A stretch of DNA of 64,000 bases. It comes from Candidatus Endomicrobiellum trichonymphae (lineage in GTDB: Bacteria > Elusimicrobiota > Endomicrobiia > Endomicrobiales > Endomicrobiaceae). Both the position numbers and the translations under genes were made by a program. Shown in pieces: positions 1-64,000 of the stretch. The stretch covers positions 62,001 to 126,000 of the forward strand of contig NZ_AP017459.1 in the NCBI RefSeq assembly GCF_002355835.1, given 5' to 3'. Each line of letters opens with the position of its first letter. Position 1 is the stretch's first letter. Under the pieces are notes generated by a model, which worked only from the letters and a program-made list of their open reading frames with translations, did no database searches and was not told the origin of the DNA.

Positions 1-1156
1 AACCTATATACACAAGACCAACCGGTTTTTTTTTTGTTCCGCCGATTGGTCCTGCAATTCCAGTTACTGAAAAAGCATAATCACTGTCCGAAAGTTTCAG
101 AACGCCTTCCGCCATCTCTTTGACTGTCTCTTTGCTTACAGCTCCGAAATTTGTCAAAGTTTCTTCTTTTACTCCGAGCAGTTTCATTTTTGATTCATTT
201 GAGTATGTGACAACAGAACTTTTAAAATATAAAGAACTTCCGGGAATGTCTGTAATTGCTGCCGCTATATTTCCCCCTGTGCAAGACTCTGCAAAAGAAA
301 CTGTTTTTTTATTTTCAAGCAGGAGTCGTCCCGCGACGGATGCAAGAGTATCGTTATCAAAACCAAAAATATTGTCTTTTAAGACGTTGCCAAACCCGAG
401 TTTTAACTTGCTTATTGTCTCATCGACAAAAAGTTCATCTGTTCCGGAAACTGAAAATTTTATGTCTATAACCGATTTACTTGCGAGAATGCCGAACTCC
501 ACAAATTTTGAATCGCCGGATACGGCTTCCTCCATAACGGGCTTTATCATCTCTTCAACCGCGGATTCTGCAATTCCGAATACATGTAATACTCCATTCT
601 TCTTTATGCCGACAGAATAACTTTTTAAAAACGGCTCGACGTTTTCTTCAAATATCGGCTTCATTTCTTCTGGAGGTCCGGGAAGCAGAAACAATGTTTT
701 TCGGTATTTTTTTTCGCTGTCTTTAAATTTAAAATGTAACATCTGACCCGGCGCTGTTCCAACGCGGTTTTCTAAAACTTTTGCGCCTCTGATAATATTT
801 GCCTGTTTCTCGTTAATTTTAGGAATTGAAGCAGCAACAGAGCGTTTTAAGAAGTACTCTTTTATAGAATTTAAAACTTTTTCGTCGGGATATATCTCGA
901 GATTTAAGCATTCCGCAGCGGTTTCAACTGTTATATCGTCAAATGTCGGACCTAGTCCGCCTGTGGTAATAACAATATTACTTCTCTTAAAAGCTCTTTT
1001 AAATTCCCGCAGCAAATCCTGTTTTTTGTCACCGACGTCGGTAACAAGCGATATTTCAAATCCTATAGCAGAAAGTCTTGAGCCTATATAAGCGGCATTG
1101 GTATTAACTTTTCCGGTAAGGAGTTCGCTTCCCGTACAGATGAGTTCAATTTTCAT
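1..1156 (-). CDS. cinA: CinA-like protein (MoaB-type domain plus nicotinamide-nucleotide amidase), C-terminus beyond window
   Basis: Members of this family hydrolyse nicotinamide mononucleotide and similar pyridine-nucleotide by-products. The frame reads open from ATG at 1156 to the window edge in every section I translated, about 385 codons of an expected 410-420, so only the last 30 or so residues are missing. The N-terminus MKIELICTGSELL and the later GGLGPTFDD motif mark the molybdopterin-binding (MoaB-like) domain. The segment LFLLPGPPEEM follows, and the C-terminal CinA amidase motifs SFAESCTGG and SVTGIAGPIGG lie close to the edge. It runs in the same direction as thrC with a 178-bp gap. 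No lesion was seen, in contrast to the nearby defence genes. Confidence 0.93.
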   Translation of the reverse strand, partial: MKIELICTGSELLTGKVNTNAAYIGSRLSAIGFEISLVTDVGDKKQDLLREFKRAFKRSNIVITTGGLGPTFDDITVETAAECLNLEIYPDEKVLNSIKEYFLKRSVAASIPKINEKQANIIRGAKVLENRVGTAPGQMLHFKFKDSEKKYRKTLFLLPGPPEEMKPIFEENVEPFLKSYSVGIKKNGVLHVFGIAESAVEEMIKPVMEEAVSGDSKFVEFGILASKSVIDIKFSVSGTDELFVDETISKLKLGFGNVLKDNIFGFDNDTLASVAGRLLLENKKTVSFAESCTGGNIAAAITDIPGSSLYFKSSVVTYSNESKMKLLGVKEETLTNFGAVSKETVKEMAEGVLKLSDSDYAFSVTGIAGPIGGTKKKPVGLVYIG

Positions 1157-1334
1157 ATTTTTTTAGTAAAGTCTGTTGTTGACTATTATCAATAACAAAT
1201 ACAGTTATAGTCAGTCTGACGAAACAGCAATATTCCTGTTCACATTTATAAAAAGTCTGCCAAAACAACATATTTTTCGATTTTACTGCTGTAATGATAT
1301 CGACTCCTAAACCATGAGTCATATACAAAAGATT

Positions 1335-2399
1335 TTAAAATCCTATAGTGTTTATAATATCTTTAATATCTGCTTTAACTTTTTTGGGCTTAACAGCGTT
1401 TGTTACTGCGGTATCCGGATCTTTCAAGCCGTGTCCGGTAAGTATGCAGACAATTTTTGCGGGAGCAGCACTTTTAAAATAGCCCTGCTTAATATATTTT
1501 ATAAGTCCCGCTATAGATGAAGCAGAAGCAGGCTCGCAGAAAACGCCTTCCGTTACAGCCACAATTCTGTACGCTTCCAGTATTTCTTCGTCTGTTACTT
1601 TGTCTATTACGCCGCCGGATTCATCTCTTGCTTCTTCGGCGGTCTTCCATGAAGCGGGATTTCCTATTCTTATAGCGGTTGCTATTGTTTCAGGGTTTGT
1701 AATAGGATGTCCTTCAACTATCGGAGCTGAACCTGCTGCTTGAAAACCCATCATTTTAGGAAGAGTATATTTTTCCGGTGCTGCCTTATTATATTCTTTA
1801 TATCCTTTCCAGTATGCGGTAATATTTCCGGCATTACCGACCGGCATAAACTGATAGTCAGGAGACTGCTCCAGACTTTCGCATATTTCATAAGCTGCGG
1901 TTTTTTGTCCTTCTATTCTGAAAGGATTGATTGAATTAACCAAAGTAAGAGGATATTTGCTGCTTAACTCTTTTACGAGATTTAACGCTTCATCAAAGTT
2001 TCCGTCGATTTCCAAAACTTCCGCTCCGTGCATAACAGCCTGAGAAAGTTTTCCAAGCGCTATTTTGCCTTCAGGTATCAGCACTACGCATTTTATTCCC
2101 GCTCTTGCGGCATAAGCCGCGGCAGAAGCCGAAGTATTCCCGGTCGAGGCGCAGATGACAATCTTGCTTCCGTCTTCGACGGCTTTTGAAACAGCCATTG
2201 TCATTCCTCTGTCTTTGAAAGAACCGGTGGGATTCATTCCTTCAAACTTAAGATATATTTTACCGTTAAATCCGAGTTTATCAGGCAGATTTCTTGCAGG
2301 TAGTAGAGGGGTATTTCCCTCATGAAGAGATATAACCGGAGTTTTGTCGCTGACCGGCAGATTTTTCCTGTACTTTTCAATCAAACCTCTGTAACCCAT
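1335..2399 (-). CDS. thrC: Threonine synthase
   Basis: PLP-dependent threonine synthase, which converts O-phosphohomoserine to threonine and phosphate in the cytoplasm. The protein has 354 residues, the usual length of the shorter threonine synthases. The PLP lysine lies in the motif [11 protein letters not shown] near residue 62, preceded by the substrate-binding HEGNTPL segment. A glycine-rich phosphate loop ([10 protein letters not shown]) lies in the second half. ATG 2399 has an AAGGAAA ribosome-binding site directly upstream. The frame is complete and undamaged. Retention of amino-acid biosynthesis fits a nutritional symbiont, which is inference. Confidence 0.96.
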
Positions 2400-2603
2400 T
2401 TTCCTTATTCCCTTTATAGAATTTATAAAAATTATTATACTCTATTAAGAGTGTAAAATCAATAATAATAAAGAAGCTGAAATCCTTAGAAACATCAGAT
2501 CTTTCTGAGCGTAAATATGTAGTACTCTATCGTGAATTTGTTTGTGTCTGTGCTTTACCGTTGAATATGTTAAATTGATTTATTTAAGAAAGTATATTTT
2601 CGC

Positions 2604-3386
2604 TCACAAAAACTGTTTAAGGAGAAATCTTTTATTGGATATAATATACTCAGACTCAGTATCATTATAGATTTCTTTATTGAATTCTTTGATAATAATA
2701 TTTATTGGTTTATTATGCACTGTTTTAAATATCTCAGGACCTCTTGCTCCAAAAATAAGTAACTTTGGAGTCAAAGCTATCATTATTAAATCTACTTTAC
2801 CTTTTTCGCCCAGCATCAGCAATGGGTGATTTGAAGTAAGAAATTGTCCATATTGCATATCTTTTTCTTCTATTATTTTGTTGCCAAAGGTAAATCTTTT
2901 AAACTGACCAAATATCGCTCCTCCCGGATTAAACACTGATAAAAAAGAATAATTGGATAGCGGTTTGTTATATTTTTGTAATTCTTCTATTTCTTCTTTA
3001 GTAGCTTTCCCATGTCTTATCAATTCATCAGCGAATTTAGCAAGGTCGGACTCTGCTGTTTCATAAGCTTCAGCAACAATATGTTTTTTTCTTACTTTAA
3101 GAGCGACTATAAAAGAATAAAAATTCCCAAATTCTGTTTCTGACAACTTATCCATTGTTTTATCTTTAAGAATCTTATTTATAGTAGGAAACCAAACGTT
3201 ATTTTCAATTTGTGCAAACATATTTTCAACTTCATTGTCCCATATTCTGTCAGCAAATATATTTCGCGGATTGGGTTTAAATATATTAGAATTTTCTTTT
3301 TGCAGGCAGTATACTTGCGTGTCATTAAATTTCCACTTTGAACTGTAAAACTGAGGAATATAGTGATTATTTTTTGTTTTCGGCAT
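2604..3386 (-). CDS. DUF4238 domain protein
   Basis: A roughly 260-residue protein matching the DUF4238 family by its N-terminal signature NNHYIPQFYSSKW, followed by a long helical region and a C-terminal half with the segment QFLTSNHPLL. The biochemical function is unknown to me. These proteins are often scattered among mobile or defence genes. I prefer the ATG at 3386 (MPKTKNN) to the one 12 bases upstream, because a TAGGA site then sits nine bases before it. It marks the left edge of the island that runs to about 20.9 kb and looks intact. A defence role is only suggested by position. Confidence 0.72.
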   Translation of the reverse strand: MPKTKNNHYIPQFYSSKWKFNDTQVYCLQKENSNIFKPNPRNIFADRIWDNEVENMFAQIENNVWFPTINKILKDKTMDKLSETEFGNFYSFIVALKVRKKHIVAEAYETAESDLAKFADELIRHGKATKEEIEELQKYNKPLSNYSFLSVFNPGGAIFGQFKRFTFGNKIIEEKDMQYGQFLTSNHPLLMLGEKGKVDLIMIALTPKLLIFGARGPEIFKTVHNKPINIIIKEFNKEIYNDTESEYIISNKRFLLKQFL

Positions 3387-4167
3387 AATTTTTTGCATCC
3401 TATTAACTTATTCATTAGAAAACAATATAATAGCAGTTGTCTGGATTTTAAAGTGCATAAGTAATATCTAACTATATATGATACATAGGCGAATAATGGA
3501 ACGTATGTATTAAAATACAATACTAAATACTTTATATTAGTACATAAATATAAATAATAAGCGTATAACAAACAGATAATATCTGCTAGTGAATTTCTTA
3601 GAGATTTTAATCTTTTTAAATTTTCAGAAAGTATTACTATGCATTTAAAACAAAAATGTTTAGGACTCAATTTAACTCGGGGATTTCTTACAAAAATCAG
3701 ATATAAGTTTCGGTTCATTAAAACGTTTTAAAAATAAGCGCAAAATCTCTCTAAGTTGTTTAAACTAAACCGAAAGTTTATAACAACTAACTGCAGGAAC
3801 TTTAGCTTTTGCTTGTCAGGTTGAGTGGACGGAGTCCATGAAACATCCAGTCTTTTCAGAATACCTTATGGCAATGCTCTCATTTTTCTTTCACTTCAAA
3901 GAAGGATGGAGTGCGCAGCAGAGAGGACTGACTTAATTTTCTTCCTTTAAAGATATTGATCTGGCGTTAGCGTTAAAGAGAGGTGTGTAAAAAATATTCA
4001 ATTTGCAGCAATGAAAGATATATAAATAGCGGAAAAGCAAAATGTAAGCAAAGGATGTAAAAGGAATTTTGAAAGAATCGTACGTTCGGCAGGCAAAGAA
4101 AAAATTGGGCTGATATTGTATTAAACAATCTGAAAAAAGAGTATTCAAAATTTTATTTTGAGGTGAA
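3387..4167. other. Gene-free stretch, AT-rich
   Basis: About 780 bases between the DUF4238 gene and the KAP pseudogene. A long minus-strand open frame crosses part of it but has a Lys/Leu/Cys-rich, low-complexity translation with no recognisable motif and overlaps the DUF4238 gene out of frame. The part from 3,830 to 3,990 is less AT-rich and could be the remains of an unidentified gene; I could not name it. Confidence 0.5.
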
Positions 4168-6405
4168 ATGATAATGACTGACAATCAAACTTTAGATGAA
4201 AAAATACAAATAAAACAAGATGACTGTAAAAAGGAAATTTTTAATGCGGATAAAGATAAAAAGGATGATATACTTGGAAGAATTCGTTTTGCCGAAAATA
4301 TGTCTTTGAGGTTATTGAATTATAAGGCTGATGAAAGTGTCATTATTGGACTTAATGGAGAGTGGGGATCAGGAAAATCATCAGTTATAAACTTAATTAA
4401 ACAATGCATTAATAACAATAACGATAATGCTGGCAAGCCGGCAATAATAAATTTTAATCCTTGGACGTTTTCAAAAAGAGAGGATATAACAAGGTATTTT
4501 TTCGATGAAATATCTTCTGCATTTGATTACAAAAACAGAAGTGAAGAAGATAAAGCTACAGCGGAAAAATTCAGGAGTTATGCCAAATTGCTAGGAGCTT
4601 TAGAATATGTTCCCAACTCTTCTGTTTTCTTATTTTCCAAGTTTTTAAAGAATATTTTTAAAAGATGTGAAAAGTATTGTAGAAAATCCGAGAATGTATC
4701 TATAATGGGTATTAAAAATGAACTTAATGATCGTTTAATTAAAAACAAAAGAAATACAATTGTGTTTATTGATGACATAGACAGGTTAACCAATAAAGAA
4801 ATCAGAGAAATATTCAGATTAGTAAGAGTTAATGCTGATTTCTGGAAAATGATATATGTAATTGCTTTTGACAGACATATTGTTGAAAAAAGCTTTGAAG
4901 AACAGGGGAAAGAATATTTAGAGAATATCATACAAGTAAATGTTAATGTGCCGTTTCCTTCTAAAGAAGGACTTTCACAGTTTCTTTGCAAGGAATTAGA
5001 CCGGGTAATAAAAACACTGCCGGCATCAGTGCAGGAGTTATTTCAATAAAGATGAAAATGAAAATAATTGGGATAGTGTTTATCGTTCAGGATTCAGAGA
5101 CTTTTTTTAAAATATCAGAGATATAAAAAGATTTATAAGCGGGTTAGAATTTAACATATCTCGAATGTGTAAAAATAATGTGATTGGAATAAATCCAATT
5201 GACTTTATCGCTGTTAAAGCAATTAGAATGTTCGCTTATGATTTTTATTTACTCATGGCTGAGAACTCGGTTCTTTTTACGGCAAAACATAAGTTAGAAT
5301 TTGAAAGATTAGGATTATCTGAAGAAAAGATAAAAGAAGAAATAGACAATGCGTTAACGAATTGTATAACTGAAGATAATAAATGTCGTCAGACTGTAAA
5401 AGGTTTAGTTAAAGAGTTATTCCCGTGGCTTAAAGATATTGAGGAAGGAATATCGCGTGAATATAATTACGTAATATGGAGTAAACAGTTAAGAGTATGC
5501 TCTGAGCGGCTTTATGATTCTTACTTTAACTTTATTCCTGGCGGAGATGAAGGAGAGATAGGCAGATATGAAATAACTAAAATCCTTAAAGAAATGGATT
5601 CCATGGAAACTTTTGAACGAACTCTTCGTCAATATATAGAAACAAAAGGAATCGTAAAAATATTGGCGAGGACTCAAGATTTTACAGGAGATGAAAATTA
5701 TATTTCTAGGGAAAATGCTAAAAATGTTGTAGGGGCATTGCTCAATATTTATGAAGACTTACCCGGTACTTTATCTCCAATTAGCGAGAGTATAAACAAA
5801 ATGCTTGATTCATATCCCAAAGATAGTGTCGGTTTATAATGAATCAGTTATTAAACAGGGAGACAGATAAAGAGAAAAATTTTAATTTATTGAAAGAACT
5901 TATCCCTCAAACAAAAGGTTTATCTATGCAATTTGATAAAACAAGAACACAGAAACCAAATTCTTTTCGAATACCTCCAGATAAAATAATATTTCTGCAA
6001 AAGATATGCGTTGAAAAAATAAATAATGCCGATAAAAAATATCTTATTAATCATAAAGACTTACGATTTCTTTTATATAAATGGAAAGAGTGGTGTGGTT
6101 CAAAACAATTGACTGAATTTATCAATCAAGTTCTTGAGAGTAATAAAAATACAATTGTACTTGTAAGTCATTTTATTTCAGTTTCAGAAGTAATAGAATC
6201 GAGAAATGGCGAAATAGAAAGGACTAAAAAGTTGCAGTATCTGTATAAAGAGTTAAGTAATTTCGTTAATTTGGAAGATGTAAAAACAAAACTGGATGAG
6301 ATTAAAAAGTTCTATCCGAAATTATACGAAGAACATAGAAATACTATAGACTTGTTTCTGAAAGACTATGAAAAAAGTTTTGTATGTCCTCTTTTGAAGT
6401 TCTAA
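4168..6405 (+). pseudogene. KAP-family P-loop NTPase, broken at three points
   Basis: KAP NTPases are STAND-class ATPases, frequent in bacterial defence and mobile islands. The first part (4168-5049) holds Walker A GEWGSGKS (residues 64-71), the family segment NFNPWTF and Walker B VFIDDIDRL. The KAP pattern then continues in other frames. At about 5045 (GAGTTATTTCAATAAAG) the reading frame shifts. The shifted frame reads FNKDENENNWDSVYRSGFRD, meets an in-frame TAA near 5108, then resumes as NIRDIKRFISGLEF, a KAP signature. A further shift near 5830 leads into the last 188 codons. Summed, the pieces give about 745 residues, a normal KAP length. ATG 4168 has a GAGGTG site. The joining of the pieces is inferred from motif order. 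Confidence 0.82.
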
Positions 6406-6700
6406 ATATTTTGTAAAAGTCAGCACTATTTTCAAATACTCCTTGAATGGATATTTTCTAAATTGAAAGGTAATAAAGACTAAAAAGATAGTGAATTTAC
6501 AGTCTTAAAATTAAATGTAAATCTATTCAGTAAACCTTTATATATTTATGTTATGTTATAATAAAATTCTGAAAGAACTAAACAATGACATTAAATATGA
6601 GATTGAAATAATGAATTTGTCTGATTGCCGAACTCAACGATTTCCTCTTCTGTATTTATGAAAAGACAAATTTTGACAACGCAACATAATACAATAAATT

Positions 6701-9700
6701 ATGAATGAAAACTCCTCACAAGATTACATTGAATTAAATCGAAAATATGTAAAATTTCAAGACTCTCTTTCGTTTTCGAAACCCGAAAACATTGACGTTG
6801 TTCTTAAAGAAAATGACGCTGTTGTCATTCTTGGAGATAAAGGAAGTGGGAAAACAATAGAAGTCAAACAATTTCAATCAAAACATCGAGACAATTCAAA
6901 ATATTTTGAATTGAAAGATATTTACTCGGGTTTGCAAGATGTTAAATCTAAAATAGAAGTATTAATAAAATCATTAGATTTAAAAAATGACGATAGTTAT
7001 TTATATTTGCTTTTTGATGCTATTGATGAATGCAGATTACAAGGTATCCGTAAACAAGATGCATTTGAAATAACATTGCGTAAAATAAGAAACGATTTGG
7101 AAAATCTGCCAATCCATATCTCTAAACTTAAATTTATCTTTACATCTAGAGAAGCAGACTGGAAAAAAGATGCGGATAATAATCTGATTCAAAAATATCT
7201 TAGCATCGATACGCTGAAACAAAACAGCGGCACTGCTAATTCCGACAGTGTAATTTTAAAAGATCCTACAAACTGCACTACAGATACAGGAAAACACGAT
7301 ATTAAAATAAGTATTTATACTCTGGAAGAACTGAATAATGAACAAAAACGGCTTATTGCAAAGTATTTAAAAGAAAATGAGGATTTTTTTGAGAAAGATA
7401 TTATTGCGCAGGGATATTCTAATACTCCATTGGATTGTTTGGAATTCTTAAAATTTAAGACAAGGCGCAGGAATACAACATATAAAATGGAGGATTTTCT
7501 TCGTTATAAACTGCAGCGCAGACACAGAGAGCTGAATGAAAGCCGCAATGACGGTCAGTTCCCGATGATAAAAATAGAACGTTTGTCAAAACGATTAGCT
7601 GCAGCGACATTGTTTTGTAAAACAGTATCTATTCAGAAAAGAGAATCATACTCTGATTTTTCTACTTCGTCTCACAGTAATGATGTTTCATTAACTGAGT
7701 TGTTCCCGAATGAAGATTCGTCTTGTTTGAATGCTTTTATAAATTCTGCTTTGTTCTCAGCAAATGGCGAAAATTCTGTTAAATTCTGGGATGAGTTATC
7801 AAGAGATAATGTAGCGCATTTTTGGCTGAAAGACAGAATTGAGAAAGGTAAATATAATGAGATAAAGAATCTGATTTTCCAAAAATGCGACAGCATAATC
7901 TCTCCGAAGAAATCGTTTATAATTTCAGCTGTTTTTCTTGCCAATACTGAACCCGAATTTAGAAAATATCTCATTGAATTTCACCCGGAATTCTTGGTGA
8001 TATATTCCTATTGTTGCGAATCTCTGACAGAGTTTGATAAAAAAGAAATTCTAATTTAAAAGAATGAAACATAACAATTTTTTAGCCAAAATTTTTCTTA
8101 TGCAATTGCTTTACTATTCAGATGCAAAAAACTTAGATAGGAAACTAAAGGGAAAAGTTAACAGCTTAATGACTGCGTACTTATTCCCTAAAAAAGACAT
8201 GACTATAGGCATAAATTTTTATACAAGTGCAGTTGAAATTTTACTGAGGCAGGAACATCCAAAAATAAATCAAAAATTAAAAGCGTTTTTGTTATCAAAT
8301 ATATCAAAATTATCAGATGTAACAATCGGAACACTGCTAGAAGACTATTTGTCTCCTGAATATATTTCATTTAAAGAAGTCACAGTTTTGCTAAAAAAGT
8401 ATATTAATGAAGGTTGCGATAACGGGGGAATGGCTTATTTAAAAATTGTTTATCCTAAGCTTATTCAAAAACTATCCGATGCATCTGAAATTAAATCTAT
8501 ATTGGACGGCATATCATTTGATTTTTCTAATGAAAACGAAGTATTTATTTATGTTTCCTTACTTATAAGATTTATTGACTGCGGCGTGAAGTCTGATGAG
8601 ATATCAAATCACTTATTAAAATTGCATAAGTACAATTATGATAAATTTTATCCAAACTCTAAGAATGAGGAAGAATTAGAACATCTGAAAGAGAAAATAA
8701 CCCCAGAAATAAACTTAGCTTTTGTTAAGAAGCTCTTAGAAGAGTATAAAGCCTTGAAAGAGTCAAATTATGACTGGTTCCCTTACGATAAACTATATAA
8801 AATAAATGATGATATTATGAAGATATTTTTGAAAGAGACAAACAATAAGTCTTTATCTCAAAATAGCATTTTATATTTATTTAACTTTTGTTTACGTAAT
8901 TTAAAAAAAACTTATTCGGACTCAGGCACTATGATGCAGATAATAAAACCGTATCTCAACACAAAACAGAAACGTCAAAGTTGGAAAGAATTTTTAAATC
9001 CTCCTAATATTGCTGTTAAAAATAAGATAAGTGAATACAAAGTCCAAAAAGAAAAGGATCAACAATTTTTAAATGAACATATTGAAGATATCAGATGCGC
9101 GGCAAAAGAATATCAGCATATAATTGTTGGTCTTTCTCTTGAAAATAAGGCAGATATATCTAGTATTGAAAATGAATGGGGGTAGATATTGCCGGCGCAT
9201 ATAAAGAAGGTATAAAAAAATACTGGCAAATATGTGAATTGGACTTCAATCAATATGTAAATGAAATTGTCGGAACAAATAAAAGTTTAAAACAAACAGT
9301 TGCAGGATTATCAGGACTACATTTATTTTTTCAAGATAGTCCTGACTGTTTAAATAAATTAAATGAAGAACAGGCAAAACGCGCAATATATTGGGGTGTA
9401 CAGAAATTAAATCTTTTGCCAGACTGGATAAGTAAATGCATTAAAATTTATCCCAAGATCGCAAAAGAAATTATATTGCCGATTATTGATAAAACAATCG
9501 AGTTAAAAGCAGACAATTATTTACTTTTCAATTTATCTCAGATAGATAGTGATGCTTTGAGTATATTTTATGAAGATTTATGGGGACGCATACAAAACCA
9601 GCCTGATTCTAAATCTATCTGCGATGTTGTCAAAATTATTACAAATATGAATTTGATTGATGACAAAAAACGTTTGGCTCTTGTTGTATATATCAGAGGT

Positions 9701-10699
9701 AAGATTTCTGATATTGAAAATAAAAATACAATCATTTGGCTTAGATTACTTTACAATACAGACCAGAAAAAATTTGCTGAAACAATACAAAACTTAGAAA
9801 AAAAATATAGCAACGAATCAGAAAAAATGCAACGATTTTTTATAAGTCTTTTTGATGAATTATATCTTTGTCAATTTTATGAAGTTAAAAATAAAACGGC
9901 AGATAATAGCGGACTTATAGATTTATTGCCGCTGTTGTTTAAATATATTGACACCAATAACGACGTTCAGCGTAAAAACGGCGCTGTTTTTTGGACTGGA
10001 CCAAGAGATAATGCTGAAAGTTTTAGAGATCAGATTTTTAATTTCATTAGTAGTGTTAACAATTTCAGGAAAGATGATAGAAGGCTCTTGTTGGATTTAG
10101 CAAAAAAAATTAATCACAAAAAGTATAAAAAGTATTCTGAAAGAATTCAATGCGTTGCTGATGAACTTTTACTGATAGATGAAGAGAATCTGGCTGAGGA
10201 TGATGTTATAAAAATAGAAGAATCGGATTATCTTGCTCCCAAAAGCGCAGATGACCTGTTTAGAATAGTCTGCGATAAGTTGGATGAAATCAAAACAGAT
10301 ATTGAAACTTCAGATTATAGCTTGAAAGAACTTTATCAGGATAATATAAAAAAGGAAAAATATTTCCAGAAATATATACTGATGGGATTGAGGAAATTAT
10401 CGCGAAACCTATATTCTTCGGTCCGTGAACCGGAAGTGGCTGCTAATAATAAACCTGATCTGCAAATATGGGATGGAAATTGGTGTGTAAATATAGAATG
10501 TAAAGTTGCGGATAACTGGAGTGGAACCGATATGTGCGATACAATTGATTCTCAACTTATTGAAAAATATTTGAAGTATAAAAAATATCGGCATGGAATT
10601 TTATTGTTATCCCGCATAAAAAAAGATTCTTGGGAAATCAAAGAACAAAGCGTTTATTTTAGTGAACTTATAAAAATGCTTCAAGAACGTGGCAGATGA
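6701..10699 (+). pseudogene. Giant STAND-like NTPase with C-terminal PD-(D/E)XK nuclease domain, in three frames
   Basis: Three open segments (6701-8059, 8064-9185, 9176-10699) together encode about 1,330 residues and probably derive from one gene. The first has Walker A GDKGSGKT (residues 45-52) and a STAND/NACHT-type Walker B LLFDAIDE (103-110), followed by a sensor-like FIFTSREADW. The middle is a long helical region typical of a recognition domain. The end carries a restriction-endonuclease-like core, KPDLQIWDG followed by VNIECK, which fits a PD-(D/E)XK active site. The second junction lies exactly in a GGGGG run at 9178-9182, arguing for a one-base slip. The first lies within about 10 bases of 8054. 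A natural three-gene operon with tight coupling is the alternative. It sits between KAP and Fic pseudogenes. I do not recognise a named system. Confidence 0.7.
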
Positions 10700-10991
10700 A
10701 GCCAGAAAGAAATATATTCATATCAAAGATATACGCGTTATTGGAATTGATTATTCAATATAATCAAAAAATTGTAAAAAAATAATAACTAAAAACTCAA
10801 AGAAGCATACATTTAATTCCCTGCTGACTTTTCATGGGATTTTTATTTTCGTCGTTAGTTCATTGACGGTTTTTAAGGAAAATCCTTTCAATTTTTTGCT
10901 AAATATATAACAACGATAATTGGATTGATAAGTACAAGTATAATAATTCTGAATAATGTTATTGACACATATAATTAGCTTATATAATAAT

Positions 10992-11981
10992 TTAAGTTCT
11001 TAACGAACTGTACTTTCTTGCTTTTTGGGATTTGTTGGCAATTTTTAAAAAGCCGGATGTTACAAGTTTCTGCGCTAGCTGTCTTGCAGTTCTGTCTGAA
11101 AACCTGAATAAAGCTTTGATATTTTTGCTTGTAATAATAAAATAAGTCTTTTCAAATAAAGTTAAGATTTTCTTTTGTAAAATGCTATTCAATTTTGCTG
11201 AAAGATTTTAACATTCCTGTCACAAAATATTTATTCTATCCATGACTTTATGTCTGCAGCAGCTCTGCCAAAATAATAATTATGAGAGCATCCTAAAATT
11301 TTTTGCATAGTATTCTTCTAAATTATATATGCCTTTAAGTTCATAACCGCATTTATGTAAAACCAGAGTTGTCAAAATTCTGGCTGTTCTGCCGCTGCTG
11401 TCATAATAAGGATGTGTTGTAACAAACTGATAATGAGTTACAGCGGCTAGGAACATAGGCACAATATTTTGTTTTCATTTAATCAAGCGAAAAATGCTGA
11501 CATTAATTTAGGAACATCTTTTGCTTCATGAGACAGACAAACTATTTTTCCGCTTCTAAGATTCTTTATGACATTTTATTCTGTTCTGTAATTTGTTGGT
11601 TTCGACTTACCGTTGTCCGTAATATAACCATGCAGAATTTTTATATCTTTTTCTTTAATTTCAAGAGTTTTACTATATAGCAAGTTTTGTCATTTCATCA
11701 AAAGCTTTATAATAACCTTTGATTTCTTTTTCATCTCTTGAGCGTCCTTTTATCTGTTTATGTTTAAGTAAAACTTCTGCAGCTTCTTTTTTAGTCAGCC
11801 TGTTTCTTTCAATCATAGTTGAATAATGAGTTGAAAAGAGTTTAGAATATTCTCTAAGGCTTGATAAAACTTTAAGTGTCAAGGGTAATAATTTAGCCTT
11901 CACTTTTATTGATTATATTTCACTCAGTTTTTTTAAAATGGTATTGGTAATTTTATATTTAGGTTCAAATTTTAACGGCAT
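10992..11981 (-). pseudogene. Fic-family protein, broken
   Basis: Fic proteins usually transfer AMP to target proteins. The pieces, read from 11981 downward, are MPLKFEPKYKITNTIL, then an in-frame TAA near 11915, then the segment with NRLTKKEAAEVL, the helix normally preceding the Fic core. Next come shifted pieces reading SGKIVCLSHEAKDVP, then the active-site loop HPYYDSSGRTAR and YYFGRAAADIKSW, ending in a winged-helix-like tail (10992-11192). The loop departs from the HPFxxGNGRxxR consensus: SS replaces the usual GN. At least three frame breaks plus one nonsense codon are present. It is divergent from hsdM with an inverted repeat over its start codon. Confidence 0.83.
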
Positions 11982-12015
11982 AGTAACGACACACTCCTAT
12001 GTCGTTAATTATGCC
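11977..12015. promoter_or_regulatory. Long imperfect inverted repeat between divergent fic and hsdM
   Basis: The arms GGCATA-gt-AACGACA and TGTCGTT-aat-TATGCC face each other across an 8-base centre. A second nested pair, TTTAACGGC (11971) and GCCGTTAAA (12021), surrounds it. The repeat covers the fic start codon and lies about 150 bases upstream of hsdM. It has no T-run, so an operator for a controller of either gene fits better than a terminator; this is inference. Confidence 0.5.
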
Positions 12016-12168
12016 ATTAAACTGCCGTTAAATTGAGTTGATAAAAGAAATATAAAAATGATACAATTCAAACGCATTAAGTTTTAATGAGACGGCAAAC
12101 AGCTAAACAAGAAACTTGATAAAACAACCTGCATATCAGATAGCGGTTTTATTTTAAGGCGGAATATA

Positions 12169-13881
12169 ATGAGTAGTTTTTCAGATAAAGCTAGTTTTAT
12201 TTGGAGCGTCGCGGGCTTACTAAGAGGTAATTTCAAGCCAAGCGAATACGGCAGAGTTATTCTGCCGTTTACAGTTTTGAGACGTTTTGACTGCGTTTTA
12301 GCGCCGCATAAAGATAGGATTTTAGAAATCAACAAAACTCTTACCGTAACAAATAAAGCTCCGGTATTTAAACGCTATACCGGATATGATTACTATAATA
12401 TCAGCAAGTTTAATTTTGAAAAATTGCGCGATGATAGCAACGCTGTTGAAACCAATTTAAGAGATTATATTAACGGTTTTTCAGATGATATAAGAGCAAT
12501 ACTTGATAGTTTTGAAATAGGAATAACAATTGAACGGCTTAAAAAAGCAAATTTACTTTATTTAATAGTTCAGAAGTTTGCCGAGTTGGGTTTAGATGAA
12601 AAATCCATAGATAATTTAACGATGGGATATATGTTTGAAGAACTCATTCGCAGATTCTCAGAACAGTCTAATGAAACAGCCGGCGAACATTTTACTCCAA
12701 GGGAAGTTATTGAGTTAATGGTTGGTCTTCTTTTAGAAGAAGATGGCGATATTCTTAATACTGAAGGTAAAGTAATAAAAGTTTATGATCCTGCCTGCGG
12801 AACAGGAGGTATGCTGGCTGTCGCTCAAAAAACCCTGCAAGAGTACAACAGTAAAATAAAAGTTATTCCTTTCGGTCAAGAACTCAATCCGGAAACTTAT
12901 GCGATATGCAAGTCAGATATGATTATAAAAGGCAACAGTCAGGCTGGGATCGTGCTTGGAAACAGCTTCTCTGAAGACGGATTTAAAGATGAAAAATTTG
13001 ATTATATGCTTTCTAATCCGCCGTTCGGCGTGGAGTGGAAAAAAGTACAAAGTTTTATTTTAGACGAGGCAGAAAAACAAGGATTTAACGGACGCTTCGG
13101 CGCAGGTACGCCGAGAATATCAGATGGTTCATTGCTTTTTCTGCAAAATATGATTTCAAAAATGATTCCGCAGAAAGACGGTGGTAGCAGAATAGCAATA
13201 GTTTTTAACGGTTCCCCGTTGTTTACAGGCGACGCTGGCAGCGGAGAAAATGAAATAAGAAAGTGGATAATAGAAAATGATTTTCTTGAAGCTGTTATAG
13301 GACTTCCTGACCAGCTTTTTTACAATACCGGCATTGCTACATATATATGGATTTTAAGCAACCGTAAATCAGATCGCAGAAAAGGCAAAATCCGCTTAGT
13401 TAACGGAGTATCTTTTTTTGAGAAAATGCGCAAATCTCTTGGCAATAAACGCAATGAAATAAGCGATAAAAGCAGAAATGCTTTAGTCAATTTATATTCA
13501 ATGTATGAATCTGACGAAAATTATATTGATTTTGATAACAGCGATTTCGGTTATAAAAAAATTACTATTGATCGTCCCTTGTATGATAAAGATGGAAAGC
13601 CTGAACTTGACAAGAAAGGCAATAAAAAACCAAATGCGGAATTAAGAGATACAGAAACAGTGCCGTTAAAAGAAGATGTAAATGAATATTTTAAACGCGA
13701 AGTTTTGCCGTATGTGCCTGATGCATGGATTGATGAGAGTAAGACAAAGACAGGCTACAAAATTCCTTTTACAAGATGTTTTTATAAGGTTGTTCCGCTG
13801 CGTTCAAGTCAAGAAATTATGAAAGAAATAGAATGTCTTAAAAAAGATATTGACGAGGCTTTTCAGGAGCTTATTAAATAA
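12169..13881 (+). CDS. hsdM: Type I restriction-modification methyltransferase subunit HsdM
   Basis: N6-adenine methyltransferase subunit of a type I restriction-modification enzyme. At 570 residues it has an N-terminal helical HsdM domain, the SAM-binding motif DPACGTGG (207-214) and the catalytic motif NPPFG (283-287), all in one uninterrupted frame. A segment GEHFTPREVIELM just before motif I is typical of HsdM. A GGCGGAA sequence lies upstream of ATG 12169. Its last base is shared with hsdS, so the three genes form one operon. With HsdS alone it would methylate host DNA, and with HsdR it makes the nuclease complex. It reads as functional. Confidence 0.95.
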   Translation: MSSFSDKASFIWSVAGLLRGNFKPSEYGRVILPFTVLRRFDCVLAPHKDRILEINKTLTVTNKAPVFKRYTGYDYYNISKFNFEKLRDDSNAVETNLRDYINGFSDDIRAILDSFEIGITIERLKKANLLYLIVQKFAELGLDEKSIDNLTMGYMFEELIRRFSEQSNETAGEHFTPREVIELMVGLLLEEDGDILNTEGKVIKVYDPACGTGGMLAVAQKTLQEYNSKIKVIPFGQELNPETYAICKSDMIIKGNSQAGIVLGNSFSEDGFKDEKFDYMLSNPPFGVEWKKVQSFILDEAEKQGFNGRFGAGTPRISDGSLLFLQNMISKMIPQKDGGSRIAIVFNGSPLFTGDAGSGENEIRKWIIENDFLEAVIGLPDQLFYNTGIATYIWILSNRKSDRRKGKIRLVNGVSFFEKMRKSLGNKRNEISDKSRNALVNLYSMYESDENYIDFDNSDFGYKKITIDRPLYDKDGKPELDKKGNKKPNAELRDTETVPLKEDVNEYFKREVLPYVPDAWIDESKTKTGYKIPFTRCFYKVVPLRSSQEIMKEIECLKKDIDEAFQELIK

Positions 13882-14525
13882 TGGAATTATATTCAAAATA
13901 TAAACCCAGCGGGATTGAATGGATAGGCGATATTCCGGTGGACTGGGAAATTAAAAAATTGAAATACATAGCTGAACTGGATAAAGAAAATCTAGCCGAG
14001 AAAACAGACCCCGATTATAAATTTGAATACATAGATATTGGAAGCGTTTCTAATGGAAGAATTGATAAAACAACAGAGATGATATTTAAAGAGAGTCCTT
14101 CAAGTGCAAGGATGGTTGTAAAAAAAGGGGATATTATTGTTTCAACTGTAAGGACTTATCTAAGAGCAATAGCGTATATTGAAAAACACGATAAATATAT
14201 ATGTTCCACAGGGTTTTGTGTACTTACTCCTAAAGATATAGATTCAAAATACTTATACTTCTACTGCATGAGTGAATTTTTTGTTCAAGAAATTAGCAGA
14301 AATTCCGTAGGTGTTACTTATCCCGCGATTAGTTCTTATGCCGTTGGAAGAGTGTACATACTAATTCCGCCGCTTGAAAAGCAAAAAGAAATAGCAAACC
14401 TTCTTGACGATAAAACAGAAAAAATTGACAATCTTATTGAGAATATAACAAAGCAGATAAAAAAATTACAAGAGTACCGCAAAAGTATTATCGGCGAAGC
14501 GGTTACAGGAAAGGCAGCTATATAG
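13881..14525 (+). CDS. hsdS: Type I specificity subunit HsdS, half-length (one target-recognition domain)
   Basis: DNA-recognition subunit. Standard HsdS has about 400 residues with two target-recognition domains and two conserved helices. This one has 214, with a single domain and one C-terminal helix (near EKQKEIANLLDDKTEKID). It begins with the usual lead-in PSGIEWIGDIPVDWEIKKLK. No second half is present, because hsdR starts at the hsdS stop codon. Half-length subunits of other type I systems are known to act as dimers and to recognise palindromic split sites. That would apply here if the protein is active. No internal lesion is visible, so truncation by fusion or deletion must have been clean or ancestral. 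Confidence 0.88.
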   Translation: MELYSKYKPSGIEWIGDIPVDWEIKKLKYIAELDKENLAEKTDPDYKFEYIDIGSVSNGRIDKTTEMIFKESPSSARMVVKKGDIIVSTVRTYLRAIAYIEKHDKYICSTGFCVLTPKDIDSKYLYFYCMSEFFVQEISRNSVGVTYPAISSYAVGRVYILIPPLEKQKEIANLLDDKTEKIDNLIENITKQIKKLQEYRKSIIGEAVTGKAAI

Positions 14526-17500
14526 TGCCTATAAAAACAAAAGAAATAACTTTTGAAAATGAAATAGAAAATATTCTGCTTAAAAACGGATATATTAAAG
14601 GCAATCCTGCGGATTATGATAAAAAATATGCCTTAGATACTGCTCTGCTTTTTAAATTTTTGCAAAACAGCCAGTCGAAAGAATGGGGAAAACTTGTAAA
14701 TAAATACGGAGATGGTGCTGAAAAAAGTTTTTTAAGACGACTTGGCAGAGAACTGGAATCCAAAGGTATGTTATACCTCTTACGTAACGGTATTATAGAT
14801 ACTCCGGCAAAATTTGAGCTTTGTTTCTTTGAACCTGCAAGTAATATGAACGAGACAGATATTGAACATTACAAAAAAAATATTTTATCGATTACAAGGC
14901 AGGTACATTACAGTCTTAAAAGTGAAAACTCTATAGATATTGTGATATTTATTAACGGCTTGCCTGTTTCTACAATAGAACTTAAAAACCCTGTTGCCGG
15001 CCAGACTGTAGGAAATGCAAAAAAACAGTATAAATATGACAGAGATCCGAGAGAGTTGTTATTAAGTTTTAAAACAAGATGTCTTGTCCATTTTGCAGTA
15101 GATACTGATGAAATTTACATGACGACTAAACTTTGCGGCGCAGATACATATTTTCTGCCGTTTAATAAAGGCGACGGACATGGAAAAGGCAACCCTTTAA
15201 ACTCTCGCGGTTATAGAACGTCTTATCTATGGGAAGACGTTCTGCAAAAAGACAGTCTGCTCGATATTATACGCCGCTTTATACATTTAGAAGTTAAAGA
15301 TAAAAAAGAAAATATTATTTTCCCGCGTTATCATCAATTAGACGCAGTCAGAAAACTTATTGCAGATGTTAAAGCAAACGGTTCAGGTAAAAATTATCTT
15401 ATACAGCATAGCGCGGGAAGCGGTAAATCAAACTCTATAGCATGGCTTGCGCATCATCTGCAAAACCTGCATGATACTGATGATAAAATTATATTCAACA
15501 GTGTTGTTGTAGTTACAGATCGAAAAGTGTTAGACCGTGAGCTTCAAGATACCATATACCAGTTTGAGCATATAGACGGCGTTGTTGCTAAAATTGATGT
15601 TAATTCTAAACAGCTTGCTGAAGCTTTAAAAACAGGTAGGAAAATTATAATAACCACTTTGCAGAAATTTCCTTTTGTGCTTGAAGAAGTAAAGGATTTA
15701 AGAGGATTAAAAGGAAAACGCTTTGCTGTTATTATTGACGAGGCGCACTCTTCCCAAACCGGGGGCGGATCCAGTAGTAAGCTGAAAGCCGTGCTGGGCG
15801 ACGATACGGCAGGTCTGTCTGAATGCGAAAAGCTGCAGAAAACAGCAGATGAGGAAGCCAAAGAAGAAAAAAATATTCCTGACAGCGAAGATATTATCAG
15901 AAAAGAAATGAAAACGCACGGTAGACTAAAAAACCTTTCCTTTTTTGCCTTTACCGCAACGCCGAAACCTGCAACGATTGAAATGTTCGGCAATAAGGGA
16001 GACGACGGCAAGCCGAAAGCATTTCATTTGTATAGTATGAGACAGGCGGTAGAAGAAGGATTTATTTTAGACGTGCTTAAAAATTATATGACATATACAA
16101 CATACTTCCGGCTAGGTAAAGCCATAGCGAATGATCCAAGATATGATAAAAGTAGAGCCAACAAAGCGCTTGGTAAATTTCTAAGTTTGCATCCTCACAA
16201 TTTAGCTCAAAAAACACAGATAATGGTGGAGCATTTTCGTTCCGTTACTAAAAATAAAATATGTGGAAAAGCAAAAGCTATGGTTGTGACGAGTTCAAGA
16301 CTCCATGCTGTCCGCTATTATTTTGAGTTTAAAAAATATATTAAGAAAATGGGATATCAAAAAGAGCTTAGAGTTTTGGTAGCATTTTCAGGAACAGTAA
16401 GTGACGAGGGAAAAGAGTCTACTGAGCAAAAATTAAATAATATAAAGGAAACAGAACTTAAAGAAAAATTTAAAGGAACTGACTATCAGATATTATTGGT
16501 TGCTGAGAAATATCAAACAGGTTATGATGAACCTTTACTGCATACAATGTTTATTGATAAAAAACTCGGCGGAGTTAAAGCGGTTCAAACGCTGTCCAGA
16601 TTAAACCGCATCTGTCCCGGCAAAGAGGATACTTTTATATTAGATTTTGTAAACAGCGCAGAAGATATAAAAAAATCTTTTAAACCGTATTACAAAGCCG
16701 CCGATATAGAAGAAACTACAGATGCTAATATAGTTTATGATATTAAATCGAAACTCGATGAATTTAGAATATATTGGGACACGGAAATTGAGAATTTTGC
16801 CAATGTTTTTTTTAAACCGTCAAAGAAACAGGAGAATTTAGATTTTTCTATACTCAACAGTTATATTGATCCGGCTGTCGACAGATATGAAGGCAAAAAT
16901 GAAGAAGAACAGGAAGAGTTTAAATCAAATCTTACAAAATTTGTACGCGCCTATTCATTCATAAGCAATATAATAAAATTAGATGATGTAAAAATGCATA
17001 AATTTTTTGCTTATTCTAAATATTTATTGAGAAAACTTCCAAAAGACAAAAGAGATGAAGTTAATCTTAATGATGAAATAACATTGCAGTATTATAGAGT
17101 ACAAAAGATTTTTGAAGGAAGCATTATTTTAGAAGAAGAAAACAATCCGCTCAAAAACTATAAATATGTCAGTAAGGTTGATACAAAATATGAAACGGCT
17201 TCATTATCGGAACTGATAGAAAAACTTAACGAACGTTTTGGAACAGATTTTACAGTGATGGATAAAGTGTTGCAGCAATTTATAGCTGATATGGAAAAAG
17301 ATGAAAATTTACGCAAGCAAGCAATGAATAATTCTAAAGAGCATTTTAAATTTCCGTTTAATGATGCTTTTATGACTATTGTTGTTGACCGTATGGTGCA
17401 GAATAAAGAATTTTGTGAACGAATACTTGATGATGAGAAATTTGGTAAAACTGTTAAAGAACTTCTGTCAGGTTATATGTACGATAGATTGAGAAAGACA

Positions 17501-17530
17501 GATTCCGTAAAAATTGAACTAGATAATTGA
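14525..17530 (+). CDS. hsdR: Type I restriction endonuclease subunit HsdR
   Basis: Motor and nuclease subunit, 1,001 residues and uninterrupted. The N-terminal nuclease core has Asp in SIDIVIF (about 138) and ELK (152-154). Helicase motifs follow: Walker A AGSGKS (297-302), the DEAH box IIDEAHS near 405, TATP soon after, and the QTLSRLNR motif. The start is a GTG at 14525 overlapping the hsdS stop codon, so it is translationally coupled. All motifs needed for ATP-driven translocation and cleavage are present, making this the one defence system in the window with no visible damage. Confidence 0.95.
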   Translation: MPIKTKEITFENEIENILLKNGYIKGNPADYDKKYALDTALLFKFLQNSQSKEWGKLVNKYGDGAEKSFLRRLGRELESKGMLYLLRNGIIDTPAKFELCFFEPASNMNETDIEHYKKNILSITRQVHYSLKSENSIDIVIFINGLPVSTIELKNPVAGQTVGNAKKQYKYDRDPRELLLSFKTRCLVHFAVDTDEIYMTTKLCGADTYFLPFNKGDGHGKGNPLNSRGYRTSYLWEDVLQKDSLLDIIRRFIHLEVKDKKENIIFPRYHQLDAVRKLIADVKANGSGKNYLIQHSAGSGKSNSIAWLAHHLQNLHDTDDKIIFNSVVVVTDRKVLDRELQDTIYQFEHIDGVVAKIDVNSKQLAEALKTGRKIIITTLQKFPFVLEEVKDLRGLKGKRFAVIIDEAHSSQTGGGSSSKLKAVLGDDTAGLSECEKLQKTADEEAKEEKNIPDSEDIIRKEMKTHGRLKNLSFFAFTATPKPATIEMFGNKGDDGKPKAFHLYSMRQAVEEGFILDVLKNYMTYTTYFRLGKAIANDPRYDKSRANKALGKFLSLHPHNLAQKTQIMVEHFRSVTKNKICGKAKAMVVTSSRLHAVRYYFEFKKYIKKMGYQKELRVLVAFSGTVSDEGKESTEQKLNNIKETELKEKFKGTDYQILLVAEKYQTGYDEPLLHTMFIDKKLGGVKAVQTLSRLNRICPGKEDTFILDFVNSAEDIKKSFKPYYKAADIEETTDANIVYDIKSKLDEFRIYWDTEIENFANVFFKPSKKQENLDFSILNSYIDPAVDRYEGKNEEEQEEFKSNLTKFVRAYSFISNIIKLDDVKMHKFFAYSKYLLRKLPKDKRDEVNLNDEITLQYYRVQKIFEGSIILEEENNPLKNYKYVSKVDTKYETASLSELIEKLNERFGTDFTVMDKVLQQFIADMEKDENLRKQAMNNSKEHFKFPFNDAFMTIVVDRMVQNKEFCERILDDEKFGKTVKELLSGYMYDRLRKTDSVKIELDN

Positions 17531-17629
17531 AGTAAATTTTATGTATGATAATTCCTGTTTTTTATAAATTTAAATAACTCTTGGTGTCGCTTCATTATAA
17601 TAACAAAATAAGAAAATTAAAGGATTTTT

Positions 17630-18026
17630 ATCTCAAAAAAACGTGTATTTATTAGTTTTGATTACGATAATGACTTAGCATTAAAAAATTTATTAGTAGG
17701 ACAAGCAGCTCATCCAGACTCTCCTTTTGAAATAGCAGACTTCTCAATAAAAGAACAATTAGAGGACTGTTGGTTAGAAAAAGCTGAAAAAAATAAGAAT
17801 GTGTAATGTTGTAATTGTGATATGCGGGGAATATACAAATAGGGCAACTGGAGTTGGAAAAAAACTTTCTGTAACAAAAAAGTTGGGAATGCCTTATTTT
17901 CTCTTGTATGGATATTCATATAAAAACTGCATTAAACCGATTTCAGCAGATAACAATGATAAAATGTATAAATGGACATGGGATAATTTAAAAGCGCTTC
18001 TAAACGGAGAAAGACGATATGAATAA
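17630..18026 (+). pseudogene. TIR-domain protein (ThsB/DUF1863-like), start codon lost and frameshifted
   Basis: The N-terminal part reads KKRVFISFDYDNDLALKNLL and PFEIADFSIKEQLED, the signature of TIR-like DUF1863 proteins related to Thoeris ThsB. These cleave NAD to make a signalling nucleotide. An AAAGGA site lies five bases before ATC at 17630 where an ATG is expected. The frame breaks in the A7 run near 17800 and resumes as IRMCNVVIVICGEYTNRATG. The position after GVG that I would expect to carry the catalytic glutamate reads KK. The downstream caspase-like gene overlaps its last eight bases. It is broken in at least two ways. The assignment is by motif recall. Confidence 0.8.
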
Positions 18027-18959
18027 AGCTTTACTTGTGGGATTAACGAATTATCAAAACAATACATTAGATGGTACAATAACTGATGTTAATTGTTTAG
18101 AAAAAATTCTGTCACGACATTATGATGATACAAAGAATTTTGACTGCGACAAGATAATAAAAGTATCAACTAGAAAAGAACTAAGAAAAAAATTAATAGA
18201 ATTTTTTTTCAAAACCTGAGGATACTTTATTTTTTCACTTTTCAGGTCATGGTCTAGTTTGTGCTAGTGAAGGATATTTAGTAACGACAGATGCAGAAGA
18301 GTATGATTGGGGTATTTCTGTTAGAGAACTGTTGTCTTTAGCAAATAGTGCTGAAGCAAAAAATATTTTAATTACCTTAGATTGCTGCTATAGTGGAAAA
18401 TGTGGCACTATTACAGATTTTGGTTCTAATAAGAGTGTTCTTTTATCTGAAGGCATATCTATAATTACAGCAAGCACAGAAAAACAGTCATCTATGGAAG
18501 AGGTCGATGGAAATGGAATGGGAATTTTTTCTTCTTTATTATGTGAAGCTTTAGATGGTGCTGCTGCAGATATACTTGGAAATGTATCTATTCCATCAAT
18601 ATATTCACATATAGAGCAAGCATTTAATGCTTGGGAGCAAAGAATCAAATTTGACTTCTTCTTGTGTTATTAGAAAAGCAAAACCTAAAATTGACGTTAA
18701 TATTCTAAGAAAAATAACAGAACTTTTTAAATTACCTGCAGAGGATTTAAAGTTATCACCCGAATATGAGTCCGAAAATCCCAAACGTGATGATAAGAAA
18801 GTGAAAGATTTTGAAATTTTAAAAAAATTTTGCAATATAGGTTTAGTTGAGCCTGTTGAGGCAGATGACATGTATTTTGTAGCTATGGAAAATAAATTCT
18901 GTAGGTTGACTGCTTTAGGAAAATATTATTGGCGTTTAGTGAGTGAAGGGGAAATATAA
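18019..18959 (+). pseudogene. Caspase-like (C14) protease partner of the TIR gene, two frameshifts
   Basis: The start MNKALLVGLTNYQ is the usual first strand of bacterial caspase-like proteins. The catalytic histidine lies in FHFSGHG and the cysteine in LDCCYSG, so the dyad survives. The frame breaks in a T8 run near 18205 and again near 18635. The last frame encodes about 100 residues that form a separate C-terminal domain, beginning SCVIRKAKPKI. ATG 18019 overlaps the TIR stop region, showing a two-gene operon. A TIR enzyme next to a caspase-like protease is the arrangement I recall for type IV Thoeris, in which a TIR-made cyclic ADP-ribose isomer activates the protease. Function is inferred from this. 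Confidence 0.82.
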
Positions 18960-19083
18960 ATTATTCCCTGCAGTTCGAACCAGAAGTTCTCATTGATATA
19001 TACAATTTCTATAAATTTGTGTGTAAAATGATATAAACGAATTCCTATAAAACTACTTTGTTGTTGCCGAGACTAGTTAAAAA

Positions 19084-19791
19084 TTACTTATTGTATTTTT
19101 TTAAATAGTTATCAATTTCACCTCTTAACTCAATGCCGGCACGTTCGAAACAGCCAAGTAAATCTTTATATGTGTCTTTGTCGTTTAAAAAATCCCAAAA
19201 CTCATCAGCTACTTTTAGTTCATTGGAATATCTAGCATCCCGGCAATTGTCCAGCGAACATACGGTTTTGGATCATAAGGATTGTAGGGGATTGCTATTA
19301 ATGTGTTTACCTTTGCTTTTGGATTTTCCGCAAATATTGTTGCAATCCATTCTAATAACGTTCTTTTAAATTCTTTGAAGCCGCCTTTATTGGGGTTTGC
19401 CGTTTTAATATCAAATAAAAATTTTTCACCATCTGCTTTTTCAAGAAAGATATCTACTTCAGTAAGCTTTACTTTATGCATTTTACCTTTTTGACTTACT
19501 TTTCTTATTCTTTCCGCTTTATCATTTTTATTCGGTTTAATATTTGCAGCAGAAATATTATCAATGATATTTTGTATTTCCATTTGAGAACCTTCACTTA
19601 TCTGTGTTCCAGCGTCTTATCTGTTTATCAGTTATCTTAAAATTGGATTTTGCCAGCTCATCAAGCGCAACCGGCTCAAATACAGCAGTTCCAAAATTTG
19701 TATTTAAAGAATGTATAAAAGAAAATAATGCCATTCTATCTTTGCCCAGCAGTCTTGTATGAAACGGCATAAAAGTATTCGCAATTTTCAT
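19084..19791 (-). pseudogene. TdeIII-like type II restriction endonuclease, two frameshifts
   Basis: Three pieces read in order on the minus strand. The N-terminus (19791-19594) reads MKIANTFMPFHTRLLGKDRM. The middle (to 19215) has the likely nuclease core: Glu-Asp region KLTEVDIFL, then FLFDIKTANPNKGGF with a D-x-K pattern, and IPYNPYDPKPYVRW. The end reads LKVADEFWDFL and ends in TAA at 19084. The frame shifts near 19600 and near 19220. Summed length is about 235 residues, normal for this family as I recall it. It follows a truncated methyltransferase on the same strand, the usual restriction-modification arrangement. It is dead as read. Confidence 0.8.
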
Positions 19792-19794
19792 TCC

Positions 19795-20223
19795 AGCTTT
19801 TTGAGCTTCTCTTCCCTGTCCTTTAAACAGAGAACCTATTTCAAGTTCATCTTTTCTTTCAAAATCAAAGCATAAGCGTGCTGTTCATGGTAATCTATAA
19901 GACCGACATAAGGCGGACTTGAGAATATTCCTGAAATTTTTTGCCTGTAATATATCTGCAAAAGATTTTTGTTTTTTAGAAAGCGCTGAAATAATATCAA
20001 TTGTTCTGGCATCTCCTGACAGACAGTAGTGGAGAGTTCCGGTTTTTAATTTTTCAAATTCTTTTATTCTTTTGATTGTATCTTTTGAATAAGTTTTCCA
20101 CCATTTCATAATTGAAAATACTGGTTTACAGATTTTTCCATGTTTAGAACAATAATAAATTTCCGATACAGGTTCTGTCAGCGTCGCCAAATCTGAATGC
20201 GTAGTCGCCCTGCACGAGCGCAT
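19795..20223 (-). pseudogene. Type II DNA methyltransferase, truncated at both ends
   Basis: The surviving part reads RATTHSDLATLTEPV, then KICKPVFSIMKWWKTYSKD, GTLHYCLSGDARTIDI and, after a frame shift near 19930, the catalytic motif SSPPYVGLIDYHEQHAYAL. SPPY is the motif of N4-cytosine/N6-adenine amino-methyltransferases. Another shift lies just after this motif, and the sequence soon runs into the endonuclease start, so the C-terminal part is missing. The N-terminal half is also missing: homology stops at about 20,218, where a plus-strand Panacea gene begins in mid-protein. With the endonuclease also broken, loss of the pair avoids self-restriction (inference). Confidence 0.75.
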
Positions 20224-20489
20224 TGTACGACTTAAAATCAGGGTATTATTACGAACAGATAAAATACTTGCCTAAAAGACCGGCAGATTTATCTGGTTTA
20301 TCAGAGCGTGAAAGAAGACACATTGATGTCACTTTAGATAAATATTCTAATAAATCGGCAAAAGCATTATCAGACCTTTCTCATGAAGATATTCCATGGA
20401 TTTCTGCAAAAGACGGCGAAGTTATTGATTATGAAAGCGTCTTTTACAGGACGGATGCTACTTCTGTTAGATCGTATGAAGCTGATTAA
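20223..20489 (+). pseudogene. Panacea (DUF4065) antitoxin, C-terminal part only
   Basis: The 88 codons match the C-terminal half of Panacea-domain antitoxins: YYYEQIKYLPKRPADLSGLS, then the closing motif LSDLSHEDIPW. The family normally has about 150-190 residues, and here the N-terminal half is absent because the sequence upstream belongs to a methyltransferase on the other strand. The apparent start codon is accidental. The stop overlaps the start of a RelE-like toxin at 20476, the normal order of Panacea toxin-antitoxin pairs. Antitoxin loss is tolerable only because the toxin is also broken. Confidence 0.72.
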
Positions 20490-20855
20490 TTATTCTCAGA
20501 TTTCTGAATTTTACAAAGACTTTAAAAAAACTTCTAAAGAAATTTAGTACATTGGAAGAAGATTTTGAAACTATGAAAAAATCGGCAATAGAGATAATAT
20601 CATCTTAAAAATGTTAAAACTGAAGCTGTCGTGCCAATACAAGGTTTTTGTAGTCCTGATTATCGTTCAATGAAAGTAAGAAAAATGGCATGTAAGTTTT
20701 TAAAAGGTAAAGGCGGCAGAAGCGGTTTAAGGGTTATATATGTTTTTGAACAAAAAGAGAAAAAAGTTACTTTTATAGAAATGTATTACAAATCAGAACA
20801 AGAAAATGAGAATAAAAAAAGACTTTCGGCTTTTATAGAGAAGAATTTTGGATAA
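20476..20855 (+). pseudogene. RelE-like toxin of the Panacea pair, frameshifted
   Basis: It begins MKLINYSQISEFYKDFKK at ATG 20476, inside the end of the antitoxin. The frame shifts in an A-run near 20530 (LLKKFSTLEEDFETMKKS) and again near 20605. The last and longest frame reads VRKMACKFLKGKGGRSGLRV and VTFIEMYYKSE, the typical beta-sheet end of RelE/HigB-type ribosome-dependent mRNA interferases. Total length is about 125 residues. The order antitoxin-toxin with overlapping ends supports a former toxin-antitoxin operon. As read, no toxin can be made. Confidence 0.7.
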
Positions 20856-20969
20856 TATTAAAAACAATATACCAGCCGCTCCAATCAGTTGTCGTCAGAA
20901 ACTGCAGTTTGTTAGGCAGGAATGAGTAAATAGAAAAATAATGTTTTTATAATTTTTTTGCGGTTCTTT

Positions 20970-21104
20970 TTAGTCTTCCTTTAATTTTCGTTTAGCAAAT
21001 TGCAGCAACAGCCACAGTCCGATCGCAGTGGCAATGAGCGCCATAATCATAAAAATAACTACATAAACCAGACATACTAAGGTTATTATTTCCATAATTT
21101 CCAT
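20970..21104 (-). CDS. Small single-span membrane protein (44 aa)
   Basis: ATG 21104 is preceded by a GAGGT site at good spacing. The protein has 44 residues: a short acidic start (MEIMEI), a hydrophobic stretch of about 30 residues (through MIMALIATAIGLWLLLQ) and a basic tail (FAKRKLKED). One membrane span is expected. I do not recognise it. It follows alaS on the opposite side of a short gap, both on the minus strand, so it may sit at the end of the alaS transcript. An intact small gene beside decayed ones suggests real coding, but homologues would be needed to be certain. Confidence 0.55.
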   Translation of the reverse strand: MEIMEIITLVCLVYVVIFMIMALIATAIGLWLLLQFAKRKLKED

Positions 21105-21187
21105 TTTTTTACCTCATATTTAATAAACAACATTAAAACAGTGATGTTCTTTTCTATTTTAGCGAGATGTGTCTAGAAAATTAGTAT

Positions 21188-23821
21188 TTATAATAAAATA
21201 TATTTGTGCGCATTTTTTACGGCATCGTTTAAATTTGACAAGTCTTTTGACCCGCCTTGAGCAAAATCAGGTTTCCCTCCGGCGGAACCGTTTATAGACG
21301 CTGCAAAAGCTTTCGCAATTTTCCCAGCATTGATTCCTTTTTGCACGCAGTCTGCTGTAGCGGATAATATAAAAGATGCTCTGTCTTCATTTTTAGAAAC
21401 GATTAATAATACGGCAGACTTCAATTTTTCTTTTAATTGATCGGATATGGTTCTCAGCGCTTTTATATCTGCTTTGTCTGCAATGACAGATAAAAAGTTT
21501 ATTCCGTTAATTTTTTTGACTTCTTTGGCGTAAGAATCTATCTCGCCTGATATCAGACTGCTTTTTAAAGATTTGAATTCATTTTCAAGTTTTTTATAAT
21601 CGGATATATATTTATGCGCTTTATTTACAAGTTCTTCTTTTGAAGCGTTTAATATTTTCGAAGTTTTTATAATTACGGCTTCTTCATCAAGAATATAATT
21701 TTCTGCAGCTATGCCTGCAACCGCTTCTATACGCCTTACTCCTGCGGCGGCAGATGATTCCGATATGATTTTGAAAATGCCTATATCGCCGGTTCTGCTG
21801 ACGTGCGTTCCGCCGCACAATTCCATTGAATAATTGCCGTCTCCGCTTTCATTCTTTATTAAAACAGTCCTTACTTCGTCGCCGTACTTTTCGCCAAATA
21901 ATGCCATTGCTCCGGCATTTCGCGCTTTCGCTATTGCCATAGTTTCAATACGCACTTCTGAATTTAATCTTATAATGGAGTTGACTCTTTTTTCTATTTT
22001 AATTAAGTCGTCTTTTTTGAGCGCGGAAAAATGCGTAAAATCAAAACGAAAGTAATCTCTTGCAACTAGAGATCCCGCCTGAGTTATATGTCCGCCGAAC
22101 GCTTCGCGAAGCGCTTTGTGAAGCAGATGCGCAGCCGTATGATGTCTTGCAATTTGTTTCCTGCGTTCAATGTCAATTATTGTAGATACAGCATCATTAA
22201 TTTTTATTAGACCTTTTAGAACTTTTACTTTATGCACAAACAAATTTCCCGCGGGTTTGAAGATATATTCAACGATACTTTCAAAAGAGTTGTTTGCTAT
22301 TTTTCCTTTGTCGTCGCTTTGACCGCCGGACTGCGCATAAAAAGAAGAGTGTGAAAGTATAATCTCGCCATTATCGCCGGTTTTTAATTCGCTGATTTCG
22401 CTGCCGTCTTTTATTAAAGCCAAAACTCTGCTTTCGCTTGCGTAATTATCGTATCCGGTAAACACCGTATCGCCTGTCTTTTTGCGCAGTATTGAATAAA
22501 AAGTTATGTCTCTTTCGCCTGATCCGCACCATGCGACCCGCGATTTTTCCTGCGCTTTTTTCTGTTCGAATTTAAATTTGTCTTCGTCAATCTCCAATCC
22601 GTTTTCAAATGCCATCTCTTTTGTTAAATCGTGCGGAAATCCGTAAGTGTCATAGAGTTTAAAGACATCTTTGCCGCTTATAATATTTATGTCTTTAGAT
22701 TTGTAAGAGTTTATAATGCTGGAAAGTATTTCAGATCCTGATTCAAGCGTTTCTAGGAATTTTTCTTCTTCGGTTTTGACAATGGATCGTATATTGCTTA
22801 ATTTTGACGAAAGTTCCGGATAGGCAGCCTCCATAATTTTAAGTACGTCTGAAACAAGTTCATTTATATACGGCTTATTGTATCCGTAAAATTTCCCCTG
22901 TCTTAAAGCTCTTCTTAGAATTCTTCTTAAGACATAACCTCTTCCTTCGTTTGACGGCAGTATGCCGTCTGAAATTAAAAAGGTTACCGCTCTTGAGTGA
23001 TCAGCAATCATTCTCAACTTTGATATATTGCTGCCTTCATTTTTTATCTTTAAAATCTCTGCAGCATTTTCCATCACAGGCATAAACAAATCAGTGTCAA
23101 AAACGTTCTTTCTGCCGTTTACCGTCGCTGACAGTCTTTCAAGACCCATACCTGTATCGATGTTTTTTCTGGGAAGATTTTTTAATGAACCGTCAGGCTG
23201 TCTGTCAAACTGCGTGAAGACAAGGTTCCATATCTCGAGATATCTGTCACAATTGCACTCCGGACAGCATGCGGGGCTTCCACAGCCTGTCTCTTGCCCC
23301 AAATCTATTAAAATTTCTGAACACGGACCGCACGGACCTGTCTCGCCCATATTCCAAAAATTTGTTTTTTCATCCATTTTTATAATTTTGTTTGCAGGAG
23401 CGATATTCTTCCAAATCCCGGCAACTTCGTCGTCATCTTTATAAATGGTTATGTATAGTTTATCTTTGGGCAGCGACATGTTTTTTGTTAAAAATTCCCA
23501 AGCCCAAGCCGCGGCTTCCTTTTTAAAGTAATCGCCAAAAGAAAAGTTTCCGAGCATTTCAAAAAATGTAAGGTGTCTTGCGGTTGTTCCTACCTGATCG
23601 ATGTCTGACGTTCTGAAACATTTCTGGCAGCTTGCTGCTCTTGTAAAAGAATCTTTACTTTGTCCCAGAAAATGCTGTTTGAACTGCACCATTCCCGAAG
23701 AAGTAAAGAGCAGCGTTTTATCCCCGGCAGGGATAAGCGAGTCAGACGGAACGACAGCGCATCCGCTGTTCTTGAAAAATCCTAAAAATTCCGCTCTGAT
23801 TTTTGATGATAACTTATCCAT
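21188..23821 (-). CDS. alaS: Alanyl-tRNA synthetase
   Basis: Charges tRNA-Ala with alanine. At 877 residues it has the full length of the family and an uninterrupted frame. The class II catalytic core lies in the N-terminal part with the segment TARHLTFFEMLGNFSFGDYF. The editing domain carries the HxxxH motif in RHHTAAHLLHKAL and the zinc ligands in ELCGGTHVSRTG. The C-terminal domain follows with a glycine-rich end (GGKPDFAQGG). ATG 23821 gives the normal start MDKLSSKIRAEFLGFF. An essential gene, and as expected it shows no lesions. Confidence 0.97.
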   Translation of the reverse strand: MDKLSSKIRAEFLGFFKNSGCAVVPSDSLIPAGDKTLLFTSSGMVQFKQHFLGQSKDSFTRAASCQKCFRTSDIDQVGTTARHLTFFEMLGNFSFGDYFKKEAAAWAWEFLTKNMSLPKDKLYITIYKDDDEVAGIWKNIAPANKIIKMDEKTNFWNMGETGPCGPCSEILIDLGQETGCGSPACCPECNCDRYLEIWNLVFTQFDRQPDGSLKNLPRKNIDTGMGLERLSATVNGRKNVFDTDLFMPVMENAAEILKIKNEGSNISKLRMIADHSRAVTFLISDGILPSNEGRGYVLRRILRRALRQGKFYGYNKPYINELVSDVLKIMEAAYPELSSKLSNIRSIVKTEEEKFLETLESGSEILSSIINSYKSKDINIISGKDVFKLYDTYGFPHDLTKEMAFENGLEIDEDKFKFEQKKAQEKSRVAWCGSGERDITFYSILRKKTGDTVFTGYDNYASESRVLALIKDGSEISELKTGDNGEIILSHSSFYAQSGGQSDDKGKIANNSFESIVEYIFKPAGNLFVHKVKVLKGLIKINDAVSTIIDIERRKQIARHHTAAHLLHKALREAFGGHITQAGSLVARDYFRFDFTHFSALKKDDLIKIEKRVNSIIRLNSEVRIETMAIAKARNAGAMALFGEKYGDEVRTVLIKNESGDGNYSMELCGGTHVSRTGDIGIFKIISESSAAAGVRRIEAVAGIAAENYILDEEAVIIKTSKILNASKEELVNKAHKYISDYKKLENEFKSLKSSLISGEIDSYAKEVKKINGINFLSVIADKADIKALRTISDQLKEKLKSAVLLIVSKNEDRASFILSATADCVQKGINAGKIAKAFAASINGSAGGKPDFAQGGSKDLSNLNDAVKNAHKYILL

Positions 23822-23911
23822 AATATGAAAAGTGTATCAAAATTCCTCTTTTAACTCAATTTTTTGACGCGGCGTTTTTGTATTTGACCCAAGTTTTCTT
23901 CTTTATAACAT

Positions 23912-23937
23912 AAAAAGCAGTCATAGAGAGACTGCTT
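23912..23937 (-). terminator. Rho-independent terminator (minus strand)
   Basis: AAGCAGTC and GACTGCTT form an 8-bp stem around a 7-base loop. Read on the minus strand the stem is followed by TTTTTA. It lies upstream of alaS and would stop leftward transcription arriving from the macB side. Confidence 0.65.
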
Positions 23938-24259
23938 ACGGCATAGAGGAAAGATTGCATATAAAGCTCAGTCAGCGCACAAGTATAAAGAACTGTTTAG
24001 AAATATATAAAAAGGATTGTTAAAAAAGAGTTGAAAAAACTAAGATACTTTTAATTGTAGGATTAATGTGCTAATGACTGCCTGTCAAAAGCCGCCGCTA
24101 ATCATTTCTCGACCATTGCCGACAAAAACGATGTCTCTACTCCACTCAATAACTACCGATACCAATTGTTGACAATGATGCTAGTGAAAAAAAGTTGAAA
24201 GCAGTTCCCGTAAATTATGTTTCTCCTGTCGTTAAGTTTTTAAAATAGTTGGATTAAAG

Positions 24260-24412
24260 TTGACATATATAAGTCTTGCATACTATGTATTTGGTAAAAT
24301 CGGAGCAGAAATAGTCGGGATATTGTATGGATTGTTTCTTTGGCTTCAAGGGGTCTTATGTTTGTATATCTGTGGCTTAACTATAAATTCTATTTTAAAA
24401 AGAGTAAATTAA
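24260..24412 (+). pseudogene. Hydrophobic reading-frame remnant
   Basis: A 50-codon plus-strand frame starting at a possible TTG reads as one long hydrophobic stretch (GAEIVGILYGLFLWLQGV and a second half) ending KRVN. No start site, no upstream continuation and no family recognised. It is probably the tail of a lost membrane protein; it may also be chance. Confidence 0.25.
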
Positions 24413-24673
24413 ATAAAATTGGAGTAAAGTAAGAGAGCAAAAATTTGGTATGGCATGTGTGTGGGGAACGTCGTAAAGAAAAATATCTTAAGAATTCTAT
24501 GCATGGTGCGGTTTAATGATAAGCAGATATCTAAACTTGATGCGATGTCAAAGTAGTGCGGGCTATATCTACAATATTGCGTAATATTGTTGTAGCACAT
24601 TTAGAAAAAAATGCTAATATAAGTTAAAGAAGTAAATCAAACAAGACAGTTATTGCCCGTTTAATAGAAATAG

Positions 24674-24750
24674 TTATCCAGAAGTTATCAACAGGCTAAA
24701 GATATTGAAAAATCAATGCGAATATTGTTTTGCGTAAAAGACTATCCACA
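24674..24750. promoter_or_regulatory. Three DnaA-box-like 9-mers
   Basis: TTATCCAGA (24674), TTATCAACA (24685) and CTATCCACA (24742) all lie in the same orientation within 77 bases, each one base away from the TTATNCACA consensus. They lie in a gene-free stretch. This may be a DnaA-binding regulatory cluster or chance in AT-rich DNA. Confidence 0.3.
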
Positions 24751-25054
24751 TTGTTTAGAATAACTATTATTACTGTATTCAAGTTTTTAAGGATGTTTAA
24801 AGGATAACGGTAAAAGATTTGAGGGTTAATAAGTCTTTCCCAATTCAATGCGCGAGCTGTCAACTAATAGTGAATAAATATAATTGGTTGTCGTCTATGA
24901 CTGTTCAGCCGTTTTATAAAACCACTTCCGAATATATGAGGTTATTATGCATGACGATGTTATTGTTGATGCGCCTTATACGTTGGACAGTAAATATAAG
25001 CAGGATAATATCTTGTCTTAAACGGCGATTTGTGGGAAAGTCACAACCGAAGTA

Positions 25055-27007
25055 TCAGTCGTGTCTTAAAGCGTCGATAGGGTTTAGAATCGACGCTTTT
25101 CTTGCCGGCCACACGCCAAAAATTAAACCTATAAGTCCTGAAAAACAAAAAGCAAATCCTATGGAAAAAGGCGTTATATAAATTGTCCATCCGGCAAATT
25201 TACCCATTATAACCGATAATCCTGATCCAAAAAGTATGCCTATAATGCCGCCTACGCAGCATACAAAGACAGATTCAATAATAAACTGAAATAAAATATC
25301 GGCATTGTTTGCACCTATAGCTTTTCTCAAACCTATTTCTTTTGTTCTTTCAGAGACGGAAACAAACATGATATTCATTATACCTATGCCGCCGATAAGC
25401 AGACTTATGAAAGCAATGGATCCAAAAAGGTAAGTAAATGTTCGTGTCACTGAAGATAGTGTTTTCTTAATTTCCTCCATATTAATCACTCTTACGGCAT
25501 CTTTTTCGTCAGCCGGTAGCCGGTGTATAAATAAAAGCCTTTTTATTATAGATTCGGAAACTTCTGACATATCCGCATCTTCCTTTACCTGTACGTCCAT
25601 AAATCCTAACTCTTTAATGCCGAACATTCTGTACAGAGCAGTGTTTAAAGGAATAATAACTTTATCGTCTTCATCGCGCCACTCATTTGAACTTTTAGAA
25701 GGCAGAACTCCTATGACTTGAAAATCCGTTTTGTTAATTTTTACATATTTGCCTGTAGGGTTAAAATTTTCGTCGCCGTAAAGTTTTTTTATTACAGTCT
25801 TACCCAATACTGCAACTTTTTTCTTTTCCCTATTTTCTTCTTCTGTAAAAAATCGGCCGTCAGATATATAATAATTTTTTAAATCGGCATAATCTGCGGA
25901 AACTCCTATAAGCGTTGTATCGCAGTTTTTGCCGTTTGCAACAATAGTTAGTTGCTCTCTCCCGCAGCCGCCGCTGACAGTTCGTACGCCTGAAACGTTC
26001 CTTTTTAGATCGTCAATATCGTTAATGTTTAGTTTTAAATATTTGTCATTTTGTGAAAGACTGGGAATTACCATTAAAATATCCGGCTTTCCCAAATTTT
26101 CAATATACTTTGTAATATTTCTTTTTGCTCCATTGACGATGGCAAACATTGCTATAAGACTCGCAACTCCCATCGTAATTCCCAGTACTGATAATATAGA
26201 GCGCATTTTGTTTCCCAAGAGAGATCTTAAAGCCTCTTTAAAGTAATCTCTAAATTTTTTTACTAATGAAAAAGTGTTATGTTTAAACGTTTTCTTTTGA
26301 AAAACCGGGTTTGAACTGCTTTTTTCTGATATTTTTTTATCAGATATTATAAGTCCATCCTGTATCTTCACAATTTTTGTTGCGCAGTCGGCAAGTTCTG
26401 CCTCATGAGTAACCATTACTATCGTTATGCCTGTATTATTCAAATCTTTGAGTATTTTTATAATTTCTTTAGCGGATTTTGTATCTAAATTACCTGTCGG
26501 TTCATCTGCAAAGATTATCAATGGTTTATTTATGAGAGATCTTGCAATAGCAGCTCTCTGTTGCTGCCCGCCAGAAACTTCGCTTGGACGGTGTTTTATA
26601 CGTTCTGACAAACCAACCATATCAAGCAGTTTTAAGGAATCTTCGAATTCTTCTTTGTCTTTTGAATCTGTATAAATCGCGGGCAGAGAAACGTTTTCTG
26701 AAAGTGTGAGTTTAGGTAAAAGGTTAAACTGCTGGAAAATAAATCCTAAATAGCGGTTTCTTAATGCGGCAAGTTCGTTATTGGAGTAATTTAAAGTTTC
26801 TATCCCTGCAAGTTTATAAGAACCTTCCGACGGCTTATCAAGCAGTCCCAATATGTTTAGAAGAGTGGATTTCCCGCTTCCCGACTGCCCCATAATGGCA
26901 ACAAATTCGCCCTGCATAATTTCTAAATTTATGCCGTGCAGTACCGGAACATCCAGCTTTTCAAGGTGATATGTTTTCTTGAGATTTTTAATTTCTATTG
27001 CTTTCAT
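25055..27007 (-). CDS. macB: MacB-type ABC transporter (ATPase fused to permease)
   Basis: Inner-membrane ATPase/permease of a MacA-MacB-TolC-type exporter. The 650-residue protein has an N-terminal ATPase domain with Walker A GQSGSGKST, signature SGGQQQRAAIARSL and Walker B IIFADEPTGNLD. The C-terminal part has one membrane span near residue 270 (IRSILSVLGITMGVASLIAM region), a large periplasmic domain, and three more spans in the FtsX-like end, including TKEIGLRKAIGA. It is the third gene after tolC-like and macA on the minus strand. No lesion seen. Likely substrates are toxic compounds or small peptides; the sequence does not show which. Confidence 0.93.
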   Translation of the reverse strand: MKAIEIKNLKKTYHLEKLDVPVLHGINLEIMQGEFVAIMGQSGSGKSTLLNILGLLDKPSEGSYKLAGIETLNYSNNELAALRNRYLGFIFQQFNLLPKLTLSENVSLPAIYTDSKDKEEFEDSLKLLDMVGLSERIKHRPSEVSGGQQQRAAIARSLINKPLIIFADEPTGNLDTKSAKEIIKILKDLNNTGITIVMVTHEAELADCATKIVKIQDGLIISDKKISEKSSSNPVFQKKTFKHNTFSLVKKFRDYFKEALRSLLGNKMRSILSVLGITMGVASLIAMFAIVNGAKRNITKYIENLGKPDILMVIPSLSQNDKYLKLNINDIDDLKRNVSGVRTVSGGCGREQLTIVANGKNCDTTLIGVSADYADLKNYYISDGRFFTEEENREKKKVAVLGKTVIKKLYGDENFNPTGKYVKINKTDFQVIGVLPSKSSNEWRDEDDKVIIPLNTALYRMFGIKELGFMDVQVKEDADMSEVSESIIKRLLFIHRLPADEKDAVRVINMEEIKKTLSSVTRTFTYLFGSIAFISLLIGGIGIMNIMFVSVSERTKEIGLRKAIGANNADILFQFIIESVFVCCVGGIIGILFGSGLSVIMGKFAGWTIYITPFSIGFAFCFSGLIGLIFGVWPARKASILNPIDALRHD

Positions 27008-27162
27008 TTTAATTTCACATTTTTGCTTATTCTAAGACGTATGTACGTATATAAATAAACTTAGGATTGTTGAATACTGTGCCGCTTAAGAATCACCTGT
27101 GCCTCAGCATAGCTTCTGCTGAAAAACGAATTTGCAAGGATAAAACTAAAAAAATAGAAATT

Positions 27163-28068
27163 TTAATTTTTCTCTTTGACAGGCTTGAAAGTAACAACGG
27201 TTTCATCCTGATTTAGCCCTGATAAAATCTCGGTAAATATACCGTCGCTTATCCCGGTTTTTATCTCTCTTTTCTCCAATGTAGGTTTATTTATATTTCC
27301 AGTTTTCACGGTTACGGTCTTAGTGTCCCCTATTTCGCTGATAAAAGTGTTGGCAATTGCCGGAGCATTCTTTTTGAATTCCGCTATTATCATTACCGTT
27401 ACAGTCATTCCTGATTTAAAAGCCTTAGGTTTTTTTAAGGGCTTTATTCGTATTTCATATACATTAACGTTATTTAAAAGTTTTGATTCATAGGATATAT
27501 GTTCTACAATGCCTTCAAAATTTTCGTCGGGATATGCGTCTAAATACATTTTAGTCCTGATACCTTTTTTAATATATCTTAAGTCAGTCTCGTCTATATA
27601 TGCCTTAACTATTAAATCATCAGCCATAGCTAAAATTACTTCATTTGAAGATACGTCATGACCCGGTTCTTTCTGCCTTAAAATAATAAAACCGTCCATA
27701 TAAGCAATAATAGGTGTCGGTTTATAAATGTTCTGATATTTTTCGTATTCCTGTTCGCTTATAGTTCTTGCCGCATCAACCATTGATGCTCTTTCGCTGG
27801 AACTCATCAAAATAATAATTTGCCCTTTTTTTATTTTATCCCCTTCGTTTACAAGAATTTTTTCAATTCTTCCGTTAAACGAAGACTTAACTTCAAGCCT
27901 GTTTCTAGGATTTACGACCCCGTTTTCCCTAAGTTCCAAATACAAGTTTCTGGGTGTGAGAGTCGTTTCTTTGTCTATCACCTGTTTTGACGGTTTAAAT
28001 TTAAATATAAGAAATACTGCAGTTGCAACGACTGCAAGCAAGATTGTAATCAAAATAAATTTTTTCAT
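27163..28068 (-). CDS. macA: MacA-type periplasmic adaptor (HlyD/RND membrane-fusion family)
   Basis: Adaptor linking MacB to the outer-membrane channel. It has an N-terminal signal or anchor (ILITILLAVVATAVFLIF) and a lipoyl-type domain with the segment GRIEKILVNEGDKIKKGQII. A short helical hairpin region and beta-barrel segments follow, as in MacA. At 301 residues it is somewhat shorter than E. coli MacA (about 370), the difference lying in the helical hairpin. It starts one base after the tolC-like stop, so the genes are co-transcribed. No lesion. Confidence 0.9.
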   Translation of the reverse strand: MKKFILITILLAVVATAVFLIFKFKPSKQVIDKETTLTPRNLYLELRENGVVNPRNRLEVKSSFNGRIEKILVNEGDKIKKGQIIILMSSSERASMVDAARTISEQEYEKYQNIYKPTPIIAYMDGFIILRQKEPGHDVSSNEVILAMADDLIVKAYIDETDLRYIKKGIRTKMYLDAYPDENFEGIVEHISYESKLLNNVNVYEIRIKPLKKPKAFKSGMTVTVMIIAEFKKNAPAIANTFISEIGDTKTVTVKTGNINKPTLEKREIKTGISDGIFTEILSGLNQDETVVTFKPVKEKN

Positions 28069-28069
28069 G

Positions 28070-29290
28070 TTACTTCCCTTTTAAACTTTTTCCTGTGAAA
28101 GTATTCCACTCAGCTCTTTTCAAAACCGCCTCTTTTTTAGCTTCGAGCAGCTCTATTTGTGAAGAAAAATAATCTTTTTCTATTGAGTACCACTTTTCGT
28201 AATTTACGATTCCGTTTACGTATTCTTTTGCCGAGATTTCTGAAAGAAGTTTTGTAACGCTTAAATACTGCGTTTTTAAAGCAACAAGTTCATAAGCATT
28301 TGTAAGATTGTTATAATGTTCTATAGCTTCCGCTTTTAAATTATTGGCGATATTTTTTAACTCTTCAGAAGCAATTTTCAGATTGTTTGAAGCAGTTTGC
28401 ATATATGCGTATCTTTTTCCGCCGTTAAAAATCGTATAGGAAATTTTTAACGATGGCAACCATTGACTAAAAAGTAGTGAGCGAAGCGAACGACTCTTTA
28501 ATTGAATATTTCCTGTTAACGATGGCAACCATTGACTTTTAGCTTTTAAAGTTTGAATTTTACAGCTTTCAAGTTTATTTTGTGCGATTATAAATTCCGG
28601 AATGACAGTTATAAGACTGTCATAGTCTGGTTTTTGGGGTAACTTTTCAGAGATAGCAAGCCGTTCGTTTGTTTCCAGAATTGTTGTATAGTCGTTTCTG
28701 CCTATAGCTTTTAACAACTGTGCCGAAGCAGTTTCTATATATCTTTGCATCACTTTTAAATCATATTCTACTATTGCAAAATCAGCTTCTACTTTCCTTA
28801 GCGAAGCGATATTGACTTCGCCAGAATTATATTTAAATTCTATCATATTTTTGTTTTCTATTCTTTTTTCCTTTGCATTCTTTAACAATTCTATTTTTTC
28901 GTATAAACATATAAGATTTATATAAGCTGCATCGGCTTTATAAAGCTCATTGGAGACAATCCTAGCGTAAGACGCTTGTGCGGATTTAAATTCAGAGGCT
29001 TTAGCTTTTAGATCGCTGTATTTTTCAAATCTTTCAAAAAGCGGAATAGCAATTTCTAATGTATAAGGATAATCATCATTACACTGGAAATTGCCTATAA
29101 TTTCTGGTAAAAATGACCCCAAAGAACTATTATATTCTTGTTTTGCATTATCTAATGCAAGTTTTGCAGCAGCAATGGAAGGGTTATTTTTTAAAGTCTG
29201 TATTTTAACCGTTTTCTTGTTAATTTCCTCAGCATAAACATAGAAGGTTACAATAAATAACGATAGTAAAACAACAAAGATTTTTTTCAT
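28070..29290 (-). CDS. TolC-type outer-membrane efflux protein
   Basis: Outer-membrane channel of the exporter. A signal peptide opens the protein (IFVVLLSLFIVTFYVYAEE). Two long helical repeats follow, with the typical second-half segment SYTIFNGGKR. Length is 406 residues, as usual. It is the first gene of the three-gene minus-strand operon with macA and macB. An in-frame repeat encodes QWLPSL twice, 23 residues apart, and the DNA between suggests a tandem duplication or small insertion. The reading frame survives it. Its presence implies a Gram-negative envelope. Confidence 0.9.
   Translation of the reverse strand: MKKIFVVLLSLFIVTFYVYAEEINKKTVKIQTLKNNPSIAAAKLALDNAKQEYNSSLGSFLPEIIGNFQCNDDYPYTLEIAIPLFERFEKYSDLKAKASEFKSAQASYARIVSNELYKADAAYINLICLYEKIELLKNAKEKRIENKNMIEFKYNSGEVNIASLRKVEADFAIVEYDLKVMQRYIETASAQLLKAIGRNDYTTILETNERLAISEKLPQKPDYDSLITVIPEFIIAQNKLESCKIQTLKAKSQWLPSLTGNIQLKSRSLRSLLFSQWLPSLKISYTIFNGGKRYAYMQTASNNLKIASEELKNIANNLKAEAIEHYNNLTNAYELVALKTQYLSVTKLLSEISAKEYVNGIVNYEKWYSIEKDYFSSQIELLEAKKEAVLKRAEWNTFTGKSLKGK
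28447..28537. repeat. In-frame 22-bp direct repeat inside the tolC-like gene
   Basis: TTAACGATGGCAACCATTGACT occurs at 28447-28468 and 28516-28537, a period of exactly 69 bases (23 codons), encoding QWLPSL twice on the minus strand. The bases between contain a GC-richer core (GAGCGAAGCGAACGACTC). It looks like a tandem duplication or a small inserted element that preserved the frame. Confidence 0.7.
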
Positions 29291-29744
29291 ATTTAATTAA
29301 TATCTACATTTCTTAAAGTTATTACAGCTATGGATATTTACTTATTATACATTTTTTTATGATTAAAGGAAACGGAAAATCTAAAGACATTCTCAAGCCT
29401 TAGTTGCGTCGGGATATTCTGCTTCTTATTTTCATTAAGAGATTTTGTAAAAACTGCATTTGTTGTCGCTAGTCGCAGTAGCGAGGCATCGCTTACTATT
29501 GGTTAAGTTAAAATATTTTAGAAAATTATTTTGCATAAAATATTTAAATTATAGGGTTTATTTAAAACATTATATACTTTCTTTTCCATAAATAAGAAAA
29601 CTACTTAACGACTTGGCAAATTTGTTTTTTTGTTGTAATTATAAGTCCGTGCTTTACCGCTTATTTGCTGTAAGGTCTGTTTAAAATCTGCCTGCTGTTA
29701 AAACAGAATGTTTGTTGTGGCAGGAGCGACTACTCTGCAACAGA
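29291..29744. other. Gene-free stretch before the rpmH operon
   Basis: About 450 bases between the divergent tolC-like and rpmH operons. I see no open frame with recognisable content and no strong hairpin. The rpmH promoter lies at its right end. Confidence 0.5.
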
Positions 29745-29774
29745 TTGACACTATCTTAAAATTTTAAATATAAT
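29745..29774 (+). promoter_or_regulatory. Sigma-70-type promoter of the rpmH operon
   Basis: A perfect TTGACA (29745-29750) and a perfect TATAAT (29769-29774) are separated by 18 bases, about 60 bases upstream of the rpmH start. This is the strongest promoter match I found in the window and fits a highly expressed ribosomal gene. Confidence 0.8.
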
Positions 29775-29832
29775 ATTAAAGATATTAGATTGCGTATAGG
29801 ATTTTGGTAAAGAGGAAAAAGGGTTTATAAAT

Positions 29833-29967
29833 ATGAAAAGAACGTTTCAGCCTAATAGAGCGAGAAGAAAAAAGAAAATAGGTTTTAGGGCAAGGATGGA
29901 TACGTCCGGCGGAAGGAGAATTTTGAGTGCGCGCAGAAGAAAAGGACGTAAGACGATCAGCGCATAA
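29833..29967 (+). CDS. rpmH: Ribosomal protein bL34
   Basis: A 44-residue, very basic protein starting [18 protein letters not shown] and ending RKGRKTISA, the unmistakable L34 sequence of the large ribosomal subunit. It is the first gene of rpmH-rnpA-yidD-yidC-jag, an order conserved near bacterial origins. A strong promoter lies just upstream. Confidence 0.96.
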
Positions 29968-29976
29968 AACAGTTTT

Positions 29977-30396
29977 ATGCGGGCAGAAAACAAGAAAAAC
30001 TTATCAGGAAGTTTGTTCCCGGAAAACAGTGCCGGAAAAAAGTTCTCTTTTACGTATTTTGAGCGACTGCATATCCAAAAGGATTTTGACAAAATATTTA
30101 AAAATGGGTTAAGACTTGAAAATAAGAATATAAAAATTTTAGTTTATAAAAGGAATGATGGGCATATTATAAGAAGATTGGGACTTATTACAACTAAAAG
30201 GGTAGGAGCTGCCGTCATAAGAAATAGGACAAAGAGAAGATTAAGAGAAATTTTCAGAACTAATAAACATTTTTTGGAATCGGGTTTGGACTTAATTTTT
30301 ATTTCCAAGCCAGGGACAGCATTGTTGGATTATGACAGTTTGAAAAAAATTATTTTAGATTTACTCAAAAGCGCAGAGTTATATAATCCGGAGTAA
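29977..30396 (+). CDS. rnpA: Ribonuclease P protein component
   Basis: Protein cofactor of RNase P, which trims the 5' ends of tRNA precursors. It has 139 residues. The central RNA-binding motif RNRTKRRLREIFR is conserved, preceded by RRLGLITTKRVG. The N-terminus is extended by about 25 residues compared with the minimal family before the FERLHIQKDFDKIF start region. The ATG at 29977 is ten bases after the rpmH stop, and the real start could be slightly downstream. It is co-transcribed with rpmH and yidD. Confidence 0.94.
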   Translation: MRAENKKNLSGSLFPENSAGKKFSFTYFERLHIQKDFDKIFKNGLRLENKNIKILVYKRNDGHIIRRLGLITTKRVGAAVIRNRTKRRLREIFRTNKHFLESGLDLIFISKPGTALLDYDSLKKIILDLLKSAELYNPE

Positions 30397-30399
30397 TGT

Positions 30400-30624
30400 A
30401 TGAAACAGATTGCGCTTTTTTTAATTAAATGTTATAAATTTATCTCGCAGTTTCTTCCATCTATATGTCGTTTCCAGCCAAGTTGTTCTACTTATGCTTA
30501 TCAAGCGATAGAAACCTATGGTTTTTTTAAAGGTTCTCTTTTAACTTTTAAAAGAATTATACGTTGCCGGCCTTTTTGTGCCGGCGGTTTTGATCCTGTA
30601 CCTTTGCCTAAAAAGAAAATTTAA
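30400..30624 (+). CDS. yidD: Membrane-insertion factor YidD
   Basis: A 74-residue protein with the family signature SICRFQPSCSTYAYQAIETY and RCRPFCAGGFDPVPLP. YidD is a small membrane-associated protein that helps insertion of proteins by the YidC/Sec route. It starts three bases after the rnpA stop and ends 19 bases before the yidC start, in the standard order. Confidence 0.95.
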   Translation: MKQIALFLIKCYKFISQFLPSICRFQPSCSTYAYQAIETYGFFKGSLLTFKRIIRCRPFCAGGFDPVPLPKKKI

Positions 30625-30643
30625 TGTTAAAAGGAAAGTCATA

Positions 30644-32203
30644 ATGCAAAAAAATTCTATTTTATTTGTAACCTTATCGGCTTTTACGGTTTTTATATGG
30701 TATTTTTTCTTTGCTCAACCATCGGAACAGTCTTACCGGCAGATGATGCAGCTTCAAAATACAGCTGCTGTTTCAGAGAGCGGAGTGAATAAATTTAAAA
30801 ATGCAGATTTAAATGAATTCCAAATAGATGATATATATGCCAAAGAAGAGCATATAAATATTGAAACCGAACAATACAAAGCCGTTTTAACAAATAAAGG
30901 GGGGGGGGTGTTGAGCTGGTCTGTTAAAGAAAAGAATGGGCAATGGGTGGATCTTGTATTTCCTGAATCAGCGCCCGTTATGGCAAATTTCCCCAATTTA
31001 ACTTATAAAGTTGTTTCAAAATCCGCTGAAAAAATAGTTTTTGAATATGCATCAAAAGAAGGCTGGAAAATTACAAAAATATATAACTTGTCAGATCTTT
31101 ATATGCATAATTTAAATATTTCTGTTGAAAAAAATGCTAAAACGCCTTTTCCGCAGATAGACTTAAAATGGGGTCCGGGACTAGGCACTGACAGCAAAGA
31201 ATTAAAAGAGAACATCTCGTTGACAAGAGCTTTGGTTTACACTGCAGTAAAACCTAACAAACTTAAAAAACTTAAAGATAACTTTGAACCTGCTTCTCTC
31301 TGTAAATGGACGGCTGTGGACAATAGATATTTCCTTGTTGCATTTATACCTAAAAATTCGATGGATTTTGATAAAATTTTATTTTCAAGACTTGAAAAAA
31401 AGCATCCTTGTTCAGTCATACTTAAGGCAGCAGAACCTAAAGATGTTGATAAAAAAGATTATTCTGTCAACTTTTATTTAGGTCCTAAAGACTATAAATA
31501 TCTAAAAACTTATGATTTAGGTCTTGAGAAAACTGTAGATTTTGGGTTCTTTGGGTTTTTAGGTAAAATTGCTTTTTCGATTTTGGTGTTTTTCTATAAA
31601 CTTACGCATAACTACGGCTGGGCGATTATAATGCTTACAACTATTATACAGATTTTGGTGTTGCCGCTGACTTTAAAAAGTTTTAAATCCTCAGCAGCAA
31701 TGAAACGTGTGCAGCCTGTAATAAAAGATATTCAGATGAAATATAAAGACAATCCGCAAAGGCTTAAAGCGGAAATGTTAAATATTTACCAATCTCAGAA
31801 AGTTAATCCTCTAGGCGGCTGCCTGCCTATGCTTTTACAGCTTCCTATTTTCTGGGCTTTTTTCACAATGTTGAGAAATGCTTACGAACTGAGAAATGAG
31901 GGCTGGATTTTATGGGTAAAAGATTTGTCCGCTGCAGATCAGTTTATGCAATTTGGATCTTTTAATTTGAATCTTCTTCCTTTAATGATGGGTATAGGAA
32001 TGTTTTTCCAACAGAGAATGACTACAGTAACATCAGATCCTACGCAGAGAAAAATAATGTACATAATGCCTGTAATATTTACATTTATGTTCTGGTCTTT
32101 TCCATCAGGGCTTGTTCTATACTGGCTTACTAATAGTTTGATTTCAATGATAGAACAATATTTTATAATGAAAAAAGATGCAATTACTGTAAAACATATT
32201 TAA
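30644..32203 (+). CDS. yidC: Membrane protein insertase YidC
   Basis: Inserts and folds inner-membrane proteins. From ATG 30644 the protein has 519 residues. I chose this start because AAGGAAAG lies just upstream and the first span (SILFVTLSAFTVFIWYFFF) then begins at residue 4. A large periplasmic domain follows, as in Gram-negative YidC. The C-terminal insertase core has five spans with GWAIIMLTTIIQILVLPLT and the conserved GGCLPMLLQLPIFWAFF. A run of ten G encodes Gly-Gly-Gly in the periplasmic domain without breaking the frame. It is an essential gene and intact. Confidence 0.96.
   Translation: MQKNSILFVTLSAFTVFIWYFFFAQPSEQSYRQMMQLQNTAAVSESGVNKFKNADLNEFQIDDIYAKEEHINIETEQYKAVLTNKGGGVLSWSVKEKNGQWVDLVFPESAPVMANFPNLTYKVVSKSAEKIVFEYASKEGWKITKIYNLSDLYMHNLNISVEKNAKTPFPQIDLKWGPGLGTDSKELKENISLTRALVYTAVKPNKLKKLKDNFEPASLCKWTAVDNRYFLVAFIPKNSMDFDKILFSRLEKKHPCSVILKAAEPKDVDKKDYSVNFYLGPKDYKYLKTYDLGLEKTVDFGFFGFLGKIAFSILVFFYKLTHNYGWAIIMLTTIIQILVLPLTLKSFKSSAAMKRVQPVIKDIQMKYKDNPQRLKAEMLNIYQSQKVNPLGGCLPMLLQLPIFWAFFTMLRNAYELRNEGWILWVKDLSAADQFMQFGSFNLNLLPLMMGIGMFFQQRMTTVTSDPTQRKIMYIMPVIFTFMFWSFPSGLVLYWLTNSLISMIEQYFIMKKDAITVKHI
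30899..30908. repeat. G10 homopolymer inside yidC
   Basis: Ten consecutive G on the plus strand encode a Gly-rich turn in the YidC periplasmic domain. Two other tracts of exactly ten G or C occur in the window, at 45567 and 49343. Confidence 0.95.
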
Positions 32204-32259
32204 TGACGCAGAGTGTCGTTAACTGTAAAAAAGAATAGTATGTACAGAGGTGTGAATAA

Positions 32260-32493
32260 ATGTCGGAAATAGAATTTAAAGGTAAAAATGTGATGGAAGC
32301 AATAACTAATGGATTGACGCAGCTTGGCTGTAATAAAGAAGATGTGAAAATAAAAATTGTCAGTGAAGGTTCGACTGGGCTTTTTGGACTTATGGGTGCA
32401 AAACCGGCGGTTGTTTTGATATCAGTAGACGATTCTAAGTGCGGTAACAAAACATTCTTTTCGTCCGACTATAAAAAATCCGCAAAAAAATAG
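32260..32493 (+). CDS. Jag N-terminal domain protein (KH and R3H domains missing)
   Basis: Jag/KhpB is an RNA-binding protein encoded next to yidC. This 77-residue protein has only the Jag_N domain: IEFKGKNVMEAITNGLTQLG, then STGLFGLMGAKPAVVLI. The KH and R3H RNA-binding domains expected afterwards are absent, and the following 127 bases show no trace of them. It is either a naturally short form or a truncated remnant. The position after yidC supports the identity. Confidence 0.8.
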   Translation: MSEIEFKGKNVMEAITNGLTQLGCNKEDVKIKIVSEGSTGLFGLMGAKPAVVLISVDDSKCGNKTFFSSDYKKSAKK

Positions 32494-32620
32494 AATATTA
32501 AAGACTTAATGTATGAGAACAAATATCATTTAGAACAGTACTTGGAATTGAATATATGCAGAAAAGTAATTAATCTGAAAAACATATTTTTTCGTGAAGA
32601 TATTTTGAGAAGAGAATATT

Positions 32621-32989
32621 ATGGATAGGAATAAGTTGATTGCTATAGTCGGTGTTTCTGAAAATCCGGATAAGACCGGTTTTAAGATTTTTACCGATTT
32701 ACTGAGAGCTGGTTTTAAAGTTGCAGCTGTCGGTATACGTGGTGGTGCGATTGCTGGAAAGAGAGTATATAAATCTTTAAAAGATTTACCAGCAAAACCC
32801 GATATGATTTTGACGGTAGTTCCGCCGGCAGGCACTGATAAAACTGTTGATGACGCGATAGATCTTGGTATAAAAGAGATTTGGATGCAGCCGGGATCTC
32901 AATCTGAAACAGCAGTACAAAGAGCAAAAGCTGTGGGAATGAAAGTAACAGAGAGTGGTTGTTTTATGTTGGTGCACGGAATATGGTAA
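32621..32989 (+). CDS. CoA-binding domain protein (YccU-like)
   Basis: A 122-residue single-domain protein of the Rossmann-like CoA-binding family: KLIAIVGVSENPDKTGFKIF at the start, a VVPPAGTDKTVDDAIDLGI middle and IWMQPGSQS, where the family has its conserved PG. The end ESGCFMLVHGIW is usual. The biological role is unsettled. It stands alone, with an AGAGAAT sequence before ATG 32621. Confidence 0.85.
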   Translation: MDRNKLIAIVGVSENPDKTGFKIFTDLLRAGFKVAAVGIRGGAIAGKRVYKSLKDLPAKPDMILTVVPPAGTDKTVDDAIDLGIKEIWMQPGSQSETAVQRAKAVGMKVTESGCFMLVHGIW

Positions 32990-33196
32990 TTTAAACTTTC
33001 AGACTGTTTTTAACGTATATTTTGCAAGTTGGAGTAATCTACCGTTAAACGTTTACAGGAGATTATATAGAAATGTATATGTGTAATATATACATCACAG
33101 CTGTTCATAATGCTCTTTTATAATTTGGATAAATATGATTGTAAAAGAGAGTATATGTACAAAGTTGTGAGCAGTTTTTCTAAGAAAAGTAAGGAG

Positions 33197-33870
33197 ATGA
33201 ATAAAAAATCAAAAAAATTAAAACAAAGTCTTTTAAAGCGGTGTTATTTGATATGGATGGCGTAATAGCAGATTCAATGCCGTATCATTTTATTTCGTGG
33301 TTTGAGGTTTTAAAACAGCATAATGTAAGAATAAACCCTATGATTATTTTTGAAATGGAAGGTGCAAAGTGGGATAAAGTTATAAAACTTGCATTTAAAC
33401 AGTCAGGCATACCATTATTTCAGCAGTTAACGCAAAAAATCCGCAAAAAAAGAGAACAAATTTTCAATCAGTATTTCAAGAGATATATTTTTACAGGCAT
33501 ACCAGAATTTATAAAATCATTGAAAAATAAGGGTGTTTTAGTAGGACTTGTCACAGGTTCTTCTTTAAAAGAAGCGCAAAAAATGCTGCCAGAATATATA
33601 TACAAATTGTTTGATACAATTATTGCGGGAGATGGAGTAAAGAGAGGTAAGCCCTACCCTGATCCTTATTTAGCTGCAGCAAAAAATTTAAAAGTTTTGT
33701 CTAAAGAGTGTATGGTTATAGAAAATGCTCCGTACGGCATAAAATCCGCAAAAGCTGCAAAAATGTATTGTTGTGCTATAGCTACAAGTTTATCAGGAGA
33801 TTTACTGTCAGAAGCCGATATAATATTTGATACCCACAGAGATTTATATGAATATTTTGAAGGCGATTAA
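33197..33870 (+). CDS. HAD-superfamily phosphatase (beta-phosphoglucomutase-like), start uncertain
   Basis: The active-site motif VLFDMDGVIADS opens the frame. Motif II is GLVTGSS. Lysine in KRGKPYPDPY and the acidic motif VIENAPYGIKSAKA complete the HAD set. The substrate is not evident. The open frame has a GTG at 33241 (210 codons) that is directly at the first beta strand and lacks a ribosome-binding site. The likely original start is ATG 33197 beside AAGGAG, which is out of frame by one base; a lost A in the A-runs at 33203-33217 would explain this. The enzyme may therefore be poorly made or inactive. All catalytic motifs lie in the intact part. Confidence 0.82.
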
Positions 33871-33971
33871 AACCTCTCTGCGTTTCTTCTTATTGTAAGT
33901 ATAGTCTGCCACTAAATATATTTTGAAGTTTGGAATAATGTTTATTTGTAAAACTTGTTTGCAGTTTTAAA

Positions 33972-33987
33972 TGTTTCACGTGAAACA
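33972..33987. promoter_or_regulatory. parS site 1 (ParB-binding palindrome)
   Basis: TGTTTCACGTGAAACA, a perfect 16-bp palindrome identical to the bacterial parS consensus. It lies about 560 bases before parA. Confidence 0.95.
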
Positions 33988-34465
33988 ATGCTTTTTTTAA
34001 TATGTCAAACAAAATGAAAGATAAAATAGGGGATTAAGGTCAAATTTTAAACTTTATAAATATAATTATATTACAAATGTTAAAACAAACGCATAGAATA
34101 AAGAAACCATTCTGTTAAATAGCGATATAAAAATGAAAAAGTAAGAAAGATTTTACATCAAATTAAAAACAGCTCTAAATTAAATTTAGAATTACAGTGC
34201 TGAAAGTCAAAATGGAAAAATGTTAAAAATTTTTCTAGACGTAAAATTGACAAAAAATCTTTAAAATTCAAAGACTGCAAATCTCATCTTAATAATGTTT
34301 ATTATGATATTAAGTTTTCGCGTAGAAAAATCTTTCCCATATAAAATCATATTATTACTGTTGTATTTTGCATAATTAAATTCGCATATATATTTGATAT
34401 AGTAGTTTAAAAGATTGTATAATTGATAATTACAGTTTTGTCTATCACACCGCAGTAATTAACTA

Positions 34466-34481
34466 TGTTTCACGTGAAACA
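34466..34481. promoter_or_regulatory. parS site 2 (ParB-binding palindrome)
   Basis: A second perfect TGTTTCACGTGAAACA, 58 bases before the parA start. Its position also allows autoregulation of parAB by ParB. Confidence 0.95.
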
Positions 34482-34539
34482 AATAGAGTCTAATATATAA
34501 GTTCCCGTAATATAATAGAAACTGTAAGCGGAGTTTTAA

Positions 34540-35304
34540 ATGAGTAAGGTAATCGCAATTGCTAATCAAAAAGGCGGAGTAGGAAAAACTACGACTGCAA
34601 TTAATTTTACGGCGAGTTTAGCATATATGGGGCATGAAAGTCTGTTAATTGATATGGATCCACAGAGCAACACGACAAGCGGGTTTGGTATTAATAAAAA
34701 TAATCTTGAAAAGAACATATATAATGTTTTAATAAATGAGGTAGCTTTGGAAGATATACTGCAGGATACCATTATGGACCGGCTTGATATTGTGCCCGCG
34801 ACCACCAGTTTAAGCGGTGCGGAAGTAGATTTGGTTAATATGTCCGACAGGGAAAAAAGACTGAAACTTGCATTAGAAAAATTTCATAAAATATATAAAT
34901 ACATTATTATAGATTGTCCTCCATCTTTAGGATTGCTTACAATAAATTCTTTAGTTGCAGCAGACACTGTTTTAATTCCTATGCAGTGTGAGTTTTTTTC
35001 ATTAGAAGGGTTGGGACAACTTTCAGAAACGATTTCTGCATTAATGCAAAGTTATGATTTAGAGTTAGAGGGCGTTTTGTTTACAATGTTTGATTCAAGA
35101 ACTAATCTTGCAGATCAGGTTGTAGAGGAAGTAAAAAAGTTCTTTAAGGAAAAAGTCTATGAAACAAAAATACCGAGAACAATAAAACTCGCCGAAGCTC
35201 CAAGTTTTGGGAAACCTGTTTTACTATATGATCCGTCAGGGAAAGGTTCTCAAGCATATATAGACTTTGCAAAAGAATTCCTTTTAAAGCAAAATATGGA
35301 GTGA
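34540..35304 (+). CDS. parA: Chromosome-partitioning ATPase ParA (Soj)
   Basis: Moves the origin region through ATP-dependent DNA binding together with ParB. The 254-residue protein opens with the deviant Walker A motif KGGVGKTTTAINF, followed by LLIDMDPQSNTTSGFG and the Walker B IIIDCPPSLGLLT. No N-terminal DNA-binding extension is present, as expected for chromosomal ParA. parB follows after 37 bases and two parS sites lie upstream. No lesion. Confidence 0.96.
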   Translation: MSKVIAIANQKGGVGKTTTAINFTASLAYMGHESLLIDMDPQSNTTSGFGINKNNLEKNIYNVLINEVALEDILQDTIMDRLDIVPATTSLSGAEVDLVNMSDREKRLKLALEKFHKIYKYIIIDCPPSLGLLTINSLVAADTVLIPMQCEFFSLEGLGQLSETISALMQSYDLELEGVLFTMFDSRTNLADQVVEEVKKFFKEKVYETKIPRTIKLAEAPSFGKPVLLYDPSGKGSQAYIDFAKEFLLKQNME

Positions 35305-35341
35305 AATTTAACACAGGTGTATTATCAAGGAGACATAGAGT

Positions 35342-36202
35342 ATGCAGAAAAAAGCATTGGGTAGAGGTTTAGAATCATTAATACCGGCATTAGCTGCAAA
35401 TAAAGCATCGACTGATGAAATAATAATAATAATACCATTAGATAAAATTAAATCTAACAGATTTCAGCCTAGAAATAAATTTGATGAAGTGAAGCTTCAA
35501 GAACTTGCGCGATCAATAGAAAAACACGGACTTGCACAGCCTATTTTAGTTGCCGCGTCGATAGTTCCTGGCGAATATGAGATTATTGCTGGGGAAAGGA
35601 GATACAGGGCATCTAAACTTGCAGGAAATAAAGATATAAAAGCTATAGTAAAACAATCTGCCGATGATAAGCAAAGGTTTGATTTGGCGTTGGTTGAAAA
35701 TATTCAGAGGGAGAATTTAGATCCTATAGAGGAAGCAAGAGCTTTCAAAAGACTCATAGAAGAATTTGGGCATACACATGAACAAATATCAGATATTGTT
35801 GGCAAAGAGAGATCTGTGATATCAAATGCGTTAAGGCTTTTATCTCTACCTGAAGATGTGCAATTATTAATAACTGAAGATAAAATTTCACCGGGTCATG
35901 GCAAAATACTTGCCGGAATAGAAGATAAAAATAGGATAAGAGCTATTGTAGATCGAATATTAAATGAAAACCTTTCAGTTCGAGCGGTAGAAAAAATTAT
36001 TTCCGAGCTTAAGCCTGAGAAAGAATCTGACGGACAGAAAAAGCAGGAAATAGAACTTATAAATTTAAAAGAAGAAATTCAAAGAAAGCTTGGCACAAAA
36101 GTCAATATTTCAGGAACAGGTAAAAAAGGCAGGATAGAAATTTATTATTATTCTTTAGAAGACTTAGAAAGAATTACAAAAGAGCTTAAATTTAGCTGTT
36201 GA
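35342..36202 (+). CDS. parB: Chromosome-partitioning protein ParB (Spo0J)
   Basis: CTP-dependent DNA clamp that loads at parS. The start ALGRGLESLIP is the ParA-interacting peptide. The CTPase box motif is GERRYRASKLAG, and a helix-turn-helix lies at HEQISDIVGKERSVISNALR. The dimerisation domain closes the protein (286 residues). It starts at ATG 35342 after a GGAGA site. ParA, ParB and two parS sites together form a complete partition system. Confidence 0.96.
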   Translation: MQKKALGRGLESLIPALAANKASTDEIIIIIPLDKIKSNRFQPRNKFDEVKLQELARSIEKHGLAQPILVAASIVPGEYEIIAGERRYRASKLAGNKDIKAIVKQSADDKQRFDLALVENIQRENLDPIEEARAFKRLIEEFGHTHEQISDIVGKERSVISNALRLLSLPEDVQLLITEDKISPGHGKILAGIEDKNRIRAIVDRILNENLSVRAVEKIISELKPEKESDGQKKQEIELINLKEEIQRKLGTKVNISGTGKKGRIEIYYYSLEDLERITKELKFSC

Positions 36203-36362
36203 TAAACCTTATTTAGTTTTTTATTTAAAATTTTGATATAAAAATATATCAAAAAAACAATTTATAAAAACGTATTGAAAAATGAATATAAAACTCAAAA
36301 TGTGATAATTTTGTGCTAAACAAGAAAACATATAAAACCGCTTGTGCATAAGTTGTTAATAA
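36197..36362. promoter_or_regulatory. AT-rich stretch with three DnaA-box-like 9-mers (origin candidate)
   Basis: TGTGCATAA (36343-36351) is a perfect inverse of the DnaA box TTATNCACA. TGTTGATAA (36197) and TGTTAATAA (36354) are each one mismatch away, all in one orientation. The bases between are extremely AT-rich. Position right after parB in a conserved origin-type neighbourhood supports, but does not prove, an origin. No dnaA gene is seen in the window. Confidence 0.35.
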
Positions 36363-36405
36363 CTTTTTGTATAGTTAAAGCATTAGATATGCATTTTAGA
36401 AATAG

Positions 36406-37821
36406 TTGAAAAAACTTAATTTAGATTATTCTTTGTTGTCTAAAAAAACTAATATTAAAAATATGGGAGCAGAAGCTCTTAAAAAAGTTGCTGACGCCAC
36501 AGCTGCAATGCCAAACACAACGCCTCAAGAGGCAGTGAACATGAAAAGTAATATTGATATTGAAATAAACGATGAATTTAAACAAGCTTATGATTTAATA
36601 GATAAAAGCGACAATTGTGTTTTTATTACCGGAAGTGCCGGTAGCGGAAAGACCACTTTTTTACGTTATTATACGATGCGTGCAAGTAAAAAAACTGTAA
36701 TTCTTGCTCCGACTGGCGTAGCGGCTCTTAACTGCGGCGGTGAAACAGTGCATTCGTTTTTTTATTTTAAACCTGATATAACTGTCTCAAAGATAAAAAA
36801 GAAAAAACTTTCTGAAAAATCTATATACAAAAAAGTTGAAACGATTATTATTGACGAAGCGTCAATGCTACGCTGCGATATTTTAGATTGTATAGATAAG
36901 TTTTTAAGATTAAACAGAGAGAAACGTCAAGAACCATTTGGCGGGGTACAAATGGTTTTTATCGGAGATTTAAAACAGTTGCCGCCTGTAGTAAAAAGGG
37001 AAGAGTATCATATATTTAATTCCGTTTACAAATCTCCTTATTTTTTAAGCGCATATTCTTTAAATAAATGTATTCTTCATACTGTGGAACTTAAAAAAAT
37101 ATACAGACAGAGGGACAGCAATTTTGTCGCATTGTTAAATGCAGTGCGTGACGGAACAGCAAATGATGATGAGATTGCTGAACTCAACAAAAAAGTATCG
37201 TCTCAAATTTTTAATAGACCTATGACGGTATATCTTACAACTACAAACAAAAAAGCGGCGTTTATAAATCATAAATATCTTTCAGAAATAGAATACAAAC
37301 AAGTAGTTTTTACAGCGGAGACAAAAAATATAGAGGAAAATTCAAAGGTTTTCCCTGCTGAATACGAACTAGTGATAAAAAAAAATGCACAAGTGATGAT
37401 GTTAAACAATGACGCAAAAAACAGATGGGTTAACGGCAGCATAGGCATAGTTGAGAATATAAAAAGCGGCGGCGACTTCGGTAAACTATCAATATGCATA
37501 AGATTTCCAAACGGGAGAGTTGAAAACGTTGAGCCGTATAAATGGGAGTTGTTTAAATATGGATGGAATGAAGAAAAAAAGCAGATAGAAACATATAGGG
37601 CGGGTTTTTTTAAACAGTATCCGTTAAGGCTTTCATGGGCAATTACAATACATAAAAGTCAGGGAAAAACTTTTGACAATGTTATTATTGATATGGAGTA
37701 TGGCGCGTTTGCTCCGGGACAGTTATATGTCGCTTTAAGTCGCTGCACATCTTTTGACGGAATAACACTTTCAAGACCGCTAACCAAAAGAGATATCCTT
37801 GCTCCTGCAGTGTGGGATTGA
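36406..37821 (+). CDS. Pif1-like DNA helicase
   Basis: Superfamily 1B helicase, 471 residues and intact. Walker A is ITGSAGSGKTTFLRYY, followed by VILAPTGVAALNCGG. The Walker B motif is TIIIDEASMLRCD, motif III is QMVFIGDLKQLPPV, and the late motifs are WAITIHKSQGKTFD and YVALSRCTS. This is the Pif1/RecD-type set. The start is a TTG at 36406; the ATG at 36463 (MGAEALKKV) is an alternative, and all motifs lie after both. Likely roles are replication-fork or G-quadruplex processing; the sequence does not specify. Confidence 0.88.
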   Translation: MKKLNLDYSLLSKKTNIKNMGAEALKKVADATAAMPNTTPQEAVNMKSNIDIEINDEFKQAYDLIDKSDNCVFITGSAGSGKTTFLRYYTMRASKKTVILAPTGVAALNCGGETVHSFFYFKPDITVSKIKKKKLSEKSIYKKVETIIIDEASMLRCDILDCIDKFLRLNREKRQEPFGGVQMVFIGDLKQLPPVVKREEYHIFNSVYKSPYFLSAYSLNKCILHTVELKKIYRQRDSNFVALLNAVRDGTANDDEIAELNKKVSSQIFNRPMTVYLTTTNKKAAFINHKYLSEIEYKQVVFTAETKNIEENSKVFPAEYELVIKKNAQVMMLNNDAKNRWVNGSIGIVENIKSGGDFGKLSICIRFPNGRVENVEPYKWELFKYGWNEEKKQIETYRAGFFKQYPLRLSWAITIHKSQGKTFDNVIIDMEYGAFAPGQLYVALSRCTSFDGITLSRPLTKRDILAPAVWD

Positions 37822-38058
37822 AGTTATTTTGGATACGAAGTATTTGACTTTATAAAAACTGCAGTTATATAATCTTGAGAACTGTTAATTAATATGAAAA
37901 ATAAAATACAAATTATCCGTTATTGAAATGATAAGTGTTGTCTTACTAATAAGAACTATGTATCAAGTTTCTAATTTGTTGCATAAATACATCTAAACCC
38001 AAAATAATAAATTGAAAAAACACAATAATATTGTAAAATTACGCTTCGTTAATAAAAT

Positions 38059-38145
38059 GGAGAGATGGCCGAGTGGTTTAAGGCGCAGTCCTGGAAAGAC
38101 TGTTTATTCGAAAGGGTAACTAGGGTTCGAATCCCTATCTCTCCG
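38059..38145 (+). tRNA. tRNA-Ser (anticodon GGA)
   Basis: An 87-base class II tRNA: acceptor GGAGAGA pairs with TCTCTCC, the anticodon stem CAGTC/GACTG encloses CTGGAAA (anticodon GGA), and a long variable arm precedes GGGTTCGAATCCC. The discriminator is G, as usual for serine. CCA is not encoded. Confidence 0.95.
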
Positions 38146-38816
38146 TATTTTAACTTTAGAGTAAAACTGACTGTTTCCGTACTCTGTTCGTTATTCGTCC
38201 CTTGCTTTTTGGTCTATTTAGGGGGGGCGAAATCTCTGAAAATTATATAAATAATGGAAAAGCCAAAGTTGAAAAACGTGTTATTGTATATAAAACAGGT
38301 GGCGAAAGTGTAAAGTGTTGTTTAAGTGTATATAAAAGATAAGAAAAGCAGAATAATATTACAGAGTTCTTTTAACAGAATATTGCCGCAGAAAAATATG
38401 ACAATAATGAAAGACTATAACTGTTATGCAATAGTAGTAGTAGTATATATTAGGAATTACTTTTGTTTTTTCAATGTTCTGCTATTTTTAATCCCAGTGA
38501 AAAATGGTTAATGTTAAGTTATATGTATTTTAGTGATTTTTATAGTAGTACTTATGCAAATCTGCGAATAATTTTAGGGGATTGTGTAAACATCAAAGTA
38601 TAGTTCCCTGTCGTCAGTAAGAAAGCTTGTTTCTTTATTTCTTTAAATATTATGACCCCGGTCACATAACATTTATAAAATACTTAATAATGCTAAAGGT
38701 TATCCTTAGAACACATAATGAGGCACAGCGAGTTAATGCGGTAGATTGGCTTTTATCTTAATATTATTTTTGTATTTTTAACTCAACTTTATAATTTAAA
38801 AATAATTGGAGATATT
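38146..38816. other. Gene-free stretch upstream of cas9
   Basis: About 670 bases without a coding frame that I recognise. It contains a 5-bp palindrome TGACCccGGTCA near 38655 and a TATAAT at 38790, 27 bases before the cas9 start, with a GGAGAT ribosome-binding site at about 38808. I looked here for a tracrRNA and CRISPR repeats and found neither with confidence. Confidence 0.5.
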
Positions 38817-41800
38817 ATGAATAAAGTTCAAGAAATTGAGTATAAAAAGATAAGAGAAAAACTTGCAGATAGAGAATATCGTATAGGATTGGACTTAGGT
38901 GTTGGTTCAATAGGATATGCTGTAGTATCCTTAAAAGAATGCGATGATTTGTCCTATCTACCGGAAGATATTATTTTATCAGGAAGCAGAATTTTTAAAT
39001 CCTCTATAGGAGCTGTCGAGCGCAGAGAATTTAGATTACAGAGAAACAGTCATAGACATCACAGAGAGCGCATGCGCTTTCTCTGGCAATTACTGGCTGA
39101 AAAACAGCTGGCTTTACAATCTTCCAAAGATTTAGAGAAAAAAGAAAATTCTGCTGATTGTGAAACCTCACAAAAAAGATTTCCAATCAATATATTAAAA
39201 GAAGATCCTTATATCCTAAGATATAAAGCTTTGGAGGAAAAGTTATCTTTGTTTCAGTTGGGGTATGTGTTATATCACATTGCAAACCATAGAGGTACGG
39301 ACTCAGTTAGAAGTTTCTTAGAGTATGATGACGATAAGGTAAAAGAGAACACGTTAACAGCAAAAATTGCAAAAGAAACTAAGAAAGTTATAGATGCAAA
39401 AAAATATCGTACATTCGGCGAATATCTTTATAAGGAAAAAATAGAAAAATTTCAGCAAAATATAAGAAAAAAAGTCAGTAATAGAAAGACACCAGCAAAT
39501 AAAAATAAAGAGTTTGCTGTTACCAGAGATGTAATAATTAAAGAAACTGAAAAAATTTTAGCCAGTCAAAAACAATATTATACTTATATTTTGACTGATG
39601 AGTATATTAAAAAAATTAAAGATGCAATATCTTACCAAACTGAAAAACTTATCCCGGAATCTGGATATTGTCCTTATTTTAAAGATGAAAAAAGAACTCC
39701 CTCGCTCACATAAGCTTAACGAATACAGAAGAATGTACGAGGCTCTTAATAACGCAAAATATTTTGCTCCGGTTCTCGATGAGAATACTGGTGAAATTTT
39801 AAGTTATCAAGAAAAAGAATTTTCAAGAGAAGAAAAAAAGATACTATTTGACGAAGTGTTATTAAAAGGTATGGAATTAACTGAATCAGGAGCAAAGAAA
39901 TTATTACATCATCTCCCTGACGGTTGTGAGGTACAGCTTCAAGGTAGAGATAAAACAACTCAAAAGATTAAAGGTTATGCTCTGGTTGATCTTGCAACAG
40001 CAGGATGAATTTCTTTATGACTGGAACAGTCTTCCGCTTGAAAAATTAAAGCCTAAATTAACAAACTATTATTCCTTAACTGAAAGTGAAGTTGATGAAA
40101 CTTTTCAGGAAATCAAACTTCCGTCAAACTACGCTTCTGTTGGAAAGAAAGCAATGGAAATTCTGCTGACATATATTAAGGACGGTTGTTCTTATACTGA
40201 AGCTCTAGAGAAAGCAGTCAGTGAAGGCAAACTTAAAGTTGACAAACAGACGATGATATATGATTCGTTGCCGTACTATGGTAAGATTCTTAAGGAAAGC
40301 CCTCAAAAACTTATAGGAAAAGCTTTCTCAAAACAATTTGCTGACAGAAATTATAAAGAACCTGATACTAATAAAAATGAAAGAGAGTTTGGCAAAATTG
40401 CCAACCCGGTAGTTCATCAGACATTAAATGAACTCAGAAAACTTATCAATGAAATTATTACTGTGTTTGGTAAAAAACCTCTAGAAATAGGTTTGGAGAC
40501 AACAAGAGAACTTAAAAAAAGCAAGAAAAATAGAGAATATTTATCCAAGCAACAAAATAAAAACGAATATGCTAGAAATAGGATATACAAAGAATATATA
40601 GAACCGCATTTGTCGCAGATAAAGAGCCGGCAGGAAAATCCTTCAAAATATATTTTGAAATTTGAACTTCTTGAAGAGCAAAATTTTATTTGTCCGTTTT
40701 GCTATGAAAAGATAACTCCTGATGATATAATAAATTCAAAAGTTGACGTAGAACATATTTTCCCGATTGAAGAGAGCGAAGACGATACAAAAAACAATCT
40801 TGTAATTGCACATAATGAATGTAATGCTGACAAAGGAAAGAAATCGCCTTTTGATGCTTTTGGGGATAAGACATCCGGGAAATACAGGTGGAATTGCATT
40901 TTACACAATGCCCAAAACAATTTGCCGCACAAAGTATGGCGGTTTTATCAAGGTTCTCTTGAAAAATTTTTAGAAAACAAACCTATGTCAAGGCGTTTTG
41001 GGACAGACAACAGTTATATTTCTAAAATAGCCGCGAAATATCTAGCGTGTCTTTTTAATGATCCTTATCATTCAGAAATATTTTGTATTAAATCTTCTCT
41101 TATCGCTCAGCTTAGAATTGCTTGGGAACTGAATAGTATAATGGTTCCTCTTGTAAAAAATATCCTTTCCGAAAAAGAATTAGAAGAGTTCAAAATATCG
41201 AAAAACAAAAAAATAAGAATTGATAACAGACATCATGCTTTAGATGCTATAGTAATAGCCTACGCAAATAGAGGGTATCATAATTTTTTAAACAGGATAC
41301 ATGCAAAAGAATATAAAATAAATTATAGAGAAAAAAGCTGGTTATCTAAAATATTATTACCGCCATTAAATAGAGATTTAGAAGACTTTAAAATAAGCGT
41401 AAAAGATTCTATAGAAAAGGCGAATATCAGTATCAAGCATGACCATAATACTAACGGATCATTAGTAAAAGCTACAGCTTATAAAGTTTATTATTCCGGA
41501 ACCGGGGAATATATAATTACAACCTCAAAAAATGTTGAAGAAATATCTTTTAAAGAAAAAGAGAATCCTAAAGATACTCTTCATCGGGCTTTATGTAAGT
41601 TTGAATGTAGAGACATAGACATCAAAGATGAAAAATTAATAAAAAAACTCAAATATAATAGCACTCTTTATGAAAAAGTACAAAATAATTTGTCTAAAGC
41701 AAAACAAGAATTGGAACAAGATAACAAAAAAACCGAAGAAGAAGGGAAAAAATCGCAAGAAATAACAGATGTTCGGATTTATAAAAAGGCCTGCAGCTTA

Positions 41801-42340
41801 GTCAAGGGACAGTACATTCAATGCGGCAGCAGACTTAAGGATAAATTTTTTGCTGTAAAAGAACCTACGGAAATAAAAACGGGGCTTGGCTATGATACCG
41901 GCGATAATTTATTTTTAGATTTATATTATGATAAGACAGGAAAACTTTGCGGTGAGATTATACGAAAAGTAAATTTTAATCGAAATAAACCAAACTATCA
42001 AAAAGAAGACTATACTCTTTTTGAAAGGATTTATCAGAGCGATACTCTGGAGGTTGATACTTCTGAAGATAAAGTCTCATTGAAAAATAAAACAGGTTCT
42101 GCTCCGAGTGACAGAACGTTTATAAAAGTTAAAACTTTCACAGAATTAAATGCGTATTTTGACGGTAAAAGAGATAAAATACAAATATTTTTTGGAAATT
42201 TATTGAAATCAAGTTCAAGTTTTAAAGATGACTCATTTTTTATATCAAGTATGCAGAAATACAATGTAAGAAAAGTTATTTTAACTTCTTTAGGCATTAT
42301 AAAATACCGCTCGCAAATATTAAAAAACAAAGAGGTCTGA
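38817..42340 (+). pseudogene. cas9: Cas9 (type II-C-like), two frameshifts, catalytic residues kept
   Basis: RNA-guided nuclease, about 1,174 codons when joined. RuvC-I is YRIGLDLGVGSIGYAV (Asp 26), and the arginine-rich bridge helix is RREFRLQRNSHRHHRER. The frame breaks near 39695 (end of the first 298 codons) and again at about 40004, where GDLATAG meets DEFLYDW in another frame. The long third part holds RuvC-II EIGLETTRELKK, the HNH domain with CPFCY and VDVEHIFPIEES, the NNLVIAHNECNADKG motif, and RuvC-III DNRHHALDA. The length and the cas9-cas1-cas2 order without csn2 point to subtype II-C. Both breaks are in the recognition lobe. As read, it cannot be made as one protein. Confidence 0.92.
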
Positions 42341-43251
42341 ATGTGGAGAATTATTGATATTAGCGGTGATGGATATCATATTTTTGTCAAGAACAATAAT
42401 TTTTCCGTACTAAAGAATAATGAAGAAAAACTTCATGCAAATTTCTCGGATATCAACTGCATTATTTTGCACGGTAACGGCATTACATATACAAATTCAG
42501 CAATTCAGAAATGTCTTAAAAATGAAATTCCTATAGTTTTCTGCGACGAAACACATACGCCCGCGGGAATGTTGTTGCCGTATTTTAATATTGCAGAGTA
42601 TGGTAAACGTTTGGAAATACAATTATCTGCCAGCCAGCCTATACGAAAGCAGGCTTGGAAACAAATAATAACAGAAAAACTTATAAACCAATCCGCTTGT
42701 TTGGCATCTTTCCCAAAAAGCAATAGTAAACATTTACAGCTTTTAGATTTTGCGAGAGAAGTGAAAACCGGAGATAATACTTTTAGAGAAGGTATTGGTG
42801 CAAAAATATATTTTGGAGAGTTATTTGACAATTTTTACAGGAGCAATAAAAATGAAGATATAATTAATTCTTCGCTGAATTACGGATATGCTGTTTTGCG
42901 GAGTGGTATTGCAAGAGCTGTAGTATCCTGCGGACTTAATCCTGCAATTGGGGTGTTTCACAGTAAAAATAAAAATCCTTTTTGTTTAGTTGATGATCTC
43001 ATAGAACCTTTGCGTCCTATGGTTGACTATATTGTGAAATCACAATATGAGGATTTTATTAAGGAGAAAATATTAACGCCTGCATTAAAAAGATTTCTTG
43101 TTTCAATAACCGAAAAAAATTGTTAGTTGAAAATGCCGCATATTCTTTTGTTGCTGGATTACAAAAATATATTCAGTCGTATCTGGCATATATATCAAAA
43201 CAAGAGAAACAAATTATTTTTCCAAAGTTATTTTATGATATCAAAATATAA
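42341..43251 (+). pseudogene. cas1: Cas1 integrase, frameshift near the C-terminus
   Basis: Spacer-integration enzyme. The start ATG directly follows the cas9 stop. The metal ligands are present: E150 in FREGIGAKIYF, H207 in GVFHSKNKNPF and D218/219 in LVDDLIEPLRP. The frame ends at TAG 43124-43126, but the expected C-terminal tail continues in another frame: VENAAYSFVAGLQKYIQSYL to TAA at 43251. So one indel near 43122 removes about 42 residues. The catalytic core is complete, and activity could partly survive, but the partner Cas2 is also broken. Confidence 0.88.
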
Positions 43252-43330
43252 AGCTATGTGGGTATTAATTGCTTTTGATCTGCCTGTATTAACACAAAAA
43301 CAACACTTTTTCGGAGAGAACCATATTTAA
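43235..43330 (+). pseudogene. cas2: Cas2, N-terminal fragment only
   Basis: ATG 43235 overlaps the end of cas1 by 17 bases. The translation MISKYKAMWVLIAFDLPVLT is the first beta strand and loop of Cas2. After QKQ the similarity ends and a stop follows at 43330. The remaining 60-70 residues are not found downstream. No CRISPR repeats follow. Adaptation is therefore lost. Confidence 0.85.
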
Positions 43331-43520
43331 CGCGGATAAGCAATATTTCGATAATCACCATTAGAACCAAGAGCAGCACGAACATTAAGGGTCTTCCACT
43401 ACGATTACTATACTACTTATTGCACATATACACCACTGTGTAGCAAATTATACTTTTTTACGGCGGATTGTGGATCGCAAATATATTATAAGATTTTAAA
43501 GGAATTATCAAGAAATAGTA

Positions 43521-44345
43521 TTAAAATATTGATATTGGATTTGAATACAGAGAGAAATTATGAGAAAACTGTTTGGAAACATTTAAGTCAGTGATAGTTC
43601 CCTTTTTAATGTAGTGCTTTTTATTATTTTTCTCGGCAAAAGAGATAACTTTTTCAGCTGTCTCATTAAAAAATTCTTTACATCCTTTGTAAGCAGATAC
43701 TTGGGAATTATAATTTAATTTTCCAAAAATAATTTTGTCAACAAATTCTAAAGCTTTTAAAGTCTCATCAAAATCCTGCTTTATTATGTTCGGCGTGGGA
43801 TAAGGTTCTATGCTCACCCATGTTTTAATTCCATTTTTATGAAGATTGTAAAGGCTTTTTATCCGCTTTTTCATAGGAGAGGCAAAAGGCTCTAATTTTT
43901 TTCTGAAATTATCTTTAATTGTTATGAGGGTTATTCCAAACTCATTGTTTGAACTGAGAGTTGTTAGTTTATCAGGCAGAATACCTTTTGTAATCGCAAT
44001 ACATTTTATGTTCTCCCGGTTAAGTCTTTTTATAATTTTATAGCTCATTTCAGATATCTCATTATATCCGCACATAAACGGATCTGTAGTGAAAGAAAGC
44101 TGCACAAAGCGGATTTTATCTTTATATTTTGGGATTTCAGATTCTAATATTTCTAAAGCGTTCTTGACTATTTTAGGTTTTATCCAATCGTCATATATTT
44201 TAATTTTACCAAAACGCTTAGCCATCAGCATAGCATAACAGGGATATAAACAGCCGTGAGAACAACCCTCTGCGTGGTTAATAGTATAATCACCATACTC
44301 AACATTTGTCTTATGCAACAAACTTTTTCTTATTATACTACTCAT
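43521..44345 (-). CDS. Radical SAM-like three-cysteine protein, partner family of TcmP
   Basis: A 274-residue intact protein with the cysteine motif CSHGCLYPCYA near residue 29, resembling spore-photoproduct-lyase-like and three-Cys-motif radical SAM proteins. The TIM-barrel pattern continues with RFVQLSFTTDPF, IKCIAITKG and KTWVSIEPYPTP. The spacing C-x3-C-x3-C departs from the standard C-x3-C-x2-C, which may be a family feature. It is followed upstream (19 bases) by a TcmP gene, the partner for which the name 'three-Cys-motif partner' was given. The function of the pair is not established to my knowledge. Confidence 0.75.
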   Translation of the reverse strand: MSSIIRKSLLHKTNVEYGDYTINHAEGCSHGCLYPCYAMLMAKRFGKIKIYDDWIKPKIVKNALEILESEIPKYKDKIRFVQLSFTTDPFMCGYNEISEMSYKIIKRLNRENIKCIAITKGILPDKLTTLSSNNEFGITLITIKDNFRKKLEPFASPMKKRIKSLYNLHKNGIKTWVSIEPYPTPNIIKQDFDETLKALEFVDKIIFGKLNYNSQVSAYKGCKEFFNETAEKVISFAEKNNKKHYIKKGTITDLNVSKQFSHNFSLYSNPISIF

Positions 44346-44364
44346 AAATAAATTTGTCCTTTTA

Positions 44365-45402
44365 TTAAAAAACGATTTTTATTTTGGGTTTTTCTTTATT
44401 CTTATAACTTATATAAAAATTCCCTTTTTTGCGGTTAGATACTTCAGGCATAGGCATAACAGTTATTTTATTATCCTTCTCGTAAGAATTTAATATGGCG
44501 GTTACTCTTTTAGGTAACAAACCATGTAATATTCCATATTCATATAATTCACAGTTTGTCAGACTTTTATTTTTGTGAATATTTTCTATGAAAGGCGAAT
44601 CTTCATCTGAAGTAGTTTTTTCAAATAAATCTTTTTCTTTAATTTTGTCTAAAGCTTCTAAAAATTTTTCTGCGCCAAGAATATGTTTTGTCAAGAAGAA
44701 TAAAGTATACTTATTATTGGATTTTGTATTTTTAAGTTCTTTATAATAAACATAATCTGTATCAGCTTTTTTAGTAAAAGCCTTTTTTATTTCGTTTACA
44801 AAACTCATTTCATCCTGACATTTTCTAGCATCTTCTTCAGCTATACCCATATCATTAAGAAATCCAGCAATAGGTTTTAATTGTTTAGAATTTTCTTCTT
44901 TTCTTAAAAATCTATATATGTGATTAATAGGTATAAATATTAAAATATCTAATCTTTTTGCTTTAAAAATGTTTTGATAAGTGTCCCCTCTTAATTGAGT
45001 GTATCCCCAAGGATCAATAAAAAATAAGTGATTTGTTTTAGTTTTATGGTCAGCTTTTGACAATACGTCATTAATAAATTCGTTAGCATCTTTATTAAAA
45101 CATAAAACTCTGTTGCCATCAGGTTCTAAATTTTTTATTAAGTCTACATAAGATTCTTCTTTAATATCGTTTAAAACGAGATGTATATTTTGTTGCTTGA
45201 ATTACTGATGGATGTTATAACATTTTTGGCGATTATGGCGCTGCCTTCTTCGCCATTATTTGATATGCCTTTTCCGGCAAAAGGCTCAACTATAAAAATA
45301 TCAGTAAAATACAACCTCATCATTATTGATAAGTACGCTTTTAAATATTTTTCATAAATAGATAATTTTATTATGGTTTTCTATATTCCCTTTTGTATCC
45401 AT
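44365..45402 (-). pseudogene. tcmP: TcmP (three-Cys-motif partner protein), two frameshifts
   Basis: Read downward from ATG 45402 the start is MDTKGNIENHNK; the frame shifts in an A-run near 45365, continues KLSIYEKYLKAYLSIMMRLY and FIVEPFAGKG, shifts again near 45197, and continues VLNDIKEESYVDLIKNLEP. The remaining open frame (to 44365) has the family motif FFIDPWGYTQLRGDT and a helical C-terminus. The FAGKG and DPWG motifs resemble a Rossmann methyltransferase-like fold. It lies 19 bases before the radical SAM partner, which is intact. Confidence 0.78.
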
Positions 45403-45563
45403 TGTATCATCTATAAAATTATTTAAATTTTTAAATACTAAGTATAAATAAATATATATACACTTTAACATATTTTATATAAAATAGAATATAATGTCAA
45501 AAACAAGATGAGGATTTTTGTTATAATTTAAAAGTTTAGAGGAGACACAGCAACAAATTTTAT

Positions 45564-46970
45564 ATGCCCCCCCCCCTATTTTTTTAAGTCATATAAGTTT
45601 ATATTTTCCAGGCAAAATATACTTTGAATATTTTTCAGCGCAAATACAAGCGGGAAACCGCATCGCTATTATAGGAAATAATGGAACCGGCAAATCATCT
45701 CTGCTCAAAATTATCAAAGGCGATCTGCCTGCCTCTGAAGGCGAAATACAAAATAAAAACGTTTCTTTTGGCTATGTTCCGCAGTTAATTTATAAATATG
45801 AAAATTTAAGCGGCAGCGAGAAATTTAACAGAGCTTTAAGTGTTGCTTTTTCAAATCATCCTGATATATTACTTTTAGACGAACCGACAAATCATTTAGA
45901 TCTAAAAAATCGCAGATCTCTTATAAAAATGCTGAACTTTTATAAAGGCACTCTGGTAGTAGTATCCCATGACACAGAGCTGTTAAGAAGATCTATTGAC
46001 ATATTGTGGCATATAGATAACGGGAAAGTGAGTGTTTTCAACGGGAAATATGACGACTACTGCCAAACAATAATGCAAGAGCGCCAAAATATTGAAAATG
46101 AGCTTGAATTTCTTGCAAAGGAAAAGAAAGAAAATCATAAAGCTTTAATGAAAGAACAGCAGCGCGCAAAAAAAACAAAGAAAGAGGCAAAAAATTTGTT
46201 GAGCGTAAAAAATGGCTGCCCGCATTGGGAGATTTAAACCAGAGTTATGCTCAGAAAACAACCGGCAAAAACAAAGGGTCTATTTCAAACAAAAGAAAAA
46301 TATTAAACGAACGTCTTTCAAGTTTAAGACTTCCTGAAATAATAAAACCAAGTTTTTCTTTAACAGCTAAAGATATAGCTTCAAAAACGATTGTTTCAAT
46401 AAGCGGTGGACAAACGGGATACGGACATAAAATAATTTCAAAAGATATAAATCTGTCAGTTGCAGGAAGCGAACATTTAGCGGTAACCGGCAGCAACAGT
46501 TCAGGTAAAACAACAGTGTTTAGGGCTATTTTACATTATCCGCAGATAAAAAAAACGGGCGTTTGGGATCTGCCGCGCTCTGAAGATATAGGTTATTTAG
46601 ACCAGTGTTACAGTTCTTTAAGTGACATAAAAACAGTGTTAGAAACTCTGGCTGATTTGTCGCCTGAAAAAAACGCATGCCGAAATAAGAGATTTTTTAA
46701 ATGATTTTTTATTCAGGAAAAATGAAGAAGTAAACAAACAAACAGGTGTCCGTTTTATCCGGCGGCGAAAAAGCAAGATTATCACTTGCTAAAATAGCAT
46801 TACAGACGCCAAGACTGCTGCTTATAGACGAGATTACAAATAACATTGATTTGGAAACAAAAGAACACGTTATGCAGGCATTGAAAGAATATCCCGGAGC
46901 AATGATAATAATTTCCCATGACAGCGCATTTCTGGAAAATATAGGAATTACGCATTACTATAAGTTATAG
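45564..46970 (+). pseudogene. ABC-F family ATPase, several frameshifts
   Basis: ABC-F proteins are soluble twin-ATPase factors acting on ribosomes, some giving antibiotic resistance. The first ATPase has Walker A IIGNNGTGKSS, a signature region LSGSEKFNRAL and Walker B LLLDEPTNHLD. The linker and second ATPase (VTGSNSSGKTT, LSGGEKARLSLAKI, LLLIDEITNNIDLE) follow in other frames. Breaks lie at the start (a C10 run after ATG 45564 leaves that ATG out of frame), near 46205, near 46675 and near 46745. With eleven C the ATG would be in frame. The order and spacing of motifs give a normal length of about 470 residues. Confidence 0.85.
45567..45576. repeat. C10 homopolymer at the start of the ABC-F pseudogene
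   Basis: Ten C directly after ATG 45564. In the present length the ATG frame stops at 45585-45587. One extra C would join it to the ABC-F frame (LSHISLYFPGK). Confidence 0.95.
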
Positions 46971-46990
46971 ACATATCGTTATCAAAAAAA

Positions 46991-48235
46991 CTATACAGTT
47001 TTTATTCTTATTATTGTATTTTCAGGGAAAACAGAAAGGTCTCCGTCGACAGGTATTTTTACGGATTGACTAGCTTTCCCCGGCGCAAGCTCTTCAATAA
47101 GATTATTATTATCTTTATTGTAAATTTCATTTAAAATAATTTTCACCGGTTTAAACTTAAAAGGCGATAATATTTCTATTTCAGCTCCTTTTTTCAGCTT
47201 ATTTCTCAATTCTATTGTTAAAAAGCCGTTTGCGTTGCTTTTTATGACGCCGGCATTTCTGTAATTGCTTTTACTTGAGGTATCAATATAATCCTGCGCT
47301 TCTATTCCCGGCATACCGTCAAAAAAACCTATAGTATATCCGCGGTTTTGCAGAGTTATCAGTTCTTTCATATATTCATCAGGATGCCAGCTGCCGGGGT
47401 TGTCAAAATAATCGTCAATTGCTTTACGATAAACCCTTGCTGTCTGCGCCGCATAATATTCGCTTTTATTCCTTCCTTCTATTTTTAAAGAATCAATCCC
47501 TATGCTTATAATTTTATCCAGTTTCGGCATGAGACATAAATCTTTTGAATTTAAAACATATGAGCCTTTATCATCTTCTTCCATTTCTAAATATTCGCCC
47601 GGTCTTAGTTCCTCTTCAAGAAGCAGTCTGCTTTTATATTTCCACCTACACGAATGGGCGCACGCTCCCTGATTTGCGCTGCGCGAAGCCATAAATGCAG
47701 ACATTAAACATCTCCCAGAATAACTTACACACATAGATCCGTGTATAAAAATTTCGAGTTTTATCTCTCTGCACTTTTCTCTTATTTCTCTGACTTCAGA
47801 AAAGCTAATTTCTCTGCCGAGAACGCATAATTCAGCTCCCAAATTTTTCCAAAAATCTGCCGTAAGCCAAGAACAAATATTTGCTTGAGTTGATATATGT
47901 ATAGGAATTTGCGGAATTTCTTTTTTTACATATTGAAATATGCCGGGATCTGAAATAATGATGCCATCGGGATTTAACGTTTTCAGCGTTTTTGCAAATT
48001 TTTCAAGTCTGTCAACATCTTTATTATGCGAAAACAAATTAAGCGTCAGATACACTTTTTTCTCGATATTATGCGCAAAGGAAATTCCCTCTTCCATTTC
48101 CTCCAAGAGAAATTCTGATTTTACTCTTAACGACATTTCGGGAATGCCGGCATAAACAGCATCAGCTCCGTAAAGGAACGCTGTTTTTAGTTTAGATAGA
48201 GATCCTGCCGGCAATAAAAGTTCTGGTTTTTTCAT
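46991..48235 (-). CDS. U32 peptidase-family protein (TrhP/RlhA-like)
   Basis: A 414-residue intact protein of the U32 family. The signature IFIHGSMCVSYSGRCLMSAF is complete, followed by the cysteine-rich segment NQGACAHSCRWKY. Members work in prephenate-dependent tRNA (TrhP) or 23S rRNA (RlhA) hydroxylation rather than as proteases. The start ELLLPAGSLSKLKTAFLYGA is typical. The single-copy length without a second domain favours TrhP-like function. It is convergent with the ABC-F pseudogene. Confidence 0.88.
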   Translation of the reverse strand: MKKPELLLPAGSLSKLKTAFLYGADAVYAGIPEMSLRVKSEFLLEEMEEGISFAHNIEKKVYLTLNLFSHNKDVDRLEKFAKTLKTLNPDGIIISDPGIFQYVKKEIPQIPIHISTQANICSWLTADFWKNLGAELCVLGREISFSEVREIREKCREIKLEIFIHGSMCVSYSGRCLMSAFMASRSANQGACAHSCRWKYKSRLLLEEELRPGEYLEMEEDDKGSYVLNSKDLCLMPKLDKIISIGIDSLKIEGRNKSEYYAAQTARVYRKAIDDYFDNPGSWHPDEYMKELITLQNRGYTIGFFDGMPGIEAQDYIDTSSKSNYRNAGVIKSNANGFLTIELRNKLKKGAEIEILSPFKFKPVKIILNEIYNKDNNNLIEELAPGKASQSVKIPVDGDLSVFPENTIIRIKTV

Positions 48236-48339
48236 ATAAGGTAATTTGACGGTAGCTGTAGTGCTTGTTCAAACATAGTTTTATAAAAATTTTGCTGACA
48301 GTCTTAAGCTTTAATATTCAATAAACATGCAATTGTAAG

Positions 48340-48500
48340 TAGGGGAAAATTGTAATATTATCGTTGTCGTGAACTAACTGTAATTCCATTGCCATTGCAA
48401 GAATAAGAATATCAAAAGTAGAGAGTTTGGGTTTTCTTTCTGAGAGCGGGGTCATGATGTGTTCAACTTTATATATTTTGTCGCAACTTAGATTGTGGTA
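48340..48500 (-). pseudogene. PIN-domain toxin remnant (C-terminal end)
   Basis: The minus strand reads LSTFDILILAMAMELQLVHD followed by NDNIT, which is the C-terminal PIN pattern (DxxIxAxAxxxxxxLVxxD). The rest of the toxin is not continuous. A possible antitoxin remnant lies upstream near 48,640-48,790. PIN toxins are ribonucleases of VapC type. The left and right limits given are approximate. Confidence 0.5.
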
Positions 48501-48639
48501 GCGGTGTAAATCGTACGGGTAAAAAATAAGTCTGTTTCTTATAAGGAACTTTTATGAATATCAGGATCTGCCAAGCGACAAAAAGTCTAACTATCCAACA
48601 GGTAGTAATGACGGTACTGCGCTTTATTTGACATGCCTA

Positions 48640-48790
48640 TTTTTCATGTATTCTTTATATGGAGAAAAACCTGCCTCTTTAAAAATTTCCCGCATTTTTT
48701 TCAATAGCTTTTGCAGTTTTTGCTAATTTTTTATCGGGTTTTGTTTCGAGTTTTTTTAGGTTTTTTTTCTTGGTTTTCTAGTTTGCTCAT
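48640..48790 (-). pseudogene. Possible antitoxin remnant before the PIN remnant
   Basis: Short minus-strand pieces read MSKLENQEKKPKK, KLAKTAKAIEKNAGN and REIFKEAGFSPYKEYM in different frames: basic, helical and at the place where the antitoxin of the PIN pair would lie. No family is clearly identified. Confidence 0.25.
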
Positions 48791-49013
48791 CGGTTTTAAA
48801 TCTCCATTATTATAAAGGATAAATTTAGGAATAAAAAATATATATGTTATTTTAGCGTTTTCCGCTGATATTATCAAGTTCTTGCAAAATAATTATCTAT
48901 AAACTAAGCAAAAGAGGGAGTTGCAAGTGATTGATTAAAGAGGTTGCAGTTTGGTAAAACAAAAACAGAGATCCAAAATCCGAAAACGGGAGAATAAAAT
49001 AAGATGGAATAAA

Positions 49014-49500
49014 TGAGTAAAGTAATTGCAGTTTTGTTAGTTGTGTTTTTAGATTTTAATTCTGTTGTAAGGGCAGAGGACTTACACAAATAAATGAAGC
49101 GGCGCGCGCGATAAATAATAGAAGATCTATTCTAAAAAGGAAGTAAAACAACCGCCCTCTCTTGTTATTATGTAATAGCGATTTGTTTATCCCCACTACT
49201 TGGAATATGCCTTCTTGTTGGCGCTGCTTTATGGAATTTAAGCAATGAAGGGCAAATGAAAGAAGGGAGCCGCGTCGTGGCGTGGAAATTGGGTGTGTAT
49301 GTTGTTGCTCTAATTGGGTATTGTAAAATATATTATAATATAGGGGGGGGGGTAATTCCCTTTTTCCTGTACCCCGAGGTAAAGGAAGAAAAGTTAAGCG
49401 CTGTTATAAAAATAAAAAAATATGTTAAAATGCTCGGTGCGTTCTATAGAGGAAAAATTATTAAATTTAGTGAACGCTTTTGGCGGCGATAAAACTTCTT
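49014..49500 (+). pseudogene. Signal-peptide and two-span membrane protein remnant
   Basis: MSKVIAVLLVVFLDFNSVVR followed by AED resembles a cleavable signal peptide with a stop after eight more codons. Another frame continues INEAARAINN, and a third encodes two hydrophobic stretches, CLSPLLGICLLVGAALWNL and KLGVYVVALIGY, then enters the G10 tract. The layout (signal, short loop, two spans) is like VirB2/TrbC pilins of type IV secretion systems, but I see no sequence motif that proves it. Confidence 0.3.
49343..49352. repeat. G10 homopolymer
   Basis: Ten consecutive G in a membrane-protein remnant; the third G/C tract of exactly ten bases in this AT-rich window. Confidence 0.95.
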
Positions 49501-49616
49501 TTGTTAGACTTTTATTTCTTTTTAGTATGTCCGATAACTAGCGTCTGTGCCATGAATTTATTCCTTATTAATTATTATTATTGCGGCGTATTCTGACATA
49601 AGTGGAATGAAAAGAG

Positions 49617-50000
49617 ATGGTATTATTGATGGAAGGATCAAAAGAATTCCTGTTAAACCAGTTTGATAAACAGCTTTACAGAATAATTGATAATGACTTT
49701 GAAAAAATAAAAGAATTATATCGGAAATTTCATGATAGAAGTCGTGAAGATCTAATTAAAATGACATACCAGAGGTATCCATCGTATGCAAAAAACAGTA
49801 AAAATCTGGATATTTAACAAATCAAACTCAAAATGAAATTAAGAAAATAATACCTGATAATAAAACGACTTTATTTGATGTCGGTTACGAAAGTAAGAGT
49901 TTAGAAGTTTATCTAAACTTATTGATATAAAAACTCTCATCGATATCAGGAAAAGCCTGGTAAAAAAGGTTATTCAATCGGATATTATAATAACGTAGAA
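49617..50000 (+). pseudogene. DUF488-domain protein, broken and truncated
   Basis: The first part (to 49817) reads LIKMTYQRYPSYAKNSKN, a segment found just before the DUF488 domain in longer members. The frame then shifts and continues NKTTLFDVGYESKSLEVYLN, shifts again near 49920, and reads IKTLIDIRKS. The GYE-SLE and LIDIR motifs are the DUF488 signature. The rest of the domain is missing. The family's function is unknown to me. Confidence 0.65.
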
Positions 50001-50076
50001 TAGACGATAGTCGCTGAGACGTTAGTTTGTTGGTTTTCCGAATACTGTTTATAATTTATAATCAAACACCTAAATC

Positions 50077-50223
50077 TCATTTTTTGCCGACAATTTTAAA
50101 AACCTTAGTTGAGCAATGAGGGCACACGCCCGAAACGGCTTTAATGCCGTTTTTCATCACTACGTCTTGAGGATCTTTCACTTCAACCTGTTTTTTGCAT
50201 TTCATACATCTCGCTTCTGCCAT
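50077..50223 (-). CDS. Small zinc-ribbon protein (DUF5679-like, 48 aa)
   Basis: ATG 50223 opens MAEARCMKCKKQVEVKDP, followed by GIKAVSGVCPHCSTKVF and ends IVGKK. Two CxxC pairs form a zinc ribbon. This matches the small DUF5679 proteins. It is intact and lies 56 bases from the tRNA-Gly gene on the same strand. Function is unknown. Confidence 0.8.
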   Translation of the reverse strand: MAEARCMKCKKQVEVKDPQDVVMKNGIKAVSGVCPHCSTKVFKIVGKK

Positions 50224-50278
50224 AAACTATACCTCTATATTTTTTATATTTTATTTTACTGTATTTCTGTATTTGGAA

Positions 50279-50349
50279 AGCGGGCGATGGGAATCGAACC
50301 CACATCTCCGACTTGGGAAGCCGGGGTTTTACCACTATACTACGCCCGC
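50279..50349 (-). tRNA. tRNA-Gly (anticodon CCC)
   Basis: Read on the minus strand: acceptor GCGGGCG pairs with CGCCCGC, the anticodon stem CCGGC/GTCGG encloses TTCCCAA (anticodon CCC), and the T arm has GGGTTCGATTCCC. Length is 71 bases including the discriminator. CCA is not encoded. Confidence 0.95.
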
Positions 50350-50846
50350 AAGAAAGCGGCTCGCAACGACTTTCTCCAATATGCTGAGCTGACCAAGAGT
50401 ATCATTAGAGTTTATACTTTTTTTTAATATGTGTCAATTTTGAAAAAACTATTTTTAGAGCCTCATCCGTATTGAAAATTTTACCTTCTAACTGCGTCTC
50501 TGTGGCAAAGTTTAGAAGTTCCCCGATCCATGGGCCAGGTTTTAAGTTAAACTTTTTCATTATTATATTCCCATCAATAATTTTAGACAACGGTTCTGCA
50601 TTTTTCAATTCATAATAATATTTCAGAAGTTCCCTAACCGATTTTTCCTGAAGTTTTAGTTCCTTAGAGGAGAATACTTTCAGTTTCTTATAAGAATGCC
50701 AGTCTGACATTGAAATAACGAGTAAATCCGGAGTATTGTCGCCTATATCTCTAAAAAATTTTAATGCGGCTTTTTTTGTGACAATATTATTTCTTGTCAA
50801 AGTTGATGGACGCATGTGATTGCTTACTAAAAATACCGCAGTTTCA

Positions 50847-51060
50847 ATATCATTTTTACTGGATTTGAGAGAAAACATAATTTCTTTTACTTTTCCGGCT
50901 CCCAATTCTTCGTGTCCTAAAAAGTGCATTTTGCCATTTTCAAATTTCGCTGTTTCAGGTTTTGCGCTGTCATGGAAAAGAGCGGCAAATTTTAAAAGAC
51001 TCTCTCTTGTGATGTTCTCGGAAAAAGTGGCATTATTATCAAAATGTTTTTGCATGTCGG
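50847..51060. repeat. 214-bp inverted repeat, native arm
   Basis: This arm encodes the HD domain on the minus strand in its proper place. Its reverse complement recurs at 51262-51475 with one mismatch (position 51054 against 51068). The arms are 201 bases apart. Confidence 0.93.
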
Positions 51061-51261
51061 TATAATTTTCAGGGAAGTACTTTTTTAAATTATTGAGGAT
51101 GTTTTCTGCCGATTCCACAGTCTCAAAAGAATGCTGAAACAGTCCTCCCGGATGATAATAATATTTTCTGCATGTTTTTTTCATTTTCTTGATTTCAGCG
51201 AAAATCTCAGAAAGCAGTCCGCAGTCATCCATATCTTTAATTAAAGCTGCAGAATTTTTTA

Positions 51262-51475
51262 CCGACAAGCAAAAACATTTTGATAATAATGCCACTTTTT
51301 CCGAGAACATCACAAGAGAGAGTCTTTTAAAATTTGCCGCTCTTTTCCATGACAGCGCAAAACCTGAAACAGCGAAATTTGAAAATGGCAAAATGCACTT
51401 TTTAGGACACGAAGAATTGGGAGCCGGAAAAGTAAAAGAAATTATGTTTTCTCTCAAATCCAGTAAAAATGATAT
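51262..51475. repeat. 214-bp inverted repeat, displaced arm
   Basis: A reverse-complement copy of 50847-51060, read on the plus strand as FDNNATFSENITRES and FLGHEELGAGKVKE. It replaces the neck domain coding region of the nucleotidyltransferase gene. Confidence 0.93.
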
Positions 51476-51854
51476 GCTTTTTAAAATTTTTAAAGTTCTT
51501 TAAATTGAAAGCTGTTGCATTAATGGTAAAATCCCTGTTTTGAAGATCCTGTTCTATGGTTTTGCCGTTAAAGAGAGAAATGTCTATATTTGTGATAACA
51601 TCGTCTTTAAGAATTATTCTATAAGTTTTTCTTGTGTCATTTAAAGTGATAAGCTTTGAGTTAAATACATCTGCAATTTTTTTAGAGTATTTCAAAGCGT
51701 TTCTACTAACTGCTAAGTCAATATCAATAGGACTGCGTTTTAAAAGCAGATCTCTTGAAAATCCTCCGGTAGCATAAATATCAAAATCTTTTGACAAATT
51801 GTTGATTTTTTTAATAAGCTTATTCAATATTGTGGTTCGACTCCGCCGTATTAT

Positions 51855-53078
51855 TTATGCCTCGGGATTGACAATTACGCTGACAGAGTAACTAAGAAAT
51901 ACTTTGTTTATAGCGTCAAGTACATTTTGTGCTGTAATTTTTTCCATTTGTTTAAGATATTCATTGTCATATTCGCAACCCTGTCCGACAATTTCCCGCC
52001 AGCCGTAATAATAAGACTGTTTACTTACGGTCTGCCTGCTCATAATATAAAGACCTTTTATATACGTTTTAGTATTTTTTAATTCCTCTTCGTCAACTTT
52101 TAGAGTGCAGAAATCTTTCAAAATTTTATCTGTCTTTTTTAAGGTTAACTCAATATTTTTCTTGTCAAGCCCTATATAAACTGCAAGATAGCTTTCTGCT
52201 TTTCTCGGTGTATATACAGCACCTACTTCATAGGCAAGTCCAAGATTTTCCCTTAACTCGACAAAAAGTCTGCTTGTCATCTTTCCGCCTAAAATAGCAT
52301 TTGCAACTTTAATTGAAACAAAATCTTTGCTGGAAATAGCGGGAGCGGGAAATCCCGTATATATGTAAGCCTGATTAAATTTTCCTTTGATTTCTTTTTT
52401 AATTGATTCGTGCTGTTTTATGTTGAAGACAGGTTTTTCAACTTTTTTGCCATCGGGAACCGACGCAAAATACTTTTCTAAAGACTCTTTTACAATGTTT
52501 TTGCCTATGTTTCCGGCAACCGAAATCAAAATATTTGAGGTATTATAGGAATATCTGTGCCAATCTGCCAGATCTTTACAGCTGATTTTTGAAACGGTTT
52601 CTTTTGCACCTAAAACAGGCATTGCATAAGACGTGTTATGGTAAAACAATTTTGCAAACTCATCGTAAGCGATGTTTCCGATATTGTCTCTGCGGCAACT
52701 CAGAGCCGCTATAACATTCTGTTTTTCAAAAGATAATTCTTTTTCATCAAATGCTGGATTTAATACTGCATCTGCAAGAATGTCTGCGGCTTTGTCAAAA
52801 TATTCCGAGAGAAAGGTCATACTGAGTAATGCTGTATCGTAATCCGCATCGCCGGACAAATCTGCTCCTATGCTTTCTGTCTCGTTTGCAAGGATTTCAT
52901 TGGACCGATTTTTTGTGGACTGTGTCATAAGTTTTGCAGTAAGATACGATATTCCGGCATTATCTGAAGTCTCGTTTATAACTGAAACAGGGGTGAATAT
53001 TCTCATTGAAACAACATTGACTCCACTGGTTTTATTGAATACGACCTTGATATTATTGCTAAGCCTAAAACTTTCCAT
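51855..53078 (-). CDS. M16 family peptidase-like protein without the zinc motif
   Basis: About 407 residues from ATG 53078, chosen because GGAGG lies five bases upstream. The fold pattern of M16 proteins is clear (GISYLTAKLMTQST where active members have HxxEH, then SFEKQNVIAALSC and a second half with the glycine-rich MTSRLFVELREN). Since the HxxEH residues are absent, it should be the inactive partner in a heterodimer. The active partner is encoded directly upstream (53183-54406). Confidence 0.88.
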   Translation of the reverse strand: MESFRLSNNIKVVFNKTSGVNVVSMRIFTPVSVINETSDNAGISYLTAKLMTQSTKNRSNEILANETESIGADLSGDADYDTALLSMTFLSEYFDKAADILADAVLNPAFDEKELSFEKQNVIAALSCRRDNIGNIAYDEFAKLFYHNTSYAMPVLGAKETVSKISCKDLADWHRYSYNTSNILISVAGNIGKNIVKESLEKYFASVPDGKKVEKPVFNIKQHESIKKEIKGKFNQAYIYTGFPAPAISSKDFVSIKVANAILGGKMTSRLFVELRENLGLAYEVGAVYTPRKAESYLAVYIGLDKKNIELTLKKTDKILKDFCTLKVDEEELKNTKTYIKGLYIMSRQTVSKQSYYYGWREIVGQGCEYDNEYLKQMEKITAQNVLDAINKVFLSYSVSVIVNPEA

Positions 53079-53182
53079 TTTGCCTCCAGACACATTTTAT
53101 GCGAGCAACATTTTACGCCAAAACATAATTTTAAGCAAAATTGTCAATCAAAGCAAAAGCGTATTTTCATTTATTTCTGGCT

Positions 53183-54406
53183 TTAGACAGTTGCTGCTGA
53201 AGGCAATAATGCTATATTGGAAACTGTTGCGGGAGAATAGTATTTCTTGAAGAAATTGATGATATCGCTGACTGTCATACTTTCTATTTTTTTCATATGT
53301 TCCGTTACAAATTTAGGATTGTCCATTAAGTGCCAGTACCCGATGTTATCGGCGGTGCCAAAAGGAGTTTCAAGGGAAAAATTCCAGTTTGTTTTTATTG
53401 AAAGTGTTGCTCTATTTAATTCTTCTTCCGCAATACCGCCGTCGATAATATATTCAATTTGTTTTTTGATTTCATCTTTTATTTTTTTGAGATTTTTAGA
53501 ATCAAAAACAGATATGATACAGATATTTCCAGTTCCTTTTTCAGTCATAAAGTAAGAATCTGTCGAATATACAAGATGTTTTTTTTCATACAGCGCTTTA
53601 TACAGTCTTGAACTTTTTCCGCTGCCCAAGATATTTACAGCCGTGTCTGCAGTATAGATATCTTCCTCATTTATAGCAGGTCCTAGAAATCCGGTAAGCA
53701 TATATCCCGTTTCAACTTTTCCGTATTCAATTATATCTTTTCCGTCATGGACTTTTTCAAAAAGCATCGGATCCGGAGACGCAGACTGCTCCTCAAATTT
53801 TCCGAAAGTTTCGCCGATAAGTTTCTCTACGGCGGTTTCATCAAAATTTCCCGATACAACAACAATCATTTTTGCCGGAATATAATGAGTTTTGTAATAA
53901 CCGTATATTTCTTCTCTCGAAACATTTGCAACAACCTGCGGTGTTCCTATAATGCTGTTTTTCAGCGCGCTTGCTTCATAAACAGTTTCATAAAACTTTT
54001 CATAAATAACAGCTGCGGGATTATCAGAATGTCTTTGGATTTCTTCAATTACAACTTTTCTTTCTCTGTCAATTTCATCCTGCGGGAAAAGCGGGTTTTG
54101 CATAGCGTCCGCAAGCATTTTTATACTTTCTCCCAATCCGTCTTTTTGTATATTTATATAGTACATTGTAAATTCTTTTGCGGTAGCAGCGTTTATATAT
54201 CCGCCCATATTTTCAACATTTCTGCCCATTAAATCCCCTCTGTAATTTTTACTGCCTTTAAACATCAAATGTTCTAAAAAGTGGGACAGTCCCGACTGAA
54301 ACGGTTTTTCGTCAACGGAACCCACTCTTACAAAAACAATTGCTGTTGCCGTCAGAGTATTTTTATTGTTTATTAAAATAGACGTAAGTCCGTTTTCGTA
54401 TTTCAC
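53183..54406 (-). CDS. M16 zinc peptidase (active subunit)
   Basis: A 407-residue M16 protease. The inverted zinc motif is H42-F-L-E45-H46 in SGLSHFLEHLMFKGS, and the downstream glutamate lies in REVVIEEIQRH-like context (RERKVVIEEIQRH). The second half has the RLYKALYEKKHLVYS segment. With the following inactive M16 gene it forms the typical two-subunit protease of Gram-negative bacteria, probably acting on periplasmic peptides. No signal peptide is visible at the start MKYENGLTSILINN. Intact. Confidence 0.92.
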   Translation of the reverse strand: MKYENGLTSILINNKNTLTATAIVFVRVGSVDEKPFQSGLSHFLEHLMFKGSKNYRGDLMGRNVENMGGYINAATAKEFTMYYINIQKDGLGESIKMLADAMQNPLFPQDEIDRERKVVIEEIQRHSDNPAAVIYEKFYETVYEASALKNSIIGTPQVVANVSREEIYGYYKTHYIPAKMIVVVSGNFDETAVEKLIGETFGKFEEQSASPDPMLFEKVHDGKDIIEYGKVETGYMLTGFLGPAINEEDIYTADTAVNILGSGKSSRLYKALYEKKHLVYSTDSYFMTEKGTGNICIISVFDSKNLKKIKDEIKKQIEYIIDGGIAEEELNRATLSIKTNWNFSLETPFGTADNIGYWHLMDNPKFVTEHMKKIESMTVSDIINFFKKYYSPATVSNIALLPSAATV

Positions 54407-55611
54407 AGTTTTTGCTCCATTTTAAACAGCACTTTAAATAAGAAAATGTTTTTTTAAAGACATTTATATATCTTTTGTTCTGGAACTAAAAGACCTTGTA
54501 TTTATTTTATATAGGTTTAAAGATGTATATATTTTAGCAATTTTTGCATGGATATCAGCGGAAATATTGCACAAAAACAGGGATTTAATCTGAAGAATTT
54601 TAACAGTTTTGTTTTTTCAATGCAAATCATCGTCGCGCAATCGGGAAAGTTCTTTATTTTTTTCTTGCTGTTCAACTCCTCAGAAACGGTTAAAGGTTTT
54701 ATCTATGACAAACGCATATTCTTATTTTTAGGAGAAACTCTTTTTAGACAGATTAGCGTCAGACTCTCAATTAGATTCTTGTAGCAGTTAGATATAAATA
54801 TGCACCATTTCAAGCTGATGAGAAATTTATTCCGTCGGACTTTAAGATTTTTATTTTTTTCGCGATATTATCATAATTACATTTTAACGAAAAAAACAGC
54901 TTTATCATGTGAGAGAGCACAGCCTTTATATCTTTCCTGTAGTTATCGTAAGGGGAGCGTTGTGAAAAATAATGTATATTATAATTTGTCAAAAAACTAC
55001 TGTAAAAACGAGGGAATATAGGAGACATAATCGTAAAAGAGAACTGCTTTTCTTTATAGATTCAGCCTTTTGACGTGAAAGTTAAAAGGAGATTTTATAT
55101 ATTTCTCTCAATGCAAGATCAATAGTATCATCTTTTAAAGTTTCTTTCCAGTCTAAAAGCATTCTTCAAGATATTCTAATTGGACAAGCTTTTTCTTTTT
55201 CGTTAATTAATGTCTGTTCCTCTAATTTTTCAGCAGCAATCTAATTTTTTGTTGACTTGACAAAAATTTTGATGTCGGGTATAAGAATTTTTTATTAACC
55301 GCTATATCGTATTGTTTTTGTAAAGTGTTATGCGTAAGTTGTTTTCTGGATATAATACTATAGTTAATCTGCAAACCGGGTATTATTTTTTATATCTGCA
55401 CACCCGCTAAAACAGAAAAAGATGAGGCATGACACAACATGACAATATAAATTTTTTTACTGCTTTGAAAATAATTAGCGACTGCAAACTTTTAACAACT
55501 CTAAATTTAATCAAGTTTATAATGCCTCTGAAAACTTGACAATTTTTAATTCTGAAAATACGCTTCAGTTTTATGAAAAACTACAAAAAAATCTTGAGCA
55601 TTGATTGTCAT
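54407..55611. other. Gene-free stretch of 1.2 kb
   Basis: No recognisable gene. Minus-strand pieces between about 55,260 and 55,095 read AAEKLEEQTLINEKEK and LLDWKETLKDDTIDLALREI in different frames, which suggests the tail of a decayed gene that I cannot name. The rest is AT-rich with no strong hairpin. Confidence 0.5.
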
Positions 55612-57030
55612 CTATATATCTGTTATAGGTTTAAACTTAGGAACGAGCAGTTTCATTATACACCATGCCAACAAATAGGCAATTGCGCAAAAAGCAAACA
55701 TTATAGTATATCCTGTCTCAATATGTCCTAATGTGCTGTAATGATCAAACAGCCAGCCGCCGGCTTTGGAAATAATTACGCCGCTGATACTGCCTGCCAT
55801 TCCGCCGATGCCGGTTACTGAAGCTACAACTTTTTTAGGAAACATATCTGACACTGTAGTAAAAAGGTTTGCCGACCATGCTTGGTGAGCCGATGTTCCG
55901 ATTCCTATCAGCAAAATAGGCCACCAATAGCTGATACTGCTTAACGGCTGCGCTAACAGCACTACAAGGGGGAATATTGCTATGACAATCATAGCTGCCA
56001 TGCGGGCAGGATACATATTCATACCCTTATTGACAAAATAAGCGGGCAACCATCCTCCGCCTATGCTGCCCATCATCGTCATAGTGTACAGCACCGCAAG
56101 AGGCATCATAAGCTGCGTACCTGCCATACCATAGTATGATTTAAGGAAAACCGGTAGCCAAAATAAAAAAAACCACCAAACGCAATCTGTAAAAAATTTG
56201 CCTATGACAAAAGACCAAGTCTGTCTGTATGCGAGAAGACGAAACCAGCGGACTTTGTTTTTGCTGCTTTTCTCTTTGACATCATTTTCAACAGGTTGTT
56301 CTTTCGTATCGCTGTGTATATAGTTATACTCGGCTTTGTTTATTTTCCTTTTTTTCAAAAGTTTTTCTGGACTGTCATAGTAGTATTTCCAAAAGACTAT
56401 CCATAAAAATCCTGTTGCCCCTACTATAATGAATGCGTATTCCCAGCCAAAGTATTCTGCTATAAGAGGCACGCTGAGCGGTGCAACAACAGCTCCGATA
56501 TTAGCGCCGGAATTGAAAATGCCTGTCGCAAAGGAACGTTCTTTTTTAGGAAACCATTCGGCTGTTGTTTTAATAGCTGAGGGGAAATTTCCAGATTCGC
56601 CTACGCCCAGTACAAAACGCGCAAATATGAAACCTACTACAGACACTGGCATCATCACTATGCCGAAAACGGAAAGCAAAGGTGACAATGCGTTGCCTAT
56701 GCCGTTTGCAAAAGCGTGTATCATAGAGCCTATTGACCATAATATTAATGCCCATGCGTAGCCTTTTTTAGTGCCGAGCCGGTCTATAAACCTGCCTGCA
56801 AAAAGCAGGGCTATAGCGTAACAAAACTGAAAAGCTGAAGTAATGTTAGCATAATCGCTGTAAGTCCAGTGAAACTTTTCCGACAAATACGGCTGCAGCA
56901 GGCTTAAGACCTGCCTATCTACATAATTTATCGTGGTGGCAAAAAAAAGCAATGCACAGATAGTCCATCTGTAATTAGTCATTTTTTGATTGGTTGTACC
57001 GGCGTCGGAAAGAGTTTCATTTTGTGCCAT
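55612..57030 (-). CDS. exuT: MFS hexuronate transporter (ExuT-like)
   Basis: A 472-residue major-facilitator protein with 12 expected membrane spans. The start NYRWTICALLFFATTINYVD followed by RQ is the anion-proton-symporter (ACS) subfamily signature, of which ExuT is a member. The loop motif GRFIDRLGTKKGY and the segment RFVLGVGESGNFPSAIKTTA are also typical. It is the last gene of the uronate operon, 61 bases after uxaC, so hexuronate (glucuronate or galacturonate) is the likely substrate. Context carries the assignment; other organic acids are possible by sequence alone. Confidence 0.88.
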   Translation of the reverse strand: MAQNETLSDAGTTNQKMTNYRWTICALLFFATTINYVDRQVLSLLQPYLSEKFHWTYSDYANITSAFQFCYAIALLFAGRFIDRLGTKKGYAWALILWSIGSMIHAFANGIGNALSPLLSVFGIVMMPVSVVGFIFARFVLGVGESGNFPSAIKTTAEWFPKKERSFATGIFNSGANIGAVVAPLSVPLIAEYFGWEYAFIIVGATGFLWIVFWKYYYDSPEKLLKKRKINKAEYNYIHSDTKEQPVENDVKEKSSKNKVRWFRLLAYRQTWSFVIGKFFTDCVWWFFLFWLPVFLKSYYGMAGTQLMMPLAVLYTMTMMGSIGGGWLPAYFVNKGMNMYPARMAAMIVIAIFPLVVLLAQPLSSISYWWPILLIGIGTSAHQAWSANLFTTVSDMFPKKVVASVTGIGGMAGSISGVIISKAGGWLFDHYSTLGHIETGYTIMFAFCAIAYLLAWCIMKLLVPKFKPITDI

Positions 57031-57091
57031 TTATGATCTCCTATCTTAAAAAGTAATTCCTTTACCTGCGATAGTAAGAAAATATTAGAAA

Positions 57092-58498
57092 TCAAAGCTT
57101 AAATTTAAAATAACGCACGGCGTTGTCATAAGAAATATCGGAAACTATTTTGGAAAGTATTTTGACATCGTAGGGATATTCGCCGTTTTCAACCCAGCTA
57201 CCTATCAAATCGCAGAGAATACGTCTGAAATATTCATGCCTTGTATAAGACAGGAAACTGCGTGAATCGGTAAGCATGCCTACAAAGTTGCTTAAAATAC
57301 CTAAATTGGCAAGAGAAGTAAGCTGTTCCGTTATGCCGGGTTTGTGATCGTTAAACCACCATGCAGCACCCTGCTGTATCTTGCTTAAAGCCGAACTATC
57401 CTGAAAGCAGCCCAGTATGGTGCCTATAACAGCATTGTCATTGGGATTGAGGCTGTATATTATCGTCCGTGGCAGCTGTCCAGCAGAGTCAAGAGCATCG
57501 AGAAAATTCGATAACTGTGCACCGGGAGCAAAATTGTCTATACAGTCATGTCCGGTATCCGGACCGAGTTTATCAAACACGAGCGTATTATTGTTTCGTT
57601 TGCACCCGTAGTGCAGTTCCATTACAAGGTCATTTTTGGAGTACTCCCCTCCGGCAAAAAGCATAAAAGCGGTTTTATATTTTAATTCCTCTTCTTTACT
57701 AAGAGCGACTCCACTTAATCTTTTGTCAAATATTGTTTCTACTTCCTTATCGGAAGACGGGACGTACATAATATATTCAGGAGCATGGTCTGTTGTGCGA
57801 CAGCCTGAGGATATAAAGAACCCAAGTCTTTTCCGGAAAGCCTCTTTCATAGTCTTAAAAGAAGTAATATTAACGTCGCTTACTTCTGAAAAACGTGCGA
57901 TGTAATCTTTAAACCCCGGTTTTTCTATATTCAGCGCTCTGTCCGGACGCCATGTGGGAAGAACCTGCACGTCAAAAGATTCCTCTTCTTTAATTTTCTT
58001 GTGCCATTCAAGATTGTCAACAGGATCGTCCGTAGTGCATATAAGCGTAACGCTGGACTGTTTTATCATAGAGCGCGCAGACATAGACTTTTCCTGAAGT
58101 TTTTCGTTACAAATTGTCCACACTTCCTTTGCAGTTTCGCCGTTTAAAACGCCTTCATAGCCGAAATATCTCCTGAGTTCAAGATGACTCCAGTGATAAA
58201 GAGGATTTCCTATTGCTTTCTCAAGAGTTTCAGCCCATTTCTGGAATTTTTCACTGTCTGATGCGTTACCGGTTATGTACTTTTCTTCCACACCGCAGGA
58301 GCGCATTTGACGCCATTTATAATGGTCTGAGCCGAGCCAGAGCTGGCTTATATTTTCAAACTGTCTGTCCTTAGCAATCTCTTCAGGATTAATGTGGCAG
58401 TGGTAATCCAGAATAGGCTTTTTTTCCGCATATTTGTGGAAAAGTTCTTTTGCCGCTTCCGTAGAAAGTAAAAAATCTTTATCAAGGAACTTTTTCAT
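57092..58498 (-). CDS. uxaC: Glucuronate isomerase
   Basis: Isomerises D-glucuronate to D-fructuronate (and galacturonate to tagaturonate). The 468-residue length is normal. The family segments YHCHINPEEIAKD, LGSDHYKWRQMRSCGV, CTTDDPVDNLEWH and MLTDSRSFLSYTRHEYFRR are all present in one open frame. It lies between uxuB and the transporter gene in the operon. Intact. Confidence 0.96.
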   Translation of the reverse strand: MKKFLDKDFLLSTEAAKELFHKYAEKKPILDYHCHINPEEIAKDRQFENISQLWLGSDHYKWRQMRSCGVEEKYITGNASDSEKFQKWAETLEKAIGNPLYHWSHLELRRYFGYEGVLNGETAKEVWTICNEKLQEKSMSARSMIKQSSVTLICTTDDPVDNLEWHKKIKEEESFDVQVLPTWRPDRALNIEKPGFKDYIARFSEVSDVNITSFKTMKEAFRKRLGFFISSGCRTTDHAPEYIMYVPSSDKEVETIFDKRLSGVALSKEEELKYKTAFMLFAGGEYSKNDLVMELHYGCKRNNNTLVFDKLGPDTGHDCIDNFAPGAQLSNFLDALDSAGQLPRTIIYSLNPNDNAVIGTILGCFQDSSALSKIQQGAAWWFNDHKPGITEQLTSLANLGILSNFVGMLTDSRSFLSYTRHEYFRRILCDLIGSWVENGEYPYDVKILSKIVSDISYDNAVRYFKFKL

Positions 58499-58519
58499 AA
58501 TTTTCTCCGGGTTTTATTT

Positions 58520-59353
58520 TTATACGCCTGAATATGCCTGAAAACCACCGTCAACCGCGATAATGCTGCCTGTGACGAAACCGGATGCTTCTTCGTCGCA
58601 AAGCCATGAAAGCGCGCCGAATAAATCACGCGCTTCGCCGAAACGTCTCATTGGCGTATGTGTGATAATTTTATGTGATCGTGATGTAAGCGAGCCGTCA
58701 GTGTTTGTCAAAAGCGATTTGTTTTGATTTGTAAGGAAGAATCCGGGTGCAACGGCGTTTACGCGCAGGCCTTGTTCTGCAAAATGTACCGCAAGCCACT
58801 TCGTAAAATTGTCAATTGCCGCTTTTGCCGCGGCATAACCGAGAACTTTTGTCATAGGACTCTGAGCTGCCATACTTGAAAAATTTATAATGACAGCTCC
58901 CTTTGTGCCGAGCATGCGTTTTGTAAAAATTTGAGAGACAAGAAACGTACCCATAAAATTTAGTGAGAAAACTTTTTCTATCTCTTTTGAATCTAAATCA
59001 AAAAAAGAACAGACGTTCGGATTATTCAAATCTTTGGGGTTAAAAATTTCATTTGTAGTATTGGCATTTGGCATATTGCCGCCGGCGCCGTTTATAAGGA
59101 TATGGTACTGCCCGAAATCTTTATATATCTGTTCTTCCGTTTTAATAAGATTTTCTTTATCAAGCACATCGCAGGCATATGCTTTTGCAATACCGCCGGT
59201 ACTGGTAATTTCTTCTGCAGTGCACTGGGCATTTTTAAGGTTTCTGCTGAGAACGGCTGTTTTAACGCCTTTTGAAGCTAATTCTTTCGCGTAGGCGCTG
59301 AGCAGCACTCCGCCGGCACCGGTTATGACAGCCACCTTTTTATTCCACTCCAT
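58520..59353 (-). CDS. uxuB: D-mannonate (fructuronate) oxidoreductase, SDR type
   Basis: Reduces fructuronate to mannonate with NAD(P)H. It is a short-chain dehydrogenase, not the long-chain UxuB of E. coli. The Rossmann motif is AVITGAGGVLLSAYAKELA, the NGAGG motif follows, and the catalytic pair is in YAAAKAAIDNFTKWL. The C-terminus is DGGFQAYSGV. I prefer ATG 59353 (MEWNKK) with an AAGGGGG site just upstream; this start overlaps the uxuA stop by 14 bases. The role is assigned from operon context. Confidence 0.88.
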   Translation of the reverse strand: MEWNKKVAVITGAGGVLLSAYAKELASKGVKTAVLSRNLKNAQCTAEEITSTGGIAKAYACDVLDKENLIKTEEQIYKDFGQYHILINGAGGNMPNANTTNEIFNPKDLNNPNVCSFFDLDSKEIEKVFSLNFMGTFLVSQIFTKRMLGTKGAVIINFSSMAAQSPMTKVLGYAAAKAAIDNFTKWLAVHFAEQGLRVNAVAPGFFLTNQNKSLLTNTDGSLTSRSHKIITHTPMRRFGEARDLFGALSWLCDEEASGFVTGSIIAVDGGFQAYSGV

Positions 59354-60434
59354 ACTGCCCCCTTTTAGATGCAGATATTTTTTCAAAAGCATCCCATAAT
59401 CCAAAAATGTACATTATGCCGAGAGATCTGTCATATAAACCATATCCGGGTCGGCATTTTTCGTCCCATATATGTCGTCCATGATCAGGACGGACATAAT
59501 ATTTATAATTTATATCGTGGTATGCCTTTACAATTTCTGTTATATCAAGAGAACCGTCGGAAGTTTTGTGAGAAGTCTCTGTAAAATCTCCGTTTTTAAA
59601 ATGCCGGATATTGCGTATATGCGCAAAGTATATCCTGTCGCCGAACTCCCGCACTATAGCTGCAATGTTATTTTTCGTGCAGGAGCCTAAAGAACCGCTG
59701 CATAAAGTGAGTCCGTTTGAAGGATTGTCAACAAGGCTTAAAAATTTTTTGATATTGTCTCTGCAGGTTATTATACGAGAAAGACCAAATATACTCCACG
59801 GCGGATCGTCGGGATGTATGGCCATTTTTATGCCGCTTTCCTGTGCGACGGGTATAATTTCCTGCAAAAAGTATTTCAGATTTTCCCAAAGGTCGTCATC
59901 TTTTATCTCTTTATAGGCTTCAAAAAGTTCTTTTATTTTTGAAAGTCTTTCCGGCTCCCATCCGGGCATCGTCAAAAGACCTTCTTGTTTTGACATTTGT
60001 TCTAAAAACTTAACCGGATTTATATTGTCAACTTTAGCTTTTTCATAAAAAAGCGCTGTAGAACCGTCAGACTGGGGTTTGTACAGGTCTGTCCGTGTCC
60101 AATCAAAAACCGGCATAAAGTTGTAACATACGACTTTTACGCCGGCTCTGCCGAGATTTTTAAGAGTATTTTTATAATTTTCTATATATTTTTTGCGGGA
60201 AGGAAGTCCAAGTTTGATATCTTCGTGAACATTAACACTTTCAACAACATCAGCATTAAAGTTATATTTTGCAGCTTGCGCCTTAACTTCTTCAATGCGC
60301 TCAACAGTCCAGCATTCCCCTGCTGGTATGTCATGCAGTGCCCATACTATTCCTTCAACGCCGGGTATCTGTCTTATATACCTCAGCGGTATGGGATCAA
60401 CGTTTTCCCCGTACCACCTGAAGGTCATTTTCAT
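59340..60434 (-). CDS. uxuA: Mannonate dehydratase
   Basis: Removes water from D-mannonate to give 2-keto-3-deoxygluconate. The 364-residue protein begins MKMTFRWYGENVDPIPLRYI, the unmistakable UxuA start, with later segments KMAIHPDDPPWSIFGLSRI and CSGSLGSCTKN. The end includes YVRPDHGRHIWDEK with metal-site residues. It starts seven bases after the kdgK stop, and its stop overlaps uxuB. Intact. Confidence 0.97.
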   Translation of the reverse strand: MKMTFRWYGENVDPIPLRYIRQIPGVEGIVWALHDIPAGECWTVERIEEVKAQAAKYNFNADVVESVNVHEDIKLGLPSRKKYIENYKNTLKNLGRAGVKVVCYNFMPVFDWTRTDLYKPQSDGSTALFYEKAKVDNINPVKFLEQMSKQEGLLTMPGWEPERLSKIKELFEAYKEIKDDDLWENLKYFLQEIIPVAQESGIKMAIHPDDPPWSIFGLSRIITCRDNIKKFLSLVDNPSNGLTLCSGSLGSCTKNNIAAIVREFGDRIYFAHIRNIRHFKNGDFTETSHKTSDGSLDITEIVKAYHDINYKYYVRPDHGRHIWDEKCRPGYGLYDRSLGIMYIFGLWDAFEKISASKRGQYGVE

Positions 60435-60441
60435 GTATTTG

Positions 60442-61467
60442 TTACCTCTCTACACGACCGGAAGCATTCCCACCAGCAAGTTTTTTGACCTCATCAACCG
60501 AAACCTGATTATAGTCCCCTTCAATACTGTGTTTTAAGCAACTTGCGGCAACCGCAAATTCTATTGTTTTCTGACCCGCATAGTCGTTTATTGAGGAATA
60601 TATTAATCCAGCGCCGAAAGAATCGCCTCCGCCTACGCGGTCAATGATATGTATCAGATACTCTCTGCTGAAGAAGAATTCCTTGCCGTCATAAAGCATA
60701 GCTGCCCAGCGGTTATCGCTGGCGGAAATAGAGCTTCTAAGCGTTATTGCCACTTTTGAGAAATTAAATCTTGTCTTTAATTCCTGCGCCACTTCTTTAT
60801 AGCCTTCATGATTAATTTTGCCAGTCGCTATATCCGTATGTTTAGCTTTTATTCCGAATACATCGCCCGCATCTTCTTCGTTTGCTATACACACGTTTAC
60901 GTATTTGCATAGCTCTCCCATAATTCTGCCGGCTTTCTCTTTTGACCAGAGTTTATTCCGGTAATTTAAATCGCAGCTGACAGTGATTTTCTTTTCTTTG
61001 GCATATTTGCATGCTTCAAGGCATATTTCGGCGACATTATCGCCCAATGCAGGTGTAATACCTGTAAAGTGGAACCACTGCACGTCTTCAAAAATTTTAT
61101 CCCAGTCAAAATCTTCTTTTGACGCCGCGGATATAGAAGATCCCACTCTGTCATAAATAACTTTAGATGGTCTCTGGCTTGCTCCTTTTTCTAAAAAGTA
61201 TATGCCAACGCGATCCCCGCCGCGCGCTATAAAAGAAGTATCAACTCCGTATTTTCTTAAAGAATTTATACCTGCCTGCCCGATTTCATGCTTAGGCATT
61301 TTGCTTATAAAAGCTGCTTTTAATCCAAAATTTGCAAGAGAAACAGCAACATTAGCCTCGCCTCCGCCGTAAGTGGCGCCGTATCTGTTAGCTTGTGAAA
61401 AACGATAATATCCTTCCGGTGCAAGCCTGAGCATTAATTCTCCAAATATTACTATTTTTTTTGACAT
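60442..61467 (-). CDS. kdgK: 2-keto-3-deoxygluconate kinase (PfkB family)
   Basis: Phosphorylates 2-keto-3-deoxygluconate. The 341-residue protein has the PfkB N-terminal signature (YGGGEANVAVSLANFGL) and the C-terminal motif DRVGGGDSFGAGLIYS containing the catalytic aspartate. The pattern in between, including VSCDLNYRNKLWSKEKAG, is typical of KDG kinases. It lies 18 bases after eda and seven before uxuA. Intact. Confidence 0.94.
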   Translation of the reverse strand: MSKKIVIFGELMLRLAPEGYYRFSQANRYGATYGGGEANVAVSLANFGLKAAFISKMPKHEIGQAGINSLRKYGVDTSFIARGGDRVGIYFLEKGASQRPSKVIYDRVGSSISAASKEDFDWDKIFEDVQWFHFTGITPALGDNVAEICLEACKYAKEKKITVSCDLNYRNKLWSKEKAGRIMGELCKYVNVCIANEEDAGDVFGIKAKHTDIATGKINHEGYKEVAQELKTRFNFSKVAITLRSSISASDNRWAAMLYDGKEFFFSREYLIHIIDRVGGGDSFGAGLIYSSINDYAGQKTIEFAVAASCLKHSIEGDYNQVSVDEVKKLAGGNASGRVER

Positions 61468-61485
61468 TTTAAGTCTCCGTTTATA

Positions 61486-62451
61486 TTATTTTTTTTGAAG
61501 GAGATGAACGGCAAAATTCCCAATTTCCTCTTTTATATATATAATGCGCAGATTCCCCGCTTCATCGTATGAAGCAGTTCCTTCATTAAATACAACGCCG
61601 GCTCTCCGCAAATAATATACTGCGCGTGCCGCATTATTTGTACTCACTGCGATATGCCCGTTTTTGCCTAAAAACTGTTGTTTCATAATCTCTATGTCGG
61701 AACCGGCAAAGAAAGATCCGGAACGTTCCTGTTTTGTAAACCCAAATAGACTCTCAAACGCGCTGGCTGCCTTATTTGCACCGGCTGCATCCGGCATATT
61801 AATACCCACGTGCTGTACTTCAAAACCAAGCATGGCGCACAGAGCCTCTTTGGCTAGTTTTGTAACGGCTTCATAGTTGTTGCTTTTGAGCAGTTCTTTA
61901 CTGACCATCCAGCTGCCTCCGCAGGCAATAACTTTATTAAATGATAGATATGTGTTCAAATTCTTTATATTAATTCCGCCTGTCGGCATAAATTTTATAC
62001 TTGTGTAAGGTGCGGATATAGCCTTAATCATATTAATTCCGCCGGCGGCTTCCGCCGGGAAAAATTTTACGACTTCAAGTCCTAAGCTCAGAGCGGTTTC
62101 TATATCGCTCGGCGTTGTGCAGCCCGGAATTATCGTAATATTTTTATCAACACAGTATTTTACAATTTCGCGGTTTAGTCCCGGACTTACTATAAATTTA
62201 GCACCGGCAGCAATTGCTCTGTCAACCTGTTCTACGGTTAAAACCGTACCTGCGCCGACAAGCATCTCCGGCATTTTCTTAGAAATGATTTTTATCGATT
62301 CCTCTGCAGCAGCAGTTCTGAAAGTTACCTCCGCGCATTCTAATCCGCCGGCATATAGCGCTTTTGCAAGGGACAAAGCATGGCTGCTCTCATCAAGCAC
62401 GACAACCGGAACTATACCGATATTAGAAATTTCATTTAATAATTTATTCAT
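61486..62451 (-). CDS. eda: KDPG aldolase fused to a C-terminal glyoxalase/VOC-like domain
   Basis: Cleaves 2-keto-3-deoxy-6-phosphogluconate to pyruvate and glyceraldehyde-3-phosphate. Residues 1 to about 210 are the aldolase: GIVPVVVLD, AEVTFRT, MLVGAGTVL, and the Schiff-base lysine in VVKFFPAEAAGG. From about 210 to 321 a second domain follows: FEVQHVGINMPDAAGA, then FFAGSDIEIMKQ and GHIAVSTNNAARAVYYLRRA, a glyoxalase/VOC-type fold. Standard Eda is about 210 residues, so the fusion is clear. The role of the second domain is unknown to me. It is the first gene of the operon, with a promoter upstream. Confidence 0.92.
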   Translation of the reverse strand: MNKLLNEISNIGIVPVVVLDESSHALSLAKALYAGGLECAEVTFRTAAAEESIKIISKKMPEMLVGAGTVLTVEQVDRAIAAGAKFIVSPGLNREIVKYCVDKNITIIPGCTTPSDIETALSLGLEVVKFFPAEAAGGINMIKAISAPYTSIKFMPTGGINIKNLNTYLSFNKVIACGGSWMVSKELLKSNNYEAVTKLAKEALCAMLGFEVQHVGINMPDAAGANKAASAFESLFGFTKQERSGSFFAGSDIEIMKQQFLGKNGHIAVSTNNAARAVYYLRRAGVVFNEGTASYDEAGNLRIIYIKEEIGNFAVHLLQKK

Positions 62452-62515
62452 TATATATAAAGTCTCCTGATTTATAATTGTACAGAGATTCTGTATCTTT
62501 GTTGTTTTTCATGGG

Positions 62516-62545
62516 ATTATATCCACTTGACGATGATAGGGACAA
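62516..62545 (-). promoter_or_regulatory. Promoter of the uronate operon
   Basis: On the minus strand, TTGTCC (62545-62540), an 18-base spacer and TATAAT (62521-62516) lie about 65 bases upstream of the eda start. A CAGGAGA ribosome-binding site follows. No clear operator palindrome was seen. Confidence 0.55.
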
Positions 62546-62730
62546 AAGACAAATTTCTGTATTTTCATTATAGTTAAATAACTTTTATTTGAAAAATGCA
62601 AGCACCGTTTTATGAAAATGATTTTCTTTATCCCCTTTTTTTTAAGTTGGGCGAAATAACGGTCAATTTGTCAGCAATTGCGGTATTTTGTAGAATTATT
62701 CAACAATGTGTTAACAACGGTTTATAGACT

Positions 62731-62802
62731 GCGCTCGTAGCTTAAAGGATAGAGCGCCGGCCTCCGGAGCCGGTAATTCCGGTTCAAGTCCGGACGAGCG
62801 TA
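62731..62802 (+). tRNA. tRNA-Arg (anticodon CCG)
   Basis: Acceptor GCGCTCG pairs with CGAGCGT (one G-U pair), the anticodon stem CCGGC/GCCGG encloses CTCCGGA (anticodon CCG), and the T arm is CCGGTTCAAGTCCGG. The discriminator is A. About 72 bases; CCA not encoded. Confidence 0.93.
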
Positions 62803-62969
62803 ATTGTCGCTTAAGTTTTCGGATTTGCATTTCTTTTAGGGATGAGTTATATTTTCGATTTTTATTTTTATTTTTACAAGCTATAATTGTTTTTTTTAAA
62901 TCCCACGAACTCAGAGCGAAAAATTATTGATGGTTAAAAGTCCTAGAGACCGCAGGGTGTGATAAAATA

Positions 62970-63855
62970 ATGATTGATTTCAATAAAAAATATAGAAAAG
63001 CTTTATTCAAAGATGGATTAGGCGTTCTATATGTCCGAGGAAATGCAGTGCAAACAGGAATAAAGGTCAGAAAGGTTTTTGTAAAACTGCGGATAAGATA
63101 TTTGTCGCAAGTAGCAGTGTTCATATGGGTGAAGAACCGTCTATAAGCGTAAACAGTGGCTCAGTCGCAATTTTTTTTCAAACTGTACCTTAAACTATGT
63201 CTTTTGCCAGAATTATCCAATAAGACAGCTTGGCAACGGAAAAGAAGTTAGTTTTGAAGACTTAGTTGATATGATGCTTAATCTTCAAAACAGAGGCGTC
63301 CATAATATAAATTTTGTTACGCCTACCCAAATATAGTCCGCAGATTGTAAAGTCCACATATATAGCCCACAAAAAAGGTTTAAGAGTGCCTATTAATATA
63401 CAATTGCAGCGGATATGAAGATATGGAAACTTTAGAACTTCTAGAAGGAACTGTTGACATATATCTTCCCGATGTAAAATATTCTGACGATGAAATAGCT
63501 TTTAAGTATTCCGGAGTTAAGGATTATGTTGAAGTAAATCGAGTCGCTTTAAAAGAAATGAAAAGACAGGTCGGCGATTTAACGGTTGATAGCGAGGGTG
63601 CGGCGCAGAAAGGTGTTATTGTGAGGCATTTGGTTTTACCGGGAAATGTTGAAAATACCAAAAAAGCTTTAGAATTTATCGCAAAAAATTATCAGAAAAT
63701 ACTTTTATAAGTTTAATGTCGCAGTATCATACGGCATATAAATCAAATAATTTAAAGAGTTGTCGTGCTCTTTAACCAAAGAAGAATACGAAGAAGCGGT
63801 AAGTTATCTTAAACTGTTAAATCTGGAAAACGGCTGGCTGCAGACTTTGCAATAA
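62970..63855 (+). pseudogene. PflX-like radical SAM protein (COG1313 type), heavily decayed
   Basis: The pieces follow in order across several frames. First SICPRKCSANRNKGQKGFC and KTADKIFVASSSVHMGEEPS, then a break in a T8 run near 63175. Next comes NCTLNYVFCQNYPIRQLG, the radical SAM cluster motif in which the second cysteine (expected CxxxCxxC) is now Tyr. Then VHNINFVTPTQ, a one-base slip near 63330, YSPQIVKSTYIAHKKG, and another break near 63410. The last long open part (63423-63710) reads IYLPDVKYSDDEIAFKYSG and VIVRHLVLPG, then a shifted tail to TAA 63855. At least four lesions. The start is uncertain. Confidence 0.82.
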
Positions 63856-64000
63856 GGTTTTTTTATATACTGAGTAATTATACAATAAGAAACGGTCATA
63901 AACAGAAGCAAAATATCCCATTGAGTGTGATTTTATCTATGCAAAAAATAAACTGTAGCAATTCCGAACTGAATTTGATCACCTTGCATAATTTGAGCGT

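Follow-up and report, generated by a model that had tools for sequence, protein, structure and literature searches.

A 207-bp inverted copy in place of the neck-coding segment of a putative CC-adding-type tRNA nucleotidyltransferase gene in Candidatus Endomicrobiellum trichonymphae

In bacterial CC-adding enzymes, an absent or short flexible loop is the hallmark of the family (PMC7014341, PMC3925840), and motif D has been described as the protein template for the selection of CTP and ATP (PMC7014341). An architecture in which a segment gives way to an inverted copy of a nearby sequence is described by the four-point template-switch model (PMC7954356). A comparable architecture can arise in the tube: more than 85% of the chimeras formed by phi29 polymerase are inversions with an intervening deletion, commonly with 2–21 nt of complementarity at the junction (PMC1855051), and the overlaps have a mode of 6 nt and the distances a mode of 250–300 nt, with two or more parts being possible (PMC4595205).

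Here, we analyze a 64,000-nucleotide stretch of DNA from Candidatus Endomicrobiellum trichonymphae (contig NZ_AP017459.1, positions 62,001 to 126,000; hereinafter, the window) that contains a tRNA nucleotidyltransferase gene in which the neck-coding segment is replaced by an inverted copy of the HD-domain-coding sequence of the same gene.

The split gene and the inverted copy

According to profile matches, the minus strand of this region corresponds to a class-II tRNA nucleotidyltransferase gene that is split into two ORFs. The head-domain ORF (51827-51402, minus strand, 141 aa; PF01743, 6e-12) consists of 115 aa of genuine head sequence followed, up to the stop codon, by about 26 aa that are nearly all derived from the inverted copy. 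The ORF encoding the HD, body and tail domains (51457-50405, minus strand, 350 aa; PF01966 and PF13735) starts with a TTG codon inside the inverted copy and comprises about 63 antisense-derived aa and then about 285 aa of the genuine C-terminal part. The outcome of the rearrangement is a frame change with stops; the head and C-terminal parts carry no lesion other than the inverted copy.

The arms reported in the first-pass annotation (50847-51060 and 51262-51475, 214 bp each, 201 bp apart, with one mismatch) are reverse complementary upon direct comparison, and the sole mismatch is the pair 51054/51268. The exact reverse-complement core is 207 bp long (50847-51053 versus 51269-51475), an exact tract of the kind that a four-point template switch produces. 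The donor (50847..51053, plus strand) is normal HD-domain coding sequence that is kept in relatives, the inverted copy (51269..51475, minus strand) occupies the former neck-coding site, and the 215-bp spacer between the exact arms (51054..51268) is normal gene sequence whose orientation and frame match those seen in relatives. No inverted pair of at least 30 bp with arms within 5 kb, other than the 50847/51269 pair, was found in the window, so that origin by chance is excluded. Likewise, the 207-bp pair was the only separated-arm inverted pair of at least 25 bp in a 420-kb sample of the genome that consisted of the window, 17 chromosomal stretches of 20 kb each (340 kb in total) and three small contigs. 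These three contigs (G000:C2-C4, L116-L118) are 5.0–5.8 kb long, and one of them, L117, is partly 91–94% identical to Candidatus Endomicrobium trichonymphae plasmids of the Rs-D17 type. Among the records searched, this limited identity suggests that the genome belongs to a close relative of strain Rs-D17 and apparently not to Rs-D17 itself.

In a scan of a genome collection, 30 relatives were retrieved, which belong to Endomicrobium, Endomicrobiellum or other Elusimicrobia. In all 30, the gene is uninterrupted, with a single open frame of at least 481 aa spanning the site, and in none of them were the junctions of the window found. In a DNA search within the genus, no match from another genome crosses the return junction into the inverted copy, and no further DNA copy of the disrupted gene was found elsewhere in its own genome. 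The gene order with the M16 peptidase upstream is kept in the nearer relatives. The window also contains, next to tRNA-Gly(CCC), a 48-aa ORF (50077-50223) with CxxC pairs that resembles a zinc ribbon.

As a proxy for the ancestor we used L027, the closest relative, whose protein is 92% identical in the C-terminal part. About 220 bp of neck-coding sequence in L027 occupy the site at which the window carries the inverted copy, a difference that bears out the original reading that the repeat replaces the neck domain. Past the first 17 bp, nothing of the ancestral neck is left at the locus, and the flanks retain the ancestral order, i.e., a segment has been replaced as in the four-point model. The distance between the head and the C-terminal part is 243 bp in L027 versus 220 bp in the window, a net change of -23 bp.

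The replaced segment includes the EDxxR-like motif D (xDPLRxLR; TDPLRMLRAFR in L027), in which residues D146, L148, R149, L151 and R152 are invariant in an alignment of 25 sequences. This motif is absent from the window copy of the gene and present in neither of the surviving ORFs. Given that both ORFs lack the nucleotide-selecting motif, the enzyme is probably lost; the ends of both are, moreover, antisense-derived, and judging from the sequence, loss of activity is very likely.

Enzyme family and the second nucleotidyltransferase

The initial assignment of the gene as tRNA nucleotidyltransferase-like stands, but it missed that the family lacks the loop and most resembles the Aquifex CC-adding enzyme rather than a general CCA enzyme. 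The loop region, from the DxD motif to RDFT, is 60–61 residues long in the 30 orthologues versus 73–82 in the second nucleotidyltransferase of these bacteria, and one additional loopless match, L054, falls in the first, loopless group. The head encoded in the window agrees with a deletion of the loop between motif A and motif B, the feature that characterizes CC-adding enzymes.

The intact L027 protein scores 170 bits against PDB 3wfo, compared with at most 71 bits for CCA-adding enzymes and at most 58.5 for the Aquifex A-adding enzyme. In an AlphaFold model of the L027 orthologue (pLDDT 91.7), the 17 best PDB fold matches are 3wfo-3wfs, with TM scores of 0.70–0.78 by query length. These entries we take to be the structures of AaS, the class-II CC-adding enzyme of Aquifex aeolicus (Yamashita 2014). 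The L027 orthologue shares with AaS (PDB 3WFO-3WFS) the best sequence and fold match, the short loop and a motif D of the form xDPxRxLR, whereas the copy in the window lacks the neck and motif D, and the activity of the Endomicrobium family is a prediction. The AaS structures are described, without PDB codes, in PMC3925840. On these sequence and model comparisons, the disrupted gene is probably of the CC-adding type, i.e., its product would add two Cs to tRNA ends.

The first-pass annotation also called for a check for another CCA-adding enzyme in the genome, and such a check identified a second PF01743 gene (G000:C1:233285) that is intact, bears the loop and is under purifying selection. Its best match is the CCA-adding enzyme of Thermotoga maritima (102 bits). 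The longer loop is a feature this gene shares with the looped class-II enzymes, namely, the T. maritima CCA-adding and the Aquifex A-adding enzymes; despite the best score with the former, its sequence would be compatible with A-only as well as with full CCA addition. Neither of the two nucleotidyltransferases reaches the NCBIfam equivalog cut-offs, and the respective equivalog names were not adopted for this reason.

The contention that the tRNAs of this bacterium lack encoded CCA is confirmed for the genes inspected: CCA is encoded in none of 30, out of 43 tRNA matches in the genome. We infer that CCA synthesis would be carried by the looped enzyme. All but one of the same-genus genomes that are at least 90% complete possess two tRNA nucleotidyltransferases, and, according to the sequences, CCA synthesis in Endomicrobiaceae is probably either split or redundant, with one loopless, CC-adding-like enzyme and one looped enzyme.

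Junctions and origin of the inverted copy

Each of the two junctions contains a microhomology that is common to the L027-like target and the donor: ATATCATTTT, 10 bp, at junction 1 (51466..51475, minus strand; donor copy 50847-50856) and TGTCGGTA, 8 bp, at junction 2 (51260..51267, minus strand; donor copy 51055-51062). Such microhomology, identified here with L027 as the proxy, is typical of, although not obligatory for, a four-point template switch. The earlier suggestion of template switching is thereby supported, given microhomology at both junctions and the fit of the four-point model.

In the proposed scenario, one localized replication error comprising two template switches would break the CC-adding-type gene. 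Synthesis along the gene strand (a direction chosen arbitrarily) would reach ATATCATTTT in the neck-coding region, where the 3' end would switch to the opposite strand by re-annealing to these 10 bases at a site some 0.6 kb downstream, within the HD-domain coding part. About 200 bases would then be copied backwards from this donor, followed by a return, through re-annealing via TGTCGGTA where the neck ends, and by resumption of normal synthesis. In the product, the order of the head, HD, body and tail would be unchanged, with the neck of about 220 bp swapped for an inverted copy of 197–207 bp and the gene shortened by 23 bp.

Base 51268, which lies beside the return junction, is the L027 target base, whereas the donor carries the base that is conserved in relatives. 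Because the only mismatch carries the target base, the copied tract itself is without divergence, and, from this comparison, the mismatch need not reflect drift after the duplication given that the target site explains it; a target base at this position is what heteroduplex repair would leave.

The layout (L to 1, 2 to 3 reversed, 4 to R) is the same as in short-range template-switch mutations, i.e., those of the four-point model and the quasipalindrome-associated mutations of bacteria. With these, the locus also shares microhomology at the switch points, a new perfect inverted repeat and deletion of the 1-4 segment. It differs from them in the long copy, of about 200 bp, and in that, judging by L027, the event would have started from the 10- and 8-bp microhomologies rather than from a long prior inverted repeat.

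Between the window and L027, dN/dS is 0.13 for the C-terminal part and 0.22 for the head, with dS of 0.28–0.29, a substitution pattern indicative of purifying selection on the disrupted gene until recently. A neutral duplication dating back to the split from L027 would be expected to have accumulated about 59 differences between its arms (dS of 0.285 over 207 bp), and none is seen. Hence, if it occurred in vivo, the event would be younger than roughly 5% of that split, with the proviso that arm-to-arm gene conversion could erase differences.

Template switching is the mode of formation whether the structure arose in the cell, in the tube or as a minority allele. We lean towards a very recent in vivo two-jump template switch that disrupted the CC-adding-type gene, and favor it over an amplification artefact because of the exactness of the copy, the two microhomologies, the uninterrupted gene in 30 of 30 relatives, the zero divergence, the state of base 51268 and the location of the locus within a contig. 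The second, intact nucleotidyltransferase, itself under purifying selection, may serve as a fallback upon loss of the gene. Long palindromes are attacked by the SbcCD nuclease. A search of the genome of the window detected RecA but not SbcD, one half of this nuclease, so that long inverted repeats could persist in vivo, although a single missing model match is weak evidence. Across the genus, SbcD was above the cut-off in none of 42 genomes (G000, G003-G043) versus 8 of 14 control genomes. Against in vivo origin, almost every high-quality Endomicrobiaceae genome retains the gene, it is under purifying selection and the tRNA genes inspected encode no CCA; if the second enzyme adds only A, the loss would be lethal. 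Zero divergence, furthermore, is equally expected of an artefact.

As the genome of an uncultured flagellate endosymbiont, a kind to which the plasmid-like contig L117 also points, the sequence probably derives from phi29-amplified DNA of a single host cell. The phi29 chimera proposed at the outset as the alternative has to be weighed seriously: overlaps and distances are compatible with the published statistics, but we rate it below the in vivo switch. Under this explanation, to which we assign an appreciable though lesser probability, a two-jump chimera from multiple displacement amplification, or from assembly, dominates the local consensus and the gene of the bacterium is intact. The window shares with such chimeras the inversion with an intervening deletion, the 10- and 8-nt overlaps with inverted partners and the short jumps (about 0.6 and 0.2 kb); moreover, the bacterium could lose a conserved CC-adding gene only at a high cost. 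In another Endomicrobium genome (G010), this gene is broken at the neck, with its parts on two contigs, L121 (G010:C222, 1-270) and L122 (G010:C135, 1-970), and the contig end folds back at a quasipalindrome and contains a 71-bp direct duplication. The arrangement looks like an amplification or assembly chimera and suggests that assemblies of Endomicrobium do contain such artefacts, including in this nucleotidyltransferase gene. A perfect 82-bp inverted pair in Endomicrobiia bacterium MS502-22 (L021, 6631-6712 and 8394-8475) stops exactly at a contig end and is a probable assembly artefact. What counts against an artefact in the window is that a single molecule with two consecutive chimeric jumps, separated by about 207 bp, would have to outnumber normal reads in the consensus. 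A double chimera is rare given a rate of about one chimera per 22 kb (495 in 10.9 Mb of reads; PMC1855051). In addition, the locus is internal to a contig of 1,114,532 bp, with both flanks in order, and at 51268 the base is that of the target and not that of the copy.

A perfect 78-bp inverted pair with arms 299 bp apart is also present near a contig end in a termite metagenome bin (L016, 9494-9571 and 9871-9948) and may represent another template-switch event.

It is improbable, in our assessment, that the consensus captured an in vivo mutation that is segregating in the symbiont population or carried by a minority of it, although a very young allele would show zero divergence and a close relative, Rs-D17 genomovar Ti2015, shows 0.77 SNPs plus indels per kb (PMC7608387). 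A phase-variable switch or selected hairpin, in which the middle segment is inverted by recombination of the two arms, would be in line with long perfect inverted repeats and the presence of RecA, but was rejected as highly implausible because the middle segment is already in the ancestral orientation, the structure is absent from all 30 relatives and flipping cannot restore the neck.

Implications for CCA synthesis in Endomicrobiaceae

Because CCA ends are indispensable and none of the inspected tRNA genes encodes CCA, the lesion means either that a reduced endosymbiont can dispense with one of its two tRNA nucleotidyltransferases or that an amplification artefact has entered a genome assembly within a conserved gene. 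A real lesion would be a clean and very young case of template-switch mutation in which both switch points can be read. Should the lesion also be fixed, and should the looped enzyme make full CCA, a two-enzyme system would be collapsing to a single enzyme, a combination that we put forward only tentatively and consider rather doubtful. Because Endomicrobiaceae possess a loopless and a looped enzyme, how CCA synthesis is divided in this family can be tested directly.
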